From NCBI GenBank assembly GCA_012845835.1, contig JABAKD010000007.1:10870665-10934664 (forward strand): 64,000 nt of DNA. Direction: 5' to 3'. Shown here piece by piece: positions 1 to 64,000 of the stretch. Position numbers and translations under genes: made by a program. Within the stretch, counting starts at the first letter, position 1; each line of letters opens with the position of its first letter. The notes under the pieces are model-generated. The model was given only the letters and a program-made list of their open reading frames with translations. It was not told where the DNA came from and made no database searches. This DNA comes from Undaria pinnatifida (taxonomy: Eukaryota; Sar; Phaeophyceae; Laminariales; Alariaceae).

Positions 1-109
1 ATAGCCTGAAGACAAAGAGTCAAACCTCATAACCTCAAAAATATGAAGAACTATCGAGGAGCGGTGGCGGCTTGAAAGTCAAATGACCACGGCCGCGCCT
101 GGAGCTTTG

Positions 110-1350
110 TCTACGTTACGTTGGATTCCCCGAGGAAACGCACTGATGTGAACTTGCAGGCACCAAGAGCCTCGTACGGCACCCGTCGAAGTAGTGTAGA
201 GCGCCGGCGGAAGAGAAATTTTAATCGGTCACGGGTCGTTAAGAAAACGGACCAGGTATACCTTGTCCTCGATAGTGCTAGCGCTGATTTTTCCAAGCCA
301 CCATAACCCATGGTCTCTCTTGTACCAAAAGTGGGCTCCCTTAAGAAGCACTGTGTCGTGGTAGCGACGAGGCCAATCGGCGCGTGGAACACGGGCGTAG
401 CCCGACGCTAGGAAACGTTCCCCGTCGTTGCGGGAGAGCTCGCGCTGTGCCGCCCCGATCCGCACTCGGCAGTAGAGGAGGTTGGTTTGGCGGTGCTCGT
501 CCGGGGTTCCGGCCCAATGACGCAAGATGTGGGAGCGGGACAGATGGAGGTCCATTTCCCGCTCCCAGGAGGGTTCGGAGAGTCCCGCCCAATGCGTCTT
601 GTATAACACCGCGATGACGCCACCTCACCGCCATACGGAGTAATGACCGGTGATCTGCTCCACCTCCAACCGTTGGAGGGGAGTTGAAACGTCGTCTTGA
701 GTGACGTGGTACGGTGGGAACTTCTTGGAAAAGTTGTTGAGCATGTACTGGGTCAGCCCCGCCGGTAGGTATTTGGGCATATCCCCGCTGTCGTGGGGGT
801 TGGCGCAGGGATTGCAGCGCTCGATGGCCACACGCCGACGAGCGTCCGAACCGGGCAGGTCGGAAGAGAGATCCAAATAGAGAAGGTTGCCCCCGAGCGG
901 CGAACCGTCCGGGGTCTCGGCCGCGGAGCAGAGGCCGACTGCCAGGATCTTGTACGGGCCCGTCCAGGTTAGCGCGAGTTTGGCCTTGAGTACCTCGGCG
1001 TCGGTGTTCGCCTTCACACTCTGGCGGATGGAAGAGGCATATTTGTACACCCATGCCATATCACCCGTAGCGAAGTTGAGTGGTGGATGCAGCGCGTCGA
1101 CGGGGGCGGAGTTTCTGCGGTAAACATGAGAAACGGTGAGCGTGCGTGGTGTGCGCGGACAACGCCGTTCGCGCGCTTTTGCCGGTCGGTGGCCAACTCG
1201 CAATAAGCCAGGTGGTGGCGAGCTAGACTCTGGTGTCCCACGATGTCAGTGCGGTCGAAAACCGTCAGGGGGAGCCGTGGGAGTCTGCCCATGTTGATCT
1301 TGTTGGGTGCCAGACCCGTCACCGCGCTGACTAAATTGTTGTAAGCGTCG
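110..1350 (-). pseudogene. Integrase C-terminal region of element A
   Basis: This is the end of the pol polyprotein, in several frames. A proline/leucine-rich stretch at about 1000-830 reads GPYKILAVGLCSAAETPDG and then YLDLSSDLPG, a small beta-barrel-like segment common after gypsy integrase cores. The region near 620-300 reads THWAGLSEPSWEREMDLHL and FWYKRDHGLWWLGKISAS, resembling the tandem chromo/Tudor-like C-terminal domains of such polyproteins. At least three frame changes (near 1110, 630 and 250) break it. It ends in a frame reading RGIQRNVDK near 130. In a working element this part would help bind chromatin or DNA ends. No intact start or stop remains. Confidence 0.75.
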
Positions 1351-1760
1351 TGGGGCAGATGCAAGTCCCAATCGTCTTGTCGCTCGTTGACGACCATAGC
1401 CAGCATTTAGGCCATAGCGTGGTTTACCCGTTCAACGCCTCCGTTACAGGTGGGATGATAGGAACTTGTAGCAAGCTTGTGCACACCCAACAGCTGACAT
1501 ACAGCTTGTGAAAGCTTGGAGCAGAACTGCAGTCTGTTGTCCGAGAGTATGGTGCGCGGGCACCCCCCAAGCGGATGTATTGGTTCACCAGGATATTGGC
1601 TGTACCCTCCGCGGTGAACTCAGCGGCGATGACGGGGAACATGTCGGCCCGACTACTAAAGCGATCGATGAACAGCAGGATGTAGATATTGCCTCGTGGT
1701 GTGACCGGAAGGGGCCGCAGTAGTCAACACTGATGGCGACACCTTGATCTTCGGGTAAAG
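1350..1760 (-). pseudogene. Integrase catalytic core (D,D-35-E) of element A
   Basis: All three acidic residues of a retroviral-type integrase can be located. The first Asp is in VAISVDYCGPF (codon near 1722), the second in ILSDNRLQFC (near 1540) and the Glu in CNGGVERVNH (near 1432). The spacing of about 36 residues between the second Asp and the Glu fits the D,D-35-E family, although frame changes near 1700 and 1560 and a stop near 1408 interrupt the frame. Downstream, NERQDDWDLHLPHDAYNN and GLAPNKINMGRLPRLPL match the usual segment after the catalytic Glu. The enzyme would insert element cDNA into the genome. It is inactive here. Confidence 0.88.
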
Positions 1761-1764
1761 GCAT

Positions 1765-2230
1765 TTAGATGATGGACCAGCACACAGTCAGCCGTGGGGT
1801 TTTCCGAGCTTGGCACTTCAAGCAGTGGCGAAGCCACCACCGGGTGCACACGTTCATGCCAATCCACCAATATAACCGCTCCAGCATGCGCAACGTGCGC
1901 GTGGTGCCAAGGTGACAAGAGGCCGTCGAGTGACAAGCTTGCATGATCCGAGGGCCCATGAGAAGGGGATCGTAGATGCGAACTGGCTCGTCGTTTAGCA
2001 AGCAAGCAGCTCGCCCCACAGAGTTGGGTTTGCAAGACCTTGTTTACGGCAGTGTCGGGTTACGGAGGAGTAGGACGATGTCGTCGTCGGTTGTATGCAG
2101 TCGAGCCTCACCTGCCAGCTCCTTGATGTCTATGAGGGATAACCGCTTGTAGGAGGGGTACCACGCAAAACGTCGGGCGGCAGGACCGATGGCCGGCCGA
2201 TAGAGACGTAACGCACCATGGCGTGGCACG
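1765..2230 (-). pseudogene. Integrase N-terminal zinc finger (HHCC) of element A
   Basis: An open frame reads ACHSTASCHLGTTRTLRMLE, then YWWIGM and RWWLRHCLKCQARK. This is the H-x-H ... C-x2-C zinc-binding N-terminal domain of gypsy integrases (integrase_zn/H2C2), with the typical YWW-x-GM signature. Just upstream on the same strand lies SLIDIKELAGEARLHTTDD, the usual lead-in to this domain, in another frame broken by a stop near 2044. The domain normally helps integrase multimerise on the cDNA ends. Confidence 0.88.
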
Positions 2231-2249
2231 TCGGCTCAGCGTGCTGCTC

Positions 2250-3240
2250 TCGCTTCCGTTCGGCGTGTGAAAACCGCGCGACGGAATCAGCGAACCGCAA
2301 TTTAGCAACGTCGCTGAGGGCGTCCGACCTTGTATGTGCAGTCGACGTGTCACCAGGAGAAGGTGTGAGCCGCCAGAGAGGAGTGCCCATATAGGCTCTG
2401 CGTGGTCGCGGTCGGACGGTAGTGGCATCGTGCGGACCGGCGAGTCGGCAAGAGCAGGGGCCGCGGCCGTGGGACTTTTGGCGGGGTTGTACCTCGTCTG
2501 GAAGATGGCCGAGGAGCCCCGCCGGGCCCGAATCCATAATCTACAGCGGAGGTGCATTATCCGTTGCTGTCGCTGTTCGTCGGTGCGTCGTCGACGGCGG
2601 AAGAGGTGGAGTGCCAAGAAAGGCGGAGACGGACACAGTCGAACCGGTGGTCGCGGCGGGGGCCGTCTCCTGTGTTGAACTCCGGGATAGTTAAGGCTGC
2701 TGTGCGATGGGTGACGCTGCAGCCAGGTCTTCTGCGGAGCCCGTGCCGCCCTCGATGGGTATAGCAAAAACAAGGCGAAAACGGTACCAGCGGCAGGCGA
2801 AATCGACCCGCGGCCGGTACAGCCTTCGGTAGTGGCGACGGAGGCAGAAAAACGAACGACGAATGTCCCCGCAGAAGCAGAAAGGCCGTCATTTCTTATA
2901 CGTGGCTCGTGTGTGCCAAAATCATGAAACGCGGTAAAGGTGACAAGGAGCCCACCCAAAACAGCATGTTCAGTGCGGAGCACGAGCCCACCCAAGACAG
3001 TGCTTTCGGCGAGGGGTTCGAGTCCACCGAAAGCCGTGCTTTCGATGTGGGGCACGAGCCCACCCAAAAGAGTGCTTTCGGCCAGGGGCGCGAGTCCACC
3101 CAAACCGACCCCTGGGATCGGCGAGGACGGAGCGCGAAGCCCGCAGGTCCGTAGGAGGTACATACTGCTATCTCCAACGGGGTTGGGGCTTGTTAACCCC
3201 ACGGGATTGAAGTTTGTCAAGCCACTGCGGTCGTACTCCG
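2250..3240 (-). pseudogene. Pol linker between RNase H and integrase with 12-residue repeats
   Basis: This long open stretch on the minus strand joins the RNase H end (FPEPATEYDRSG near 3240) to the integrase. It is rich in Pro, Ala, Ser and Thr. It contains four to five degenerate 12-residue repeats of the type STVLGGLxPxxE, encoded by a 36-bp DNA repeat at about 2945-3110. Low complexity between RNase H and integrase suggests a flexible spacer. It is open for 423 codons (3379-2108), the longest open frame in the window, but it matches no known fold I recognise, and frame changes occur near 2700 and 2230. It should not be annotated as a separate host gene. Confidence 0.6.
2945..3110. repeat. 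36-bp tandem repeat, about 4.5 copies
   Basis: Units begin gagcccacccaa or gagtccaccgaa and are 36 bp apart. Being a multiple of three, the array stays open on both strands: the minus strand gives the LGGL repeats of the pol linker, and the plus strand gives 12-residue EPTQ repeats. The plus-strand reading is treated as a shadow. Confidence 0.85.
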
Positions 3241-3640
3241 TAGCAGGCTCTGGAAAACGGGCCAGCAAAATCGGTGATGCCGTTGGCGCTGCCTTTGCGG
3301 TACTCGAGAGTGCAAACGAACGCAGGGATGAACTCAAGCTACCGCTGGCCTCGTGCCTTGAGGGGCCCCACTTTGCCAATGCTCTCCTGTGTCTTGTGGC
3401 CGGAGGATATGCGGAACTTTATTTCCAACAGTACCCTCGGAGGCGTTTGGGAGCCCAAACATGCTGCCGGTCCCCAAATCTAGAGGAGTCCAGTGCCTCT
3501 CCGAGTCGAGCGTTGCTCGACTGAGATACACGCGATTTTCATAGTGAACAAAACGTCGTCCAGCGTCACAGTACCCTCGACGAAACAGGGGCCGTATTCT
3601 GACAGCGCAAGGTCAGGACCGACGCCAGAAACTATCTCCA
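3240..3640 (-). pseudogene. RNase H domain remnant of element A
   Basis: Three minus-strand frames together give a recognisable gypsy RNase H. YLSRATLDSERHWTPLDL (near 3530) corresponds to the usual SR-x-L-x2-E-x-x-W segment. KFRISSGHKTQESIGKV (near 3410) corresponds to the DH-x2-L segment, with Asp replaced by Gly. LEFIPAFVCTLEYRKGSAN (near 3310) corresponds to the H/EYRPGK-N-x-AD segment. The missing Asp, stops and at least two frame changes mean the enzyme is dead. No YxDD reverse transcriptase motif was found upstream before the NADAR domain. Confidence 0.68.
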
Positions 3641-3799
3641 AACCTCCACGGCTTTTAATTGGCCAACGCGCCCGAGAGATATGTCGGAAACGCCGAAGGG
3701 GAAGCTTTGGGAGCGCTGGCCGATGTTGTCGGCCCGGCCGAGGCGCAGACGAGATCTCTCGGTTCTTGCATTCGCAGTACAGGTGCGGAACTGACTAGG

Positions 3800-4250
3800 G
3801 AAGGCCGGGTGCGCCGACCCGGTCTCATTGTCGCAAATACTTCGCGAACGGCAGAAAGTGCCTCACCGAGCTAGTTTTCCCTCTCTCCTGGCATGGATTG
3901 TTGGCCCTGGGACCATTCGCCCGGAGACCAATGCCCCACACTGGGTCCAGAGCTGGATTCAGGCAGAAGCTTGTTGTCAGAGCTTAAAATGTTATTTCTT
4001 TTATCTGGATTCTGCGTGGATTTGACGTAGGTGCCAGATAACGCGGCTTTTTGCTTCTCCCTGTCCCCAACACCGGAGTCAAAGTTGCGCACGCCTCGAG
4101 CGATGCGTTTGTGTGCGCTGGGACTAAGCAACGACATGATGAGCCCCACTGCTCGATGGTCTTGGAAAGCCTGTTTTTTTCGGCCATCATGTGCTTCTCC
4201 GCGCAAGAATATGGCACGTCGTCCACGGCAAACGACGAAGGGGACAACGG
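3800..4250 (-). pseudogene. NADAR (DUF1768/YbiA-like) domain inside element A
   Basis: Reading 4250 down to 3800, the order of motifs is that of the NADAR family: FAVDDVPYSCAEKHMMAEK (4240-4177, the family's AEK-x-MMA-x-KA signature), GVRNFDSG (4098-4074), a degenerate KFTQNP-like segment STQNPDK (near 4010), DPVWGIGLRANGPRANNP (near 3950-3900, the WGIG signature) and LGEALSAVREVF (3872-3837, the closing helix). Together these cover the usual ~150-residue domain. Frame changes near 4175, 3950 and 3890 break it. NADAR proteins act on ADP-ribose-linked substrates, and some remove ADP-ribose from guanine. The domain lies between gag-like and pol sequence, as in element B. Assignment rests on motif reading; a profile search was not run. 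Confidence 0.78.
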
Positions 4251-4289
4251 TGGAAATAGGATGGGGGCTGCCAGAATAACACCACTTTG

Positions 4290-4985
4290 TCTGTGGACTA
4301 TTCGGGAGAAAGGTCAAAAGCCGTGCTGGAATTTGGGCCAGCAATGTCCCCGTCCGGAAACACCAGGCCTCGGGAGCACGACGCGAATCCGAACCCGTGG
4401 TTTCTCGCCTCGAGTCTTTCTTCGCTCGTTGGCGGAAAAGCGCGATAATCCGAGAAGACTGCGCCTGAAAAACATCTGAAACCGACGGTGCCAGCCCGTC
4501 GGTAGCCTCGTTGGACATTTGTGGGTTTGCAACGTCCCCTCTTGGGAACACCAGCCTTCGGCTCTTTGGGCCTGTAGTGTCCCATTGCGGGAGCACCGGG
4601 CTTCGGGAGCAAGATGCAAGTTCGAACCCGGGGTTTTTCGCCTCGGGTCCTCCTCACTCGCTGGTGGAAACTCGTAAGAAGCCACCCTCGATGCACCCGA
4701 AAGAGCCCAACACCGTCGGTGCCAACCCGTCGGTAGCCTTGTCGGACGTTTGGTTCTGCAACGCCCGCCTGTGGAAACACCAGTCCTCGGCTCTATGGGC
4801 CTGCAGTGCCCCCCTCAGGAACACCAGACCTCGAGAGCACGACGCGAGTCCGAACCCATGACTTCTCGCGTTGTAGCACCTTCGCTCTTTGGCGTATAAT
4901 CGCAAGAAAACTGCTCTAACTGCGCCCGACGGGGCAGGGGCTCTGAGCTATTTTTGCTTGACGAGAGGCGTTATTTTTATTCAAA
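4290..4985. repeat. Three-copy ~230-bp tandem repeat in element A
   Basis: A marker within each unit, gagcacgacgcgaatccgaa and variants, appears near 4373, 4608 and 4835, so the period is 227-235 bp. Read on the minus strand, units contain RVVLPRPGV-like and VQRGYRRxGTVG-like peptides. Element B carries three units at the same relative place, so the array predates the split of the two copies. Confidence 0.85.
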
Positions 4986-4989
4986 TTTC

Positions 4990-6110
4990 CGGGAATAGCG
5001 TCCAACTGATCAGGCTGAAGGCCGTGGCGTCATCACTGGCTCGTCGCGCAATGTCGGATCTTTTTCCTGTGCCACTGGGGCAGACGTAGCCTGAAACAGG
5101 TGGGTTAGCGTGTTAAAAGACGAAGCAGGGTCCGTAGACTTTGTGGGAGTCTGGAGCGGGGCTCGGGCCAGTGGCAATAATGTTTTCCCCCGGGGAGGCT
5201 CTTTTCTGTTATGCTTCTTGGAGAAGATAGACGAGGTAGCAAATCTTGCCGACTCCTCCTTGATGAAAAAAATGACAGAGCACCATCTGTTATCGCGAGC
5301 AAACACCGGATCGAGCCTCGCAAAAGATCTCGGTGTTTTAGTGTTGGCCTTCCAAAACCTCAAACTCGACCGCCACCTTGTGGTCAGAAAACGCGTTTGA
5401 GGGTGTACCGCCCCACACACCTCAAACATACCTCCACCGCCTGGTCAGGGAGAGGGGGGGATGAACACGTTCGCGTAACATAGGCGACGCGCTGTCACCG
5501 CCGCTATATTTTCACGCGATGCGTGCCTGGGTATGAAGCACGCGAAGCGCAGGCTTCCGTGCCATGGTTGATGGGGGCGGCGTTTGGATGGCGTACCCCC
5601 GTTGCCGAGTTCATGCCGCGTTTGAGGTAAACGGCGCTGGAAGCGCGATTTTTGTCGCCGAATTCACACCATGACCGAGGGTAACGTCGCTGGAAGCGCG
5701 CGTTCTCGCCGTCAAAAAAAAAAAAATACCTGGCTGGACGAAACCACGCTCAAAGCGCGAGTTCCCGCCGCCGGTACTACGCCGTTAGAATTGTCCGCAC
5801 ACGGCGTGGGAGCCCGTGGGCGCTTGACAGAGGCAACCTGTGCTGCGTTACAGGACAGGCCAGCGACAGAACACGAGCATCTTCTGACACTAAAAGAGGT
5901 GCCCCCGACAAGTTGTCGACGGTGCCGTACCGCCGTCGAGCTGTCGATTGCCGGTACGGAATGTGCCAGGCTGGCGCGCGTGCAAATTTCCGCCCGGGTT
6001 ATGAGCGACTCCAAAGCGCGTACGAGGAGTAGAATCGTAGCCGTACGCAGAAGGAAGGGGGCAGCATCACCCACACTCGGACTCGTACGTGTGATCCAGT
6101 GTCTGAGAGC
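4990..6110 (-). pseudogene. Gag-like 5' region of element A
   Basis: This 1.1-kb stretch is colinear with element B 49,440-50,500 in opposite orientation. The minus-strand frame at 5429-5010 (139 codons) includes TPRSFARLDPVFARDNRW, ATSSIFSK and EKDPTLRDEPVMTPRPSA. The B counterpart reads TPRTFARLDPVPARDSS and an equivalent DPTLRDGPVMTPRP. A second conserved block near 5930-5720 reads SCNAAQVASVKRPRAPTP here and SCNAAPISSFKSPLAPTP in B. Conservation at protein level in this frame argues for coding on the minus strand, although a plus-strand frame (5671-6156) is also open in both. No CCHC knuckle or capsid motif was recognised; gag is inferred from position. Confidence 0.5.
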
Positions 6111-6149
6111 AAGAGAGTTGATCTATAAATTTACGAGATTTCAACACCA

Positions 6150-6690
6150 GGAGTAATCAAACAGTAGAACAGCGTAGATATCCGTCACAAAGGATTTCTA
6201 TCCCTCAGCTCTAATTTATTTCCAATCTCCCTAACTGTTGCGGGGAGTATAGTTCAATCCATCATATCGTTTTTTTTTGTGCTACTGTTGTACCCAACAG
6301 CAGCTGCCGCTTAACAGCAGCAAGCAGCCGAAAAAGGCATTGCGGCCGTCAAGCCATCACTGCCCCCACCACCACCTGGTGGTCCACCATCACCCCCATG
6401 GTCGGTACGGCGACCAATTCCGTCTTAAGAGCGGATTACGTGCGGGCAGTGCCGCGTAGTATCTATCTTGGTATGTGCCTGTTCTTGTCCATGCGCTGCG
6501 TCATACCGGCGACCGCCGCCGCCGTCGTCTTCTTCTAAAAAAGAAAGCTGGCATGGTCTGTCTCCGAAACAAAATATTTTAAGCCAAAGAGCATCGATCC
6601 CATCGGGGTTCTGAGATTTATCAAGATTAACCCTGGACTGACCACCTATCACCGAGGCAGACAGATGCGCGACGTGAAACCATACACCTC
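6150..6690. other. Unassigned stretch beside element A
   Basis: The plus strand has a short frame open from 6312 to 6426 with a proline-rich end (PSLPPPPPGGPPSPPW). Its upstream border cttaacag could be a splice acceptor, making it a possible terminal exon. Otherwise nothing was recognised. Confidence 0.25.
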
Positions 6691-6694
6691 TGTC

Positions 6695-6696
6695 GT

Positions 6697-6776
<80 letters not shown>

Positions 6777-7140
6777 GCTGTTGTTGTTGCTGTTGTCGTT
6801 GTTGTTGTTGTTCTTTTATTATCTCGCATTGTCAAGTCCGTGGTCGCAGGACAGGTTGCAGTCACTCTGGAGCTGAGAGGAATACCCCAGAGAAAAAACA
6901 CAAACAAGCGAAAAGTGGTGAACGCATTATATATCACAGCTGACGCAATTCATGCCTCCACCAGAAACATATAAAAGTGAAATCGGGAGTCAGCAGGTCT
7001 ATGCTGGTGCATACGTCTCACTACCCGTGCCTGGAAAAAACCCACTATACCGCTTGCCACCGAAGAAAGACTGCCACGTATATATTGCACATGGTACTTA
7101 TCACTAGGTATTTGCACCAATAGCGCAAGTCAATTGAGAA
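6695..7140 (-). repeat. (GTT)n-tailed repeat, copy 1
   Basis: A ~118-bp GTT microsatellite (6695-6812) is followed by ~300 bp that match 12,366-12,690, including tcactctggagctgag, gacgcaattcatgcctccac, accagaaacatata and taccgcttgccacc. Read on the minus strand, the unique part ends in an (AAC)n tail, like a short retroposed element with a simple-repeat tail. Long poly-Cys or poly-Thr open frames here are artefacts of the microsatellite. Confidence 0.7.
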
Positions 7141-7312
7141 CAAAACAAAGAAAAGAGCATATGATAATTTATAAAGGAAAATAAACAAAATACAAGAAAG
7201 CAAAAAAACGAAAAGGGAAAGGAAAGAAAAGAAAAGACAAGAAAATCAAGGAAAGACAAGACAATGAAGAGGAGGCAAGGAAAGGAAAAGAGAAGAAAAA
7301 AAGAGAAAAACT
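7140..7312. repeat. Purine-rich tract
   Basis: About 170 bp of A/G-rich plus strand with recurring gaaaa and aagaaa words. A shorter equivalent follows copy 2 of the (GTT)n repeat at 12,690-12,755, so it may belong to the same repeated unit. Confidence 0.5.
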
Positions 7313-7499
7313 GTCATACTAGCAGACACTAGGAACTGACTAAAGACGGCATTAGGCTCATCAAGTGCATCATCAATGGCATTGGGGAGAGCCAAGACCG
7401 AACGAAAAAAAAATATGTGTCAATGTATTTGTTCTTTCAAGAATACAAAAAAAGTAGAGCCCCGAGTACAACCGAGATCATGCCACTACATGCTCCCTC

Positions 7500-8115
7500 A
7501 AGCTACATCCATAAACGCATGCCTGCACAACGCGCCTACCCTGTGGGCACGATAATGAGCTGACCGAGACAACCATGTCCTCGAGGTACGTGCTCTCGCT
7601 AACAAACGCGAACCCTTTCATTGACGTAGACATATGGTCCACCTACTTCGAGCTGCACCCCCCCGGGTAAGCATCATCCCCGACGCAGTGACACTCGCTA
7701 CCGAACATCCGGATGGGCCTCGTGGCAATCGGGTTGAGTTTGACGCGGCGTCGACTCTCTGGTACGGTGCAAATCGGACCTGGAGGTGACAAGAACTGGT
7801 TGTGGTGACGTTTGAAGGCTCCGACTCGCATCTTGTGCCCGCACGTACGGCAGTGCTGGTTCCGCCGCTTAGCACCCGCCACCGAAGAAGCGCCTGACAC
7901 AGCGCCAAGCCCAGCACTGCTGTTGCCCCCGGCGGAGTTACCCTGCTCTGCTCCTCCATCCCCCGACCACCGTTTCCACCGGCTATCATGCCGCTTCGTC
8001 TCCATGATCTTGCGTCTCTTGTCGGCCTGGGATGGAGGTCCTGGCTTGCCCGCACCCGCTCGAGACCCAGGGTACGGTATGGGGATTCCCTTTTGGGGCT
8101 TGGATTTCAGTGGCT
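7500..8115 (-). pseudogene. Unknown protein fragment with a C-x2-C...H zinc-binding-like motif
   Basis: On the minus strand an open frame runs from about 8110 to a stop at 7643. It reads GIPIPYPGSRAGAGKPG, a basic Lys/Arg stretch, a Gly/Ser-rich region, then QHCRTCGHKMRVGAFKRHH and CTVPESRRRVKL, ending FGSECHCVGDDAYPGGC. The C-x2-C followed by His-His and further cysteines suggests a small zinc-binding domain, as in N-terminal parts of some DNA transposases, but no catalytic domain is present. Beyond the stop the same frame stays open to about 7510. It is bordered by a family-2 repeat at 8118. The family is not recognised, and it may be an exon or a transposon relic. Confidence 0.35.
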
Positions 8116-8117
8116 AG

Positions 8118-8360
8118 GGGTCACTAGCGCGAGTAATAAACCCCTTTGTTCTTTTGCGATCTTACGTTTTCTTCATTTTTTATTTTGACGAAATCAATCT
8201 GCAATGCAAAGGTAATCTAAATAAAGCTGCTCCAAAACAAGTGCCTAAACCATTTTCATCCGTGAGGTGCAGAGTCACTCGTGCGACTGGCTCAAACACA
8301 CCATTGAAAACGGGGGTACCCCCCCTACCGTAGCCTTGGTCTCGACCCTGCTTCCCTGCC
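8118..8360. mobile_element. Family-2 palindromic repeat, copy 1
   Basis: Begins ggtcactagcgcgagta, contains cagagtcactcgtgcgactgg, and ends gggggtaccccccctaccgtagccttggtc. The same three blocks recur in order near 35.6, 37.6, 39.3 and 63.1 kb. Confidence 0.65.
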
Positions 8361-8559
8361 GACCTTTCGACAGGGGCAGGAGGAGCGACCGCACGCTGAA
8401 TTCCATCCCGGGCGAATAGCAGCAGCGCCACAAATCCCGCCCTACGGCAGGCGTGGACAACATGTATTTGCCTAAATGGAGCCTTCTGATTGGCCTGTAC
8501 TATGGGTAGGCAGGTAAGACCTTGGGGGTCGAAACGCTTGTCAACGTGATTATCGCGGC

Positions 8560-8985
8560 CCAATCCATCAGGGACATGCCTGCTGTGGGGTCTGCGTGTC
8601 TGCCGTGTTGTCTGCTGTGTTTTCTACTTTTGTGCGTGCTGTATGTCCTGGTTCGACGGCCTTATGCTGTGGTGTTTGCGCTGCTGCTTCAAGTGTCGAA
8701 AATGGGTTTTTGGGTGTGTGGTTCTGGAGGCGGTTCGAGTAGTGCACGGTATTATTTGCAAGTGCGTCGTGCAAAGAAGGGTAGCCTTGGGTACAGGGTA
8801 GGTCGTCAGCGTTCTTTCGTACACGGTGTGGATTCTGAGAGACATCGCCCATATAGTTAGCTCTAGACTATGGTTGAGAGTTTCCTGCAGAAGTAGTAGT
8901 ATTTTACTGGGGTTGTTGTGGTGCCGAAAGATGGCACGTGTACTAAATACACAAGGTTTAGAGAACGACGAAATACGCGTTCTAG
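8560..8985. other. No recognised feature
   Basis: Weakly open frames on both strands, none with recognisable protein features; T/G-rich on the plus strand. Confidence 0.3.
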
Positions 8986-8987
8986 GG

Positions 8988-9140
8988 CGGTGGAGGTGCA
9001 CCACTTTGTTTCTGATGTCCCTAATTTTGAAAGCTTAAGACCTCTCCCACAAACGGATTTGGAGAAAAACGAAACAAGTACCGGATGAAAAATTCCATGG
9101 CCTTGGGCCTAACAAAAAAAACACACTGCATCTCCGGTCC
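8988..9140 (+). mobile_element. Family-1 inverted-repeat element, left part
   Basis: Matches the left half of the 246-bp family: ggtggaggtgcaccact, then gaaagcttaagacctctccca, gatttggagaaaaa and gatgaaaaattccatgg. The right terminal repeat is missing. Confidence 0.6.
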
Positions 9141-9990
9141 AATTAGCTACTATTGATGCGAGTAGAAAGTAACGCGCGAAGCGACTTCCACATAATATGG
9201 ATAAAACACACGGCAGCATTGTTCACTGCAGAACTACAGCATCGCGCCGGCATGAAAACAACAGCCTATGAATTAATGCGTTAATATGTAAGAGGTAAGA
9301 CGCCATAGTACCTCACAGAGCAAATTTGTATCCAATCTTTCAACGCTGGCATTTCACCAGACTCGAATGCCATGATTTCGCTGATTCTTGATGCTTTTGT
9401 GTCAAGAACCACCACGAGTTATGGCAGTTGTGTGTACGGCACTACAACTACTCTGTACTACTCCTGCGCTGATTTCGCCAGATAGATGCCAGATGGAAGG
9501 AGCGGTTTAAGGTGAAGACATGCCGCTATGTATGTGGCCACGCGACCTGACTGCTGTGATTACAACCAACACATGAAGCGTACCACCACAAACATCGCAG
9601 CCAACACCATCGCACCAACACCAACGTTAGTAGAACCAGGAGAATGATGTGAAGAACACACACAGTCAGTGTATGTACCGTGCATGTACCGTGCAAACGC
9701 AATAGGACACTCCCTCGGACTGTATCATGATACGGGAAGCTGTATTTTTCCAGACGACGGGGGGAAGTGCAAACGGTGATTGATGTGGCTGTCATTAAGA
9801 CGGGTTTCGACGAGATCCTTCGAAAGCCACCGTTTTCGTCGTTTCGGTATTTCTTTGGCGGCCTAGGTTGGGCAAAATCTTTGTTCATACTCCGCCCTGA
9901 GGTGTGTGCTACACTTCACATCATTGCATCTGTTGTATAGAATAGTCTATGATATTAGAAATAATAATGTAAACCACACAAATGTAAAAC
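9140..9990. other. No recognised feature
   Basis: No protein, RNA or repeat was recognised in this stretch. Confidence 0.3.
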
Positions 9991-9992
9991 CG

Positions 9993-10053
9993 CACTTCAG
10001 CTGTGACATCGAAATTTTACTCAACATCCGTCGTTGCAAGCGTTTTCTCTGGT
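9993..10053 (+). repeat. Family-7 short conserved repeat, copy 1
   Basis: Core words cttcagctgtgacatcgaa, then attt, a tcaacatccgtcg-type middle, and ttgcaagcgttttctc. Four further copies lie near 12.05, 21.0, 42.6 and 53.4 kb. Confidence 0.55.
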
Positions 10054-10054
10054 C

Positions 10055-10780
10055 TATGTGGTACGTATTTCACACGGCACATGGCAAAAATAAACACACT
10101 AGACTACATATCATACGACTCTAGAATGGAGGATAATTTTTCACAAAATAAAAATAAAAAACGGGAAATGGTAGTTGTGAGTCTGTTCTGGTTCTGCTCC
10201 TCCTGCTGCTGCTGTGACGACCACATTGTTTGCATTTCAAGAACCAGAGCACAGGAGAGTCTGGTAACAGCACGAGGTCCACGACCGTTCATAATGAAAC
10301 ACACGAGAAAAGATTAAGCGAAAAACCTCGCAATTTTCGGATTACTATGTCACCTCTCTGACATGATGACATCAGGCATAGTCATCATGCCTGCACAACG
10401 ACGACGGTGCGCCTGACGCACGCCATCACCACGCCCACACACCGACACTCTTTTCTTTGGCCACCATCCACCGGTCGGTTCATTGTGAACTACCCTTCTG
10501 CCTGGCGTCCTACACTGCATCCCGGTGAGAATGATCACAGTAGATGAGCCCCAGCATGTGGCTATCGACGCACCCTAGTTTTAACACCGCCCAATGGACC
10601 ATGTGTGCATTGTTGTAATGGTATGTGGAGTCCGTTTTCTCGTGTCCACACCGGTCATGGTCGTGCATCGTACAGCGGCGTACCTGGTACAGAGTGCGGA
10701 GTGGCATCGCTAAGGCGCTACTGTGTGGTAGTCCACAATACTGACACTATATCGGCAATGCGCATACCGCCACTGCTGTT
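10055..10780. other. No recognised feature
   Basis: AT-rich and short-frame sequence; nothing recognised on either strand. Confidence 0.3.
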
Positions 10781-11105
10781 TATTTCCATCCGTGCAGAAA
10801 TTTCATAGCGGCAGTACTAGCCTAGTCTGTATAGCGCACAACCAGCACTACGCTTCAATTGGTGGTATCACAGACCACACTCCAGCAGTGCTTCTTTCTC
10901 ATTCTTGTTTTTTCTTGTCTGGCAAATGGTCTGGTGTGCTGGCTTGCACGTTTTTCGCCATGGTCTTCGTTACGGGTGGTATTGCTTGCATGGCCAAATC
11001 GTGTTGCTGTAATTGGATTGTGTGTATCTCGGTCCTCGTAGTTTGTGACCAAATAACTCGTCCCTTTTATTTACAGGAGGCATCGGCACGAACACTGGTG
11101 CGTCT
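10780..11105 (+). repeat. Family-4 interspersed repeat, copy 1
   Basis: Contains cttgcatggccaaatcg, gtgtatctcggtcctcgtag and the end block gaggcatcggcacgaacactgg shared with copies near 16.7, 18.4, 20.8 (minus), 34.8 (minus) and 59.0 kb. T-rich with several short frames; non-coding as far as can be seen. Confidence 0.55.
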
Positions 11106-12040
11106 GAATGTAGAAGTGCGGAGTGACCAGTTTTTGGGTGGAAAACACACTAAAACACCGTAACTAAGTTTCGTCACAAACCGTGTGTACCACATGCGTT
11201 CGTGATGGTAGATTATCAAGCCTTGAAAAAATGCTATATCGCTCTCTTTTTTCATGGCATAGACTTTAGACTAATTCGTCCGAGAGAACGTACGAGCAGT
11301 ACGAGTAGTGAAAAACTACAAAAGGCGATAAACAATCGAGATAGTGCGTTTTTTTACCCTGTCAAGGTTTCAGAGTCAAACAATGGGGGGAAAAACTGAC
11401 GATTACAGCGTCCTTATCGCACGAAACGTTGCGGGCATCTGCTACATACAGCGGTGGCGACCAATCTGCTGTCGAAATATCATGCGAATATCTCTAAGAC
11501 AGGCGAGTAGCCTGCACTGCCCTGTACTGCGTGCTCGCGCCATGACAGTAACGTAGTATCCAGACGTATCGCAGTTTCATCGTCTGTCCATTGTTGCTGA
11601 GGGCCAAATTTGTCGACGAAAACCGAAAACGATCAGCGGGGCTTCTACTAGTACTTCCTAAGAACAATGATATCGAGATGGAAGGGAAAAATGATTCGCA
11701 CATGGTAAAATACCAGTTCAATAGGTGTTTGATCAAGTGGCATGGTACCACATCGCTACGGGACAAGGTGCGCAATCGTGGACGATGGAGACGAAGTTTT
11801 CGTCACCATCTAATTATCACAAAATCGCTGACGCGCGATTCCACCATCATTGGGCATCTCCCAAACCACCGTTCGCACCATCGCTTGGACATGAGTCCAC
11901 TGTTGACGAGATGACGGGGGTAATCCGGAGTATTCCTTGTTTGAAGGAAGGCGGCAGGGTCAGACTCTCCGACGACCGAGTTACTGAATCTTGTCACCAC
12001 GTTTTTACTCAAAAATTAAAATACTCCGGAGTACTAGATT
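11105..12040. other. No recognised feature
   Basis: Open frames up to ~107 codons occur on the plus strand (11,591-12,042) without any known motif. One overlapping pair in different frames is uninformative. No repeat family was recognised. Confidence 0.3.
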
Positions 12041-12045
12041 AGAAT

Positions 12046-12115
12046 GCACTCCCCAGCTGTGACATCGAGTATTTCATTGGAATATTCCGTCGAAGATAAT
12101 GTTTTGCAAGCTGAA
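12046..12115 (+). repeat. Family-7 short conserved repeat, copy 2
   Basis: Core cactccccagctgtgacatcg, then a divergent middle and ttttgcaagctgaatg. Confidence 0.5.
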
Positions 12116-12288
12116 TGTATTCCTCCGATCGAGCGAATTTGAGCTGTGTGTCTTGAGTAATGATATATGGTCGGCGGCGCCGCTTGAAACTACGGTGTAG
12201 CGTGTACCAGGGTCAGCAAGGTGATGGTGATCATTCTATGAACGGAAACTCTAAAACCTGTTTTTGAGGCGGGCAGCATTTGACAGCT

Positions 12289-12306
12289 GTGTTGTTGTTG
12301 TTGTTT

Positions 12307-12365
<59 letters not shown>

Positions 12366-12755
12366 CTCACATTAACTCGCATAATCAAGCCCGTGGTCAC
12401 AGGAGAGGCTCCAGTCACTCTGGAGCTGAGAAACACCCGCAGGGAAAAAGACAAACCAAAGGTGGTACACGCATGTATCGCAGGTGACGCAATTCACGCC
12501 TTTACCAGAAACATATACAAATGAAATCGATGGAGTCAGCCTACGATGTGACAGGTCTACACTGGTGTATCCGCCTAACTACTCGCGCCCGGAAAAACCG
12601 ACCATACCGCTTGCCACCCAAGAAATACTACCACGCGTGTAATGCACTTGAGTACTTATAACTACGCATACGCACGACAGACGCAAGTCAATCGAAAAAA
12701 CGGAGCAGAAGAGACAAGGAGATAAAGGAAAGCAAGAACAAAGCAAGAAAGCGAA
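12289..12755 (-). repeat. (GTT)n-tailed repeat, copy 2
   Basis: GTT microsatellite (about 12,289-12,365) plus ~320 bp matching copy 1 at 6.7-7.1 kb, in the same orientation. It directly precedes the LINE fragment, so the two may have inserted together or been joined by chance. Confidence 0.7.
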
Positions 12756-14440
12756 AAATGTCGCTTCCCGCCACTGCTATCCCAGCTACTACTGCGGACA
12801 AGGGTGGATCCTCCACGTGGATCAGTTTGGCTTCTGTCCGGCCCGAAGAACGGAGGATGTGCGGTTCGTCGTGCGCCGATGGCAAGCGCTGTGTCGAGAG
12901 AGGAAAATCTTCTCGTGCATGTGCTTGGCCGGCCTGCAGAAAGCATGACGCTGTCGACCGAGACCTACAGCCGTTTGGAAATTGCTCCCACCATTCGATG
13001 TTCTACCCACGATGCTTCTAGTTATCCGCTTGTTATACGCCGGCAGGTGGCGCTAAGTGCGTGCGGACCACGGTGCGCACTCAGAATGGTTTGACGTCAT
13101 GCAGGTGGCCTCGGCAGGGTTGCGTGCTAACGCCGTTGCCGTTGAATATCAGCCATGTTCTTCACCACTGTGCTACACGTTGCCTCCGTTCGTTTCTGCG
13201 ATGGCACATTCATCGTGCAGGACTTTGTCCACCTTGATGACGATGGGGCTAGCAGACTTGTGGAAGGGTTGACGTGTATGGAGGGTTGCGTCGAACATGT
13301 CTTGCGCCGACGACGCCGGCTTTTAATCGACAGTGGCCGAGGAGGTTGCCGCCATGATGAGAGCCATGGTGACCGTCTTCGAAGCCGCGGGTTTCACTGT
13401 TTCGGAAAGAGACGGAGACCATGTGCTACTGCAAACACGGGACCTTGCATACCGGGTTCCACTGTTCACCATCGAAGCAGGCCGACAGACGTATGAACGG
13501 ACGAAGACGGTATCTGTACCAGAACATTACCAGCGAAGACACTAACGTCATCGCTGAGTTCAAGCGACGGGTCCGACGTATGAGGGCATGCTACACGTGG
13601 TTCGGTCCAGAGATCGATACCAAGTGATGACCGTACGGCCCAGCTTTAAGGTCTGCGTGCTGAAGGCCATGATTAAAGGGCCTGCTTTGCGGTTGTTTAA
13701 CATGGACCCTCAACGCCGCTCACTATGACGACCTCCGAAAGACACACTTGGAGGTCTCCCGGGGAGTCCTTGGCTTTCAGCAATGTGCAGGCCACACTTA
13801 CTTGGTACCAACCTATCCTACAGCCAAAACCTTGAACAAGACGAACTGCGAAATAAAAATACCATCCGGAATCGACAGCTCTACTTTGCTCAGGATTACA
13901 GCAGAAAGTCCTTGAGCTCCCCTCATGAGGAGCTCAATATCTCGCCCGAAAAATGACTTCGAAGTCATGCGTTCGCAGAACCCGACGAAGCTCTTATGCC
14001 TCAGTCCTATAATAATATGTACTCGTAAAACGACTCGACTGATGACTAGTTCCTCACTTGAGGAGCTCAATCGGACATGTTTCTTATCCCAACAACTGCA
14101 ACCCCTGCCATGGGATGACTCGACTACCTAATCGGATTATGTTTGCAAAGATAGCCGGTGGAAAAATCCCGGGTCTAGGTGGGGCATCGCACAACCTGGC
14201 TAAAAACTCTTGAGAGACGACCTCGCCGTTTTTCTGTCCACCAAAGGCTCCACAGAAGATTCCTCACGGCACTTTGGAGTTGAAACCAACATGTATGTGG
14301 ATCCGCGCAGTAAATGAAGCGGGCAAGTGGTACAGGTGGAGCCTCTGAGCAGCCGAACAGTGTATGGCCATGTGGCACGCAAAGGAGGAAGTTCAGGGTT
14401 TGGAGCGACGCGCAGCTCGAACACGTGACGCACAGAGCCA
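12755..14440 (+). pseudogene. LINE-type reverse transcriptase fragment 1, interrupted by a family-3 element
   Basis: Frames on the plus strand jointly give a non-LTR retrotransposon reverse transcriptase of the endonuclease/RT class. Visible in order: DQFGFCPARRTEDVRFVVRR (12,825-12,885), ERKIFSCMCLAGLQKA (motif with LQKA), GAHSEWFDVMQ (13,070), MFFTTVLHVASVRF (13,155), SCADDAGF in place of YADDA (near 13,300), VTVFEAAGFTVSERDGD (13,370), RRVRRMRACYTWFGPEI (13,570) and NTIRNRQLYFAQ (near 13,890). It resumes after an insertion as LPNRIMFAKIAGGKIPG (14,127-14,180) and ends near MAMWHAKEE (14,370). The changed YADD motif, stops and frameshifts show it is dead. The 5' end and 3' tail were not found. 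Confidence 0.82.
13903..14137 (+). mobile_element. Family-3 miniature element inserted in LINE fragment 1
   Basis: The block from ttgagctcccctcatgag to gccatgggatgactcg interrupts the LINE reading between YFAQ and LPNRIMF. It shares gagctcaatatctcgcccga, atgacttcgaag, the cacttgaggagctcaatc block and acaactgcaacccctgcc with copies near 46.9, 57.0 and 63.7 kb. The left ~50 bp seen in other copies is absent. Confidence 0.75.
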
Positions 14441-16610
14441 AAAGGGGGGTGAGGGGAGTAGGCCAACCGATGTTTTCGAAAAACGCAAAACGTAGAACGA
14501 CTCCAAGGTGGGAAGGCACCTGGCCGGCTAGTAGGTGAAACGTGTCTGCGAAACCTTGAGCTATCATACAGCGGCTACCTTGCGTTTTTTTCATTATGTG
14601 ATATTTGTGTTTTCCGCTCCATCCTCGCCGAAAGTGGTGGGTGTCAGCCAATACTGCCGCCTACCAACCACCGCATGCGGGTTCTTGCTGGACAGGTTTT
14701 CTTCTCTTTTTCGGTTCAACCTTTTTTTTACTTTCTTCGTCCCTTCATCAAAAATCAATCCGTTTTGCTGTGCTCTGTTTGTTGCTGTTTTCGTATTGCG
14801 TACCCTTGTGCGCTGTTGCGGCGACGATGTTGGTATGGACGCCGCCGTCGGAGACACCTTATTAAGTAGAGGACATTGACCAGGCAGCAATCAGTGTGCG
14901 TTACCCTGTAGCAGGTGCATTCGGAATCCCACTAGGTGCAGCCCAAACGCCAGCTGGGGGGTATTATCGACTTCGTTACGGCGGTTTCGCTAGTTCAATG
15001 ATTTTTTTTTTTGCGCCTGTTGTTGTAGGTATTTGATTTCAAAAATTCAAGAACATGGTCAACTGCTAAGAGCGCCTCTAGCACCGTGGTTGGGTGAATT
15101 TGATGCTAGTCGACGAGGGAAGAAAACGCCGAATCGTTCTCGAGATAAAAATAAAGGCACACGCCGTAGTGGGGAGGGGGGAAAAGGGCCCCCGGATCTC
15201 AGTTGCTACTTGGAGGGAGCACGAGAGCAGTAGTGCGAGGATGAGAAATAGGATGCAAAAAAACATATATGCACGGGGACGACGATTACGGCGGTGAGTC
15301 GTCACCTCAGTCGTCAGAATCAGTGCGCAGGTGGAAGACCTCGCGACAAATCCTCTACTCTACTTCCGGAGTAATGTAAGGTCTCGAAGCCAAAATGGTT
15401 GCTGCTCCTAATGTGGGTTGCATGGTGCCATCTGCTGTGCTTCTTGTTGCTAGCTGTCTGCTACGCTTTGTGTTTTTTTTCTTTTGTTTTCGCCGAGTCT
15501 TTCTGTTTCCCTTTCTCTCTTTCCAACCGTTTTATCCTGCGTATTTGTTCAGGATTTCTTGTGTATTTGTTTCACATTTTTCACCTTTTTTTGTTGTTGC
15601 AAGTACCGGCATTGGTTACGGCATGCTACAGCAGTACATAAATAGTCCACTGTGCTTGCAACATTTATGTTGATTTAGTCTAATCTAAATATTTGGGTAC
15701 TGCATTATGGTGCAATCATTCGACCATATATCAGGTACTACTGCTTCTGTATGGAAGGATATTCGTTTTACATTGGAACGGCATCTACGCTATATCGTCG
15801 GAGGGCAAAAATGATAATAACATTACTACATATATTTGCGTTTTGCCTAGGAAATGCTTTTGTTGCGGTTGGCATTGCACGACCAAATCACCTTGGTGTA
15901 TTTTGTAACATTTTTTAAAGGACGTCAGCTATGAGTTGGACCAATTTAGGGTATTTTTTTATTTTTTGTGTACTGAGCTCGTACGGCCGAGTGGACCATG
16001 CTGTATTGGGAAGCTTTTTCCCCACGCAATTTTACGCATTTCGATCTGAAATTTCGTTTTGTATGGAGATCCGTTGGAGGCACAACCGAACGATTCAAAG
16101 GGGGTCAAGTACACACTGGTATATTTGTTCATGGGCAAGAAGAGTATGCGGTCGTTTCGATAAACATCCGGATCACGTTTTCGCCAAAAAATTAGGAGAA
16201 ATTAAAAATTCACCATGACCCCGATTGCAGCTGTAGACTAGACGAAAGTGACGCGAATCACATGATGATGAAAAAGATTTGAAAAAACAAAAACGATATT
16301 TTGGATTGTTGGGCAATCCAGATTTTGTGTCCCTCCTCGCAACATCTCGACTTTGTATTGCAGATACTAGGCACGTCCTATATCTTGATATACCACGCAT
16401 TAGGCGACGGCGAGGATATCGATCGTTTCGTGATGCCTCGGAGAATGTTCACACCAAGAATCAGCCAAATTCACTGCTGTGCAGTTATTCTGGACTTCTT
16501 CGTACACAATTTCGTATCGAGACACCTCAGTCATTAGTGTTGCAATTTCTCGACAAATGACTCTCGACGAAAACAAGTTGAATTAGCAAAATCGTGCCGT
16601 CTGCACATGC
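14440..16610. other. T-rich, mostly unassigned sequence
   Basis: Pyrimidine-rich blocks near 14.70-14.83 and 15.46-15.60 kb resemble the T-rich middle of family 4, and a ttggcattgcacgaccaaatca block lies near 15.87 kb. These may be diverged family-4 copies but lack its end block. No gene was recognised. Confidence 0.3.
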
Positions 16611-16614
16611 GCTG

Positions 16615-16815
16615 CTGGCCCGGGAACACTGCATTAAAATTTGGAGGCCTAGTACCTCCAAATGGTCGTGAACACGCCGATACACAACTCAGTTTCGTTT
16701 TACTGGACCAGCTCGAGCATCTCCTCTGCCTCGTAGATTGCGGCCACACAGCTCGTCTAGTTATGAGGCATAGGCACGGGCACCGACTGTGCTGGATGTG
16801 GATCGATTAGGATAA
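16615..16815 (+). repeat. Family-4 interspersed repeat, copy 2 (3' part)
   Basis: Ends with ggcacgggcaccgactgtgc followed by tggatgtgg, the shared family-4 end block; T-rich 5' part missing. Confidence 0.55.
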
Positions 16816-16819
16816 ATTT

Positions 16820-17640
16820 ATTCAATAATGTTAAGAACGCACCCGGAGTGAGTGTAGAGCTACACCCACATGGATAGTGACGTGGCTCTCTGCCGTGTTG
16901 GGTAATGTTGTGTACGTATTGTGACCGCCCTATTCAAAAATGCTACTCCAGCGAGCTGTGGTACTGAGTCTACCGAAAAAAACACCCCAGCTCTAGCGTG
17001 AAGCGCGCTCACCATACCGTACAGCACACAGCTAGCCGCTTTACTACCACTACTACTGACTGCTGTATACAACGGTAACCTACAAAACCCATCACAGCAT
17101 GTGGGATGGAATGCGTTTTTTAGCCCACATTCTTGATAGTATAGTGGGGGGACAGAGATAAATCGACGAGGATGACGTTGGAGTTACCTCGCCCACGTGT
17201 TTTTCGAGACGGCGCCGATCGGTGTTAGCGCTGTCTCTCGTTGGCGAGCGAAATTGCTGGACAACCTGTCAGTTCAGCACCCTGCTTGCTGCGGTATATT
17301 GACACAAACCCGCACACGACGTAAAAGACAAAACCCTCGCCAAGGATGGGACATGTTTTAGAGACCATCCTTGAACATCAGGTGCGAGGTAGCAAGGCGA
17401 AAGTTTTAGTGTCGCTGGTGTGATCTCGCCCGGGTATGCGCAGCACGGGTCGGCGTTTTCTTCATTTATTGGGGAATAAATCAGCGTTAAAAATCCGCTC
17501 TATCTAGCATTCGTGTGTTGTAACGATTCCAACAGTGTGTATAACGCGAACAAAATGAAAACTCGAGCGACGATATTTATTAGGCAAAAATTTCCATGGG
17601 TTCTGTGATTAGGTCTCTAGCGTGATTAGTCTAAAGCGTT
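16820..17640. other. No recognised feature
   Basis: No open frame above 70 codons and no repeat family was recognised. Confidence 0.3.
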
Positions 17641-17644
17641 TTTC

Positions 17645-17765
17645 TTTTTTTTTTTTCCATTCCATTTAATATCTTGAAAGCACTCCTCCCGCCCTCCTTC
17701 CCAGTAGTAGCTCAGATCTGGGGTCACATATCGGATCTCCCTCACCTTTTCTCAATAAGGAAAGT
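17645..17765 (+). repeat. Family-6 repeat, copy 1
   Basis: Contains ccttcccagtagtagctcag followed by atctgggg, shared with copies near 22.1, 24.6 and 41.0 kb, each after a T-rich stretch. Confidence 0.45.
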
Positions 17766-18199
17766 ACGTGCCTCTTATCTTCTTCACGATAATTACTCAA
17801 CACTTTCTTGCCTCGTCAACTAACTCGCGCATCGGATTGTTGTACCTACCCACACGCCGCTAGCCGCTCTGAGCAGTTTATCCTCTATTTTTGTTGTTTT
17901 TCGTAAATGACGTTAAATCTCACCACACGGTGGGATAATCGAATTCGAGGGCCACCGCTAAAAGCATCCGAGGGAAACCACTGGACCACCAGGGCGACCG
18001 ATGACTGTTGCTCGGTCTCAATACAGTACTTCTGTAGCATTAATTTCCCGTACGCTATCGCTGACATATATATCCTTTCATCATTCACGAGGAAATACGC
18101 ATCCTGTAACACGCGCCATCACACACAGCTTGCAGGTCGTATTGTTTTCGAATTTCTCGATCACACATCGATGACTTCATCTGCTTCGTTGCCACAGTA

Positions 18200-18545
18200 T
18201 TAGTATCAACAGTAGTTGCTGCTTGCCTGCTGGGCGACCCTCTCTGTATCCATCTCTGTTTCCAAGTGTTTTTTCGCTGGTGTTGTGTTCTGTTTTCTTG
18301 TATCAGCGCCCCACCTCTCCACTCCGTTTTTTTTTCCAATTGCCTGCTCTGCTGGCTTGATCTTTTTTTGCCATCGTGTTGATTGCGACGAATTGCATGG
18401 CCAATCCACGGCTGCACTTGCACTGCATATCTCATTCTGGTAGTAGTGTTTGTTACCGCACAGAGCTCGTTTCTTCAGGACCAGGTAATTTCTATGAGGC
18501 GTCGGCACGGACAACTGGTGGCCCTGGACGATGACTAGTCGCAAC
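18200..18545 (+). repeat. Family-4 interspersed repeat, copy 3
   Basis: Has the T-rich body, gcatggccaatcca and the end block gaggcgtcggcacggacaac. Confidence 0.55.
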
Positions 18546-18549
18546 ACCA

Positions 18550-19770
18550 TTTCATGCGAACAACGTTCACGCACAATTAACTACCTGTGGTTTTTTTTTT
18601 AATTAAGTTGCTTCTACGGCGCGGCAGTAATTTTTTACGACTGGTTATAGTGCGGGTGAGCGTTTCTGTTGACGCACCTTGGAAAAACCATGAAGTAGGA
18701 GTTGCCCTTCAACCCCTCTGATAAAAAACCCTAAATCCCCCCTCTATAGTGTACAAACCCCCAACCCCCCTCCCTTTACAACATTAGTCTAGGAAAAGTT
18801 AATTGTGGCCAATAACGGATTTCCAGCTGTCAAGTCGTGAAGCAAGAGACTAAATTTAGTGCCTCCGGGCTTGGAGAGGCAAGTCCCTTGTACACCGACG
18901 AACATAATACGAATTTGGCATATCTCAAGTCTAGCATTTTTGAAGCGCATACCGTATAGTACGGAAGACAGCACACCCCGGCCATAACAATTTTGCGTTT
19001 AAAAATATTATCCCCGGGTGTGCTATTGTAGGGGGTATGAAAAACAAGGGGGGTATGGCAACAAGGGGTGTGCTAACACATGAGAGGTACGGGTTTGAAA
19101 CCCGAGTTTTTGGCTTTATCAGGTGAGGCCGGTACTGGTATGGCACACGTTTTTAAAACGCGGGGGTGACAGCAAAAACCTGCGCCTTGCTGCGATACCG
19201 GAGAACAGTTATCATACCGGTAATGCGAACATGCCGGTATTCAGTGGTGAGACTCTCGACAATTGCAGGTCGAAGGCCGTGTCACGCTGCCAAATCGCCT
19301 GCTTCTATCTTTTTTTGATATAAAACCACTCCATCCAGCCCGAACCCACAGCACAACAACAACAGCAGTATCGTACCGGTACCACCGCAGTGCGCGCTTG
19401 TTGGTTGTTGACGTAACGGGGTACTACCGCTGAAAACATGAACTCAAACGAGGAAAAAACACCAACAACAAGCGAAAACAAAAGTCAAAATGAAGAGGGC
19501 ACAGACGAGGAAAAGAGAGACGCAAGTAAGAATATTACCGATACTGCTTGCCGGTACAATAGGTACCGGTAACGACATCACCCGAGGACCTTGCCGGTAC
19601 TAATTGTGAACCAAAGCACAAAACTGACGATATCGTATGTCACCCTGCCGAAAAATGTTCATATCACGAGTTACAAAACTAAATTGTGTTTGCCTGACCC
19701 TCCACCACACCGAATATACCGGCAATACCCGTACCACCGGTAACGCGTACGTACTAGGTTCCGTTCACAC
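18550..19770. other. No recognised gene
   Basis: Short homopolymers and scattered short frames only. Several ccggtac/gtaccgg words occur between 19.36 and 19.75 kb. Confidence 0.3.
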
Positions 19771-19772
19771 CA

Positions 19773-19850
19773 TGCCATTATTGACCGCAACCAGCAGCAG
19801 CAGGTTCATGCCATTATTGACCGCAACCAGCAGCAGCTAGCAGCAGGTTC
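19773..19850. repeat. Tandem duplication of ~35 bp
   Basis: The block catgccattattgaccgcaa followed by cagcag triplets occurs twice in a row. Confidence 0.8.
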
Positions 19851-19928
19851 CGGTGAGGTTGGGGCCGCAGACTCGTATGGGTCACTGTGATGGGGCAAGT
19901 TGTTGCCTCCGTGCTGGTGTCAACATTG

Positions 19929-20045
19929 GTGCCCGTTGCGGGCGCATGGGATTCACCAGGCGGCGTGACAGAATCCAGGAGTTTGTCGGTGCCCGTTGCG
20001 GGCGCTTGGTATTCACCAGACGGCGTGACAATTCATGGGTTTGGT
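19929..20045. repeat. Tandem duplication of ~60 bp
   Basis: The block ggtgcccgttgcgggcgc, then attcaccag and cggcgtgaca, occurs twice with few changes. Confidence 0.8.
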
Positions 20046-20169
20046 ACTATTTTCAGGCGTTCCTCGTAGGGAGGGGTGGTGGTTAACGTCCCCCCGTTGA
20101 TGAATCGATGGTTAACAAACAAAACAAACAAAATATCACTTAGTACACATAATCACGAACGAACCAGAT

Positions 20170-20490
20170 GTAGATTCGGTTTTGTGTCACTTTTCATTTC
20201 GTGCGCGGTCTCGTGTCGGATCCGGCTTCTGGCGAGGGTATATTGTCAGTTTCGTGAGTTCGAGCCCCGCCGAGTGCACAAATACTCGTATAAATTCGTT
20301 GGGACTTCTTCTTCTGCACACATTGAATTGTGGAAAGCGCGAGAGCATGAGTTAGCAACACTCGATGAAAAATCGACGAGCAGTAGGACTGCTGAGCCCT
20401 ATGCGCGATAAAAATTGGAGGCAAGAACGGTGGGGGAGAGGGGACGACACCTGTTACCACGGCTTGTCCAGAAGCTGGAAAGTAAAAGCG
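20170..20490 (+). repeat. Family-5 repeat, copy 1, with a pol III B-box-like site
   Basis: Shares agcaacactcgatgaaaaatc, the aattcgttgg-type middle, gacaacacctgt-type and cttgtccagaagctgga-type blocks with 35,130-35,460. It contains gagttcgagccccgcc near 20,257, which fits the B box of tRNA-derived promoters. A tRNA-derived SINE is possible, but no clear A box or tRNA fold was found. Confidence 0.45.
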
Positions 20491-20689
20491 TTAGAAATTA
20501 CCGCGTATTTGAGAGAATGGTTGACACATGTTTTTTATTGTATAAACCCCAGCTCGTATCTTTTGAACTGTAATTAACCAATGTACGGTGAAACCTTTTT
20601 TGTTTTGTACACAGCGGTGTGTGTTATTCATTTTCTCGAATAAGTTGCGAGGTCTACTGCTTTTAGGTTGGTTCGTTACATCATATCAT

Positions 20690-20970
20690 ATAACTGATAT
20701 TGGCACCCATCTACATCCAGCACAACCACTGTCCGTGCCAAGGCCTCCCGGAGAGACGAGCCCTGAGCTGTGTGTGTCCACAAACTGCAAACTTCGATGA
20801 GGCAGAGAAACCAAGCTGAACACCTACTTTGAAAATTGAATGCAGAAATGTTGGATGTGGTTGAACGTTAAATGCCAACCGCAATTTTTTGTAACGCGCG
20901 GGCAAAAAACCAAAACACAAAGCAAGCCAGCACACCAGGCGATTTGCACGGAAACGGGAGAACGTCATGA
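20690..20970 (-). repeat. Family-4 interspersed repeat, copy 4
   Basis: On the minus strand ends with ggcacggacagtggttgtgc followed by tggatgtagatgg; the internal tgtggacacacacagctcag block is also family-like. Confidence 0.5.
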
Positions 20971-21023
20971 AAATAATTAAGAAAACGAGAAGTAAGTATC
21001 AGATGTTAAAAAAAATCAACACG

Positions 21024-21090
21024 CTCCATCCAGCTGTGAAATCAAAGAATTTGTCGAAACTCGTCTTCGCCATCTGTGTGATACTTCCAT
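21024..21090 (+). repeat. Family-7 short conserved repeat, copy 3
   Basis: Core ctccatccagctgtgaaatc, then gaaactcgtcttcgccatct and gtgtgatactt. Confidence 0.5.
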
Positions 21091-21099
21091 TGCGCGCAT

Positions 21100-21685
21100 T
21101 ACGGGGTCTGTGTCCTCATCGAGGAAATAGGTCGGCGACTCCATATAAATGCAAACGATGACGTTCCGCTCAATATACAGAGAGTAGACAGTTAGTTATG
21201 AAAAAAACTGGCAAATTGGCGCAATGTGCAAATTATGTAGGATCAATAGGGAAACTTGGTATATTATATGACCATTGCATGATTGCCGGTACAAACCCGT
21301 CAGACACTCACCAGAAACAATGGGTTCGTATCAACATGATCCCTCGAAAACATAGCGGTCCTACGTTTGAGCACAATATTAAACGAGCAACCGACGCTGA
21401 TGTACACGGTGGGGTATAACCGAAAAGTCATGCCCCCTGCCAAGCACAGTATTGTATTTATACTAACACTCTGATCCCCTCCTGAGATCCCACCCCTGAT
21501 GGGCTATACCTTCTAGGTTAGGGTTTGTTTGTTGATGGTAGGCTTCCGAGGCTTTTTGGTATGGTTGGGACATGGTGCCAGGTGCTTTGTTTGGTATGTT
21601 TGTATTTCAACACGAGGGCAATTTGTGCATGTAAGCTATAAATCCTTTCGAGGGGATAAATCTGACGGTTTTGACACCAGTATAT
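21100..21685. other. No recognised feature
   Basis: Short frames only; no repeat recognised. Confidence 0.3.
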
Positions 21686-21687
21686 TA

Positions 21688-21960
21688 TTGGGGGCGGGGG
21701 GGGGGTTGGGGCGGGGGGAGGGGGGGGGGCGGGGGGGGCAGCTCAATATGTGCCTGGAAACTGTACATTATTTTGAGGGGATAAATGTGACGGTTATGGA
21801 AATAATACATCAGTTTATCATGTACTCCGAGAGTATATCCTGGGGTAAGTCGTACAATCAGTGAGTAAAGAGAGGGTGGAGTGTTCGAGGGGGTGGGGTT
21901 GGGATGGGTTGGGGGGGAGGTGGGGGGTGAGGGCGGGGGGGGGGGGGGGAGGAAGGGCTT
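21688..21960 (+). repeat. G-rich tracts flanking a duplicated ~100-bp block
   Basis: Two G-tracts (21,688-21,740 and about 21,890-21,955) have many runs of four or more G and could form G-quadruplexes on the plus strand. Upstream and between them, gaggggataaatstgacggtt occurs twice (near 21,649 and 21,775), suggesting a local duplication. Confidence 0.6.
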
Positions 21961-22029
21961 TAGGTGAGGGGTTAGGATATATATGTAGCATAGCATCGGC
22001 GACTCCCCTTAGAACAACTACATGTGGAT

Positions 22030-22140
22030 TATCGTTCTTCCTTTTTTTATTTCTTTTTTTTTCTGCGTTTCATGCCACATGCTCTCACACTATCCTCCCG
22101 TTCCTCCTAGTAGTAGCTCAGATACGGGGTGACATGTGCA
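22030..22140 (+). repeat. Family-6 repeat, copy 2
   Basis: T-rich run, then cctcctagtagtagctcaga and tacgggg. Confidence 0.45.
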
Positions 22141-22249
22141 TAGCGGGGACCCGTGCTACGATAAACGTGCACCACCTTTTTTTTCGTTTTTACCTAATTC
22201 AGGAGGGTTTCACACTTATTCATCAAGTATGTGATATGTGTAGGGAAAT

Positions 22250-22435
22250 ATAACTGATACCCCGGATGAACATCCCATGTTATTTGGGGGTATTCCACGA
22301 AAATCATGGTAAACAAAAGATTTTCAAATATTTTATTTTCGACGATTTTGGGTGTTACGGTCCCGTCATTCAACAACCATTTCAGCCAAAAAAAGGTACA
22401 CCTTAATTAGTTTATCGTAGCACGCGTAGGGGCCC
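22250..22435 (+). mobile_element. Family-1 inverted-repeat element, right part
   Basis: Contains gatgaacatcccatg, cgacgattttggg, gtcccgtcattca and the right terminal repeat as atcgtagcacgcgt; the left terminus is lost. Confidence 0.6.
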
Positions 22436-22439
22436 TGCT

Positions 22440-23400
22440 CCCCTTTCCCCACTACACCGCACCTGCCTAAATTTTTTTTTACGAGTTGGAATAATCCAGC
22501 ATTTTTTTTTTTTTTTGTCGACTCGCGTCGAATTGTAGCTCGTATACACCGTTAGGGGTGAAATGTGTGTTATTTTTTGCCACAACATCGCATGGTGTAT
22601 CTTGAAAAGCAGTCAGTACCGGAAAACGGTGTCGCATGCACAGGCTTTCACATTATTTGTGTTTAGGCACAGGCTGTATCGCATACATGGCACGATACAG
22701 GACATGGGTTAACACGACTTGGCTACCAGGGTTGGCGACGGCTCATCCGCCCACGAACGCCACGTCGGGTCACAGATACACACAGCGGACCTGACATCAT
22801 AGCACACCTCTTGATATAATATGGTTGTTGACAGGGACAGATAAGGCATGACTTAGGATACGCACGCAAATACACATGGGGCACAGAGCTAAAGGCGCAT
22901 TGCACGCCCATGCAAAAAAAAAGGGTTTTGCAGACGGCTCTATGCTCACACGGTGGGTGTTTCACACAGCTGGTAGTAGAGACGCCAACTGACGACAGTA
23001 CTTTATAGCGTGGGTAAGCGCATTTCGATGGTTCGTAGTCGACGAGAGATCATGTTGAAATCACCCTTCGATCTCTATAACGCAGAACGACTCCTGCACC
23101 GCAGTGGGGAAGGCGGCGGGGGGGGAAAGAAGCCTGCGTGATGACCCCCGGTCTGAGTTGTTACGTCTATCAATAGTGGGGGAGAACGAGAGTTATCAAT
23201 TGCGACTGCTCGTAGACAGGATGAGCAAAATATATATTTAGATGATACGAGGCATAAACAAGAATATTGCAATCGGTACTGAAAACAACGCCGTACCTAC
23301 TGCGGTGACGAGTTGTGTATGGCTCGAGGTCAGTTACAAACCTTGAGAATTCCATCATGAGGGGTACACCACACATTACGATTTCAATCGAAACTAACAG
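22440..23400. other. No recognised feature
   Basis: Contains poly-T runs near 22.47 and 22.50 kb. No gene or repeat family was recognised. Confidence 0.3.
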
Positions 23401-23406
23401 TAAAAA

Positions 23407-23650
23407 ACGTGCGTGCTACGATACAGAGAGGTGCACCACTCTTTTTTGAGGTGTTCCTCAATTTGGGAAAGCCTGATTTATAGAAGAATGAACTGCTACC
23501 GAATGAAAAATCCCATGGCCTAGGTACCCAAAGAGAAATATTAAAAAATTAAGGAGGCGTATTTCCAACGATTTTGGATGAGGAGCCCTCCCTGTCGTTC
23601 AGAAACCATTTCTAACGAAAACTGCTCTTACCTCTATCGTAGCATTGATT
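23407..23650 (+). mobile_element. Family-1 inverted-repeat element, near full length
   Basis: Left end gcgtgctacgatacagagag and right end acctctatcgtagcat are imperfect inverted repeats about 240 bp apart. The internal blocks gatgaaaaatcccatggcc and cgattttggatgaggagccc match copies at 51.2 and 56.6 kb. Confidence 0.75.
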
Positions 23651-23741
23651 GGTAAAAAAATCGATAACACTGGGTTGACCGTGTCACAAAAGGTCGTTCA
23701 TCTCGTGTGTCGGGAATCGTGAACATCGCTGACATCATTTT

Positions 23742-23930
23742 CGTCTCCACTTCCCATTTTCCATCGAAATCCGTTATGCCCTTCCCATGTCATGTGGAAA
23801 GTTAATTGCCAGCACTCCACCAAAAGGAGACATTAGTTCATCTCCACTTCCCACTTACCACCAAAATCCCTTATGGCCCTCCGACGTCGAGTAGAAATTT
23901 AATTGCCAACACACCATCAACAGGAGACAT
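23742..23930. repeat. Tandem duplication of ~95 bp
   Basis: Two units each hold tctccacttccca, aaaatcc-ttatg, ttaattgcca and aggagacatt in the same order. Confidence 0.75.
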
Positions 23931-23934
23931 TCAT

Positions 23935-24360
23935 TGAATTGCTGCGCACTGCACATTTACTCTGCACACGATGCACTGATCAAAAAAACATATACAGGAG
24001 GTCGCTATGTCACCAGCACTACTCCTGGCCTCTTCGTGGCCCAGAGCGCACGTCACTATCAATCAAATATGCCAGGGAACGACACTTTGACCCTTGGCTG
24101 ACGCCAAACTACCAGGTTTTAATGTGAAACGATCGGTTGGACACCCTTGACGGCTGGATGTTCCCTATTGACTGACGGCTTGCGGACACATTTTCTATCG
24201 CCCCCTCGCGTTCAAGTTCGTTTTATTGTACCGCACAATGCACAACCCGGCATCAACCAACTTACAATAGCATTTGCCGTGTGACTTTTTTTTTGTATCA
24301 TGTTCCTGCTGCTGCCACTCCCCCTCGCACCGCACAACACGTCGGGAACAGACTTCGGAA
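23935..24360. other. No recognised feature
   Basis: Nothing recognised apart from short frames. Confidence 0.3.
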
Positions 24361-24365
24361 GGGCA

Positions 24366-24450
24366 TGATGACGCCGTCACGCCTGATTTTGGCTGGAGCC
24401 TTGGCTGGCCTCGGCACCGCAGCTGGCAAAGGATTGCCCTTCGGGAACGG
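24366..24450 (+). CDS. Candidate first exon encoding a signal peptide
   Basis: From ATG at 24,366 the plus strand reads MMTPSRLILAGALAGLGTAA followed by GKGLPFGN. This has a short polar start, a hydrophobic core of about 14 residues and small residues at a likely cleavage site after TAA. The frame runs into aacG|gtgagag, a good donor consensus that would end the exon in phase 1. Downstream phase-1 acceptors exist (for example 34,226), but the nearest cysteine-rich exon begins in phase 0, so a direct link is not supported without another exon. It may be the start of a secreted protein or a chance match. Confidence 0.35.
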
Positions 24451-24529
24451 TGAGAGCTGACCGCCACCCCACACTGGTGATGTAGAATCTCTAGGGAGGT
24501 GACGCTTCGGTCACAGGATTGCTATGATG

Positions 24530-24625
24530 AGTATTTATTGTTCTTCTCATTCATTACCCTCGCACTTCTGTCGCGCTCCCTCCCAGTACTTCTCAGACCC
24601 CAGATTCATGAAGCTGGCCCTGCCC
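24530..24625 (+). repeat. Family-6 repeat, copy 3
   Basis: Contains ctccctcccagtacttctca followed by gaccccag after a pyrimidine-rich stretch. Confidence 0.4.
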
Positions 24626-25190
24626 CCACCTCCCCACCACGTTACGTGCCATACTTTTTACCGCCAGAATAATGTAGCATTTTCTTCCCTCTCATCGACT
24701 ACCGTCAAGTGCTATGCGCTTTATTGATGTATTTACGTTTTTTCACGACTGGAAACCCGTGTTTGATAACCAACTACTTGGAATTGGTCTATGGAGTATT
24801 TTCGGGTTTCGCGAGGGATTACGAGTAGCTTCTCTGATTTGTTTTTTACGATACGTACACTGCCGTCGCGAACTTATTTTTTTGCTGTGTACCAATATAA
24901 ACCATACTGCTGCTGTAGTGCTGTCTATGGGTCCATTCCGAATCGCGCTGACAGAGGGCCACTCGCGAGGGCAAGCTATACTGGCGATGGAACTGTGCGT
25001 TAAGTACTCCACACGAAATACTATACATATGTAGCTGGCCTGTAACACTACGATATACCGCAATCCTCGGTCAGGGAGCTTGTCGCTTCACAGCATGAAA
25101 TAGCTAGAGCCGCGAGAAGGTGCCGAGTCAGTCATCCTTTTTTAGGATTGGGAAAACCACCTTTTCGGGGTATACACCAACTTGGAATTA
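24625..25190. other. No recognised gene
   Basis: Overlapping 60- to 106-codon frames on both strands at 24.71-25.06 kb have no known motif. Confidence 0.3.
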
Positions 25191-25192
25191 GT

Positions 25193-25330
25193 GCAGAGCC
25201 ATCCCACGCTATCATGGAGGGGTGCACCATATTCCTAGAATTTTCTGAATTCCTAGTACATGAGGAGCTAGTTGAATATCTCACACGAACATGACTTCGA
25301 AGACATCCGTTTTTAGGAAGCCCTCGACCA
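25193..25330 (+). mobile_element. Family-3 element, left part
   Basis: Contains cccacgctatcatggagggg, gcaccatattcctag, acatgaggagct and acatgacttcgaagacat; truncated on the right. Confidence 0.55.
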
Positions 25331-26840
25331 ATCTTGCAACACACCCTTATCCTCCAAAACAAAGCATACTATATACCTGGTACATTGTTTGATGACCAGC
25401 CTGTTGTTCTTCGCCCGAAGAGCTCAAGCGGATCATCACTAGAAACGCTTTTGGCCAGGAAGTTGCGAGAACCCCATCGAGGAATAATTCTCCAGGACGT
25501 TTTCACTAACGCACACAGTACTAGTTATTGTCCGAGAATCAACAGCTCTACTTGGTTCTCGGCTATTTTGAACGGGGATGCGGTAGGCGGGTCACCCTCA
25601 AGAATTTTGCACCTCGTACACACTTACACGTATGTCAAGAGGGGGAACAGTCAGTATTCTCACTGCTGGACTTTCGCTGATTGCACGCGAGTGACCCTCT
25701 AAAACTCAGTGCAAAGAGAAAAAAAAAACGACTCCTCGGCCGTTCTTTGGGACGCAGCAGCGCAGAGCCAACCCATTTCATTGCGAGTTCATGTCAAAAT
25801 TTTTCAACATGACGAAAGCCTACGGCCGCGAAGGAACAGGCGGGGGGTCACACTCGCGTGATTGGCCCTGACCCACTCCAAAGAGAAACCCCCAAAAGAG
25901 ACTTCTCTACTGTACCGTTGGAAACGTACAGTTACTTTTGATATTACAGGGACATGAATCAGCAATGCATGTCACGACAAGCTACGCTGCGCCTTGACAA
26001 TCACCTTTTTTAGTAATTTTGTTGTTCGTTCAAGCAGGAGCCAGTCGTCCGCGTGTAGCTCCAACCAAGTAGCGAGGGTGGGAGTACCCGCTGTCACCCC
26101 TAGACTCTGCCCTGGCTGAAAAAGAATTGCTGGGCGTCACCCTAGCCTTGGGTCAAGGGCAGACTTCCCGACTTGATTGGGTTTCTATTGATGTAGGAAC
26201 GGCAATTCGATATGGGAGTTAACTCCTTGTGGTGTGCGTCAATCGGCCGTGTCTGGGCTGATTGCTCTGCTTTGCACCCCTAACCTGAAGCCGACAAGTC
26301 GGCGGGTCACCAGAGATGGCTCTGCCAGCCGACTTGCCGAATAAATTCATTTGAGGCGAGTGGTCAACGTAACTATTTGCCCATATACAACTCTTTGATT
26401 TTTCGATTTTCAATACGTGCACCGCTCGACGTCATACATAAAACGTTTTCTAAACTTTTCTCCCCCCCTATTGTTTGTACGACTTACAGGAAATAAGTGA
26501 TGAACTGGTGCATTCCTTTCAAAGCTGTCAGGTTTTGACTCCCTCAAAATAACCTTTTTACAGTTTTTACGCACATACAAATTGATTAGCATCACCCTGT
26601 TAACCCTGGCACAGGCTACACTGAACTAGTAAAGAAAGGGAGTCGTCGATCTATATCCATGTTGAGGATGCACACACCCAGCAATGCGCGCTTGCGGGGA
26701 ATATCACACAGCTTGCGAAAACCCAGATTAATGGAACTGTTCCTCAGATACATGAAGAGCTCAACCAAGCCCAGAAATACGGTATGGTCCAAAAAGGGGA
26801 ACGCCCACCGCACTATAGAGGAATGCCTCCTCGACGATGT
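25330..26840. other. Unassigned; possible diverged family-2 sequence
   Basis: Near 25.59 and 25.84 kb, gggtcaccctc and ggtcacactcgcgtgat recall the family-2 palindromes, but the rest does not align by eye. No gene was recognised. Confidence 0.25.
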
Positions 26841-26844
26841 GAGA

Positions 26845-27075
26845 CATCCCACGCTATCATAGGGGTGCAGCAGATTCTAGGAAGTTTTTGAGCTCCTAAC
26901 ATGAGGAGCCAGCTCAATATCTCCCCTCCGAAACATGACTTCGGAGGCATTCGTATCGCATAACCAGATGAGCTCGTATGCTCTAGTCCCCTAAAGCAAC
27001 TCGTGCTCTGGTTAAATTGTGAGACAAACCGGTTATTCCTCATTATTGAGGAGCCCAACAGGGAAGGTAAACCTT
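26845..27075 (+). mobile_element. Family-3 element, near full length
   Basis: Starts catcccacgctatcataggg, then gtgcagcagattctaggaag, ctcctaacatgaggagc, acatgacttcggaggcattc and the cattattgaggagcccaac block. Confidence 0.65.
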
Positions 27076-27079
27076 TTGG

Positions 27080-29180
27080 TTGGCTCAGAAAGCGCATCTC
27101 CAATGGTGGAATGTCACATTTCGATATCTCGATATCTCGATTGCGCCACTCGTGCCGGTTAAGCTTCCCTTCTATCCCACGCTTGGCGTTCCTAGGCCGA
27201 AATGTCGTTTTGGTTGCAAAAGAGGCGTACGTATAGGGAGTTTGTTCTTCAGGAGCAAAGCGTTGGATCCGTGTTTTATTCCCGTTTTAACGGGCGTTCC
27301 AGTGAAGAATATTCGAGATACTCAAGAAGGTAAAAATGTTCCTCGGTGTGGCCCGAAAAACCGGTACATACTTGGAGTTTTAGGAATCTGGAACAAAGGC
27401 GCGACGTACTTCAAGAAACCATACCTACGTACTTGGAGACAGAACGCGAGCAAACGATCATGGCCTCCCCCAATGTTGTGTCAAAGGCATTCCATTCGCC
27501 CGAGAATTGAAAAAAGACAAAAGCGATGACACGATGCCGGTACTTGTATTACGGCGTTACCATGGTCGTGTGCCTTCGGTCTGCGCAGCCCCGTACAAAC
27601 ATAGAAACAACGACATAAACATCTGGTGGTGCTCGTAGAGATATTATTTGAAACAATTGCAACACCCCGATCAAATCAACCGTGTGTGTATGATCACGGA
27701 TATCCCACCCCAAGCAACGATGACAGCAGAGGTGGCCCACGGCTGGCGAGGTGATCTGCAAGTAGTCTTGTGCAGTGGTAGACTCATCCAGCGGTGGTGG
27801 TTGCACGTTCTCGGTCAAACACAGTACTTCTGGGTGGTTGAGCTCATGTAAGGAACTGCCGGTCAGTGAAGGAATTTTACAAGTATAAGTTGATTGAAGA
27901 CAAAAGTGCATAAGAGGCCCTTGGTCGGTTTGCGCGAAATAATGGATTCCAACAAGATCTATATGTTACGGGCGCGAGTGAGATGTTGACCTAGATTCTC
28001 ATGATAAAAGATTAGAAGGTTCTTGGAATATGGTGCACCAGTGCCGTCGGATGACTGAGTACTACACAGAGCAGTGTAGTAGTCACTATGCACCGGGCAC
28101 GTCGTTCATGATCGTGTCGCTCTGCCGAGGGCCGACTATATATGCGGCCACCTATTTTGCTTTTTTCGTCCTTGCCATCTGTTTTTCCCTTTTCTACTGT
28201 ACACCACCGCCAAAGATGCATCCTATTGTATAGAGGTAACGTTATTTTTTTCCATGTATATGCAGCTCAGAATGACTAGGTTCCTTAACAAAATAATTTG
28301 GTAAATATGTCCCTTCGTTTTCTGCAAAACGCTTGTTTTTGTATGCTCGGGCCCCCGGTTCGCATATCAAATGGCACTCTCAGCTTGCTCAGAATCAATA
28401 TTCGGGTAGGACATGGAGCTCCGTCTCAACGCCTACACCGCTGGAACACCGTTTTTGAGTCAAAATTCCTTGAAATTAGTACCGGGAGGGGTTTCAGGGC
28501 TCCCGACTGAGAAGTTGAGCACTCACCCTCGGAAGGCAAAATGGTGCACCCCTGCAGCCCTTTACCAAAAGGACGCAAAACGTGGTGTTCCACACGACGA
28601 TTAACAGCCCCAATATTTCGTGTGCCCCCAATAAGTCAACGCAGTTGCGACAGGGGCTAACTCGCGAGTTCGTTTGTTGCTGTCTGTGCGCTCTCTCTTC
28701 GTCCCTTTGCTTGCAGGCCAAAAAGTAGGACAGTGGACAGGGATCCGCGGAGGACGCAGGCTGCAGGTATGAGCCGCAATCTGCTGCGCTAGGGATGTTT
28801 TTTTTTTTTTTCCAGCCGTCTTACTTGAGCAGCGCTCCGTGATTCAGCCTATACCTCTTTACGAGAGCATCGATTCAAGTGCAAGATTGATGACCAATCT
28901 TATGCCTCCGACAAGCACCGCAATTATTTCAACCCTATAAAACTGTTATGCCAAGAATAGACGGACCCTAAGATATATGTTATGGCTTTGTACGTTTTTT
29001 TTTATTTCTGAACCACGACAAAGCCCCCCAACCCGATACAATCGCGCCTGAATTTCAAACTTTTTTTTTTTCGCGCTATTATTATTGTTTCGCATAGCTA
29101 GGCCTGAGGATTCGCTCTTTTTGTGCGCCCACGTCATTTTTTTTTCCTAATAAAAAAACGTTTTTGGGTAAGGTATAGGT
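27080..29180. other. No recognised gene
   Basis: The longest frame is 27,080-27,529 (plus, 149 codons, basic, no known motif). A near-perfect imperfect palindrome of the type gtactacacagagcagtgtagtag lies at 28,059-28,082. Nothing else was recognised. Confidence 0.3.
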
Positions 29181-29184
29181 ACAC

Positions 29185-29552
29185 GGGTGCTACAATAGTG
29201 GTAGCACTTTTCGTCCGTTTTTTTTTCAAATGAAGGTGCTCCGTAACCCTAAACCTCCGTAAATACGCCCCATTGATTTTTGCATGATTTTCGCCGTGTA
29301 TACCCCTCCCTAGGGAAACGGGTTTTCCATCCGCGATAAAAGCAGGTTATTTTATCTCCAAACCGGTTTTTCAGAGAGGTCTTCAGCTCCCAAATTTTGA
29401 AAACATCGCAGAACAAAAAAACGGGTCTTTCATCCACGATAAAAGCAGGTTATTTTATCTCCAAACCGGTTTTTCAGAGAGGTCTTCAGCTCCCAAATTT
29501 TGAGAACATCGCAGAACAAAAAACTGTGGAACTCCATCGTAGCACGCGTCTC
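29185..29552 (-). mobile_element. Family-1 element with an internal 103-bp duplication
   Basis: Ends are gggtgctacaatagtggtag and ccatcgtagcacgcgt, with the body in minus orientation. The block from ccatccgcgataaaagcagg to cgcagaacaaaaaa is present twice, 103 bp apart, with only a few changes, so it duplicated recently compared with the age of the element. Confidence 0.7.
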
Positions 29553-29839
29553 CCCCTACCGCGCAGCCTCAAGAAAAAATGATGGATGTCACCTCTACCG
29601 CGTAGCAGCGTCAACAACGCGTTGTGTACTAGTTGAGCGCGATCAGTCAGAAGTTCTTCAGGACACACGCTGCGATCACAGCGGCAGACCTCACTTTGTC
29701 CTCTGGGGGGGAGCTCCAAACTGAGGATTTCGGCACCCGACGAGCCAGCAGACTGCACGTTGTATTCTGGGGGAACTGTTTTCAAACGGAGGAGGTCTCC
29801 ATCCGCCAAGCCACCCCACGCTCTAGCGCTAGCGGCGCG

Positions 29840-29950
29840 TTCAGTAAGAGGCTGCTGAGCTCCTAACACGAGAAACTCGATTCCTCACTATAAACATGAC
29901 TTCGACGATATCTGTTTTTGCGCAACCCGACCACTAATCCCCACCAGGCA
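29840..29950 (+). mobile_element. Family-3 element, fragment
   Basis: Short match: gctgctgagctcctaacacg, aacatgacttcgacgatatc and gcgcaacccgacca. Confidence 0.45.
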
Positions 29951-29954
29951 TGTG

Positions 29955-31025
29955 CTAGTCCTGAAACCAGCACGTTCGACGTGCTTGTCATACCAACCGA
30001 TGGTTCCGCACCCGAGAGGCGTAACCGGCCCTAGGAACGCTTGGCCCGAAGGATACAACACCCCAACCGTGGGGCGATCCTCAAACACAACGACGGATCA
30101 CGAGGGAAGGGAAAAAACTGCAACCTTTTTTTAACAGAATGAAGCCCATGACTAACCAAAGGACCCGCGAAAAGCGGTGGTATGCCGACAATGTCGAAGA
30201 GTTCCCCCGTGAAGGGGGCGAAAAGCGCAACACCTCTATATAGTAGCACATGTTCTAGCCACACTGCGGATCTCCATTCGTGGCAGGCTTCATGACATCG
30301 CGCGAAAACGTGCTTGGGTGAGGATTTAATCTGGGAGCCCAACCGTGTCTATTTTAAAACGCCGTTCCTTGACTTCCAAGCTTATCAAGCGCGTTGCATC
30401 CGATTTGATATTTTACGGTAATGTTCCGTTATGTACCAGGCTGTAGCAGAGGGTATATCAGGACTAAAGTTGCGCTGTATTCGACCTAGGCCAGCTGTTC
30501 GGTGAGGTACCTCTGCCTCACCTCAAGGGACGATTCTTCTATCGCAGCATGCGCCGTGAAGGGGTTAAGTGCCCTCCCCCCGTCCCCCCCCCTCGATCAA
30601 TTCTTCCACGGTTTTCGACATCCTGTTTTCATTTCGCCGCGCGGTATTTTTGCAACTCGCTCGGTTTTCCGACCAGCTACACGTCTTTCGCCGATGCAAA
30701 CTTGGTCTAGGGCTAGAGCACGCGCCAAGTACAAAGAGTTGTGCTTGTCCCACGTGTCCTCCAGCCACTACGCTGCACGCTACGTGAAGTTTTATTGTTT
30801 TTTCCTCTTGACAGAATGTAACGGTAACTAGTAGTTCCTGTGGGTGTGTCCCTTAAAACGCATGCGTACAAACGTGCAAACGTTACAGGGTGGTAAAACC
30901 CTACATCTCCACTCGTAAGCCTTTACCACCCACTACGTCCATGTCTTGCCCACTTCCCAATTTTGGAACACGACCTAGAGCACTGTCAATGGATTAAAGG
31001 TCATTTTGACGACTACCTTCCCCTT
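29955..31025. other. No recognised feature
   Basis: Short frames on both strands; none recognised. Confidence 0.3.
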
Positions 31026-31028
31026 CGA

Positions 31029-31240
31029 TATATGCGCGCTACGGTGTGCACTTTTTAGATATACCGTTTCCTAAACGACTGTGCTACTTAGCCCAAGATC
31101 GTCGCAATTTCAACCTTTTTCGCAGTTGTTTTTGGGAAGTACTCACCTTATGCTCCAAACACGTTTTGGGGAAGGATAAATATACATCGGAACCTCACAA
31201 AAATAACAGGATGAAGTTCTACCGTCGTAGCATGCGTCCT
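31029..31240 (-). mobile_element. Family-1 element, diverged
   Basis: Ends gcgctacggtgtgcac and accgtcgtagcatgcgt enclose ~210 bp with cccaagatcgtcgcaatt and gctccaaacacg blocks typical of the family in minus orientation. It lies just 5' of the cysteine-rich exon at 31,296. Confidence 0.55.
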
Positions 31241-31295
31241 TAACAAACCCTTGCAACTGTTACCGCTTCCTGATTCACACTGCGCGCGATGCCAG

Positions 31296-31503
31296 GGGGC
31301 TCTCTGCAACTCCATCGGCTGCCCGGCCGGCTATACTCCCATCGCCGACGCCCAGTTCGTGGAGTGCGTCGGCACTTGCTTGGAATCGCAGTGCTGCGAG
31401 GCGTTTTGCTCTTATCATGCGTGCCCTGACGGCTACGTCCCCATCCAAGATGCCGGAACGACCATGTGCGAAGACTCAGGATGCACTGACTCCTCGTGCT
31501 GCG
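31296..31503 (+). CDS. Cysteine-rich exon of gene 1 (two CPxxYxPIxDA repeats)
   Basis: After a gatgccag acceptor the frame gives two ~33-residue repeats: LCNSIGCPAGYTPIADAQ ... CLESQCCEAF and CSYHACPDGYVPIQDAGTT ... CTDSSCC. The pattern is C-x4-C-P-x2-Y-x-P-I-x-D-A-x5/6-C-x4-C-x4-CC, so each repeat has six cysteines and probably three disulfides in a secreted protein. The exon ends tgctgcG|gtaagaa, a strong donor in phase 1. The next acceptor with matching phase and coding character is at 34,226 (acidic exon). A paralogous exon at 37,138 has the same borders, phases and ~75% of residues. The frame also stays open past the donor, but that part has no cysteine pattern. The first exon was not found; the function is unknown. 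Confidence 0.7.
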
Positions 31504-31974
31504 GTAAGAAAAAGTTTGTGTCCCCCGCGGATGCGAACCGAATGACCACCATATGGCGGACTCTAGTCAGTTGTTGGCGTCGTAGCACGGCTTGTCGGGG
31601 GCCGCACCTTGGCTTACGCACTGTCAAACTCCCCCCGAACCAATCACGCGGAAGAGGTAAACCCAAGCATGAAGTCGACGCCTTGGATCAACGCGTGTCA
31701 ACAGCACGCCTTTTTTTCTCTGGGCATCGTTAAGAACGTGTGGTTGTTCCCAGCACTCAAACAACGAGATCGTGCAATGCTAACGTCCAATTCCACGCAA
31801 ATCAACGAGGGCAGAAAATGTTGACTTGGTCTGGCGATGAACTCGGAGGCGCGTACCGGGAGCGGGGAGGGGGAAGAAGAACCTGCCTAAGTGACCACCC
31901 CGTGTCCGTCTTACGTCTGGAGAGGCAGAAATGGAAATATAGTATGCGAATATAATGGATGAGATGAGCACAAC

Positions 31975-32340
31975 ACATGTGCTACGATAGAGGTATACCT
32001 TTTTTCGGCGAAAATGGTTCCTCTGAATAACGGGGCTACTTAACCCGAAATCGTTGCAAAAAAAGAATTCGTATCCCCGTCTCCATACAACCATTTTTGG
32101 GTGCCAGAGGGAAAACGACTTCGTATCCCCGTCTCCTTACAACCATTTTTGAGTGCCAGAGAGAAAACGGAATGTTTGACAAAACTGACGATCTTGCAGT
32201 CATGAACGCGATGGAGTGTATATCGAAAATCAACCCAGCAGCTACACAATACGCGCGCGTAGAATAGCAGGACCTGTAGTATAGACGATCGTATGTGTCG
32301 CCCGTCACGGCTATGATACGATGATAGCATAATTGCGAAA
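31975..32340. mobile_element. Family-1 element region with internal 52-bp duplication
   Basis: The left end is tgtgctacgatagaggtata; a weak right end tgatacgatgatagcat lies near 32,315-32,331. The block ttcgtatccccgtctcc plus acaaccatttttg repeats with a 52-bp period (about 32,068 and 32,120). Confidence 0.55.
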
Positions 32341-32870
32341 CGCTTCTATCGCTTCGTATGTGCAGACTGATGTTTCAACGGTATGGAGATGCACCATATT
32401 TGTTTCCTCGTGTCAGCTGACTAATTTAAAGAGGTTCGGCATTTGGCCCCGAGGGGCCATAAATGTGTCGGGGGTCTGAAAGTGCGACCTGATGGACGAT
32501 CTCATGGTCGAGTTGTATGACGATGAACATTCGAAAAAAAAAAAAACACACACACATGAAAGAAACGCTGTTTCAACGATATTGGGGTAAAGACCATCGA
32601 AATTGCCAAACGTTTTTATCGCTACGTATATATATGCAGACTGAGAGTTACAACGGTAAGGAGATGAGATGCACCATGTTTTTTCCTCATAACCTGACTA
32701 AAGAAGTTCTGCGTTTGGCCCCGAGGCGCCATAGATGTGCCATGGGTCTGAAAGTCCGACCTGATGGACGATCTTGTGGTCGAGCTGTATGACGATAACC
32801 ACGATTAAAAAAAACAAAAACCAGAAACCAGAAAGCAACGTCGTTCTGACGATATTCGGGTAAGGAGCAC
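32331..32870. repeat. Tandem duplication of 270 bp
   Basis: Two units start aattgcgaaacg (32,331) and aattgccaaacg (32,601). Both hold ggagatg(ag)atgcaccat, tttggccccgagg, gtctgaaagt and gacctgatggacgatct. Units are ~85% alike by eye, and gatgcaccat recalls the family-1 left arm. Confidence 0.8.
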
Positions 32871-33213
32871 CGAGGTTCAGAACATAGTTTCGTTAAAAAA
32901 ACGGGCTCCCCAGCGCTATCGTACCTCCGTTTACTACCGTACTTGTACTGCTGCTCTACTGTGCTGCTGTCGTGGGTTGGTCTGTGGCTCGTGGGTAGGT
33001 GGTGGGTGCACTATCAAGAGGTGTGGTGCCTGACGGGTTGGTGAATCTTGTCGTACGTGGGTCATTTTTTTTGTTTTTTTTTTTTTACCGGTTTACTATC
33101 AGCACTTTTTTTTTTTGTTCGCCTAGTTCCTATGCGAGTATATACGACGAGTCAACCCTAATTATTAGACATGAGAACAAACGTGGCCTAAACTTGGTCG
33201 AAACTAAACCTCT

Positions 33214-33275
33214 TCGTATCGATTGAGCAGAGTCAGTTGATGACTCGTATCGATTGAGCAGAGTCAGTTGATGAC
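33214..33275. repeat. 31-bp exact tandem duplication
   Basis: The unit tcgtatcgattgagcagagt plus cagttgatgac occurs twice in direct succession. Confidence 0.9.
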
Positions 33276-34225
33276 GGAGACATCCGAGGGTGTTGGACGG
33301 GCAGGCGGGGTAGCGACCACGGCACGACGTCTATCTAAGTTGTGTGCATAAATAGTAGAGGCCGAAAACTGACGCCGAAGAGGCAGTGGAGGGAGGGACC
33401 GTCATCATCATCAACGGATGGTAAAATAGGGAGGAGGTGGCCTTACCGGGGACGGGGGACACGAAGACAGCAGTTGCGACGAAGCGCGTGAGCACATTTC
33501 CTCTCCGACAAATGCAAAAGCCGAAGCTTCGACTTTGACGGTGGGAGTAGCCCAAAAAATGTCAGGAGTGGTAGCTCCTCTTGAAAGTGGTCTGCCTGCA
33601 TGTGCGCTCCGTTCCAGCAGAGTTTGGGTTTTGGGAATCACGTATGTATGTATGTATGTGTGAACGAGTCAGTTTGAGAATGTTTTTCAAGTATTTCATC
33701 TACAAAACAAACATGTCGTGCTTTTTTTCAAGAAAATATTTTTGCCAAAACCTCAACTCCATGTATGTTGGCATTGGGGTGGTCAACTTGGAATTATATG
33801 ATCGCTTTTGTGTGTTGACACTTCATACTTGCCTTTCTTTGCCGATTGATTTCAGCTGCTGCACCAAACAGATATCGTAGCAAAAACAAACTTGATGTTG
33901 GCATGTAACTAACAAATAACAACAAAAAAACAACCAAGACCAATTACATGATATGACAAAAAACAAACGCACGTACTGTACATACGGCATAGTCTAAATG
34001 AATCGCTTAGACAGCGTTTTGATGATGTACTGACATCAAGAAGGCTTCGAAACATGACACCCGTTCAGTTGGGGGGGAAGGAAAAAACAAATCGGCTGGC
34101 CGAGGGGGTGGGGGGGGTCGGTTTTGTTTTCGTGTGCCCTTGATTTAAACAGGTAGTTATGGCTATCTCTAGCCCGTAATGTAACACCTTGTTGATATTG
34201 CGCGTCCTCCTTGTTTGTTCTGCAG

Positions 34226-34569
34226 TGACCATCTCGTCTGGCAGCGAGAGCAGTACCTCCTACATCGCAGATGATACTCTCAGCGATGACAACTTGGAAA
34301 TTGGATCATACCTCTTGGACGACGACGGCGACGACGTCGATAACGACGACGGCGACGACGTCGATAACGACGACGGCGACGACGTCGATGACGACGACGA
34401 CGACGACGACGTTGATGACGACGACGACGACGTTGATGACGACGACGGGCTATTCGACGGTGGCGACCTTGATTATGGCAGCGTCGTCGAGGCAAGTTTG
34501 GTTTGCACTGTACATTTTCTATGGTTGAGAGCGTGGTGCTGTAGACTTTTGGATGACGTGTGTACCTAA
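34226..34569 (+). CDS. Acidic Asp-rich exon of gene 1
   Basis: A strong acceptor (cttgtttgttctgcag) starts this exon in phase 1, matching the donor at 31,503. Joined, the frame runs from the last CC into V-TISSGSESSTSYIADD, then an Asp tract with the repeat DDVDNDDG near residues 35-75 of the exon, then LFDGGDLDYGSVVE. It remains open to a stop at 34,569. An alternative is a GC-AG donor, GAG|gcaagt, at 34,492, after which the sequence loses its acidic character. Asp-rich tails often bind calcium or polysaccharides, but no function can be assigned. The array of GAC codons is prone to slippage, so its length may vary. Gene 2 has an Asp/Ser-rich exon in the same place. Confidence 0.6.
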
Positions 34570-34599
34570 GCACCTATACAGTGTGTATTATTCGCATTA

Positions 34600-34960
34600 A
34601 ACTGACACCTCCGCTCGTCTACGTCCAAAGCACACCCGGTGCCCGTGCTGATGCCTGATCATGTGGAGAGACCAGCTCTCTCTGTGGTCACAAACTGCGA
34701 GGCCGAGATTTGCCGATATATGCATTGCGTATACAGCAAGGTGATTCGGCATGCAAGGCCAACCGCAATGAACACGCGAGCTAGGAAAATAGACTAAATC
34801 TGCAAGCCATCCCACTCTAAACGGCAGAAAAAACAAACAAAAAGAAACCACACGCAAAAGAAGAGAGAAAATGGCAAAACGAAAACCGCCCAAGGGCATC
34901 AAAGCTCAGCAGACAGCAGTCAGCAGCTTTTGGTAGCAACCCAGCAGATGACGCCATCCA
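34600..34960 (-). repeat. Family-4 interspersed repeat, copy 5
   Basis: On the minus strand: ggcatgccgaatcacc, tttgtgaccacagagag, and the end block ggcatcagcacgggcaccgg followed by gtgtgctttgg. Confidence 0.55.
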
Positions 34961-35129
34961 ACCAACGTTGGCGCATAGTAACCATATTCAGTTTCGAATG
35001 ACCCTACTATAGGAGGACGATAATTGCGGCATGGTATATCACCCTCAACCTGCCCACTACTATCATCTGACGACAGCGCTACCAAATTTCGTTATCGTTG
35101 CCAAGGCATCGTACCAGACACGAGAGCGA

Positions 35130-35460
35130 AGCCTACATACAGCAGTATTTGCGTTTGGGCAGAAACAACATGTGCACGTATTCAAGTCGGTCGTCCCGGT
35201 GGCGTATCAGGTTATCGTTGAGCCTGGTATAGGTCAGTTTCGTCACGTACGTATAGGTTCGTGGAGACCTTCTTGTCCTCACATTTACATGCAGCAAGCA
35301 CGAGGGCGTGAGTCAGCAACACTCGATGATAAATCGACGGGCACTGGGATTCCTGAACCCCATGTGTGAAAAAAAAAAAGGAAAAACCGGGGGGAAGAAG
35401 GGACAACACCTGTGACCACGACTTGTCTAGAACCTGGACAGTAAAGGAGTTCGAATAAAA
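35130..35460 (+). repeat. Family-5 repeat, copy 2
   Basis: Matches copy 1 at 20.2-20.5 kb through ggcgtgagtcagcaacactc, gatgataaatcgacgggca, gacaacacctgtgaccacg and cttgtctagaacctgga. An A-rich tract sits near 35,368. The B-box-like word of copy 1 is not preserved. Confidence 0.5.
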
Positions 35461-35574
35461 AAGCATGCGCACACCTACACAGCTGTTAGCATGAACCTTT
35501 ACCTCGTGCATTAACAGCAGTGAACAAGGCCACGTTAAAGGCGTCACTTTTCGGGTCTGGTTTTTGCGGTAGCT

Positions 35575-35800
35575 TGGGGTCACTTGGTGCGAGTGTAACG
35601 CATTGTTTCTTTGAGGTTTTAAGCTTCCGTGCTGTATAATATTGTGCGAGATATGCATCCGCAATGGGATGGTAAGCCTCGCTGCTCACGGAAAAAAAAA
35701 CTAACGGTTTTGTGTGCTTGAGCACAGAGTCACTCGCGCGAGCGGTGAAAACCAGTTAGTGGAAATTGGGATACCACCGCCTACGGAAGCAAGCCTTTGT
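35575..35800. mobile_element. Family-2 palindromic repeat, copy 2
   Basis: Begins ggggtcacttggtgcgagtg, has gagtcactcgcgcgagcgg in the middle and ends attgggataccaccgcctac. Confidence 0.6.
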
Positions 35801-35804
35801 TTGG

Positions 35805-37010
35805 TTATATTGAAAGAAAAATTATATATTTCTGGTTCGTTCATTAATTAACACCGACTTCGTGGCAGGGATTTCCGCGAGGCTCTCCGCTCGCCACGTA
35901 CTGTATGCAGTGTCCAGGAAAATGCACTATCATCATAGCTATTCATAAGGTCTCCAGCGCGCACGCCTTACAAAGAAGACAAGTATTGAAGTCGGTGGGA
36001 TTCGAACCCAAACACTGATGATAGTTACTATTAATAGAGCACCATCCACAATATAGACAACGAACACAGATATGTTAGTTGCATAGAGGTAGCAGTGGTA
36101 GGTGTTTGCTATACGCGTGGAGCTATATCTAGGCTTTAGGTCCCGTAAAAGTAGGTGTTTGCTATACGCGTGAAGCTACATCTAGGCGATGGTGCGGGCA
36201 ACCATATATAACAACCATATATGTATATATATGATCAATGACCCTTTCACTCATGCCGGTCGTCACTGTCCTCTGGTGCATATCCTCCAACCAATGCCGT
36301 TGGACAGTAGTTCGATCTGGCGTTCGAATCTCACGTGGGCCGGATTTTGAATTTATCTGTTGAAGTAGTGAACGAAATGAATCAAATGAGCGCTGACATA
36401 CAGCATCGGGAGCGGCAGTCGACACGGCTATCAGCTAGTGAAACAAGGCCATACAAGCTCGTTTTGACTACATGTCGTCATGACGAATGGGAGGTTCTTT
36501 AAATCTTTAGCATGTCCGAGAAACAACGCAGGGTCTGCGTTGTGGCGCATTCTGCCTGTATGTAGTATTCTATTTCGTGTCTTGGTGGCACCCGTGCTTA
36601 TTGTTTTTCTCGGGCGCATACTAGTACCCGGGCACCCCGAGATGATTCATCTCAACCAAACACACCCTTGGATGAAGGAAACGTCCAACCTAAATCGAAG
36701 TTGCAATCGCCTAAACCCACGCACAGCAGCGGACATCTATCTGTAGCATGAAAGTGCTCATTACCTAGGTGATGTAGTTTCTTCCTGCTACGGGCACGTT
36801 TTCGGGAAGTTCTGCGTACCACGTTAACCTCAGCGCAATTCCTCTGAAACAAACGTTTTCACTCATCCCTTCGAGTATCGATTGGGGGTCCTGCACATCT
36901 GAGTAGGCTGAGATTCAATTCACGGCACCGATTCAAGACACCGATTTGAGACAAAATACAGATGAGAGGCAGACGATATCTTGCGCGTTTTGACCACCCC
37001 ACCCCTCTCT
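35805..37010. other. Unassigned; contains T-arm-like words
   Basis: Minus-strand gggttcgaatcccacc (near 36,010) and plus-strand gcgttcgaatctcacg (near 36,322) look like tRNA T-arms or pol III B boxes, but full tRNA folds are not evident. They may be remnants of tRNA-derived repeats. No gene was recognised. Confidence 0.3.
36098..36190. repeat. 53-bp tandem duplication
   Basis: gtaggtgtttgctatacgcg plus tg(g/a)agcta(t/c)atctaggc occurs at 36,098 and again at 36,151. Confidence 0.85.
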
Positions 37011-37135
37011 CTCCACCCTTGGCGATTTCACCTAATCATACTCACCGCACGCATTGACGACCCCATCCCCCCCCCCCCCCCCTCCCCCTCCTGTCACCCT
37101 TGACAATTTCAACCCGATCATGCTCACCGCACGAT
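37011..37135. repeat. Duplicated pyrimidine-rich segment with C-tract
   Basis: Two related ~40-bp segments (cacccttggcgatttcacc... and cacccttgacaatttcaacc..., both ending ctcaccgcacg) flank a run of C at 37,067-37,089, directly before the acceptor of the cysteine-rich exon. The second may supply its branch point and pyrimidine tract. Confidence 0.7.
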
Positions 37136-37137
37136 AG

Positions 37138-37348
37138 GGTCCTCACTGTAACTCCATCGGCTGCTCAGCGGGATACACTCCGATCGAAGACGCCCAAACA
37201 ACAGTGTGCGATGGCGATACGTGTTCGGAGTCCCAGTGCTGCGAAGCGTTCTGCTCGTACCACGCGTGCCCCGACAACTACACCCCCATCATGGATGCTT
37301 CCATGACATTGTGCAACGACTCCGGCTGTACCGACGCCTTGTGCTGCG
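37138..37348 (+). CDS. Cysteine-rich exon of gene 2 (paralogue of gene 1)
   Basis: The acceptor cacgatag overlaps an in-frame stop, which fixes the start at 37,138 in phase 0. The frame gives HCNSIGCSAGYTPIEDAQ ... CSESQCCEAF and CSYHACPDNYTPIMDASMT ... CTDALCC, two six-cysteine repeats with the same spacing as gene 1. The exon ends tgctgcG|gtgagaa in phase 1 and joins the acceptor at 38,894 in matching phase. Gene 1 and gene 2 lie 5.8 kb apart in the same orientation, consistent with tandem duplication. The protein is probably secreted, given the paired cysteines. The function is unknown, and the first exon was not identified. Confidence 0.7.
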
Positions 37349-37609
37349 GTGAGAAAAACGTCTTTCAGGAGATCGCTTGGCCAAGAAGTTGTATACCTCT
37401 ATCGTGTAGCACGTGTCACACTTCGCAGCCCACTCTTGTTTTGAGGACAAACCTATGTCGACAACAAAGTAAAGAGCAATATTATGTTTCCGATTGTAGG
37501 AGACAATTTGCAACTTGTTTAGCCCCTCAACAGCAGCGTTCTTGGAAATTCAGCATACCAAGGATAGGCTAGAGAGGCGGTCATTTTTGGCGTTTTTTTT
37601 TTTCGCATG

Positions 37610-37860
37610 GGTCACGGTCACTCGCGGGAGTGACCTCTTTCTTCCTTTTTGCCGTCTTGCAACTTTGGGGCTGTTTTAACTTTGCGACATCATGAACCGG
37701 CAACGGAATGATTGACGCTACGCTGCGCTGAGCAGATGACCTCAACTGGTTTGCGTCGGTGAGGTTCGTACAGAGTAGCTGTGGTGCGAGCGACTCAAAC
37801 CCCGTCGTGAAAAACGGGGGACTCCCTATACCGCAACCTTGGCCATCTCGCAGCCCTTGT
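37610..37860. mobile_element. Family-2 palindromic repeat, copy 3
   Basis: Starts ggtcactcgcgggagtgacc, a perfect hairpin core, and ends with tggtgcgagcgactcaaacc and actccctataccgcaacctt. Confidence 0.7.
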
Positions 37861-37879
37861 GGGGAGAAAAACTACTGCC

Positions 37880-38060
37880 CGACTTCAACTTGGGAGCTTA
37901 CGACCTTTCCCTCAGACTGATTTGGAGAAAAAATAAAGCTTGTACCAGATGAAAAATTTTGTTGCTCGAGTAAAAAACGAGAATCATGAAAAAAAAATGA
38001 CCGATTTCCGACGATTTTGTGTTGAGGAGTCCTGTCATTCAGAAAAAAAAATGGCCAGGG
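37880..38060 (+). mobile_element. Family-1 element, inner part
   Basis: Contains gagcttacgacctttccctc, gatttggagaaaaaa, gatgaaaaattttgttg, cgacgattttgtgttgagga and gtcctgtcattcag; both termini are lost. It abuts the family-2 copy. Confidence 0.6.
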
Positions 38061-38893
38061 CGAGCACACTAAACGAGAAACGGAGCCACATTCCTACAAA
38101 GGTCTCAGCAACGAAACAAAAATCGTCGCGTGTGTTGTGATGAATATATTACTGCGCGAGTGAAGAAAATCATGTTCTTCTTTTGACAACTTTATATTCT
38201 TGGTTTTAGAACCAACCCCTGTCTGGCTTGAAAACAAAACGTGTGGAAAATATTATCAACCTTTCTTTCGTGCTCCCGTGCAATGGTTGAGCTCATTACC
38301 CCCAAAATCTCTTGCATGTCAGGCTTGTCTTGCGACATCATAATGTTGATACCAAGGCGGTGGGATATTTGTTCGTAGGATTTTCGCGCCAGTTGTTACC
38401 ATACAAGAGTTATCGCCGGTACGATGGAGGTGTTGAGCTGAGGGGAGAAGCTTGCGGCAAAAGTTGGCCCACCTTTGCCGCGGCAGGTGTAGCCGACAAT
38501 CACCCATGAAAACATTCGGGGAAAGTCAGAGAAAGTCCTAGACGCGAACACCAACCCCCCACGGGAAGCGTCACACACCCTTCTGTGTCTCCTCTCACGT
38601 TGCGGCTTGACGTTGATCTTATCGACCTGTTGCCCTTGCCCCACGCTTCCTTGCCAGTGCATTGTCAAGGCCGTCCTGTGTGCCCGCCATATATATTGAA
38701 AAGCCTAGCCTCGATGTCTTTCAAACGCGGCGATTGCTACTCCTTCTCACACGCGTGCGCGTAAGATGATCAATCTACTGTACACGTCCAGCTTCGCTAC
38801 CGATAGCCCGAAGACGGATGACTTTGCTGTTTTTCGGACGGACTTTGATCTATGTTCGATTTTTGCGCTTCCTTCTATATGCTCGTTACACAG

Positions 38894-39078
38894 AATCAGG
38901 GGACGAAGTGATTGATTCGGCCATCCTAGGCATCGACGACTCCTACGGCCTCTCCGGTGGTTTAATATCCACGCTCGAGGACAATGATGACCCCTCCTAC
39001 TCCTACAGCCTCTCGGCCGGTTTAGGATCCACGCCTGAGGACAACGATGACTCCTCCTACTCCTTCGATTTCGACTAA
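38894..39078 (+). CDS. Acidic Ser/Asp-rich terminal exon of gene 2
   Basis: The acceptor ctcgttacacag starts this exon in phase 1. With the G from 37,348 it reads E-SGDEVIDSAILGIDD and ends at a stop at 39,076-39,078. Two ~20-residue repeats follow: SYGLSGGLISTLEDND and SYSLSAGLGSTPEDND, closing with DSSYSFDFD. The charge and composition parallel the Asp-rich exon of gene 1, supporting a shared design of cysteine-rich head and acidic tail. No transmembrane segment or known domain is present. A family-2 element lies ~170 bp downstream. The reading is clean, without stops, but short. Confidence 0.65.
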
Positions 39079-39239
39079 TGTGCGATTGTCACGACGACAA
39101 TGACTTGGGCTGCTTGTACACCGCCAGCTACACCGCCCTTCTTGCGCCTGGTGCAACCGCCAGTCGTATGATAAGAGTGGACATGACACCCGAGGCAAAA
39201 CCATGGCGACCAAAGTGGGGTTAGTCTTGTTTTTCCTCA

Positions 39240-39480
39240 ACGGCTAGGCCTTACCGGCGCAAGTGACCTCCCCGTTCTGTTGCGATCTCACGTTTTGGTG
39301 TTGTTTTAGCTCAAGAGATGTTAATCAGGAATGGAACCGTAAGCCAGGCTGCGTAAACAGTTCACCTACCCAAAGTATTTTTTGTCCGCGAGGCATTTTA
39401 GGATTAACTCGTGCGAGTGGTTAAAAGCCAATGGTGGAATTGGGGTATACCAAAATACCGTCGTAACATCCCCCCCACCG
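39240..39480. mobile_element. Family-2 palindromic repeat, copy 4
   Basis: Begins ccggcgcaagtgacctcccc, contains tctcacgttttggtgttgtt, ggattaactcgtgcgagtgg and ggaattggggtatacc. Confidence 0.6.
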
Positions 39481-39484
39481 TGTG

Positions 39485-40970
39485 TTGACGGGGCATGGGG
39501 GTGTAGGTACCAATGCAACAGATATCGCGCGTGAAGACGCGGATGCCGGTTGAAAGGTTAGGCCGTGACACCGGCGGTGTCACGGATGCGACACAGCCAG
39601 CTGGTCTTGGTAAAAAGAGGTATCGCCCCTCTTGCGTGGAAAACAACACGGCACGCTAAATGCTTCTCCATTCAGTTTCTCACCGGTTCGCCCTTGTGGG
39701 AGTAGACATCGCGACGGGGATGGGCGGACATGTCGAGGCTGCTTGAGTAGAATACGAGTCAGGCGTTTTCACGCCGGCCATGTAGGCCTAGTTGGCCGTT
39801 GTATAACAGGTGCCACATTAAATATATAGATGAAGTGCATAAGGTTCACTGTATTGTAGGCGGGAATACCATATATGTATTTTGTTCCGATCATTTCACA
39901 TGAACAACGATAAACCTGTTCATGCGATGTTTGCCGTATATCTCGCAGTATAATTCAGGTGTGTTGGAGGGTGTTCTATCGTGTTGGATTTTGTTTTTGG
40001 TCTCGACATAGTGTTGTCGCTCATGCTATTTGCTTTAGTGGTCGTTTTGTCGACGGAGTTATCTTCACGTTTTTCATGGGCGGTTGTTACCTTGGTATAC
40101 CCAAACCGTGAACTCAAGCGGGTAGGTTAGTCGTCTCGTCTCAGACCTCTGTTGCGTAGACTATTCAATTTTATCAGCTACCGTCTGACCAAGTTTGGAT
40201 TCGTTTGATCTACCCATTGACCCAGTTCACCCCCCGTTGTTGCTATTACGTCTAATGACTGCGTTTGGCGGACAACACGTCTGTAGCTCAGTCACGGCAC
40301 AGCATGGCTCAAACCTTGGGCCTCAGCATACAATACCGACTACAGCCTGGGCCATGGGGTGCCGCGCGGGCTCACCGTGGTAACGTTGGAAAAATGCTAA
40401 TAATGTCTTGATGAAACCTAAATGTTGCTCAGACTCCATCCCGGCATACCTTGTACATGGTATACCTGCCGAGGCAAAACGCCCGATGACGACAAAATAT
40501 GCAATACAGACTATGGATTGCCTGATCGTTGTAGTAGTTCATATATGCTTGCCTGACTTGAGATTGACCCCGGTTGTCTGGTGCAACTAAGTGGGGGTCC
40601 TTTCGGAGTACCCGGGTACGATGAGAGTACGCATATATTGAGAAAACGGGTATCGTTAACGTCGCAGCGCCGTCGTAGCTGAGCGGGGTTCTTGCAGACG
40701 GCGTGGAGATAACGTTGTGTGGAATAAATGCCAGAGGATGCCTGCGGAGTGGGTAAGGACAGCAATATTGGTAAACATGTGGAAGGAGATGCTTACATAG
40801 TGGGTGGGGATAATACCACCGTGTAGCATCAAATAGGGAGTGCAATATATATCACGACAAGGGCGTTGGTGGGGGCTTGTTTCACGTCGCCAAGAACAAG
40901 CCTAATCCAACGGAGAAGAGACGGTGTCAGCATTCATTTGTCGAGTTCACGAGGGGTCTACATAACTACG
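39485..40970. other. No recognised gene
   Basis: Overlapping 60- to 138-codon frames, none with recognisable motifs. Confidence 0.3.
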
Positions 40971-40974
40971 TTTT

Positions 40975-41080
40975 TGTACCTTTTTTTTGTTGCCCATTCT
41001 CACACTGTCTTTGACTTTATATTTCTTACTCCCTAGAAATTACTCAGATATCAAGTCGGCTCTCCTCCCTCTTCCCGACT
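40975..41080 (+). repeat. Family-6 repeat, copy 4
   Basis: T-rich run, then ttctcacactgtctttgac and ccctagaaattactcagata, a diverged match to the other copies. Confidence 0.3.
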
Positions 41081-42635
41081 ACCGTGCGTGCCCACTTTTT
41101 TATCGTGACAAGACTTCGGCACTTTCTCCGATCGTTGACCTGGGCCGGTTAGGGCTTACCCACGTCATTAAGCTCACTCAGGAGTTGGTCTCTGTAAAAT
41201 ACACGTGTACTCGTACCCAGATTGGAACCCCTGACTCCAAACCTAGTTGGCGTTCGAGATGTTCATCACAAGGCCAGAGGGGCGACCTATGCACTGGTAC
41301 GTGGTTCATGCAGGAATACTATTGACATGCGCCCAGTGAGTTTGTTCACTTACGAAGCGGGGTGTTCGCAGAGTGCGTGTAGGCACTGGTTTGGACAAAT
41401 GACCACCCAACAAGTTTGTTCAACTTTGCTCGCCTTACATAAAGAATCTCAACCCAAATTCACCTAATTCGAGAAGGCAAACAAAACATGTTGAAGTGTA
41501 CGCAGTGTACGAACCAACCTTTTGTCGTGACCCGTGTTCGTTACGAACATGTCGACTGCAGCACAGACCTATCGAGGTCCATTCCTGATGTGCGTCATGC
41601 TGGCCTTGAAAAGCATAGTCACGTCTTGCATTAGCTTGCTGCTGTTGGAGACGATATTTAGGCGTGGTTGCCCTTCACGCAAGAATGTTTTGCTAGGGAT
41701 GTGTATGATAGTAGGTGCAGATGGAGCAATCAACGAAGCACGGACCACTTGTGCAACAACAACAAACACACTGTTCGAATTGGTTCTTTTTTAGTTGGTA
41801 ATATGCCATAAGAAAAAGAGAGGAAGTAACGTTGTCGAGAGAATGCTTTTGCGTGATCGGAGATCAAACTAGGACATATCACCCAGCCTGGAATTTCAAG
41901 GAAGCGCACGGTATTGCATTCAGGTTGTCGCGCTTGTCGCGCTGAACGAATGGCCGCCACGAAAATATGTTTGCCTTCATTATGGAAACCTAGATGATCG
42001 GCAAAAGGCTGTTATACTGGCCTGCTGGTTATGCTGCAGCATATCAACCTGGCACTTATCGTGGTAGGATAGACACCCGGCAACAACACGAAAATGCTGA
42101 CGCAGGCAAGTGAGTAATGTACGACGTACACATTTTAAAGGAGGACAAAATAGGCAATTTCGCCGAATATTGTTTACCTGCTGTCTAGACCCAAGATACC
42201 AGGTTCACTCGATGGTATTGAAAGCGTGTCGACAAAATTGGTTTGGACGTGAAGATGTATACTCCAACGCGCTCCCTTGATGATGCGGAGTCAGAAACAG
42301 CGGGAACCAGGTGTAATCCAATACTGTACTCAGTAAAAAACGTACTACTGGAACAAAGTATTCAGGCATGCGCATTAACAGCGGCAGTATGGGTATGGCA
42401 TTTCTGAACATAATTCTGGTGTTATGAAAAATGGACAAGCACTTATGAACGAAGACCTAACGGGCCTTCTTTTCGTTGAACACCCCTTCTTACTTGCGAG
42501 CCTGTGTTGAACGAACGAAAACAACCAATACATCGGGGAATGATTTTCCAGTTCACCCAAAACACGCACGTTTTGAGGTGATATATATGTACGACCTATA
42601 TCCCTAATGATGACACACAACCCGTAATACGCGCG
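41080..42635. other. No recognised gene
   Basis: Short frames only; nothing recognised on either strand. Confidence 0.3.
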
Positions 42636-42639
42636 ATCG

Positions 42640-42705
42640 GAGTATCACACACAGCTGGCAAAGATGAGGATCGACAAAATATTCGATCTCACAGCTGGAG
42701 TGTGT
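42640..42705 (-). repeat. Family-7 short conserved repeat, copy 4
   Basis: On the minus strand: cactccagctgtgagatcga, then atattttgtcgatcctcatc and tttgccagctgtgtgtgata. Here the two agctgtg words are in clear symmetrical positions. Confidence 0.55.
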
Positions 42706-42779
42706 TATATTTTATATATTATGTACGTACGTACTCCATGGAACTCTGCTAATTACAATAAAAACACTCCCACAAACGT

Positions 42780-43040
42780 TACTCGTGTTGCCTCTTCGTT
42801 GAACAAGAAGTCGTATACTTGCTAGCAAGGCAAAATGAACCATCTGGTTCACGTTGTGTTGACACCATGTTGCTCGATCTCCTTCTCCGCACAGTCTTTC
42901 GACCACGACAAGCGATCGCCTGAGCCGTCGCCACGGCCCATGCACGGAAGTTCGAATTTGAGGCATACGATGGCCGATAAATGGAGGTCACCTGGTACAC
43001 AGGGTACTTCGGTTTGATCTCGTTTTTGCTCGAATTGTAC
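42780..43040 (-). other. Unrecognised open stretch next to a tandem duplication
   Basis: A minus-strand frame 43,084-42,779 (101 codons) begins in the tandem unit and reads KLPGKIYDSCSAFIAFVGTA just upstream of its Met. It has no known motif and may be a relic of a mobile element. Confidence 0.25.
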
Positions 43041-43530
43041 AAACGCCTGCTCGCAGTCCCAATCGGCTTGGCCGCGGTTCCCACGAACGCGATGAAAGCG
43101 GAACAGCTGTCATAGATCTTACCCGGTAGCTTCTTCAGCCGATGAGGTCAATAGAGTGCTCTTCCACAAGCAGACGGTGGCCAGCACGGGGCAGATGCTT
43201 TTGTCTGGCCGCATTATGGGAAACGCTGGTGCTGGAACCGACGAGCACACGGCATCCAAGGGTGTTCATGGGTTTCGAATTGTAGGACCGGCTGCTCGTA
43301 GTCCCCATCGGCTTGGCCGCGGTTCCCACGAACGCGATAAATGCGGAACAGCTGTCATAGATCTTACCCAGTAGCTTCTCCAGCAGATGAGGTCAATAGA
43401 GTTCTCTTCCGCAAGCAGACGGTGGCCAGTACTGGGTAGGTGCTGTTGGCTGGCCGCATTAAGGGACCACTGGTGCTGGAACCGACGAGAACACGGCATC
43501 CAAGGGTGTTCATGGGTTTTGACCCAACGC
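43040..43530. repeat. Tandem duplication of 244 bp
   Basis: Two units contain catcggcttggccgcggttc, ccacgaacgcgat, gcggaacagctgtcatagat, cagacggtggccag and ggcatccaagggtgttcatg in the same order; about 90% alike by eye. Confidence 0.88.
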
Positions 43531-43534
43531 GTCA

Positions 43535-44635
43535 CTTCATGGCAAGACTAAAATTTTCGCTGGTTGAGACGGGTTGGGTCAAGAAGTCTTTGAACCTCTA
43601 TGTGTTGCGTCGGGCAAGAGGAGGGTTCAAACTGTGAGAGACGGGTCCGACCACCCAGGCCAGATTCAACACCTAAAAAGTAAGCAATATTTCGATCATG
43701 TCCAGAGTTCGACTCCCGCGCTGCCACGTCACAAAATATTTCACACATCGCGTCTGAACAGATCTAATAGAAGTTGAGCGAATCGCCCTTGTCGTACGAA
43801 CGCGGGAGGTAGAAGGTATTCCCTTGCAGGAAAAAGGTTTGGGCGTAGACCGGACTGGATCTCGAACACGACCAACATCCCTACCCGTGACACTGACTTC
43901 ATACCGCAGCGAATACGACCCAAACCAGACCGGAAACGCGAATGCGGAGGGTCCAAACGGATAAAATGTTCTGTTCCAACTTCTGGTAAAGCTTAATCTG
44001 AAATATATCCCCCCCACGACTTTGAATGTTTCCTGCAGAAAAATATAGAAACTCATCAGCAATGTTTGCGCCTGATCACATTGTTTGCCCGAGTTGCCCT
44101 TTTTTGGCGTTTGCAGACGCGCTCTGCGACATGGAGGTAAGAGGTTCTTGCACGATAGTACTTGGAGTGACGGGGTCCCGGTCACTAAGTGTATAGATAG
44201 TTTCCATATTATGTAACATTTTGAGTCGCACGATCAGTTTACTAAATCATCATCCCACGGTAGAGCCATTCTACGGTAGCCCCCCCCAACTATTATTTAA
44301 CGAATTCGCCTGTTTTGGAACCAGCTCCCGGACGTGTCTCCTGGAATACGACGCTCCTTGCCATACGGACGTCATCGTTCGATAGCCCGTCGCATGCCAA
44401 AACATACACGAAGACATTTTGTCCATAGGCACATCCTTCCTTGTGTCGAGCACAGTCATAAAAATCTCGTCACGAAGTATCGCTTGTTTTAGGGGGGGGG
44501 ACGCTATCGTAGAATCCGTCGGCGTGGGGGTTGTTGTTGGTTTTGTTTTTGTTGTTGTTTTTTGTCCGGTTAATCCTCCGGAGTGAGGAACTACCGCTTA
44601 GTTCAACAAATTGTACGAGTGTTAGTTGCGGGCGC
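43535..44635. other. No recognised gene
   Basis: The minus-strand frame 44,185-43,673 (170 codons) is fairly long but has no recognisable domain. A word gagttcgactcccgcgc near 43,708 resembles a tRNA T-arm without a full tRNA. A short GTT-rich stretch lies near 44,530-44,560. Confidence 0.3.
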
Positions 44636-44644
44636 GTGAAACGG

Positions 44645-44885
44645 CAGAGGTAGCACTTTTCGTCTGAAACGTTCTCCGAATGACGGGGCTCCTTAATCCA
44701 AAATCGTCGGAAATACGAATTTTTTTGGGGGTGATTCTTGTTGTGTTCCTAGTCAATGGGATTTTCCATCCGGTACCAGATTTCGTTTGATCAAATGTTA
44801 TTGTTTTGGAGATGTCTTAAGCTCCCGACTCAAGGAACCCTCAGAAACAAATGTGGTGCACCTCGATCGTGGTATCGGTCTGCGT
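44645..44885 (-). mobile_element. Family-1 element, minus orientation
   Basis: Ends ggcagaggtagcactttt and gtggtgcacctcgatcgtgg enclose cttaatccaaaatcgtcgga, gggattttccatccggtacc and gagatgtcttaagctccc. Confidence 0.65.
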
Positions 44886-44889
44886 TAGA

Positions 44890-46180
44890 ATTAGCGCATA
44901 GACGCTTGGTTGGGTTGGGCGAATGAGTGCCTTTGAAGTCATCTTTCGGGACCCGTGACATAATGAGTTTCTCATACGTCAAGATGTCAGGAACGTTCTC
45001 CTGCACTCTACCCTTTCGCGGGATGGCTCTAAATATCATTTTTTCGGTGAGTTGAGGAGCTCCCCAAAACGTTATGAGCCTCAGCTACAAAAGGGCGTAT
45101 CTCTACACCGTACCATGTATCTGCATGATCTACAGTAGTAGTAAGTTTTAGTGGAATGAGTGCAACCGGTCATTTTCATTACAAGTTGAAAACGTTGTGA
45201 AATAAGTCGGACATGATGGGCAATGCTGAACGCTCTCCGCGGTGAGAATCAATGCACGTTCCTGTGGGAGAGAAGACATTCAATTTCCGACCGCACTTCG
45301 TGCCCATGAGTTGGCTGAGCGTAAACGTGTACAAGCTCAGCTGAGAAGTAAAGATGACGATCAAAAAGAGACAACGCAAGTCGAACGCCTCGTGTTGCAT
45401 CTTCGACCTGAATGCAGTGGCAACCTGCCCGAGACTAGCTATCTGCCATGGTGATATCGAGACCCTTTTGGAACTTACCCCGCACGAGACCCGCATGATG
45501 CCAAAATAGAACAGCAGACAGCCCATACTTTGTGGGCTCTCAGGGCGGCGCGTGCCCGGACAGTTTTGGTGTGGTTTCTTAGGATCTATTGGTGTGAGTT
45601 TGCCGTGATTTTTGGTTGTTTCACATTCTTCCCATGCGGTTGCCGTGGTATTTCGGTAGTGAGTGGAAGTTTTTTCGGGTGATTCAATTTTGCTATTGTT
45701 ATGTTAATGCGTGCTTAAGGGTTTTTATTTGTATAAGAGCTGTCGTGTTTGATGTACGTGCTGGGGTAGCGTTCGGGGGAGTGTTGGCGTGGGTGGGGAG
45801 GTGACATTGTTCTGATGTGTGTTGGACTGAATCAACGATAGCCCCCCCCAAAACCTGCGATATTCTTCAACGAACGTTCGTGGCTGCTCGACACGAGAAA
45901 GGATGATATGAAAACTAAAATATTCAAATATTTTCTTGTTTGCAAAAGACCATCGAACGACAACTCCGAGTGGGCAGGGGGCAACGTGTTTCAACATATA
46001 CGGCCGGGAGCTGGTTTCAAAACCGTCCATTTCGTTAAATGTTGGCGGGGCTACCGTAGAACGACTCGTTGGTGCCATGTGGGCGTGTTTGTGTTCCATT
46101 TCGTTACCCGGGTGCAGTATAATGGCGACGCGGCGGTCATTTGTCTGGCTTTATCTCGCTTTCGGTTACCCCGGCGCAGC
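44890..46180. other. No recognised gene
   Basis: A plus-strand Lys/Glu/Arg-rich frame near 45,290-45,454 (ELAERKRVQAQLRSKDDDQK) could form a coiled coil but is only ~70 codons. Nothing else was recognised. Confidence 0.3.
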
Positions 46181-46184
46181 CTTA

Positions 46185-46330
46185 GGGGAGGGAGGGGCGG
46201 AGGCGGGGCACTGGGGGTGATGCTGTGGGGGAGGGGGGGTTGGGGGGGGGTTGGGAGAGAACATAAGGCGAAAAAGGCGGACATCGAGGTGCGGGGGAGG
46301 GTCAGCGGGTAAGGTGCGGTTTCCAACGGG
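46185..46330 (+). repeat. G-rich tract
   Basis: Repeated runs of three or more G (for example at 46,226-46,253) that could form G-quadruplexes; purine-rich sequence continues to about 46.7 kb. Confidence 0.55.
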
Positions 46331-46711
46331 GAACTAGTCCAAAAGGGAGATAAGTGGAAATCTGGGGCAGCAAGGGAGGGTTGCACGGCGGTGCCCTCGG
46401 CCCCGCAGGTGGCCGCGGCGTTATCGGTCCTGGTAAAAGTATAGTTTTGGGAGGGGGATATAGGTGTGTCGGAATTAGTGTTGACGCGTTTAGGTAACAT
46501 GTGGTGATGCTTGAGTAGGATGGGGTGATTCAGGTCCATAAATACGGTCGAGGAGGGGGCGGCGTGTCACGAGGAGGTATTCGCCGTTCATCCGACGGCC
46601 CAGCTGCGGCAACAGCACCGAGGGAAGGTGGGCGTACGGGGGTCGACGGGGCAGGCTCGCAAGATAGCCAAGAGTGAGTGGCGGGGAATGGGAGGGGGTC
46701 AAGAGAAGGGA

Positions 46712-46960
46712 GAGTCCTACGCTCTCATAGGGGTGCAGCTGATTCTAAGAATTGTATGCGCTCCTAACAAGAAGATCTAGCTCTAATATATCGCCCGAAA
46801 CATGGCCTCGAAGGCATTCGCTCGTGCAAATCCGACCAATGGTTTCTATGTGCCAGTGCGAAAGCCGTGTATACACTCGTGTAACAGTATATCGGACTAA
46901 CCGGTAGTGCCTCGCTTGAGGAGCCCAACCAATCAGAATGCCAGGAACGTTTAAAATCAA
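46712..46960 (+). mobile_element. Family-3 element, near full length
   Basis: Starts cctacgctctcataggggtg, then cagctgattctaagaatt, ctcctaacaagaag, atatcgcccgaaacatggcc, tcgaaggcattcgctcg, actaaccggtagtgcctcgc and ttgaggagcccaacc. Confidence 0.68.
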
Positions 46961-46989
46961 CAAGTGCAACTCCTAGCGTTGGATGAGTT

Positions 46990-48130
46990 AGGATGCACTG
47001 TTCAAGGGGGACATAGTTCGCAAGAAGTGAAATCGTGGTATGTGTGGGCTGCGCAGCGGAGGGGCCACGCAGGCGAGGGGGGGGGGGGGGGCGTTGGAGC
47101 GGTCGCTACGTAGTGTTTTCGGGCGGACGGGTGGGACTTCGAGGTAAAGGTCATCGCATGCGTACGGGGCAATGTCGCTAAACACGAGCAGGAGAGAGAC
47201 TATGCGCCGGTGAGGACGCACACCAGTGACTCCGCGAAAGAGAGAGCGGATGAATCCCGGGGCGCGCAAGGAGGGCTGGGTGGAAATGGGGTTGAAGCTC
47301 GTTGCAATTTGAGCGCGGTTCTTATGTTACAATCTCACCGGAGAGCATGACGGAACGCTACCGACCATTGTTTTCTTCATAATTTCGATCTTGAAATCCT
47401 GCAATCACACCCCGTCCATGAGCAATCGCTGCTGAGCATTTCCACCTCTATTTCTATTCTTGGTCCGATTACCTTATTGCGTGAGTCGTAACCGTTATGC
47501 CCCCTAGAAAAGCGTTGGGGCATTTTAGAAATTCTGCGATGGCCAGGAAGGCGATATTGAGATATTGCAAGTGAAGATGCCAGCATGCGACTATGATGGA
47601 CTCCAGTAATCTGGCACGCACCGAAATTCAATAGCATGGGTGACGCATAACATGCGGAGTATGCATCTACCCGAAACAACGTGAAGGAAACCTTATCACC
47701 GGGGAAAATACCGAAACAAAAAAAATGAATATGTACAATTAGTTGTTGTCCAGCGAGCCTAAACGAAGCTACGATTTTCCGAGTGACCATCACGGAAGTT
47801 TCAGGAGGTTTCGTGACCCCCAAAAACGTTTAATACGAGACCAAAACTCGACCACGGAGAACACATCTCCCCGTACTATGTAGAACAACAAGGAAATACA
47901 GAGAAAATGGAACCGGCATTCGCTTTACAACTAGTTTCTGTACCAACTTCCGTCTTAGCATGGATATATATATACGTCACCTGTCAACCCTGCTCCACCT
48001 TTCCCCCCCACGAACTCCACCCATCTACCAGTTAAATACTTGTATCCCACGCTCTAATGCCCTTCATAAACAGAAGGATCTCTCCCATTGCAACAGCCAC
48101 CTCCTCGAAGGATTTCGATTATTGCCCACT
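46990..48130. other. No recognised gene
   Basis: A G run lies at 47,078-47,091. The minus-strand frame 47,823-47,377 (148 codons) has no recognisable motif. Confidence 0.3.
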
Positions 48131-48139
48131 CAGGCCATT

Positions 48140-49350
48140 CACTGTTGAATATGGTGGCGTCCCTCCTCAGCAATTACTGCGAGGCCGAAGAGATACTCCG
48201 CGAAGAACAGCGTGGCGTTCGCTCGCCCCGCGCCGTCAACATCGGAAAACATGCTGTTCGACGTGCGTCGACGGCAAGGACTCCGAGGAGCTAGGAGAAT
48301 CCCTCGGTACGCGTGCTTGATCGACGTCAGAGATATTATGACTCCCTGGACCTAGAACTGCTCTGAGTGGCGCTCGTACGCTTCGGTGTGTACAAGAGAG
48401 GATAGTCGTTGCTTCGGTGTGTACGGATGTCGGTGAGGACTCTGAATGGTCTGACGTCACTCAGAGATTGCGCCAAACATAGATGAATATCGCGACCTCT
48501 CTTTTCCAATGTCATTTTCGTTGACTGCGGTACAGTCTGCTTTGGCAGGCTTCAGTGAGGACACAGATATTCTAAGGTGCCTTTTTCATGTCGAGGAAGA
48601 CCTCGGGACACACGGGGTAAAGATTGAGCATATACCAGGTGCACGGATGAGAGCTTGGGGTATGGTGTACGCTGACGATGCGTGCAATGCGTCAAAGTCG
48701 GCGGAAGGCCTTGCGATGGTGATGACCGTAATTGTGACCGTAATTGTGACCGTTGTAGAAGTAACAGGCCTCACCGTATCCCAAACGAAAACAGAGAACA
48801 CGCTGCTGCGGACGCATAACCAGGCACTCCAGACCTCACCGCTCGTTGTCGAGGCAGCGGGCTAGAGATATACGCAGACAATGCCGTTTTGAAACTGGGC
48901 GGTTTTGCCGACTCCGGCGCCGACATTATGCCAGAAACCATACGACGTGTCCGGCTCGAATGCGCAAGCTATAATCGTTTCAAACAGGAGCTGTATGACA
49001 GAGAAGATTCCCCGTTCACTATGAAGTTGCGCCAGCTAACGGCCGAGGTGATAGGGATCCTGCTGTACAGGTGCGTGACTTGGAAACTAGGCCAGAAATA
49101 CTGAGCTGAGCTCAAAACTGTATTCCGCAACCTTTTCTTTCTTACCATTTGTTTCCAGTGCCGACAACGCACCGACCACCAAATGTCGTACGCCAAGGCT
49201 CTCAAGAACGCGTGATGTGAGAGCATTGAGACGACTAGGATATCCGCAAACGATGCCTCCTCCTTGCGGGAGCCGTACAACGGACGACCAATGAGCGGAT
49301 GACCAATCAGGTGGTATTCGGGACGACGCTGGGGTGGACATCGAACTGCT
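48140..49350 (+). pseudogene. LINE-type reverse transcriptase fragment 2
   Basis: The same family as the 12.8-kb fragment, seen in shifting plus-strand frames. In order: LSNYCEAEEILREEQRGVRS (48,157), ACLIDVRD (48,320), a GEDSEWSDV-type segment (48,440), WGMVYADDACNASKSAEGL (48,655-48,712, catalytic YADD intact), GLTVSQTKTEN (48,768), IMPETIRRVRLECASYNRF (48,928), KLRQLTAEVIGILLYRCVTW (49,024), CRQRTDHQMSYAKALKN (49,160) and IRKRCLLLAGAVQRTTNERM (49,240). The QGCVLSP-type motif between them is lost, and there are several stops and frameshifts. It ends against element B. A duplicated cgtaattgtgacc word at 48,727-48,752 gives a small in-frame insertion. Confidence 0.85.
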
Positions 49351-49439
49351 GGCCACTATGAGAGCAACACTATGCAGAAGGTTTCGCCGTTCTAGTCTCT
49401 CGTTTTAGACCGACGACTCTCCCCTTTGGAGCGGCAGCG

Positions 49440-50500
49440 TTTCACCCTCCACTCGCGTCGATGTCCTTCGAGAAAACCAGTGGCTTTGCCTCAACTTCTC
49501 CCCAGAAGAAAACGACCCCTTCAAGCACATTCCGTACCGGCAATGGACATTTCGACGGCTGTACGGCACACCCGGCCTGTCCGTCGACGACACTGCTGGC
49601 GACACCTCTTTTGGTTTTCGAAGGTTCTCGTGTACCTGTTGCCAAGCCGTCCTGTAATGCAGCACCAATTTCTTCTTTCAAGAGCCCACTGGCTCCGACG
49701 CCGTCTTTTGACAATTCCCACGGGGTAGAACCGGCGGCGGGACCTAGCACTTCGAGCGTGGTTCCCCTCAGCCAAGTAATTGTTTCTACGGCGAGAACGC
49801 GCATATCGGTACGTTCTCCGCGGTCATGGTCTGAGTTCGGCGATGGCAACCTGCGCTTCCAGCGCCGTTCCCTTCATCGTCGGCATTAACTCGGTAACGG
49901 GGGTCCGCGCTACGAACGCCGCCCTCATCCACCATGTCACGGGAGCTTGCGCATTGCGCGCTCCCCCTAGGCACGCATCGCGCAGCAAAATAGCTGAGGT
50001 GACGGCGCGCCACCTATTTAGTCGAAATCTTGTTCACCCCCTCGTATCCCTAACCATGCTGTGGCGGTCGGTTAGAGGTGTGGGACGGCCGACCCTCAAA
50101 CACATTTTGTTTACCACGAGGTGGCGGTCGTTTTGACATTTCGCAAGGCCGACACTGAGACACCGAGAACTTTTGCGAGACTTGATCCGGTGCCTGCTCG
50201 CGATAGCAGCGAGCGCTCTGTGCTTTTTTCCGTCAAGGAGGAGTCGACAAGATTAGCTACCTCGTCTCCCTTCTCCAAGATACCTAACGGAAAAGAGCCT
50301 TTCGGGTAAAACTTTTACTGCCACGTGCCCGCGCCCCGCTCCAGATGACGCCCACAGGGTCAATGGGCCCTGCTTCATCTTCCAGCACGCTAACCCACGC
50401 GCGTCTGGCTACGTCTGTCCCAGTGGTATCGGAAGAAGATCCGACGCTGCGCGACGGGCCAGTGATGACGCCGCGGCCTCTGTCCTGATCAGCTCGACGC
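49440..50500 (+). pseudogene. Gag-like region of element B
   Basis: Colinear with element A 6110-4990. Plus-strand frames read SCNAAPISSFKSPLAPTP and GPSTSSVVPLSQV (near 49,655-49,775) and TPRTFARLDPVPARDSS with FSVKEESTRLATSSPFSK (50,155-50,280). Equivalents exist in A with mostly conservative changes, which favours plus-strand coding. A stop follows at 50,308 and the frame is broken again near 50,340. No CCHC knuckle was seen. An opposite-strand frame (49,849-49,442) is also open and similar between copies, but it is probably a mirror of the conserved gag codons. Confidence 0.45.
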
Positions 50501-51185
50501 TATTTCGGACATTTTACGGAGGAATCGTGCCTCTCGTCAAGCAGAAAGGACTCAGAGCCCCTGTCTCTTCGGGTGCAGGTAGACCAATTTTTTGCGATGT
50601 TGCGCCAAAGAGCGAAGAGGCCCCGACGCAAGAACCCGTGGGTCCGGACTCGCGTCGTGCTCCCAAGGCCTGGTGTTCCTGAGAGAGACACCACAGGCCC
50701 AATTTACCGAGGACTGGTGATCCCAGAGGGGGACATTGCAGACAAAAATGTCCAACGGGGCTACCGACGGTTTGGCACCGTCGGTGTTGGACTCCTTTTG
50801 GGGTGCTTCTTACGAATTTCCGCCGGCGGGTGAGGAGGATCCGAGGCGGAAAACCGCGGGTTCGGACTCGCATCATGTTCCAGAGGCATGGTGTTCCCGC
50901 AAGGGGACACTACATGCCCAAACAGTAGAGGACTGGTGTTCCCAGAAGGGGATATTGCCGTCCAACGAGGCTACCGACGGGTTGGCACCGTCGATTTTTG
51001 ATCAATTTTCGGGCGCAGTTTGAGCGGATTCTTGCGTTTTCCGCCAGCGAGCAAAGACGACACGTGGCGAGAAACCCCGTGTGCGGATTCGCTTCGTGCT
51101 CCCGAGGCCTGCTGTTCCCGCGAGAGGACACCACATGCCCAACGTGAGGAGGAATGGTGTTCCCGGACGCGGACATTGCAAACCC
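50500..51185. repeat. Three-copy ~218-bp tandem repeat in element B
   Basis: The marker tccggactcgcgtcgtgctc and its variants lie near 50,643, 50,861 and 51,081. Units share ctaccgacggtttggcaccg and gttcccagaaggggatattg-type blocks with element A. Confidence 0.85.
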
Positions 51186-51197
51186 ACATTCCATCAC

Positions 51198-51443
51198 GAC
51201 GCATGCTACGATAGAGGTGCACCACGATATTTCCGATCTTCCTAAATTTGAGAGCTTAAAACCTCTCCCAAAGACTGATTTGGAGAAAAATAAACGTCGA
51301 CTGGATGAAACATGCGTAGGCGGAGGTACCCACAAAACGTCGTGCGAAGCATATCAGCGTATTTATGACGATTTCCGGTTAGGCAGCACCGTCCTTCAGA
51401 AACAAATCACACGAAAAGTGATACCTCTATCGTAGCATGCGTC
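51198..51443 (+). mobile_element. Family-1 inverted-repeat element, full length, inserted in element B
   Basis: The termini are perfect inverted repeats for at least 20 bp (ACGCATGCTACGATAGAGGT). The element is 246 bp and has no coding capacity. Element A has the empty site (in B orientation, ttccagcacggctttt against ttccatcac-[element]-acacggctttt), so it inserted after the copies split. It is a MITE-like non-autonomous DNA transposon; the mobilising transposase is not in the window. Confidence 0.88.
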
Positions 51444-51529
51444 ACACGGCTTTTGAACCTTCTCTCAAATACTCCACAGACACAATGCTGTTGTTCTGGC
51501 AGCCCCCATCCAATTTGTCACCATTGTCC

Positions 51530-51915
51530 CCTTCGTCGTTTGTCGTTGACGACGTGTCACATTGTTGCGCGGAGCAGTATGTGATGGCCGAAAAGTCCAG
51601 TCGTTTTCAAGACCATCGAGCAGTGGAGCTCATCATGCCGTCGCCTGACCCAATCACACACCAACGCATTGGTCAAGGCGTACGCAACTTTGATTCCATT
51701 GTTGGGAACAGGAAAAGGCAAATCGCCGTGATATCTGGCGCCTACGCCATACTTACGTAGAATCCAGCCATGAAAAGGACCTCAGGAGCTCTGGCAACAA
51801 GCGTCTGGCTGAAGGCAGTCCTCTAGAGCCAGTGTGGGGCATTGGTGCCAGATGGTCCTACGGCCAACAACCCATACCAGTGGCGAGGAAAACGTTAGAG
51901 GGGAGCCGTGCGAGG
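51530..51915 (+). pseudogene. NADAR (DUF1768/YbiA-like) domain inside element B
   Basis: From 51,437 the frame reads SSFVVDDVSHCCAEQYVMAE (the AE-x-MMA-x-K signature with one change), FQDHRAVELIM, HQRIGQGVRNFDSIVG and then stops at 51,760. The match continues in other frames as NPAMKR (51,761), KRLAEGSPLEPVWGIGAR (51,805-51,858) and PTANNPYQWRGK (51,863-51,897). These are the successive blocks of NADAR: helix with AEK/MMAEK, R-x-V-x-NFD, NP-x-L/MK, L-x-E-x-SP-x-D-x-xWGIG and W-x-GKN. The closing helix is replaced by the deletion junction. Protein similarity to the element A copy across frameshifts shows both derive from a coding ancestor. The original likely acted on ADP-ribose conjugates; this copy is broken. 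Confidence 0.78.
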
Positions 51916-52050
51916 CTCTCAGAGCCAGCAAATTCAAATCACCAGCGCCTTTACTCGGGGCATCCAACGCAACGTAGATAAATCTCGAAAGGCGGCCGTG
52001 GCCAGTTGACTTTCAAGCACCGCGGCTCCTCGATTGTTTTCCATATGTTT
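51915..52050 (+). other. Deletion junction and pol 3' end of element B
   Basis: Sequence before about 51,915 aligns with element A near 3850, and sequence after (gccagcaaattcaaatcacc, catccaacgcaacgtagat, cgtggccagttgactttcaa) aligns with A near 175-60. The junction therefore removes ~3.7 kb relative to A. Confidence 0.75.
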
Positions 52051-52830
52051 CTATATTATGGGGTTTGGAGGGTCTGCCTTTGGGTTGTTCGCGGTGTTTC
52101 GAGCGTTTTTGATTGGATGTGGAGTGGTTCTAAAACTTTTTTCTTAGTCTTGCCCTCCCCTCCCTCCCCGGTCTGTGCCGGGCCAGGTTCCGGGTGTTCA
52201 CGCCGCTTTCTGAGGCGCAGGACTGCCGGGTTTTCGTTTTGTTCAGATTTTCCCTACCGACGTCCTCCTCAGCCCAGAGCGGGAAATCGACCAGGTTACC
52301 CTGTTCGCGCATAACGTGGTACAGGGCTATATATGGGACTGTTTTATCGATTTCCTCATGTGTTATATTTGTTCTACTTGTTTCGGCTAAACACTCCTCC
52401 CCCTCGCGGGGTTCTAGGTGATGTCACCTTCCACTCCGGGTGAATGTCGTTTCCTCATCCAACTCTCGCCATGCCAATGGTCAGCGGGAGTTTTTAGGGA
52501 AGCCATCTCCCTTGTACTAGCGCCTGAGTTCCTGTTTCTTCGACAAAGGTTTGCCTTGTCATAGTGCATTTTCTGTTGTTTGTTCGCCGTGGAGCATTTT
52601 TTATCACCTTTCCCCTCCCCTGCCACACCGGCGGTACGTCAGAGGTTTTATGGGCGGTCTTTCTTGTTGCAGGGTCTGCTTTTCCATCAAATACTTTTCT
52701 TCGCGTTATCGTGTCTCCAGAGGAAGGTCATTAGAGGTGTGTGAGTGGGTTTTGAATAGTGGCATCTTCGACTCATAGTCTAGCTCGTAGAACCGGAGTT
52801 TCCCCGAATCTCCAACATTTCTGCATATGC
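52050..52830 (+). repeat. Probable 3' LTR or terminal region of element B
   Basis: Starts after a G-rich atggggtttggaggg (polypurine-tract-like), contains ggctatatatggg and T-rich segments, and is non-coding. A plausible end is gaatctccaacat near 52,820. It cannot be confirmed because no partner LTR is in view. Confidence 0.4.
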
Positions 52831-52834
52831 GGCT

Positions 52835-53440
52835 CATCAGGGGGGGCTAGTGTTAGAGTACGGCGGTGAACGGTCTGCAATTATCTGATTTAATAGGTAA
52901 TTTACTACTCTTGTATGATAGGTTGGTGAAAAATATTCGGGGTAGCCAGTAAATGAAACCGAGGTATGCGCCTCGGTTCTCCGCTGCTATCCCGGACTCT
53001 GTGGAAGTAATAAAGCTGCTTCTCTACTACGGCTAAGATAGTTGAGTACTCACAAAGGACCTGTCCAATAGACAGACCTGCAGGGGACACTCTGTGTCCG
53101 CACGTCAATGGCTTAAGACCATGTACGTTCTCGTCATTTGAAACGCCATCACGCGTTGAGGAGGAGCACGGGCTCAAACTTAGGGTATTGTAGGTAGATG
53201 CTGAGCGGGCATAGCGGGTTGCTGCTGTTGCCGTGGAACATAGTACCCAAACTGTCAGTCTTGTTCTTGTGGTCTGACTATAACGACGGTGGAAATCTGC
53301 CCCAATGTCCTCTAATGCAACCGTGCTTCTGCCTTGAACGAATTAATTTAAGTGGTCGAGGAAGATCGGATGTTTGAGTGATGCTCGCCTGGAGCTAAAC
53401 GTGCTCGTCCACGACGATAATATATACCAGGTATAAATAT
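52835..53440. other. No recognised feature
   Basis: Nothing recognised. Confidence 0.3.
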
Positions 53441-53443
53441 GTA

Positions 53444-53510
53444 CGCTCCAGCTGTGAGATCGAAATTTTTGGCCGAAACTCATCTTTGCAAGCTGTGAGA
53501 TACTCCACGA
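53444..53510 (+). repeat. Family-7 short conserved repeat, copy 5
   Basis: Core gctccagctgtgagatcgaa, then aactcatctttgcaagctgt and gagatactcc. Confidence 0.55.
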
Positions 53511-53514
53511 CCAT

Positions 53515-55680
53515 AGATATATGATACATGTATGTTCAGCGTACCCTGCTGTTCAGCGTCTATGTGAAAGATGTTTTTGCTTCATTTCATATTTTCGTCT
53601 GCTTATTTATTTTTGAATCCGCGCGATACCAGTATTTAAGTTCTTGCGTTCGCTAAACGGACCCTCTAATGCCCGCCTACTACGAAAGGGTAAAAGGAGC
53701 ACGTAAGATGTGAACCTTTACCCAAACTTGTGACCTCCGGGGCCTTCTGGGGCCACTCGGGCCCTTCGGAGCCACTCCGGGGGGGCTCGACGGTCGCCCC
53801 TGCAGGAGGGCCCCATCGAGCCTTCGGAACCTCACGTCCAGCCGGAAGCCTAAGTGCAAGCAACCCCGGTTCAAACTATGCCGGTACGGCAGTGTCCGTG
53901 TATTATTTTTGCGCAATGAATGCACAGATTGCGTATGCGTTCATGTATACGCACTCCACCGAGGCATGAAAAACCATCACCACCCCATGACCGGGCTACA
54001 CCAACGCAACAAGCAAGCGACAGAAAATGTTGTTCGCAGTCCCGAGCCTTTACTCTTTGCTGCTGCGCGTGGAAACCCTTGCAAGCCGAGTTCGAAATAG
54101 TTTCACACGAAAAACAGCAGCAGCAGCACTCCGGATACGTGCTTCGATATTCAATCGATGGACCGCATCAATAAACCCACGATAACAACGGAAACCTACA
54201 TATTCGTATGATAGGGTTTTTTTAACCATAACTGGTCCTGATTACTATGGTATACTCCTCCGCCATGCATACGTCAAAAACTCTCTACTCGGCCTAAACA
54301 TATGTAAAACGACCTCGTCCCACGAGAGAAAAAAAAGCTTTAAATGATGTCCAAACAAATGTTATTGAGGTAGAATAGGAGCGGAGCCTTTTATTCGAGC
54401 GTTCTCTGGCCTTGAATGTACTCCGACCAAGGCGGTGCTGGCTGCACCAACGCTACCATTGGTTCAGCTCCAAAAACATTCGATCTCCGCACACGACCCC
54501 TTCGGCACCATTTGTCCTCTGGACTTGCTGATCTTATGTTGAACGACTCCTTCCCAACCACTCATGACTCCTCATGCATGGGTAGACCTATGCGTTCTTC
54601 TCTTTCAGTCTACATTTCTACGTCTACCCATTTTGTACCCCCCCGCGTGGCTCACGCACGCAGCAAAATAAACATTTTCAGTTACTTTCACCGAAATCAT
54701 GCAAAGTTACGAGTGATTGTTCTTTCTATCCCACCTCCCCACCGATTCACGCAAAACAAGGGACTAATCGGCGGCGAGTCAGTTCGCAGGCTGGCGTAAT
54801 TGCAACTAACTGGCTGCCCCTATTAATTGGCGCTCGGTGACGCGATCCTGGTGCGTAAGGTGTAGTGAGTTGTTCACATCACAGTGATAATGTTTCGGGT
54901 GGAACGCATGTCGCTCTGATTGACCAGGAATGCCGCTAGCCTTCGGGCCGAAGTTCGACGGTAAAAAGCGAACATCAGCGGTGGAACCGGATTGAGAGCC
55001 AAACACGAACTCTGGAACGAGGGTAGGAGGCCAGCAGTAAAGCAACGACGACAGCTCCACCATGGTGAACACACGCCAATTTTCGTCCACGCGTGGCAGG
55101 GTAGCCCTTATCTCGCCGAATCGCATATTTTCATGTGAGTAAATATTTTCGCGTTGTCGGGTATTTCTCCTTGCTTGCCCCGCATCATTGGCTGGCTGCG
55201 GGAAGCGACCCGTTCGTCCTCGTCTTGCTCTGTCGATGCTCGTGCGGATCTCAAGTTGTACATCGCCCCCCTGATGTCGTTAGCAACGATGAACACATTC
55301 GGGACCGTAACTTGTTGTACAGACTGTACGTAAACGGCCTAAACACATTCAAAGTGAAATTACCCAACGGACGTTAACTTTCGAGGCTGCTACAAGTGTA
55401 CCAGGGAGCAGGTACGGAATACACTTACGCCTGATTTTGGTTTCTGCCTGTCGTTAGTTCACCCCTGACCTCTCGGGACCTCCCACTTTAACCCTGACTC
55501 CTTCTGCAAGCATTAATTGCGGAACGATCCAGTTACTCTTTGATATCTTCCTGAACCTTTGGGGTTTTTTCGTTGCACGAAATTTGCTCATATAAGGTTC
55601 GACCTGAGGTCAGCTTGGCTCATCAGCTCAGTCCAGATCAGCACCAACACATCGCAGCTCTAGCTCAGAAACACATCACC
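53515..55680. other. No recognised gene; local GC-rich island
   Basis: 53,725-53,850 is markedly GC-rich with both strands open (up to 81 codons), unlike its AT-rich flanks, but no motif was recognised. Short frames elsewhere (54,416-54,799; 55,126-54,806) have no known domain. Confidence 0.3.
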
Positions 55681-55765
55681 GTGTGGTGACGTGCGGTGAC
55701 GTGCGGTGCTGTGGCCGACCGTGCGGTGCCGTGGTCGACCGTGCCGTGCTGTATTGCACGTTGCT
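55680..55765. repeat. Degenerate GTGCGGTG minisatellite
   Basis: Repeated gtgacgtgcggt and ccgaccgtgcggtg units of 11-24 bp; related gtgcggtg/gtgctg words recur to 56,015. Confidence 0.6.
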
Positions 55766-56009
55766 GTGTCGTGATGTGTCATGGTGCGTGCTTTGCTGTA
55801 CGTACTATTTCGTACGATACCAGGTACCATCCAGAATATATATCATACTTGATGCCGTTACCATTACACCAGTTTATGCCCACTACACTTTCTTGAGTAC
55901 AGAAAAATGCACTCCCAGCTTCCAGCTCAGTGGAGGTATAGCTCAGCAGCGCAGCGCCGTACGGTGCCTTATGGTGTCTTGCCTTGTCTGCGGTGTGGTG
56001 CTGTAGCAT

Positions 56010-56600
56010 GCTGCGCTGTGCTTTCTTTCTAACATACAGTACGAGGTGTCGTGCAAAATATCACCAGGTACCAGTATAAATATGCGTGTTTTCGCGTCCC
56101 TTTGCCTTCTTGTTTGATGTTCCACTCTCTCGGTCGCCTTTACATGTATATTTTCCCTTGCAAATTTGTATTGCCGATGAGATTGGGGCATCGCCAACTA
56201 GCACATAGCACAGCATAGAACAATCAGCTCAACACAAAGAAGAGGTGTTTGACATCAACGAATCACGGGTGGCTTCAACGAACTCGTTGCGCCTTTCATC
56301 CCTGCCAGGCGCTCTTTGCGGTTGGTTCCCTCTATTGTCTACCATAGGTATCAACTAGCTCCTAAAACAGAATTCGCTGCACTAAGACGGCATATTGACC
56401 CTTCCGATGGGGGAACACCTTGGCAGCCTTACTGTCTCGACACTGACCAGGTGGCCAATCTTTCAAACGTTGCTATATCCGGCCTGAACAGGGTGGACAC
56501 GATTGAAAGGGAAAAAGTCCTCCCACACGGTTTCTTGCGGAGGTGCATACGGCCGTTGAGGGCACTCCAGCAACGGCCAGCCAAGTGCACACCGGTGCAC
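56010..56600. other. No recognised feature
   Basis: Short frames only, including a 96-codon plus-strand frame from 56,316 without a known motif. Confidence 0.3.
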
Positions 56601-56604
56601 ACAT

Positions 56605-56851
56605 GACGCTTGCTACGATAGAGGTGCACCACTTTATTTTTTGAAAGTTCCTCAATTTTGGAGCTCAATACCTCTCCAACAAAAAACTGTTTGGACAAAA
56701 ATCAAGACCGCTACAGGACGAAAACGCCCATGGTGTAGGTACACCACGAGAGTCGTCCAACAAAATAGCATGTTTCTGACGATTTTGGATTAAGGAGTCC
56801 CGTCTTGAAAAAAATGGCCAAAAAGTGCTACCTCTATCGTAGCATGGGTCA
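56605..56851 (+). mobile_element. Family-1 inverted-repeat element, full length with target duplication
   Basis: 247 bp with termini gacgcttgctacgatagagg and cctctatcgtagcatgggtc. It is flanked on both sides by acacat (56,599-56,604 and 56,852-56,857), a likely 6-bp target site duplication. The interior matches copies at 23.4 and 51.2 kb. Confidence 0.88.
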
Positions 56852-56929
56852 CACATCAATGCCGCGAGGTTAAGTACCTGGTGTGGCGTCGTGGCACGGT
56901 AGGGGGGCAGCAGGTTCAATCATTTCTCT

Positions 56930-57185
56930 CAGCTCCTAACATGAGTACATCTGTCAATATCTCACCACCCGAAACAGGACTTCGAAGGCATTCAATCGCG
57001 CAACCCTGACCACAACTTCGGCGCGCTACGAGCCCTAAACAAAAAATATAGACTATACTGTTTTTATAAGTATCAGACTATCCGGCAGTTGTTCACTTGA
57101 GGAGCTCAACCTCTCACACAAAACCTTTAGTCTAACAACTGCAACGGCCACCGTGAGATGACGCTATCATCACAACACTCTTTCG
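56930..57185 (+). mobile_element. Family-3 element, near full length
   Basis: Contains cagctcctaacatgag, caatatctcaccacccgaaa, aggacttcgaaggcattcaa, cacttgaggagctcaacc, taacaactgcaac and ends gatgacgctatcatc. Confidence 0.68.
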
Positions 57186-57591
57186 CAACACTATATCACA
57201 CATGAGCTTCGACATGAATGATCTTTTCATATCGGGTGTACCAGCTGACGTGAAGAAATGTTTAGAATAATGGATGTATTTCTCGATGTTATTTCACAAC
57301 TAAAAGCGTGCAAAGCCTTGACATGCCGTCCGTCGCGCATAGTCAATCAGCCTTTCAGGTGTCCCCTGTTGACTGACGGGGTTTACTGCCAGGAAAGCGT
57401 AACTAAAACGAATATCACCCTCACCGGTTTTTCAGGGAGCCAAACAGGCGAGATACTGTAAAATCCGGCAAACGAAAAAAGAAACGTCCCCGTCATTCTT
57501 TCCATTCGTACGGAAATCACATTACAGCACAAAAAAAAATCTTGATATACCAGGTGTCTCCCTCTAACATCGAAGTTTTTTTTATCGTACC

Positions 57592-57662
57592 ATGTCGACG
57601 ACACCCATGTCGACGACACCCATGTCGACGACACCCATGTCGACGACACCCGTGTCGACGAA
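57592..57662 (+). repeat. 15-bp tandem repeat, five copies, open in all useful frames
   Basis: The unit is catgtcgacgacacc. One plus frame gives HVDDT repeats followed by RVDESKVNTSNTRQDNQ and a gtatgt donor-like site at 57,703. The frame opens after a stop near 57,543 and lacks a start, so an internal exon is possible but weak. Confidence 0.6.
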
Positions 57663-58799
57663 TCCAAGGTCAACACAAGCAACACCCGACAGGACAACCA
57701 GGTATGTTTTCGACTCCACGCCTTTCCGCTGTGCACCCAGGCAGATGCGTATTTAACGGGATCGATCCAACGGAGCATCAACGTCGAAGAGAACGACGGG
57801 CATTGGCTGTTTCTTGACACGGCCTGCTAATAAAAAAAAGAAGCTTCATCAGGTGCAATATCATTTAGAATGTATTGACTCCTGTTTTATCTTTTTGTGT
57901 GTGCCCCTCTGAGCCGGCAGTAAGTTACAACCACTTAAATTAGGATTAAGGTGACAACCAAGGACCGAATCTCTCTTTTGTTGGAGCTCGTAATCAATCA
58001 GCCTTTTTTCAATCCTCTGTTGTCCGGCGGGGTTCTGGCCAGGGGAGCACGAAGAAACAAACCTAACCAAAACCGGTTTTAAGAGAAGGACAGGAGATAC
58101 TAAAACCAAGTAAACGTAAGTCGAAACCACCCTGGCATTCTCCTGACTCGTACACAACTCACAACTCTTCGGTTACTTTTTAATTATGATATTTTTATAA
58201 AGTAAGGAGTACCACTCGGTTTCTTCTGTTTGTGTGTTCCCCGGACCCTAACGTATGCGACGGCAAACCACGCCTACTTTGTACCCGGGAGACCACGAAG
58301 GGCATAATAATCACTCCTTTTGCTTACCCCGCGTTCAGGGAAGCACCTCCTACTTTACCGGTGAGTTTTGACCTTGTAATAAGAATTGATGAGCGATGCT
58401 TTGTCGAGCTTGGCGTAGTGTTGTGCCTTCAATACCAAGCCAATTTTTAAGAGAAACAGAGTCACGGTAACGTAGTTAAACCGTTACTCCGGGGTGAGAA
58501 ACAAGGCAACAGGTAGACCGACATCATTCGTATTCGAGTAAATTTCCAAGTTTCATCTCCCATCGCCCATCTGTCCATCCCCTATTGCCCGTCTTCGCTC
58601 TTAGACCTCCAGGGAACCAGAGACGACTGCCACTTTGAGCTAGGTGACCGCGCACCACTGAACGACTTCAGCTTCCTTGCAGGTTGTTGCGGCAAGCACC
58701 AGAGATCGATGAACATGTGTATGTTCGTTATTTGTAGTTGGCACCGTGCGTATAGTCAAACAGTACAAAAAATGCTACCTTCTCTGTGTACCTGAGCAC

Positions 58800-59060
58800 A
58801 TACAAGGTCATACTGGCTCTTTTGATGTCATTCCTGACGCGCTGGCTTCCTGGTCTTGGTCGTTTGGAGTACACGAGGCATACCACATGCGATATTAACA
58901 TCTATCTGTACTAATTTATCGCCGCAGTATGGCGTTGCATCGCCAAATCATCTTGCTGCACGTGCAATGTATGTATCTGTCTCGTTGGCTTTGACAACAC
59001 AACGGGGCGCGTCTCTCTAGGAGACATTGACGAGGACACTGGTTGTGTTGGACGGACATG
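58800..59060 (+). repeat. Family-4 interspersed repeat, copy 6
   Basis: Contains gttgcatcgccaaatcatct, tgtatctgtctcgttggctt and the end block gaggacactggttgtgttgg. Confidence 0.45.
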
Positions 59061-60350
59061 TGGTGTTGAAACTTCGCACTTTGACTACTAGCGAAAAACG
59101 AAACACATACCTGTTATCCAGTTTTTTTTTTTTTTTCCCTGTTTCAAAAGTATGGTGGGGCCTGGTCGACAGTGAGAACAGCTGGTTAGTACCTTGTGTT
59201 TCTTTTAGATTGCTTTTGACAGAAATAATCCTCACAATTCTGGCCTTTGGTCGACCCTTTTTTCTTCCCACAAGATGAAAACGAGGAAATGTTGAGAGCG
59301 CAAACATACCATGCACCCGCCAGGAAAGAAAGTTGAACCACCCAACCTGGGTTGGGAGAGGTACCCATACTTGGTTCCGAAAACACCACAGGGTAAGGTC
59401 ATCGCCCGCCGTTGGTGAGCACCTTTGAGTTATGGCCCCTGTATAGTTGGGTCAATATCGACAGCCGCAATGTGACGGGGGGAAGGGACGTCGGCAAGTC
59501 ATGAGGGCATGACCCCGTGTACTCTCTGCAATAACAGCCCCAAGACGCCTAGAGCAACGCTGTTGCGTTCTCCGAGCGCAACGCAGTACCTTAGACAAGC
59601 CCTAAAACATAGAGTCCGTCCTGTTTGCTGCAGATCGCAAATTGATTATGTCGTTTGTGTTGGCCTTTCTGGCGTGTTTTCATTGTTCTTGATAAGTTTT
59701 TTTTCCCATGAACTACTGTGACTGTTCATTCGATATAAGGAGACGACCGCGTGTGCTCTCTAAAGCTGCAGTCAAAAGACTCCACGAGCGGGGTTGCGTG
59801 CTCCGAGTGCAACACAGAGCCGTTTAAGAACGACAGAGTACAGAATCTGCCCTGTTGCTGTAGTTCGAAATATTGAGGATATTGTGTGTGTGGTGGTCCT
59901 GACTGGCGTGTTTTCCTCCAGCATTTTGTGCTGTCAATCAATCAATGAAATGTTCCGGCTCATTAATAGGGTATTCCCATGGCACGTCGGCTATGTTGCT
60001 GTTGCAATTGCCGCAAATTGTAAGACAACACATCCTCAATGGTGGAAGCACGGCGTCACGATTTTGAATGCGCCCCTGCCAGGCGTCGCTGCCAATAGCA
60101 GAAATTGAACAGGGATTTGCATCGTGGTTGGGGCCACAATAAGCGAGTCGACATTGTCATGAACAACTGAAACTTTTGCATCTTGAGCAATCTACGACTT
60201 GAAGCGCGTCCTATATCAGGAACCATTTATATAAAAAATACTCATGTCGAGGCTTGTGTTCGAAACGGCCGGGCCTTCCTCCTATACGCAGTTGTCAACA
60301 GCCTACCTTCGTAAGCTGTCGATGGCAGCCATGCTGCCATCCAGATACAG

Positions 60351-61372
60351 CGCGACGATGATCCGTATTGTGACACCACAGACGGCTATTCCCTCAACGG
60401 AATTGCCACTGCTGTCGCGGCAGCTATTCGCCCGGACAATAACATCTCCCAGTAAAGGAGCGCTCCTTAAACACAACATGACGACGACCCGTACTCCGAC
60501 GATACACAGGACGACGCCACACAGGACGATGCCACACAGGAAGGCGCTGCAGGGGACGGCTTCAATCTCCGGTAGTGATGCCGTGGAGGCCACTGTCATG
60601 CTGAACGATTGCGTTTGTTCGGATCCCATGCAGCCTCCCGAGAGTAGCGCGACGACGACCTGTATTCTCATGAAACACAGGACGACGCCACACAGGACGA
60701 CGTCTACCGCGGTAGTGATGCCGTGGAGGCCAACACGGTCATGCCGAGCGATGGAATTCCCGAGTCTAAGGTAGCCTTCCTAGAGCAGGGCGACGGCCAC
60801 CTGTATTCCGCCACTCAAGACGACCTCACAAAAGACGACGGCACACAGGACGACTCTATCGCCGCGGTAGTAATGCCGTGCAGACCGATGGCGTTTCCGC
60901 GTCCTAGGTTGCCCACCTAGCGCAGCGTGACGACATGCACAATCCGATGACACACAGGATGATGCCACACAGGACGACGGCACGCAGGACGACTTCTACC
61001 GTGGTACTTATGCTGTGGAGGCTACTGTCATTCTGAACGATGGCATTTGCGGGTCCGAGGTTGTCACCCTAACGCGGCGTGACGACGACCCGTACTCCGA
61101 CGGCACACCAGACGACGCCACACAGCAGGACGTCTTCCCCAGCGGTGTTGGCATGCAGGCCACTGCCATGGTAAACAAGTCTTGACCACTGCTTCATCAA
61201 TAAGACGCCTGCCACAGCCAAAGCCGATGGGGGTGCCGTCATCAAAGTGAAAGGTGCCATCGCAAGAGGCGACGACCCCAACTGCGAAGATGATGACAAC
61301 TTCTTCCACGACGACGACTACGGGGTTGATGCCGACGACACTCAGAACCACGTTTTGTCGCTGCCGCTCTAA
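60351..61372 (+). pseudogene. Decaying tandem-repeat locus encoding Asp-rich repeats
   Basis: About seven diverged units begin with gcgacgacgacc(c/t)gtattc-like words near 60,351, 60,473, 60,649, 60,788, 60,925, 61,076 and 61,267 (periods mostly 120-190 bp). Each unit's best frame reads DDDPYSDDTQDDATQDD, then DAVEATVMLNDGICGSEV and a TRR/RG return. Single- and two-base shifts move the frame between units, and stops occur in each (for example after DGFNLR and NNISQ). The last stretch reads ARGDDPNCEDDDNFFHDDD and ends at a stop at 61,372. The acidic repeats resemble the tails of the genes at 34.2 and 38.9 kb in composition. It is probably a former coding minisatellite; function unknown. Confidence 0.55.
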
Positions 61373-61374
61373 AT

Positions 61375-63050
61375 TCAGAGCTCAAGCGGATGGACATGAT
61401 CGGGAACAACTTGGTGTTTGTCGCATGAACAATGAAGGACCCACGCGGGCGTACAGCACCTCCTTTGTTGGCTGACACAGAATTGTAGACACGACAAAAG
61501 TTTCTGTAGGGAGATTCCCAGAGGTTCAATATCCTTTAAAAGCCGCTCAAGCAAGTGCCTCTGTTGCTCGGTCAAGTCCAGGAATAATTTGTGAAACGTG
61601 GAGAAATACTCTATTGCGGTTGTGATTTTCTCGAACCCAATCAAGAAATAAGCTTTAAGACATACAGCAACCATCCCCGTGGGACCTAACCTTAGCCCAC
61701 ATACCGTAGGCTTGGTCACTGACCTGCCCGGAAAATTTGGTAGGAGAAACCAGATGTCTCGTGCATGCTGTTCGGTTCAAACGGAGCCAAACCTGCACGC
61801 TCGTGTTGCCATGGACTTTGGTTTGTAGTATATCTGTTGAGACTCGTAATTGTCGGAGTAATGAGTGCGTACCAAATTGTAGGTTGTTGCGAGAGTGGGA
61901 TACTGATCAATTGGGCGGGGGCTGAGGGAAAACGATCGTTTCAATTTCATTCTTACACTCGAGGAAGAGCAAGGTGGGTTCCGTAATACGTACAAAACAG
62001 CAGAGGTTAACCGGGGGAGATACAGTGAACATATGCCGCGCGCGTGAGGGACAACCGGCGGCTGATGCTATTGTTCCCTGGCCTAATACCGACTTCGTTT
62101 GGGGTTTTCAGATCTTCCTAGGGCTCCAGCACCTTTATGTGATCACGGACTCTAGATTTTTGACTAGAGTTAATGCGAGACCAATCAACGACTCAGTAGT
62201 CTGCGCGGTCCACAATATGTGGGCCCTTTCCGAATCGTACGCGATCAAAAGCTTGCCTCTAACGTGAGAAAGATAACAACGCATGCACATCGAACGAGTG
62301 CATATTTTGTATGAAACGGGTGTGGATTGCGGATGCGAGGGGGAGGGGTCGACTCATTGACCTAGGCTTGGAAGCAAACAGGCGCGTTGTGAGCATTGAG
62401 TAGCAGCCCTGATTTGCCAAGGCGACAGAGGAAAGTGTGCTAATCGATCACGTATAAAACTGCAGTGGGTACCGAGGGGAGAGATATATGCTACCTGGTT
62501 TGAGTTTGTGCGTCTCGCATATCCGACATAACCCTCGCCGGGGGTGGGCTAGAGGCCCGCGTTGCCCAGTAGTAGGGCACTATACATTGCGGGCGTTCGG
62601 GACTGGATTAACTTGGGAGCATCCAGTACGTTCGAAGCGACAGTGGGTGCAGGATTGGGCGATCAACCCGCTTGATTTCATCTGAGAGAAACCCGACCTC
62701 CTATACATACGCTCTCTCCATATCAGGTTTTTGGGAGAGGCCTTGAGCTCGTAAAACGAGAAAACTCGGGGGGAACGTGGTGCACTTCGCTATCGTGGCA
62801 TACGCGTCAATAAATGATCTTCCGATTTTTCTGGCTCTACGAAGGCCATCTCTCCCAACAACACCATCCAAAAAAAACTGCCACCTCCATCGTAATGCCC
62901 GAGATGTTCTGCCTTAGCTCGCCGAACGTTTCTCGAAGCAAATCACCGGTTTTTGAAACTCTCTCCTGGTCCAATCTACTGAAGTACGATGCCCCTGGCC
63001 ACCCTGACAGGTATCGTTTTTTTCGTAGAATCGTTTTTCGTAACCCCCCC
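61375..63050. other. No firmly recognised gene
   Basis: A minus-strand frame 61,719-61,375 (114 codons) contains a helix-like stretch, FHKLFLDLTEQQRHLLERLL, with regular Leu spacing; it could be a small exon but has no family match I know. Plus-strand frames at 61,974-62,267 and 62,488-62,685 are unrecognised. Confidence 0.3.
62725..62905 (-). mobile_element. Family-1 element fragments
   Basis: Contains gggagaggccttgagctcgt, gtggtgcacttcgctatcgt and ggcatacgcgtc. A second fragment, ctgccacctccatcgtaatg, follows ~75 bp on. It may be two overlapping remnants. Confidence 0.5.
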
Positions 63051-63059
63051 CCTCCCCCC

Positions 63060-63270
63060 CTCTGTTTCTTGGGGTCTTAGGCTTTCGGGCTGTTTTAATG
63101 GTTCGATATGGTGAATCCCCAACTGAGTGGATAGTGGCGCTGTGCCCGAGGAAATGGGCATAACGCGGTTTTTGACAGCGAGATACAGAGTCACTCATGC
63201 GAGTGACTCACACCTGGTATTGAAATAGGGGGGTACCCTCCTTTATTGTTGCCTTGATCTCTACCGATTG
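63060..63270. mobile_element. Family-2 palindromic repeat, copy 5
   Basis: Contains ctttcgggctgttttaatgg, the hairpin agtcactcatgcgagtgact and ggggggtaccctcctttatt. Confidence 0.65.
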
Positions 63271-63275
63271 ATAAG

Positions 63276-63506
63276 GTGTTGATGCTTTCAAGACAAATAT
63301 TTGAAAGGCCCTCGCTGGCGGGATGTCCCGATCTGGGACCTTGGATCTATTCTTTCCACCCATATGGTATTAGCCAGTCCGATGTCAATTGGCAGGAGCA
63401 GGACTCTAGCCGAGTGGGGGTGCAGGACTTTGTTCAGGAATCCTGGCATGTCCGAGCGCTCTTACACGTTCAATTTCATTTTTTTGATCGAATTTTGTTT
63501 GGTTAA
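63276..63506 (+). other. Unrecognised short open frame
   Basis: 76 codons including PWIYSFHPYGISQSDVNWQE; no family recognised and no splice or start evidence. It lies between two miniature elements. Confidence 0.2.
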
Positions 63507-63544
63507 CAACGAGCAATCCCCGGTCGGGGGTGCAGCAGAAATTT

Positions 63545-63797
63545 CTTTGGCTCCTTGCATGAGGAGCTCAATATTTCACCCGTAAAATTCGATTCGAAGA
63601 AGGAATTCGCTCGGCCAACCCGACGAACACATCTATGCCTTCGTCCTAAAAACAATACAGTATGGGTGTACTCGTGAAGTTTCTTGACTATTGACTAACC
63701 GGTAGTCCCTCAATTGAAGATCTCAATCGGACGGGTGCATTATTAGTTAATCCTACAACTGCAACCCCTGCCGAACTATGTAGGGATGACTCTACCA
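63545..63797 (+). mobile_element. Family-3 element
   Basis: Contains tgcatgaggagctcaatatt, cgattcgaagaaggaattcg, ctaaccggtagtccctcaat, cctacaactgcaacccctgc and ends agggatgactctacc. Confidence 0.7.
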
Positions 63798-63799
63798 GA

Positions 63800-64000
63800 G
63801 CACGAGGCGCTCTTGCGACCGGGTGGAGTCGAGAAGGCTGAAGTGAGAGCCTTGACTGTTGTCGCTACGCGGGGTACTCCGTCGAGCAGAAATCGAGCGG
63901 GAACGATCTAGAGTAAGTCAGCTTCGATTAAGTATTTTTAGTGGGTGTTATGGCTAGGGTCAAGCTTCTGATTCGGTCGCCATTGATCAAGCGTTCATCG
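63800..64000. other. No recognised feature
   Basis: Nothing recognised before the window ends. Confidence 0.3.

What the first reader, a model, noticed from the sequence alone, without database searches (positions are those of the whole stretch)
3800..4250. A NADAR (ADP-ribose-processing) domain carried inside a Ty3/gypsy-type retrotransposon, present in two diverged copies
In element A (3800-4250, minus) and element B (51,530-51,915, plus) the same position between gag-like and pol sequence holds ordered NADAR blocks: AEK-x-MMAEK, VRNFD, NP, SP-x-xPVWGIG and LGEALSAVREVF. Family knowledge: NADAR (PF08719, formerly DUF1768, E. coli YbiA) acts on NAD/ADP-ribose-derived conjugates, and members reverse guanine ADP-ribosylation as antitoxins to DarT-type enzymes. 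Inference: the retroelement may have captured it to undo ADP-ribosylation of its RNA or cDNA, or for nucleotide-pool repair. I know of no described retrotransposon with such a module. Both copies here are frameshifted.
Basis: partly seen in the sequence, partly recalled or inferred. Interest (0 to 1): 0.88.

Follow-up and report, generated by a model that had tools for sequence, protein, structure and literature searches.

The report
Retrotransposon carrying an ADP-ribose-removing enzyme domain
A kelp's jumping gene really does carry a domain from a family of enzymes that strip ADP-ribose off guanine; two broken copies sit in this window and copies with unbroken reading frames lie elsewhere in the genome, but such elements were already reported in another brown alga in 2025.

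Summary
Both places match Pfam NADAR (A 4.2e-7, B 4.8e-10) and are broken copies of one Ty3/gypsy lineage. The host genome, almost certainly the kelp Undaria pinnatifida, gave 150 scored NADAR matches, 22 inside open frames of at least 2,000 aa. Element order: LTR, gag with CCHC knuckle, in-frame TGA, linker, NADAR, protease motif, RT, RNase H, integrase. The catalytic residues of tested NADARs are kept and the domain is under purifying selection. Among 90 of 104 RT matches examined, none was seen to have lost NADAR alone.

I add a likely nearer source: this and other brown algae hold stand-alone NADAR genes, sister group of the element's main NADAR clade (90/99; other element NADARs fall elsewhere, unresolved). 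Copy A belongs to an RT-deleted subfamily that still multiplied.

Most likely role, inferred and untested: removing ADP-ribose from guanines of the element's RNA or cDNA. No DarT match was found in the host.

The parts
88..6060 (-). Element A: decayed, RT-deleted Ty3/gypsy copy (runs off the left edge of the window; 3' LTR outside)
   Evidence: tblastn of separate pieces of a copy with unbroken frames; 88.4% identity over 2.8 kb to RT-deleted copy L060; 3' LTR at C56:10869586-10869853
3817..4297 (-). NADAR domain of element A, frameshifted (three frames)
   Evidence: Pfam PF08719 E 4.2e-7; tblastn 4297-4253, 4265-3873, 4185-3817
3267..3641 (-). Element A: protease-region remnant joined to the end of RT/RNase H (RT core missing)
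   Evidence: tblastn PR region 3641-3522; RT_RH residues 303-390 at 3528-3267; the same jump in L060, L061, L062, L064, L065
88..2786 (-). Element A: stretch after RNase H to integrase and pol C-terminus
   Evidence: tblastn pieces at 47-90% identity in several frames; a further weak piece at 3199-2390, 35%
4521..5858 (-). Element A: Pro/Ser-rich linker before NADAR, with internal repeats
   Evidence: tblastn preNADAR piece
5947..6060 (-). Element A: last residues of gag
   Evidence: tblastn gagC residues 463-500, 61% identity
49329..53103 (+). Element B: decayed copy with protease-RT-RNase H-integrase deleted
49329..49495 (+). Element B: gag remnant
   Evidence: tblastn gagC
49554..51196 (+). 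Element B: linker before NADAR
   Evidence: tblastn preNADAR pieces
51473..51892 (+). NADAR domain of element B; the open frame stops at 51760, inside it
   Evidence: Pfam PF08719 E 4.8e-10; tblastn 55.6% identity
51902..52006 (+). Element B: last 35 residues of pol
   Evidence: tblastn IN_C residues 491-525
52846..53103 (+). Element B: 3' LTR
   Evidence: blastn 73% to the 274-bp LTR of the C18 copy

Best explanation
The window holds two dead copies of a Ty3/gypsy LTR retrotransposon lineage of brown algae whose pol polyprotein carries a YbiA-type NADAR domain between gag and protease. Shown: the domain is in frame, conserved, under purifying selection and keeps the catalytic Glu-Lys-Glu. Inferred: NADAR was captured from, or shares a brown-algal ancestor with, a stand-alone host NADAR gene. 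Inferred: it is made as part of a gag-pol fusion (by reading through the TGA), packaged, freed by the element's protease, and removes ADP-ribose from guanine bases of the element's RNA genome or cDNA, so that host or environmental ADP-ribosyltransferases cannot block reverse transcription. The part it plays in transposition is untested.
For: Pfam NADAR E 4.4e-52 between linker and a DTGS protease motif, then RT 1.2e-27, RNase H, integrase zinc domain. 22 of 150 scored NADAR matches lie in open frames of at least 2,000 aa. A 274-bp LTR pair with 1 mismatch shows recent insertion of one copy. Residues equivalent to E43, K50 and E125 of the ADP-ribose-bound Phytophthora NADAR 8BAU are kept in 41, 45 and 47 of 48 loci, decayed ones included. 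dN/dS is 0.147 between families F1 and F3. The linker beside NADAR shows no blastp similarity at E 1e-3 between F1 and F2, while NADAR keeps 48.7%. In the passages read, the NADARs tested in PMC11543638, PMC11125620 and PMC11833690 removed ADP-ribose from guanine in DNA or RNA. Kinship of F1/F3 with the algal genes: 98/95, 90/99.
Against: No activity data. No DarT match in the host (a six-frame search can miss split genes; the control rang in 1 of 14 genomes). No transferase was recognised by eye beside four of the nearest bacterial NADARs (three Nannocystis, one Polyangia MAG). E. coli YbiA also acts on riboflavin intermediates (passage), so another substrate is possible. D86 of 8BAU is not kept (Ala 20, Gln 16 of 48) and R93 is Lys 29 or Arg 19. 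Against a single algal origin: F2's and F4's NADAR, and the 75-residue NADAR part of the Ectocarpus RT-fused protein P0124, do not group with F1 in the tree but fall among bacterial rows; one clade of F1/F3 with F2 is not rejected (AU p 0.082; 0.147 with the algal genes).
Confidence: 0.5

Rival explanations
1. NADAR is a nucleotide-pool or metabolite damage-control enzyme, like retroviral dUTPase in logic: it cleaves N-glycosidic bonds of reactive intermediates (as E. coli YbiA does on riboflavin precursors) inside the particle.
For: YbiA subfamily by its catalytic glutamate; the riboflavin-intermediate activity of YbiA is stated in a passage of PMC11543638. An enzyme embedded in pol is the arrangement of dUTPase in some retroviruses (recalled, from no call).
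Against: YbiA-family members tested in the passages read also act on guanine-ADP-ribose; I know of no reason why a retroelement would need riboflavin damage control.
Confidence: 0.2
2. The domain is used as a nucleic-acid- or protein-binding part (packaging, particle architecture, chromatin or PARP contact), its hydrolase activity being incidental.
For: It sits next to gag, before protease; NADAR is more diverged between F1 and F2 (48.7%) than RT (78.5%).
Against: The three catalytic positions are kept in 41, 45 and 47 of 48 loci, decayed copies included.
Confidence: 0.15
3. The NADAR domain came directly from bacteria by horizontal transfer into the element (possibility raised by Dinatale et al. 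2025), once or more than once, and the algal stand-alone genes were derived from the element or acquired separately.
For: Nannocystis NADARs are about 60% identical to F1, as close as the algal genes; they share the leader before the domain; F2, F4 and the Ectocarpus RT-fused P0124 fall among bacterial rows, apart from F1.
Against: F1/F3 and the algal stand-alone genes form one group to the exclusion of the bacterial rows used (98/95; 90/99, the first value under 95); the host gene has introns and an extra N-terminal Cys-rich part.
Confidence: 0.3
4. NADAR is a passenger trapped by chance and no longer needed.
For: Multiplied RT-deleted copies carry a NADAR whose last residues are in another frame.
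Against: dN/dS 0.147 (F1-F3); an uninterrupted NADAR lies in long pol frames of two families; the ten copies seen without it have also lost what lies 5' of it.
Confidence: 0.05

Closest known systems
NADAR-bearing Gypsy lineage of Ectocarpus sp. 7 (e.g. Gypsy-12_Ec32; Dinatale et al. 2025, PMC12477816)
   Same: [quoted passage not shown] putative chromodomain at the integrase C-terminus (weak here, E 0.12); Ectocarpus predicted proteins are 71-72% identical over the whole 400-aa RT piece (P0124-P0126), and P0124 carries NADAR and RT
   Different: Kelp host; four NADAR families followed by the protease region in one genome (two with long open frames, F3 and F4 in shorter ones); an RT-deleted but multiplied subfamily; a stand-alone algal gene as likely source of the main clade
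Stand-alone brown-algal NADAR proteins (Pylaiella P0053, Ectocarpus P0075/P0108, Scytosiphon P0099; C20 gene of this genome)
   Same: 61% identity between the C20 host gene and F1; same leader and catalytic residues; sister group in the tree
   Different: Cellular gene with three detected coding exons and an N-terminal Cys-rich segment; not in an element
P. nicotianae NADAR (8BAU), guanine-ADP-ribose hydrolase (PMC11543638)
   Same: E43, K50, E125, K75, R79, W89, D130 and W133 equivalents kept in 41-48 of 48 loci; top Foldseek match of a model of a 91%-identical relative (E 1.9e-10)
   Different: Y84 is Phe, D86 mostly Ala or Gln, R93 Lys or Arg; the element domain is embedded in pol
DarT1-NADAR and YarT-YbiA toxin-antitoxin pairs (PMC11543638, PMC11125620)
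   Same: Same enzyme superfamily; the YarT-YbiA antitoxin is a myxobacterial YbiA-type protein
   Different: No transferase among the Pfam hits of the element pieces; no DarT match in the host
Tx1 LINE ORF1 NADAR of Crassostrea gigas (mentioned in PMC12477816)
   Same: A retrotransposon that took up NADAR
   Different: Non-LTR element; not examined here

Membership tests
NADAR superfamily (PF08719) | Profile match over the curated cut-off | tested here: met
   C18 copy 177.1 bits, E 4.4e-52; window B 40.4 bits over, window A 30.8 bits under the cut-off of 35.1
NADAR superfamily (PF08719) | Catalytic Glu and Lys (E43, K50 in 8BAU) | tested here: met
   E in 41 of 48 (3 K, 4 outside the match); K in 45 of 48 (1 N, 1 M, 1 outside)
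NADAR, YbiA subfamily | Glutamate (E125), not Asp or His, at the third catalytic position | tested here: met
   E in 47 of 48, 1 K
Guanine-ADP-ribose hydrolase activity | Removes ADP-ribose from guanine in DNA or RNA | not testable with these tools
   Needs purified protein
Ty3/gypsy LTR retrotransposon | RT - RNase H - integrase order | tested here: met
   RVT_1, RT_RNaseH, Integrase_H2C2 in that order in F1; rve over its cut-off in F2, weak in F1 (E 0.0098)
Ty3/gypsy LTR retrotransposon | LTR pair | tested here: met
   274 bp, 99.6% identical, spanning about 15.7 kb in the C18 copy; only 3' LTRs seen for window A and B; none found in the stretch read of the F2 copy
Ty3/gypsy LTR retrotransposon | Gag with CCHC knuckle and aspartic protease motif | tested here: met
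   C..C....H....C in gag of F1 and F2; DTGS in both; Pfam gave no gag or protease match
[quoted passage not shown]
   not compared with the Gypsy-12_Ec32 sequence itself
DarT1-NADAR toxin-antitoxin pair | A DarT-type transferase encoded with the NADAR | tested here: not met
   No transferase family among Pfam hits of the pieces; no PF14487 match in the genome

The most novel reading that the evidence does not exclude
A brown-algal retrotransposon took a host guanine-de-ADP-ribosylase gene and carries it in its particles to erase ADP-ribose marks from its own RNA or cDNA, a counter-defence that would imply a nucleic-acid ADP-ribosylation barrier against mobile elements in eukaryotes.
Probability: 0.25. 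Interest if true: 0.85.

Novelty: new member of a known kind. Interest (0 to 1): 0.45.

Why it matters
As far as I recall, retroelements rarely keep an extra enzyme in pol, and when they do (dUTPase is the example) it shows which chemical threat to their nucleic acid matters. A conserved ADP-ribose eraser would point to guanine ADP-ribosylation as such a threat in eukaryotes, where its role is open. The genome offers many nearly identical copies with unbroken frames and a host counterpart, so biochemistry of the lone domain is directly feasible. The kind itself was in print in 2025; what I add is a second host, a likely algal gene source for the main clade, a selection test, and the result that no examined copy dispenses with NADAR alone.

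Tried and rejected
Chance similarity: rejected by Pfam E-values and by the genome-wide full-length matches. NADAR in only these two elements: rejected (150 scored matches). Host gene beside an element rather than inside it: rejected, the domain lies in one open frame with protease motif, RT and integrase.

Toxin partner in the nearest bacteria: ORFs around four loci (L071, L074, L075 of Nannocystis and L077, a Polyangia MAG; 4 of the 79 loci) were read by eye; none looked like a transferase, but no profile search was run on them. Host writers: DarT PF14487 gave none (control rang in 1 of 14); Tox-ART-HYD1 PF15633 gave none, but its control was silent too, so that says nothing; PARP PF00644 and ART PF01129 did not complete. 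Phage NADARs are more distant, under 60% identity in all 678 records found. A separate capture for F2 is suggested by the tree but one clade is not rejected.

Selection: dS between F1 and F2 is saturated for NADAR (pS 0.762) and RT (0.779), so no ratio could be given. Within F1, 15 copies against L002 gave dN/dS from 0.19 to 1.01; counts are small and include decay after insertion.

Full report
What was checked. The two places were translated and scanned. Pfam NADAR (PF08719) matches the A frame with E 4.2e-7 (30.8 bits, under the cut-off of 35.1) and the B frame with E 4.8e-10 (40.4 bits, over it); a second A frame gave nothing.

Genome-wide. The assembly holding the window has 511,146,479 bases in 68 contigs. 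Of 1,454 first-look candidates the tool scored 150, and all 150 passed the NADAR cut-off. Counting its table, 22 lie in open frames of at least 2,000 aa: nine of 2,473 aa, seven more of the same family between 2,113 and 2,451 aa, and six of a second family (five of 2,371 aa, one of 2,304). In eight fetched copies of the first family, 750 bases around NADAR differ at 0 to 3 positions.

Host. One contig, C34, is 16,510,065 bases long, exactly the scaffold N50 given for the Undaria pinnatifida assembly in PMC7058681, whose scaffold length is 511,280,173 and GC 50.14% (passages read); the window's GC is 49.9%. The host is almost certainly that kelp; this is an inference from numbers.

Anatomy. A copy on C18 (minus) was read in pieces. 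A 274-bp LTR pair with one mismatch spans about 15.7 kb. An array of units of about 84 bp precedes gag. Gag is a 1,019-aa frame with a CCHC knuckle; a TGA follows and the same frame goes on for 2,473 aa. The TGA is at this place in 7 of 8 copies checked; six by exact string, L007 by its printed context with one base changed; L001 has other sequence there. Order in pol: 407 aa of linker, NADAR (residues about 408-557), a DTGS motif, RT (1.2e-27), RNase H, integrase zinc domain (1.8e-12), weak rve (0.0098) and weak chromodomain (0.12); the gag, linker and protease pieces had no Pfam match. Family F2 has the same order, including the in-frame TGA, and an rve match just over its cut-off. NADARs of two further families, F3 (L043, L049) and F4 (L044), are also followed by the element's protease region.

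Window copies. A keeps linker, NADAR, RNase H end and integrase, but the RT core is gone; B keeps a gag remnant, linker and NADAR and then jumps to the last 35 pol residues, 3' untranslated stretch and LTR. Five other loci (L060, L061, L062, L064, L065) show the same jump from about residue 91-129 of the protease piece to residue 301-311 of the RT/RNase H piece. Four of them are 96-98% identical to each other and L065 about 91.5%; A is 88.4% identical to L060 over 2.8 kb. So A belongs to an RT-deleted subfamily that multiplied after losing RT, presumably with enzymes supplied by full copies.

Active site. Schuller et al. (PMC11543638, section 12 read) name E43, K50 and E125 as mechanistic residues or their equivalents of the Phytophthora NADAR and list the ADP-ribose contacts. 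By the alignment all three are present. Over 48 fetched NADAR loci: E43 is E in 41 (3 K, 4 outside the match), K50 is K in 45, E125 is E in 47, D130 is D in 48, R79 is R in 48, W89 is W in 47, W133 is W in 46, K75 is K in 46. Y84 is Phe in all 48, D86 is Ala in 20 and Gln in 16, R93 is Lys in 29 and Arg in 19. These 48 are the tool's first eight loci and 40 that I picked from its list for diversity and few stops, so they are not a random sample. An AlphaFold2 model of P0001, an ENA protein 91% identical over 86% of the query, has mean pLDDT 75.3 with 107 of 250 residues at 90 or more and finds 8BAU (1.9e-10) and YbiA 2B3W (4.7e-6) as the only two Foldseek matches under 0.001; the superposition is loose (rmsd 7.7 and 5.4).

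Selection. F1 against F3 (L043, itself in a shorter frame): 65.6 synonymous and 64.4 nonsynonymous differences over 150 codons, dN/dS 0.147. F1 against F2: dS saturated, pN 0.374. Integrase F1 against F2: 0.136. Identity F1 to F2: RT/RNase H 78.5%, integrase part 60-65%, protease region 50-53%, NADAR 48.7%, gag C half 38%, linker and gag N half none at E 1e-3. NADAR is constrained, though less than RT.

Is it dispensable? An RT piece gives 104 scored matches (of 3,881 candidates); 70 have a listed NADAR match within 4 kb 5' on the same strand. Of the other 34, 20 were fetched (14 could not be). Ten of the 20 carry diverged or broken NADAR and ten none. In nine of these ten, similarity to the element begins only 3' of NADAR, within the protease region (L168 right at the NADAR end); two of them have an LTR joined almost directly to it (L152, L153) and one an LTR 160 bp off (L163). 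The tenth (L164) shows only an LTR stretch. No gag match over 80 bases was found in any of the ten within the 3.5 kb read. So no copy was seen that kept gag and pol and lost NADAR alone.

Origin. The closest relatives of F1 NADAR are unnamed ENA proteins (up to 91%); the best named ones are stand-alone proteins of Pylaiella, Ectocarpus and Scytosiphon (56-61%) and Nannocystis bacteria (59-61%). A search with the N-terminal part of the Pylaiella protein found a counterpart in this genome on C20 (E 1e-6; three further matches were weak, E 0.07-0.25). Its detected exons end at 5683742, run 5685637-5685885 and start again at 5686164, with GT and AG at the junctions. In the tree with this gene (61 rows) it groups with the other algal stand-alone genes (91/95), and these are sister to F1/F3 (90/99; 98/95 without it, 59 rows). 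The rows were 8 element NADARs and 51 of the 240 proteins listed, picked by hand; the tool warned that the bootstrap had not settled. Against a simple story, F2, F4 and the 75-residue NADAR part of the Ectocarpus protein P0124, which also holds RT, fall among bacterial rows. Holding F1/F3 with F2 together is not rejected (p 0.082; 0.147 with the algal genes). The element domain has no intron at the two intron sites of the host gene, which fits capture through a spliced RNA but equally capture before the introns arose. Dinatale et al. raised horizontal transfer because, Ectocarpus excluded, blastp gave almost only bacteria; leaving out Ectocarpus may have hidden the algal genes.

Mechanism. Shown: in frame, conserved, competent-looking active site. 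From the literature (passages and section read): NADARs tested so far remove ADP-ribose from guanine in DNA (PMC11543638, PMC11125620) and RNA (PMC11833690), not from phosphate ends, and phage NADARs were proposed as protection against host transferases. Inferred: the element uses it on its own RNA or cDNA in the particle. Against: no DarT match in the genome, other transferase families unanswered, and the natural substrate of YbiA-type enzymes outside toxin pairs is unclear.

Known or new. Held-library searches NADAR + retrotransposon (20 of 104 listed), DUF1768/YbiA-like/retroelement terms (15 of 6,973 listed), NADAR domain + brown algae/LTR/Ty3 (10 of 1,257 listed), NADAR domain + transposable element (one paper), YbiA + retrotransposon (one paper) and NADAR + retroelement + ADP-ribose (six) show, by titles, PMC12477816 alone as relevant. 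Of that paper I read the abstract, three passages and the first part of section 5, not its supplements. It reports that all families of one of four Ectocarpus Gypsy lineages bear NADAR. The present elements are a new member of that kind.

Score. The feature is real and unusual, but in print; the open part is the function. Interest 0.45.

Noticed in passing
L010:4345-4347 (minus), F2 C22:20735283-20735285: Gag and pol are in one frame separated by a single TGA in two families whose gag is only 38% alike, which looks like a kept stop-codon readthrough rather than a frameshift.
   Followed up: partly
L010:7662 to L011:1314: An array of tandem units of about 84 bp lies between the 5' LTR and gag of the C18 copy.
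   Followed up: no
L060, L061, L062, L064, L065; window 2706-5501: A subfamily without the RT core multiplied while keeping most of the NADAR frame; the last NADAR residues are in another frame.
   Followed up: partly
L152, L153, L163: An LTR is joined (L152, L153) or close (L163) to the middle of the protease region, with gag and NADAR gone; L152 and L153 have nearly the same junction.
   Followed up: no
window 4300-4900 and 50500-51200: The linker before NADAR contains repeats a few hundred bases long with a recurring TGTLQAQ-like peptide.
   Followed up: no
G000:C20:5683400-5686330: A cellular brown-algal NADAR gene with an N-terminal Cys-rich segment; that segment has no Pfam match in the Pylaiella and Ectocarpus relatives.
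   Followed up: partly
window 31215-31545 and 37138-37350: Two similar Cys-rich repeat frames (CNSIGC-AGYTPI-DAQ...), possibly host gene pieces.
   Followed up: no
window 6690-6810: A long TTG trinucleotide repeat beside element A.
   Followed up: no
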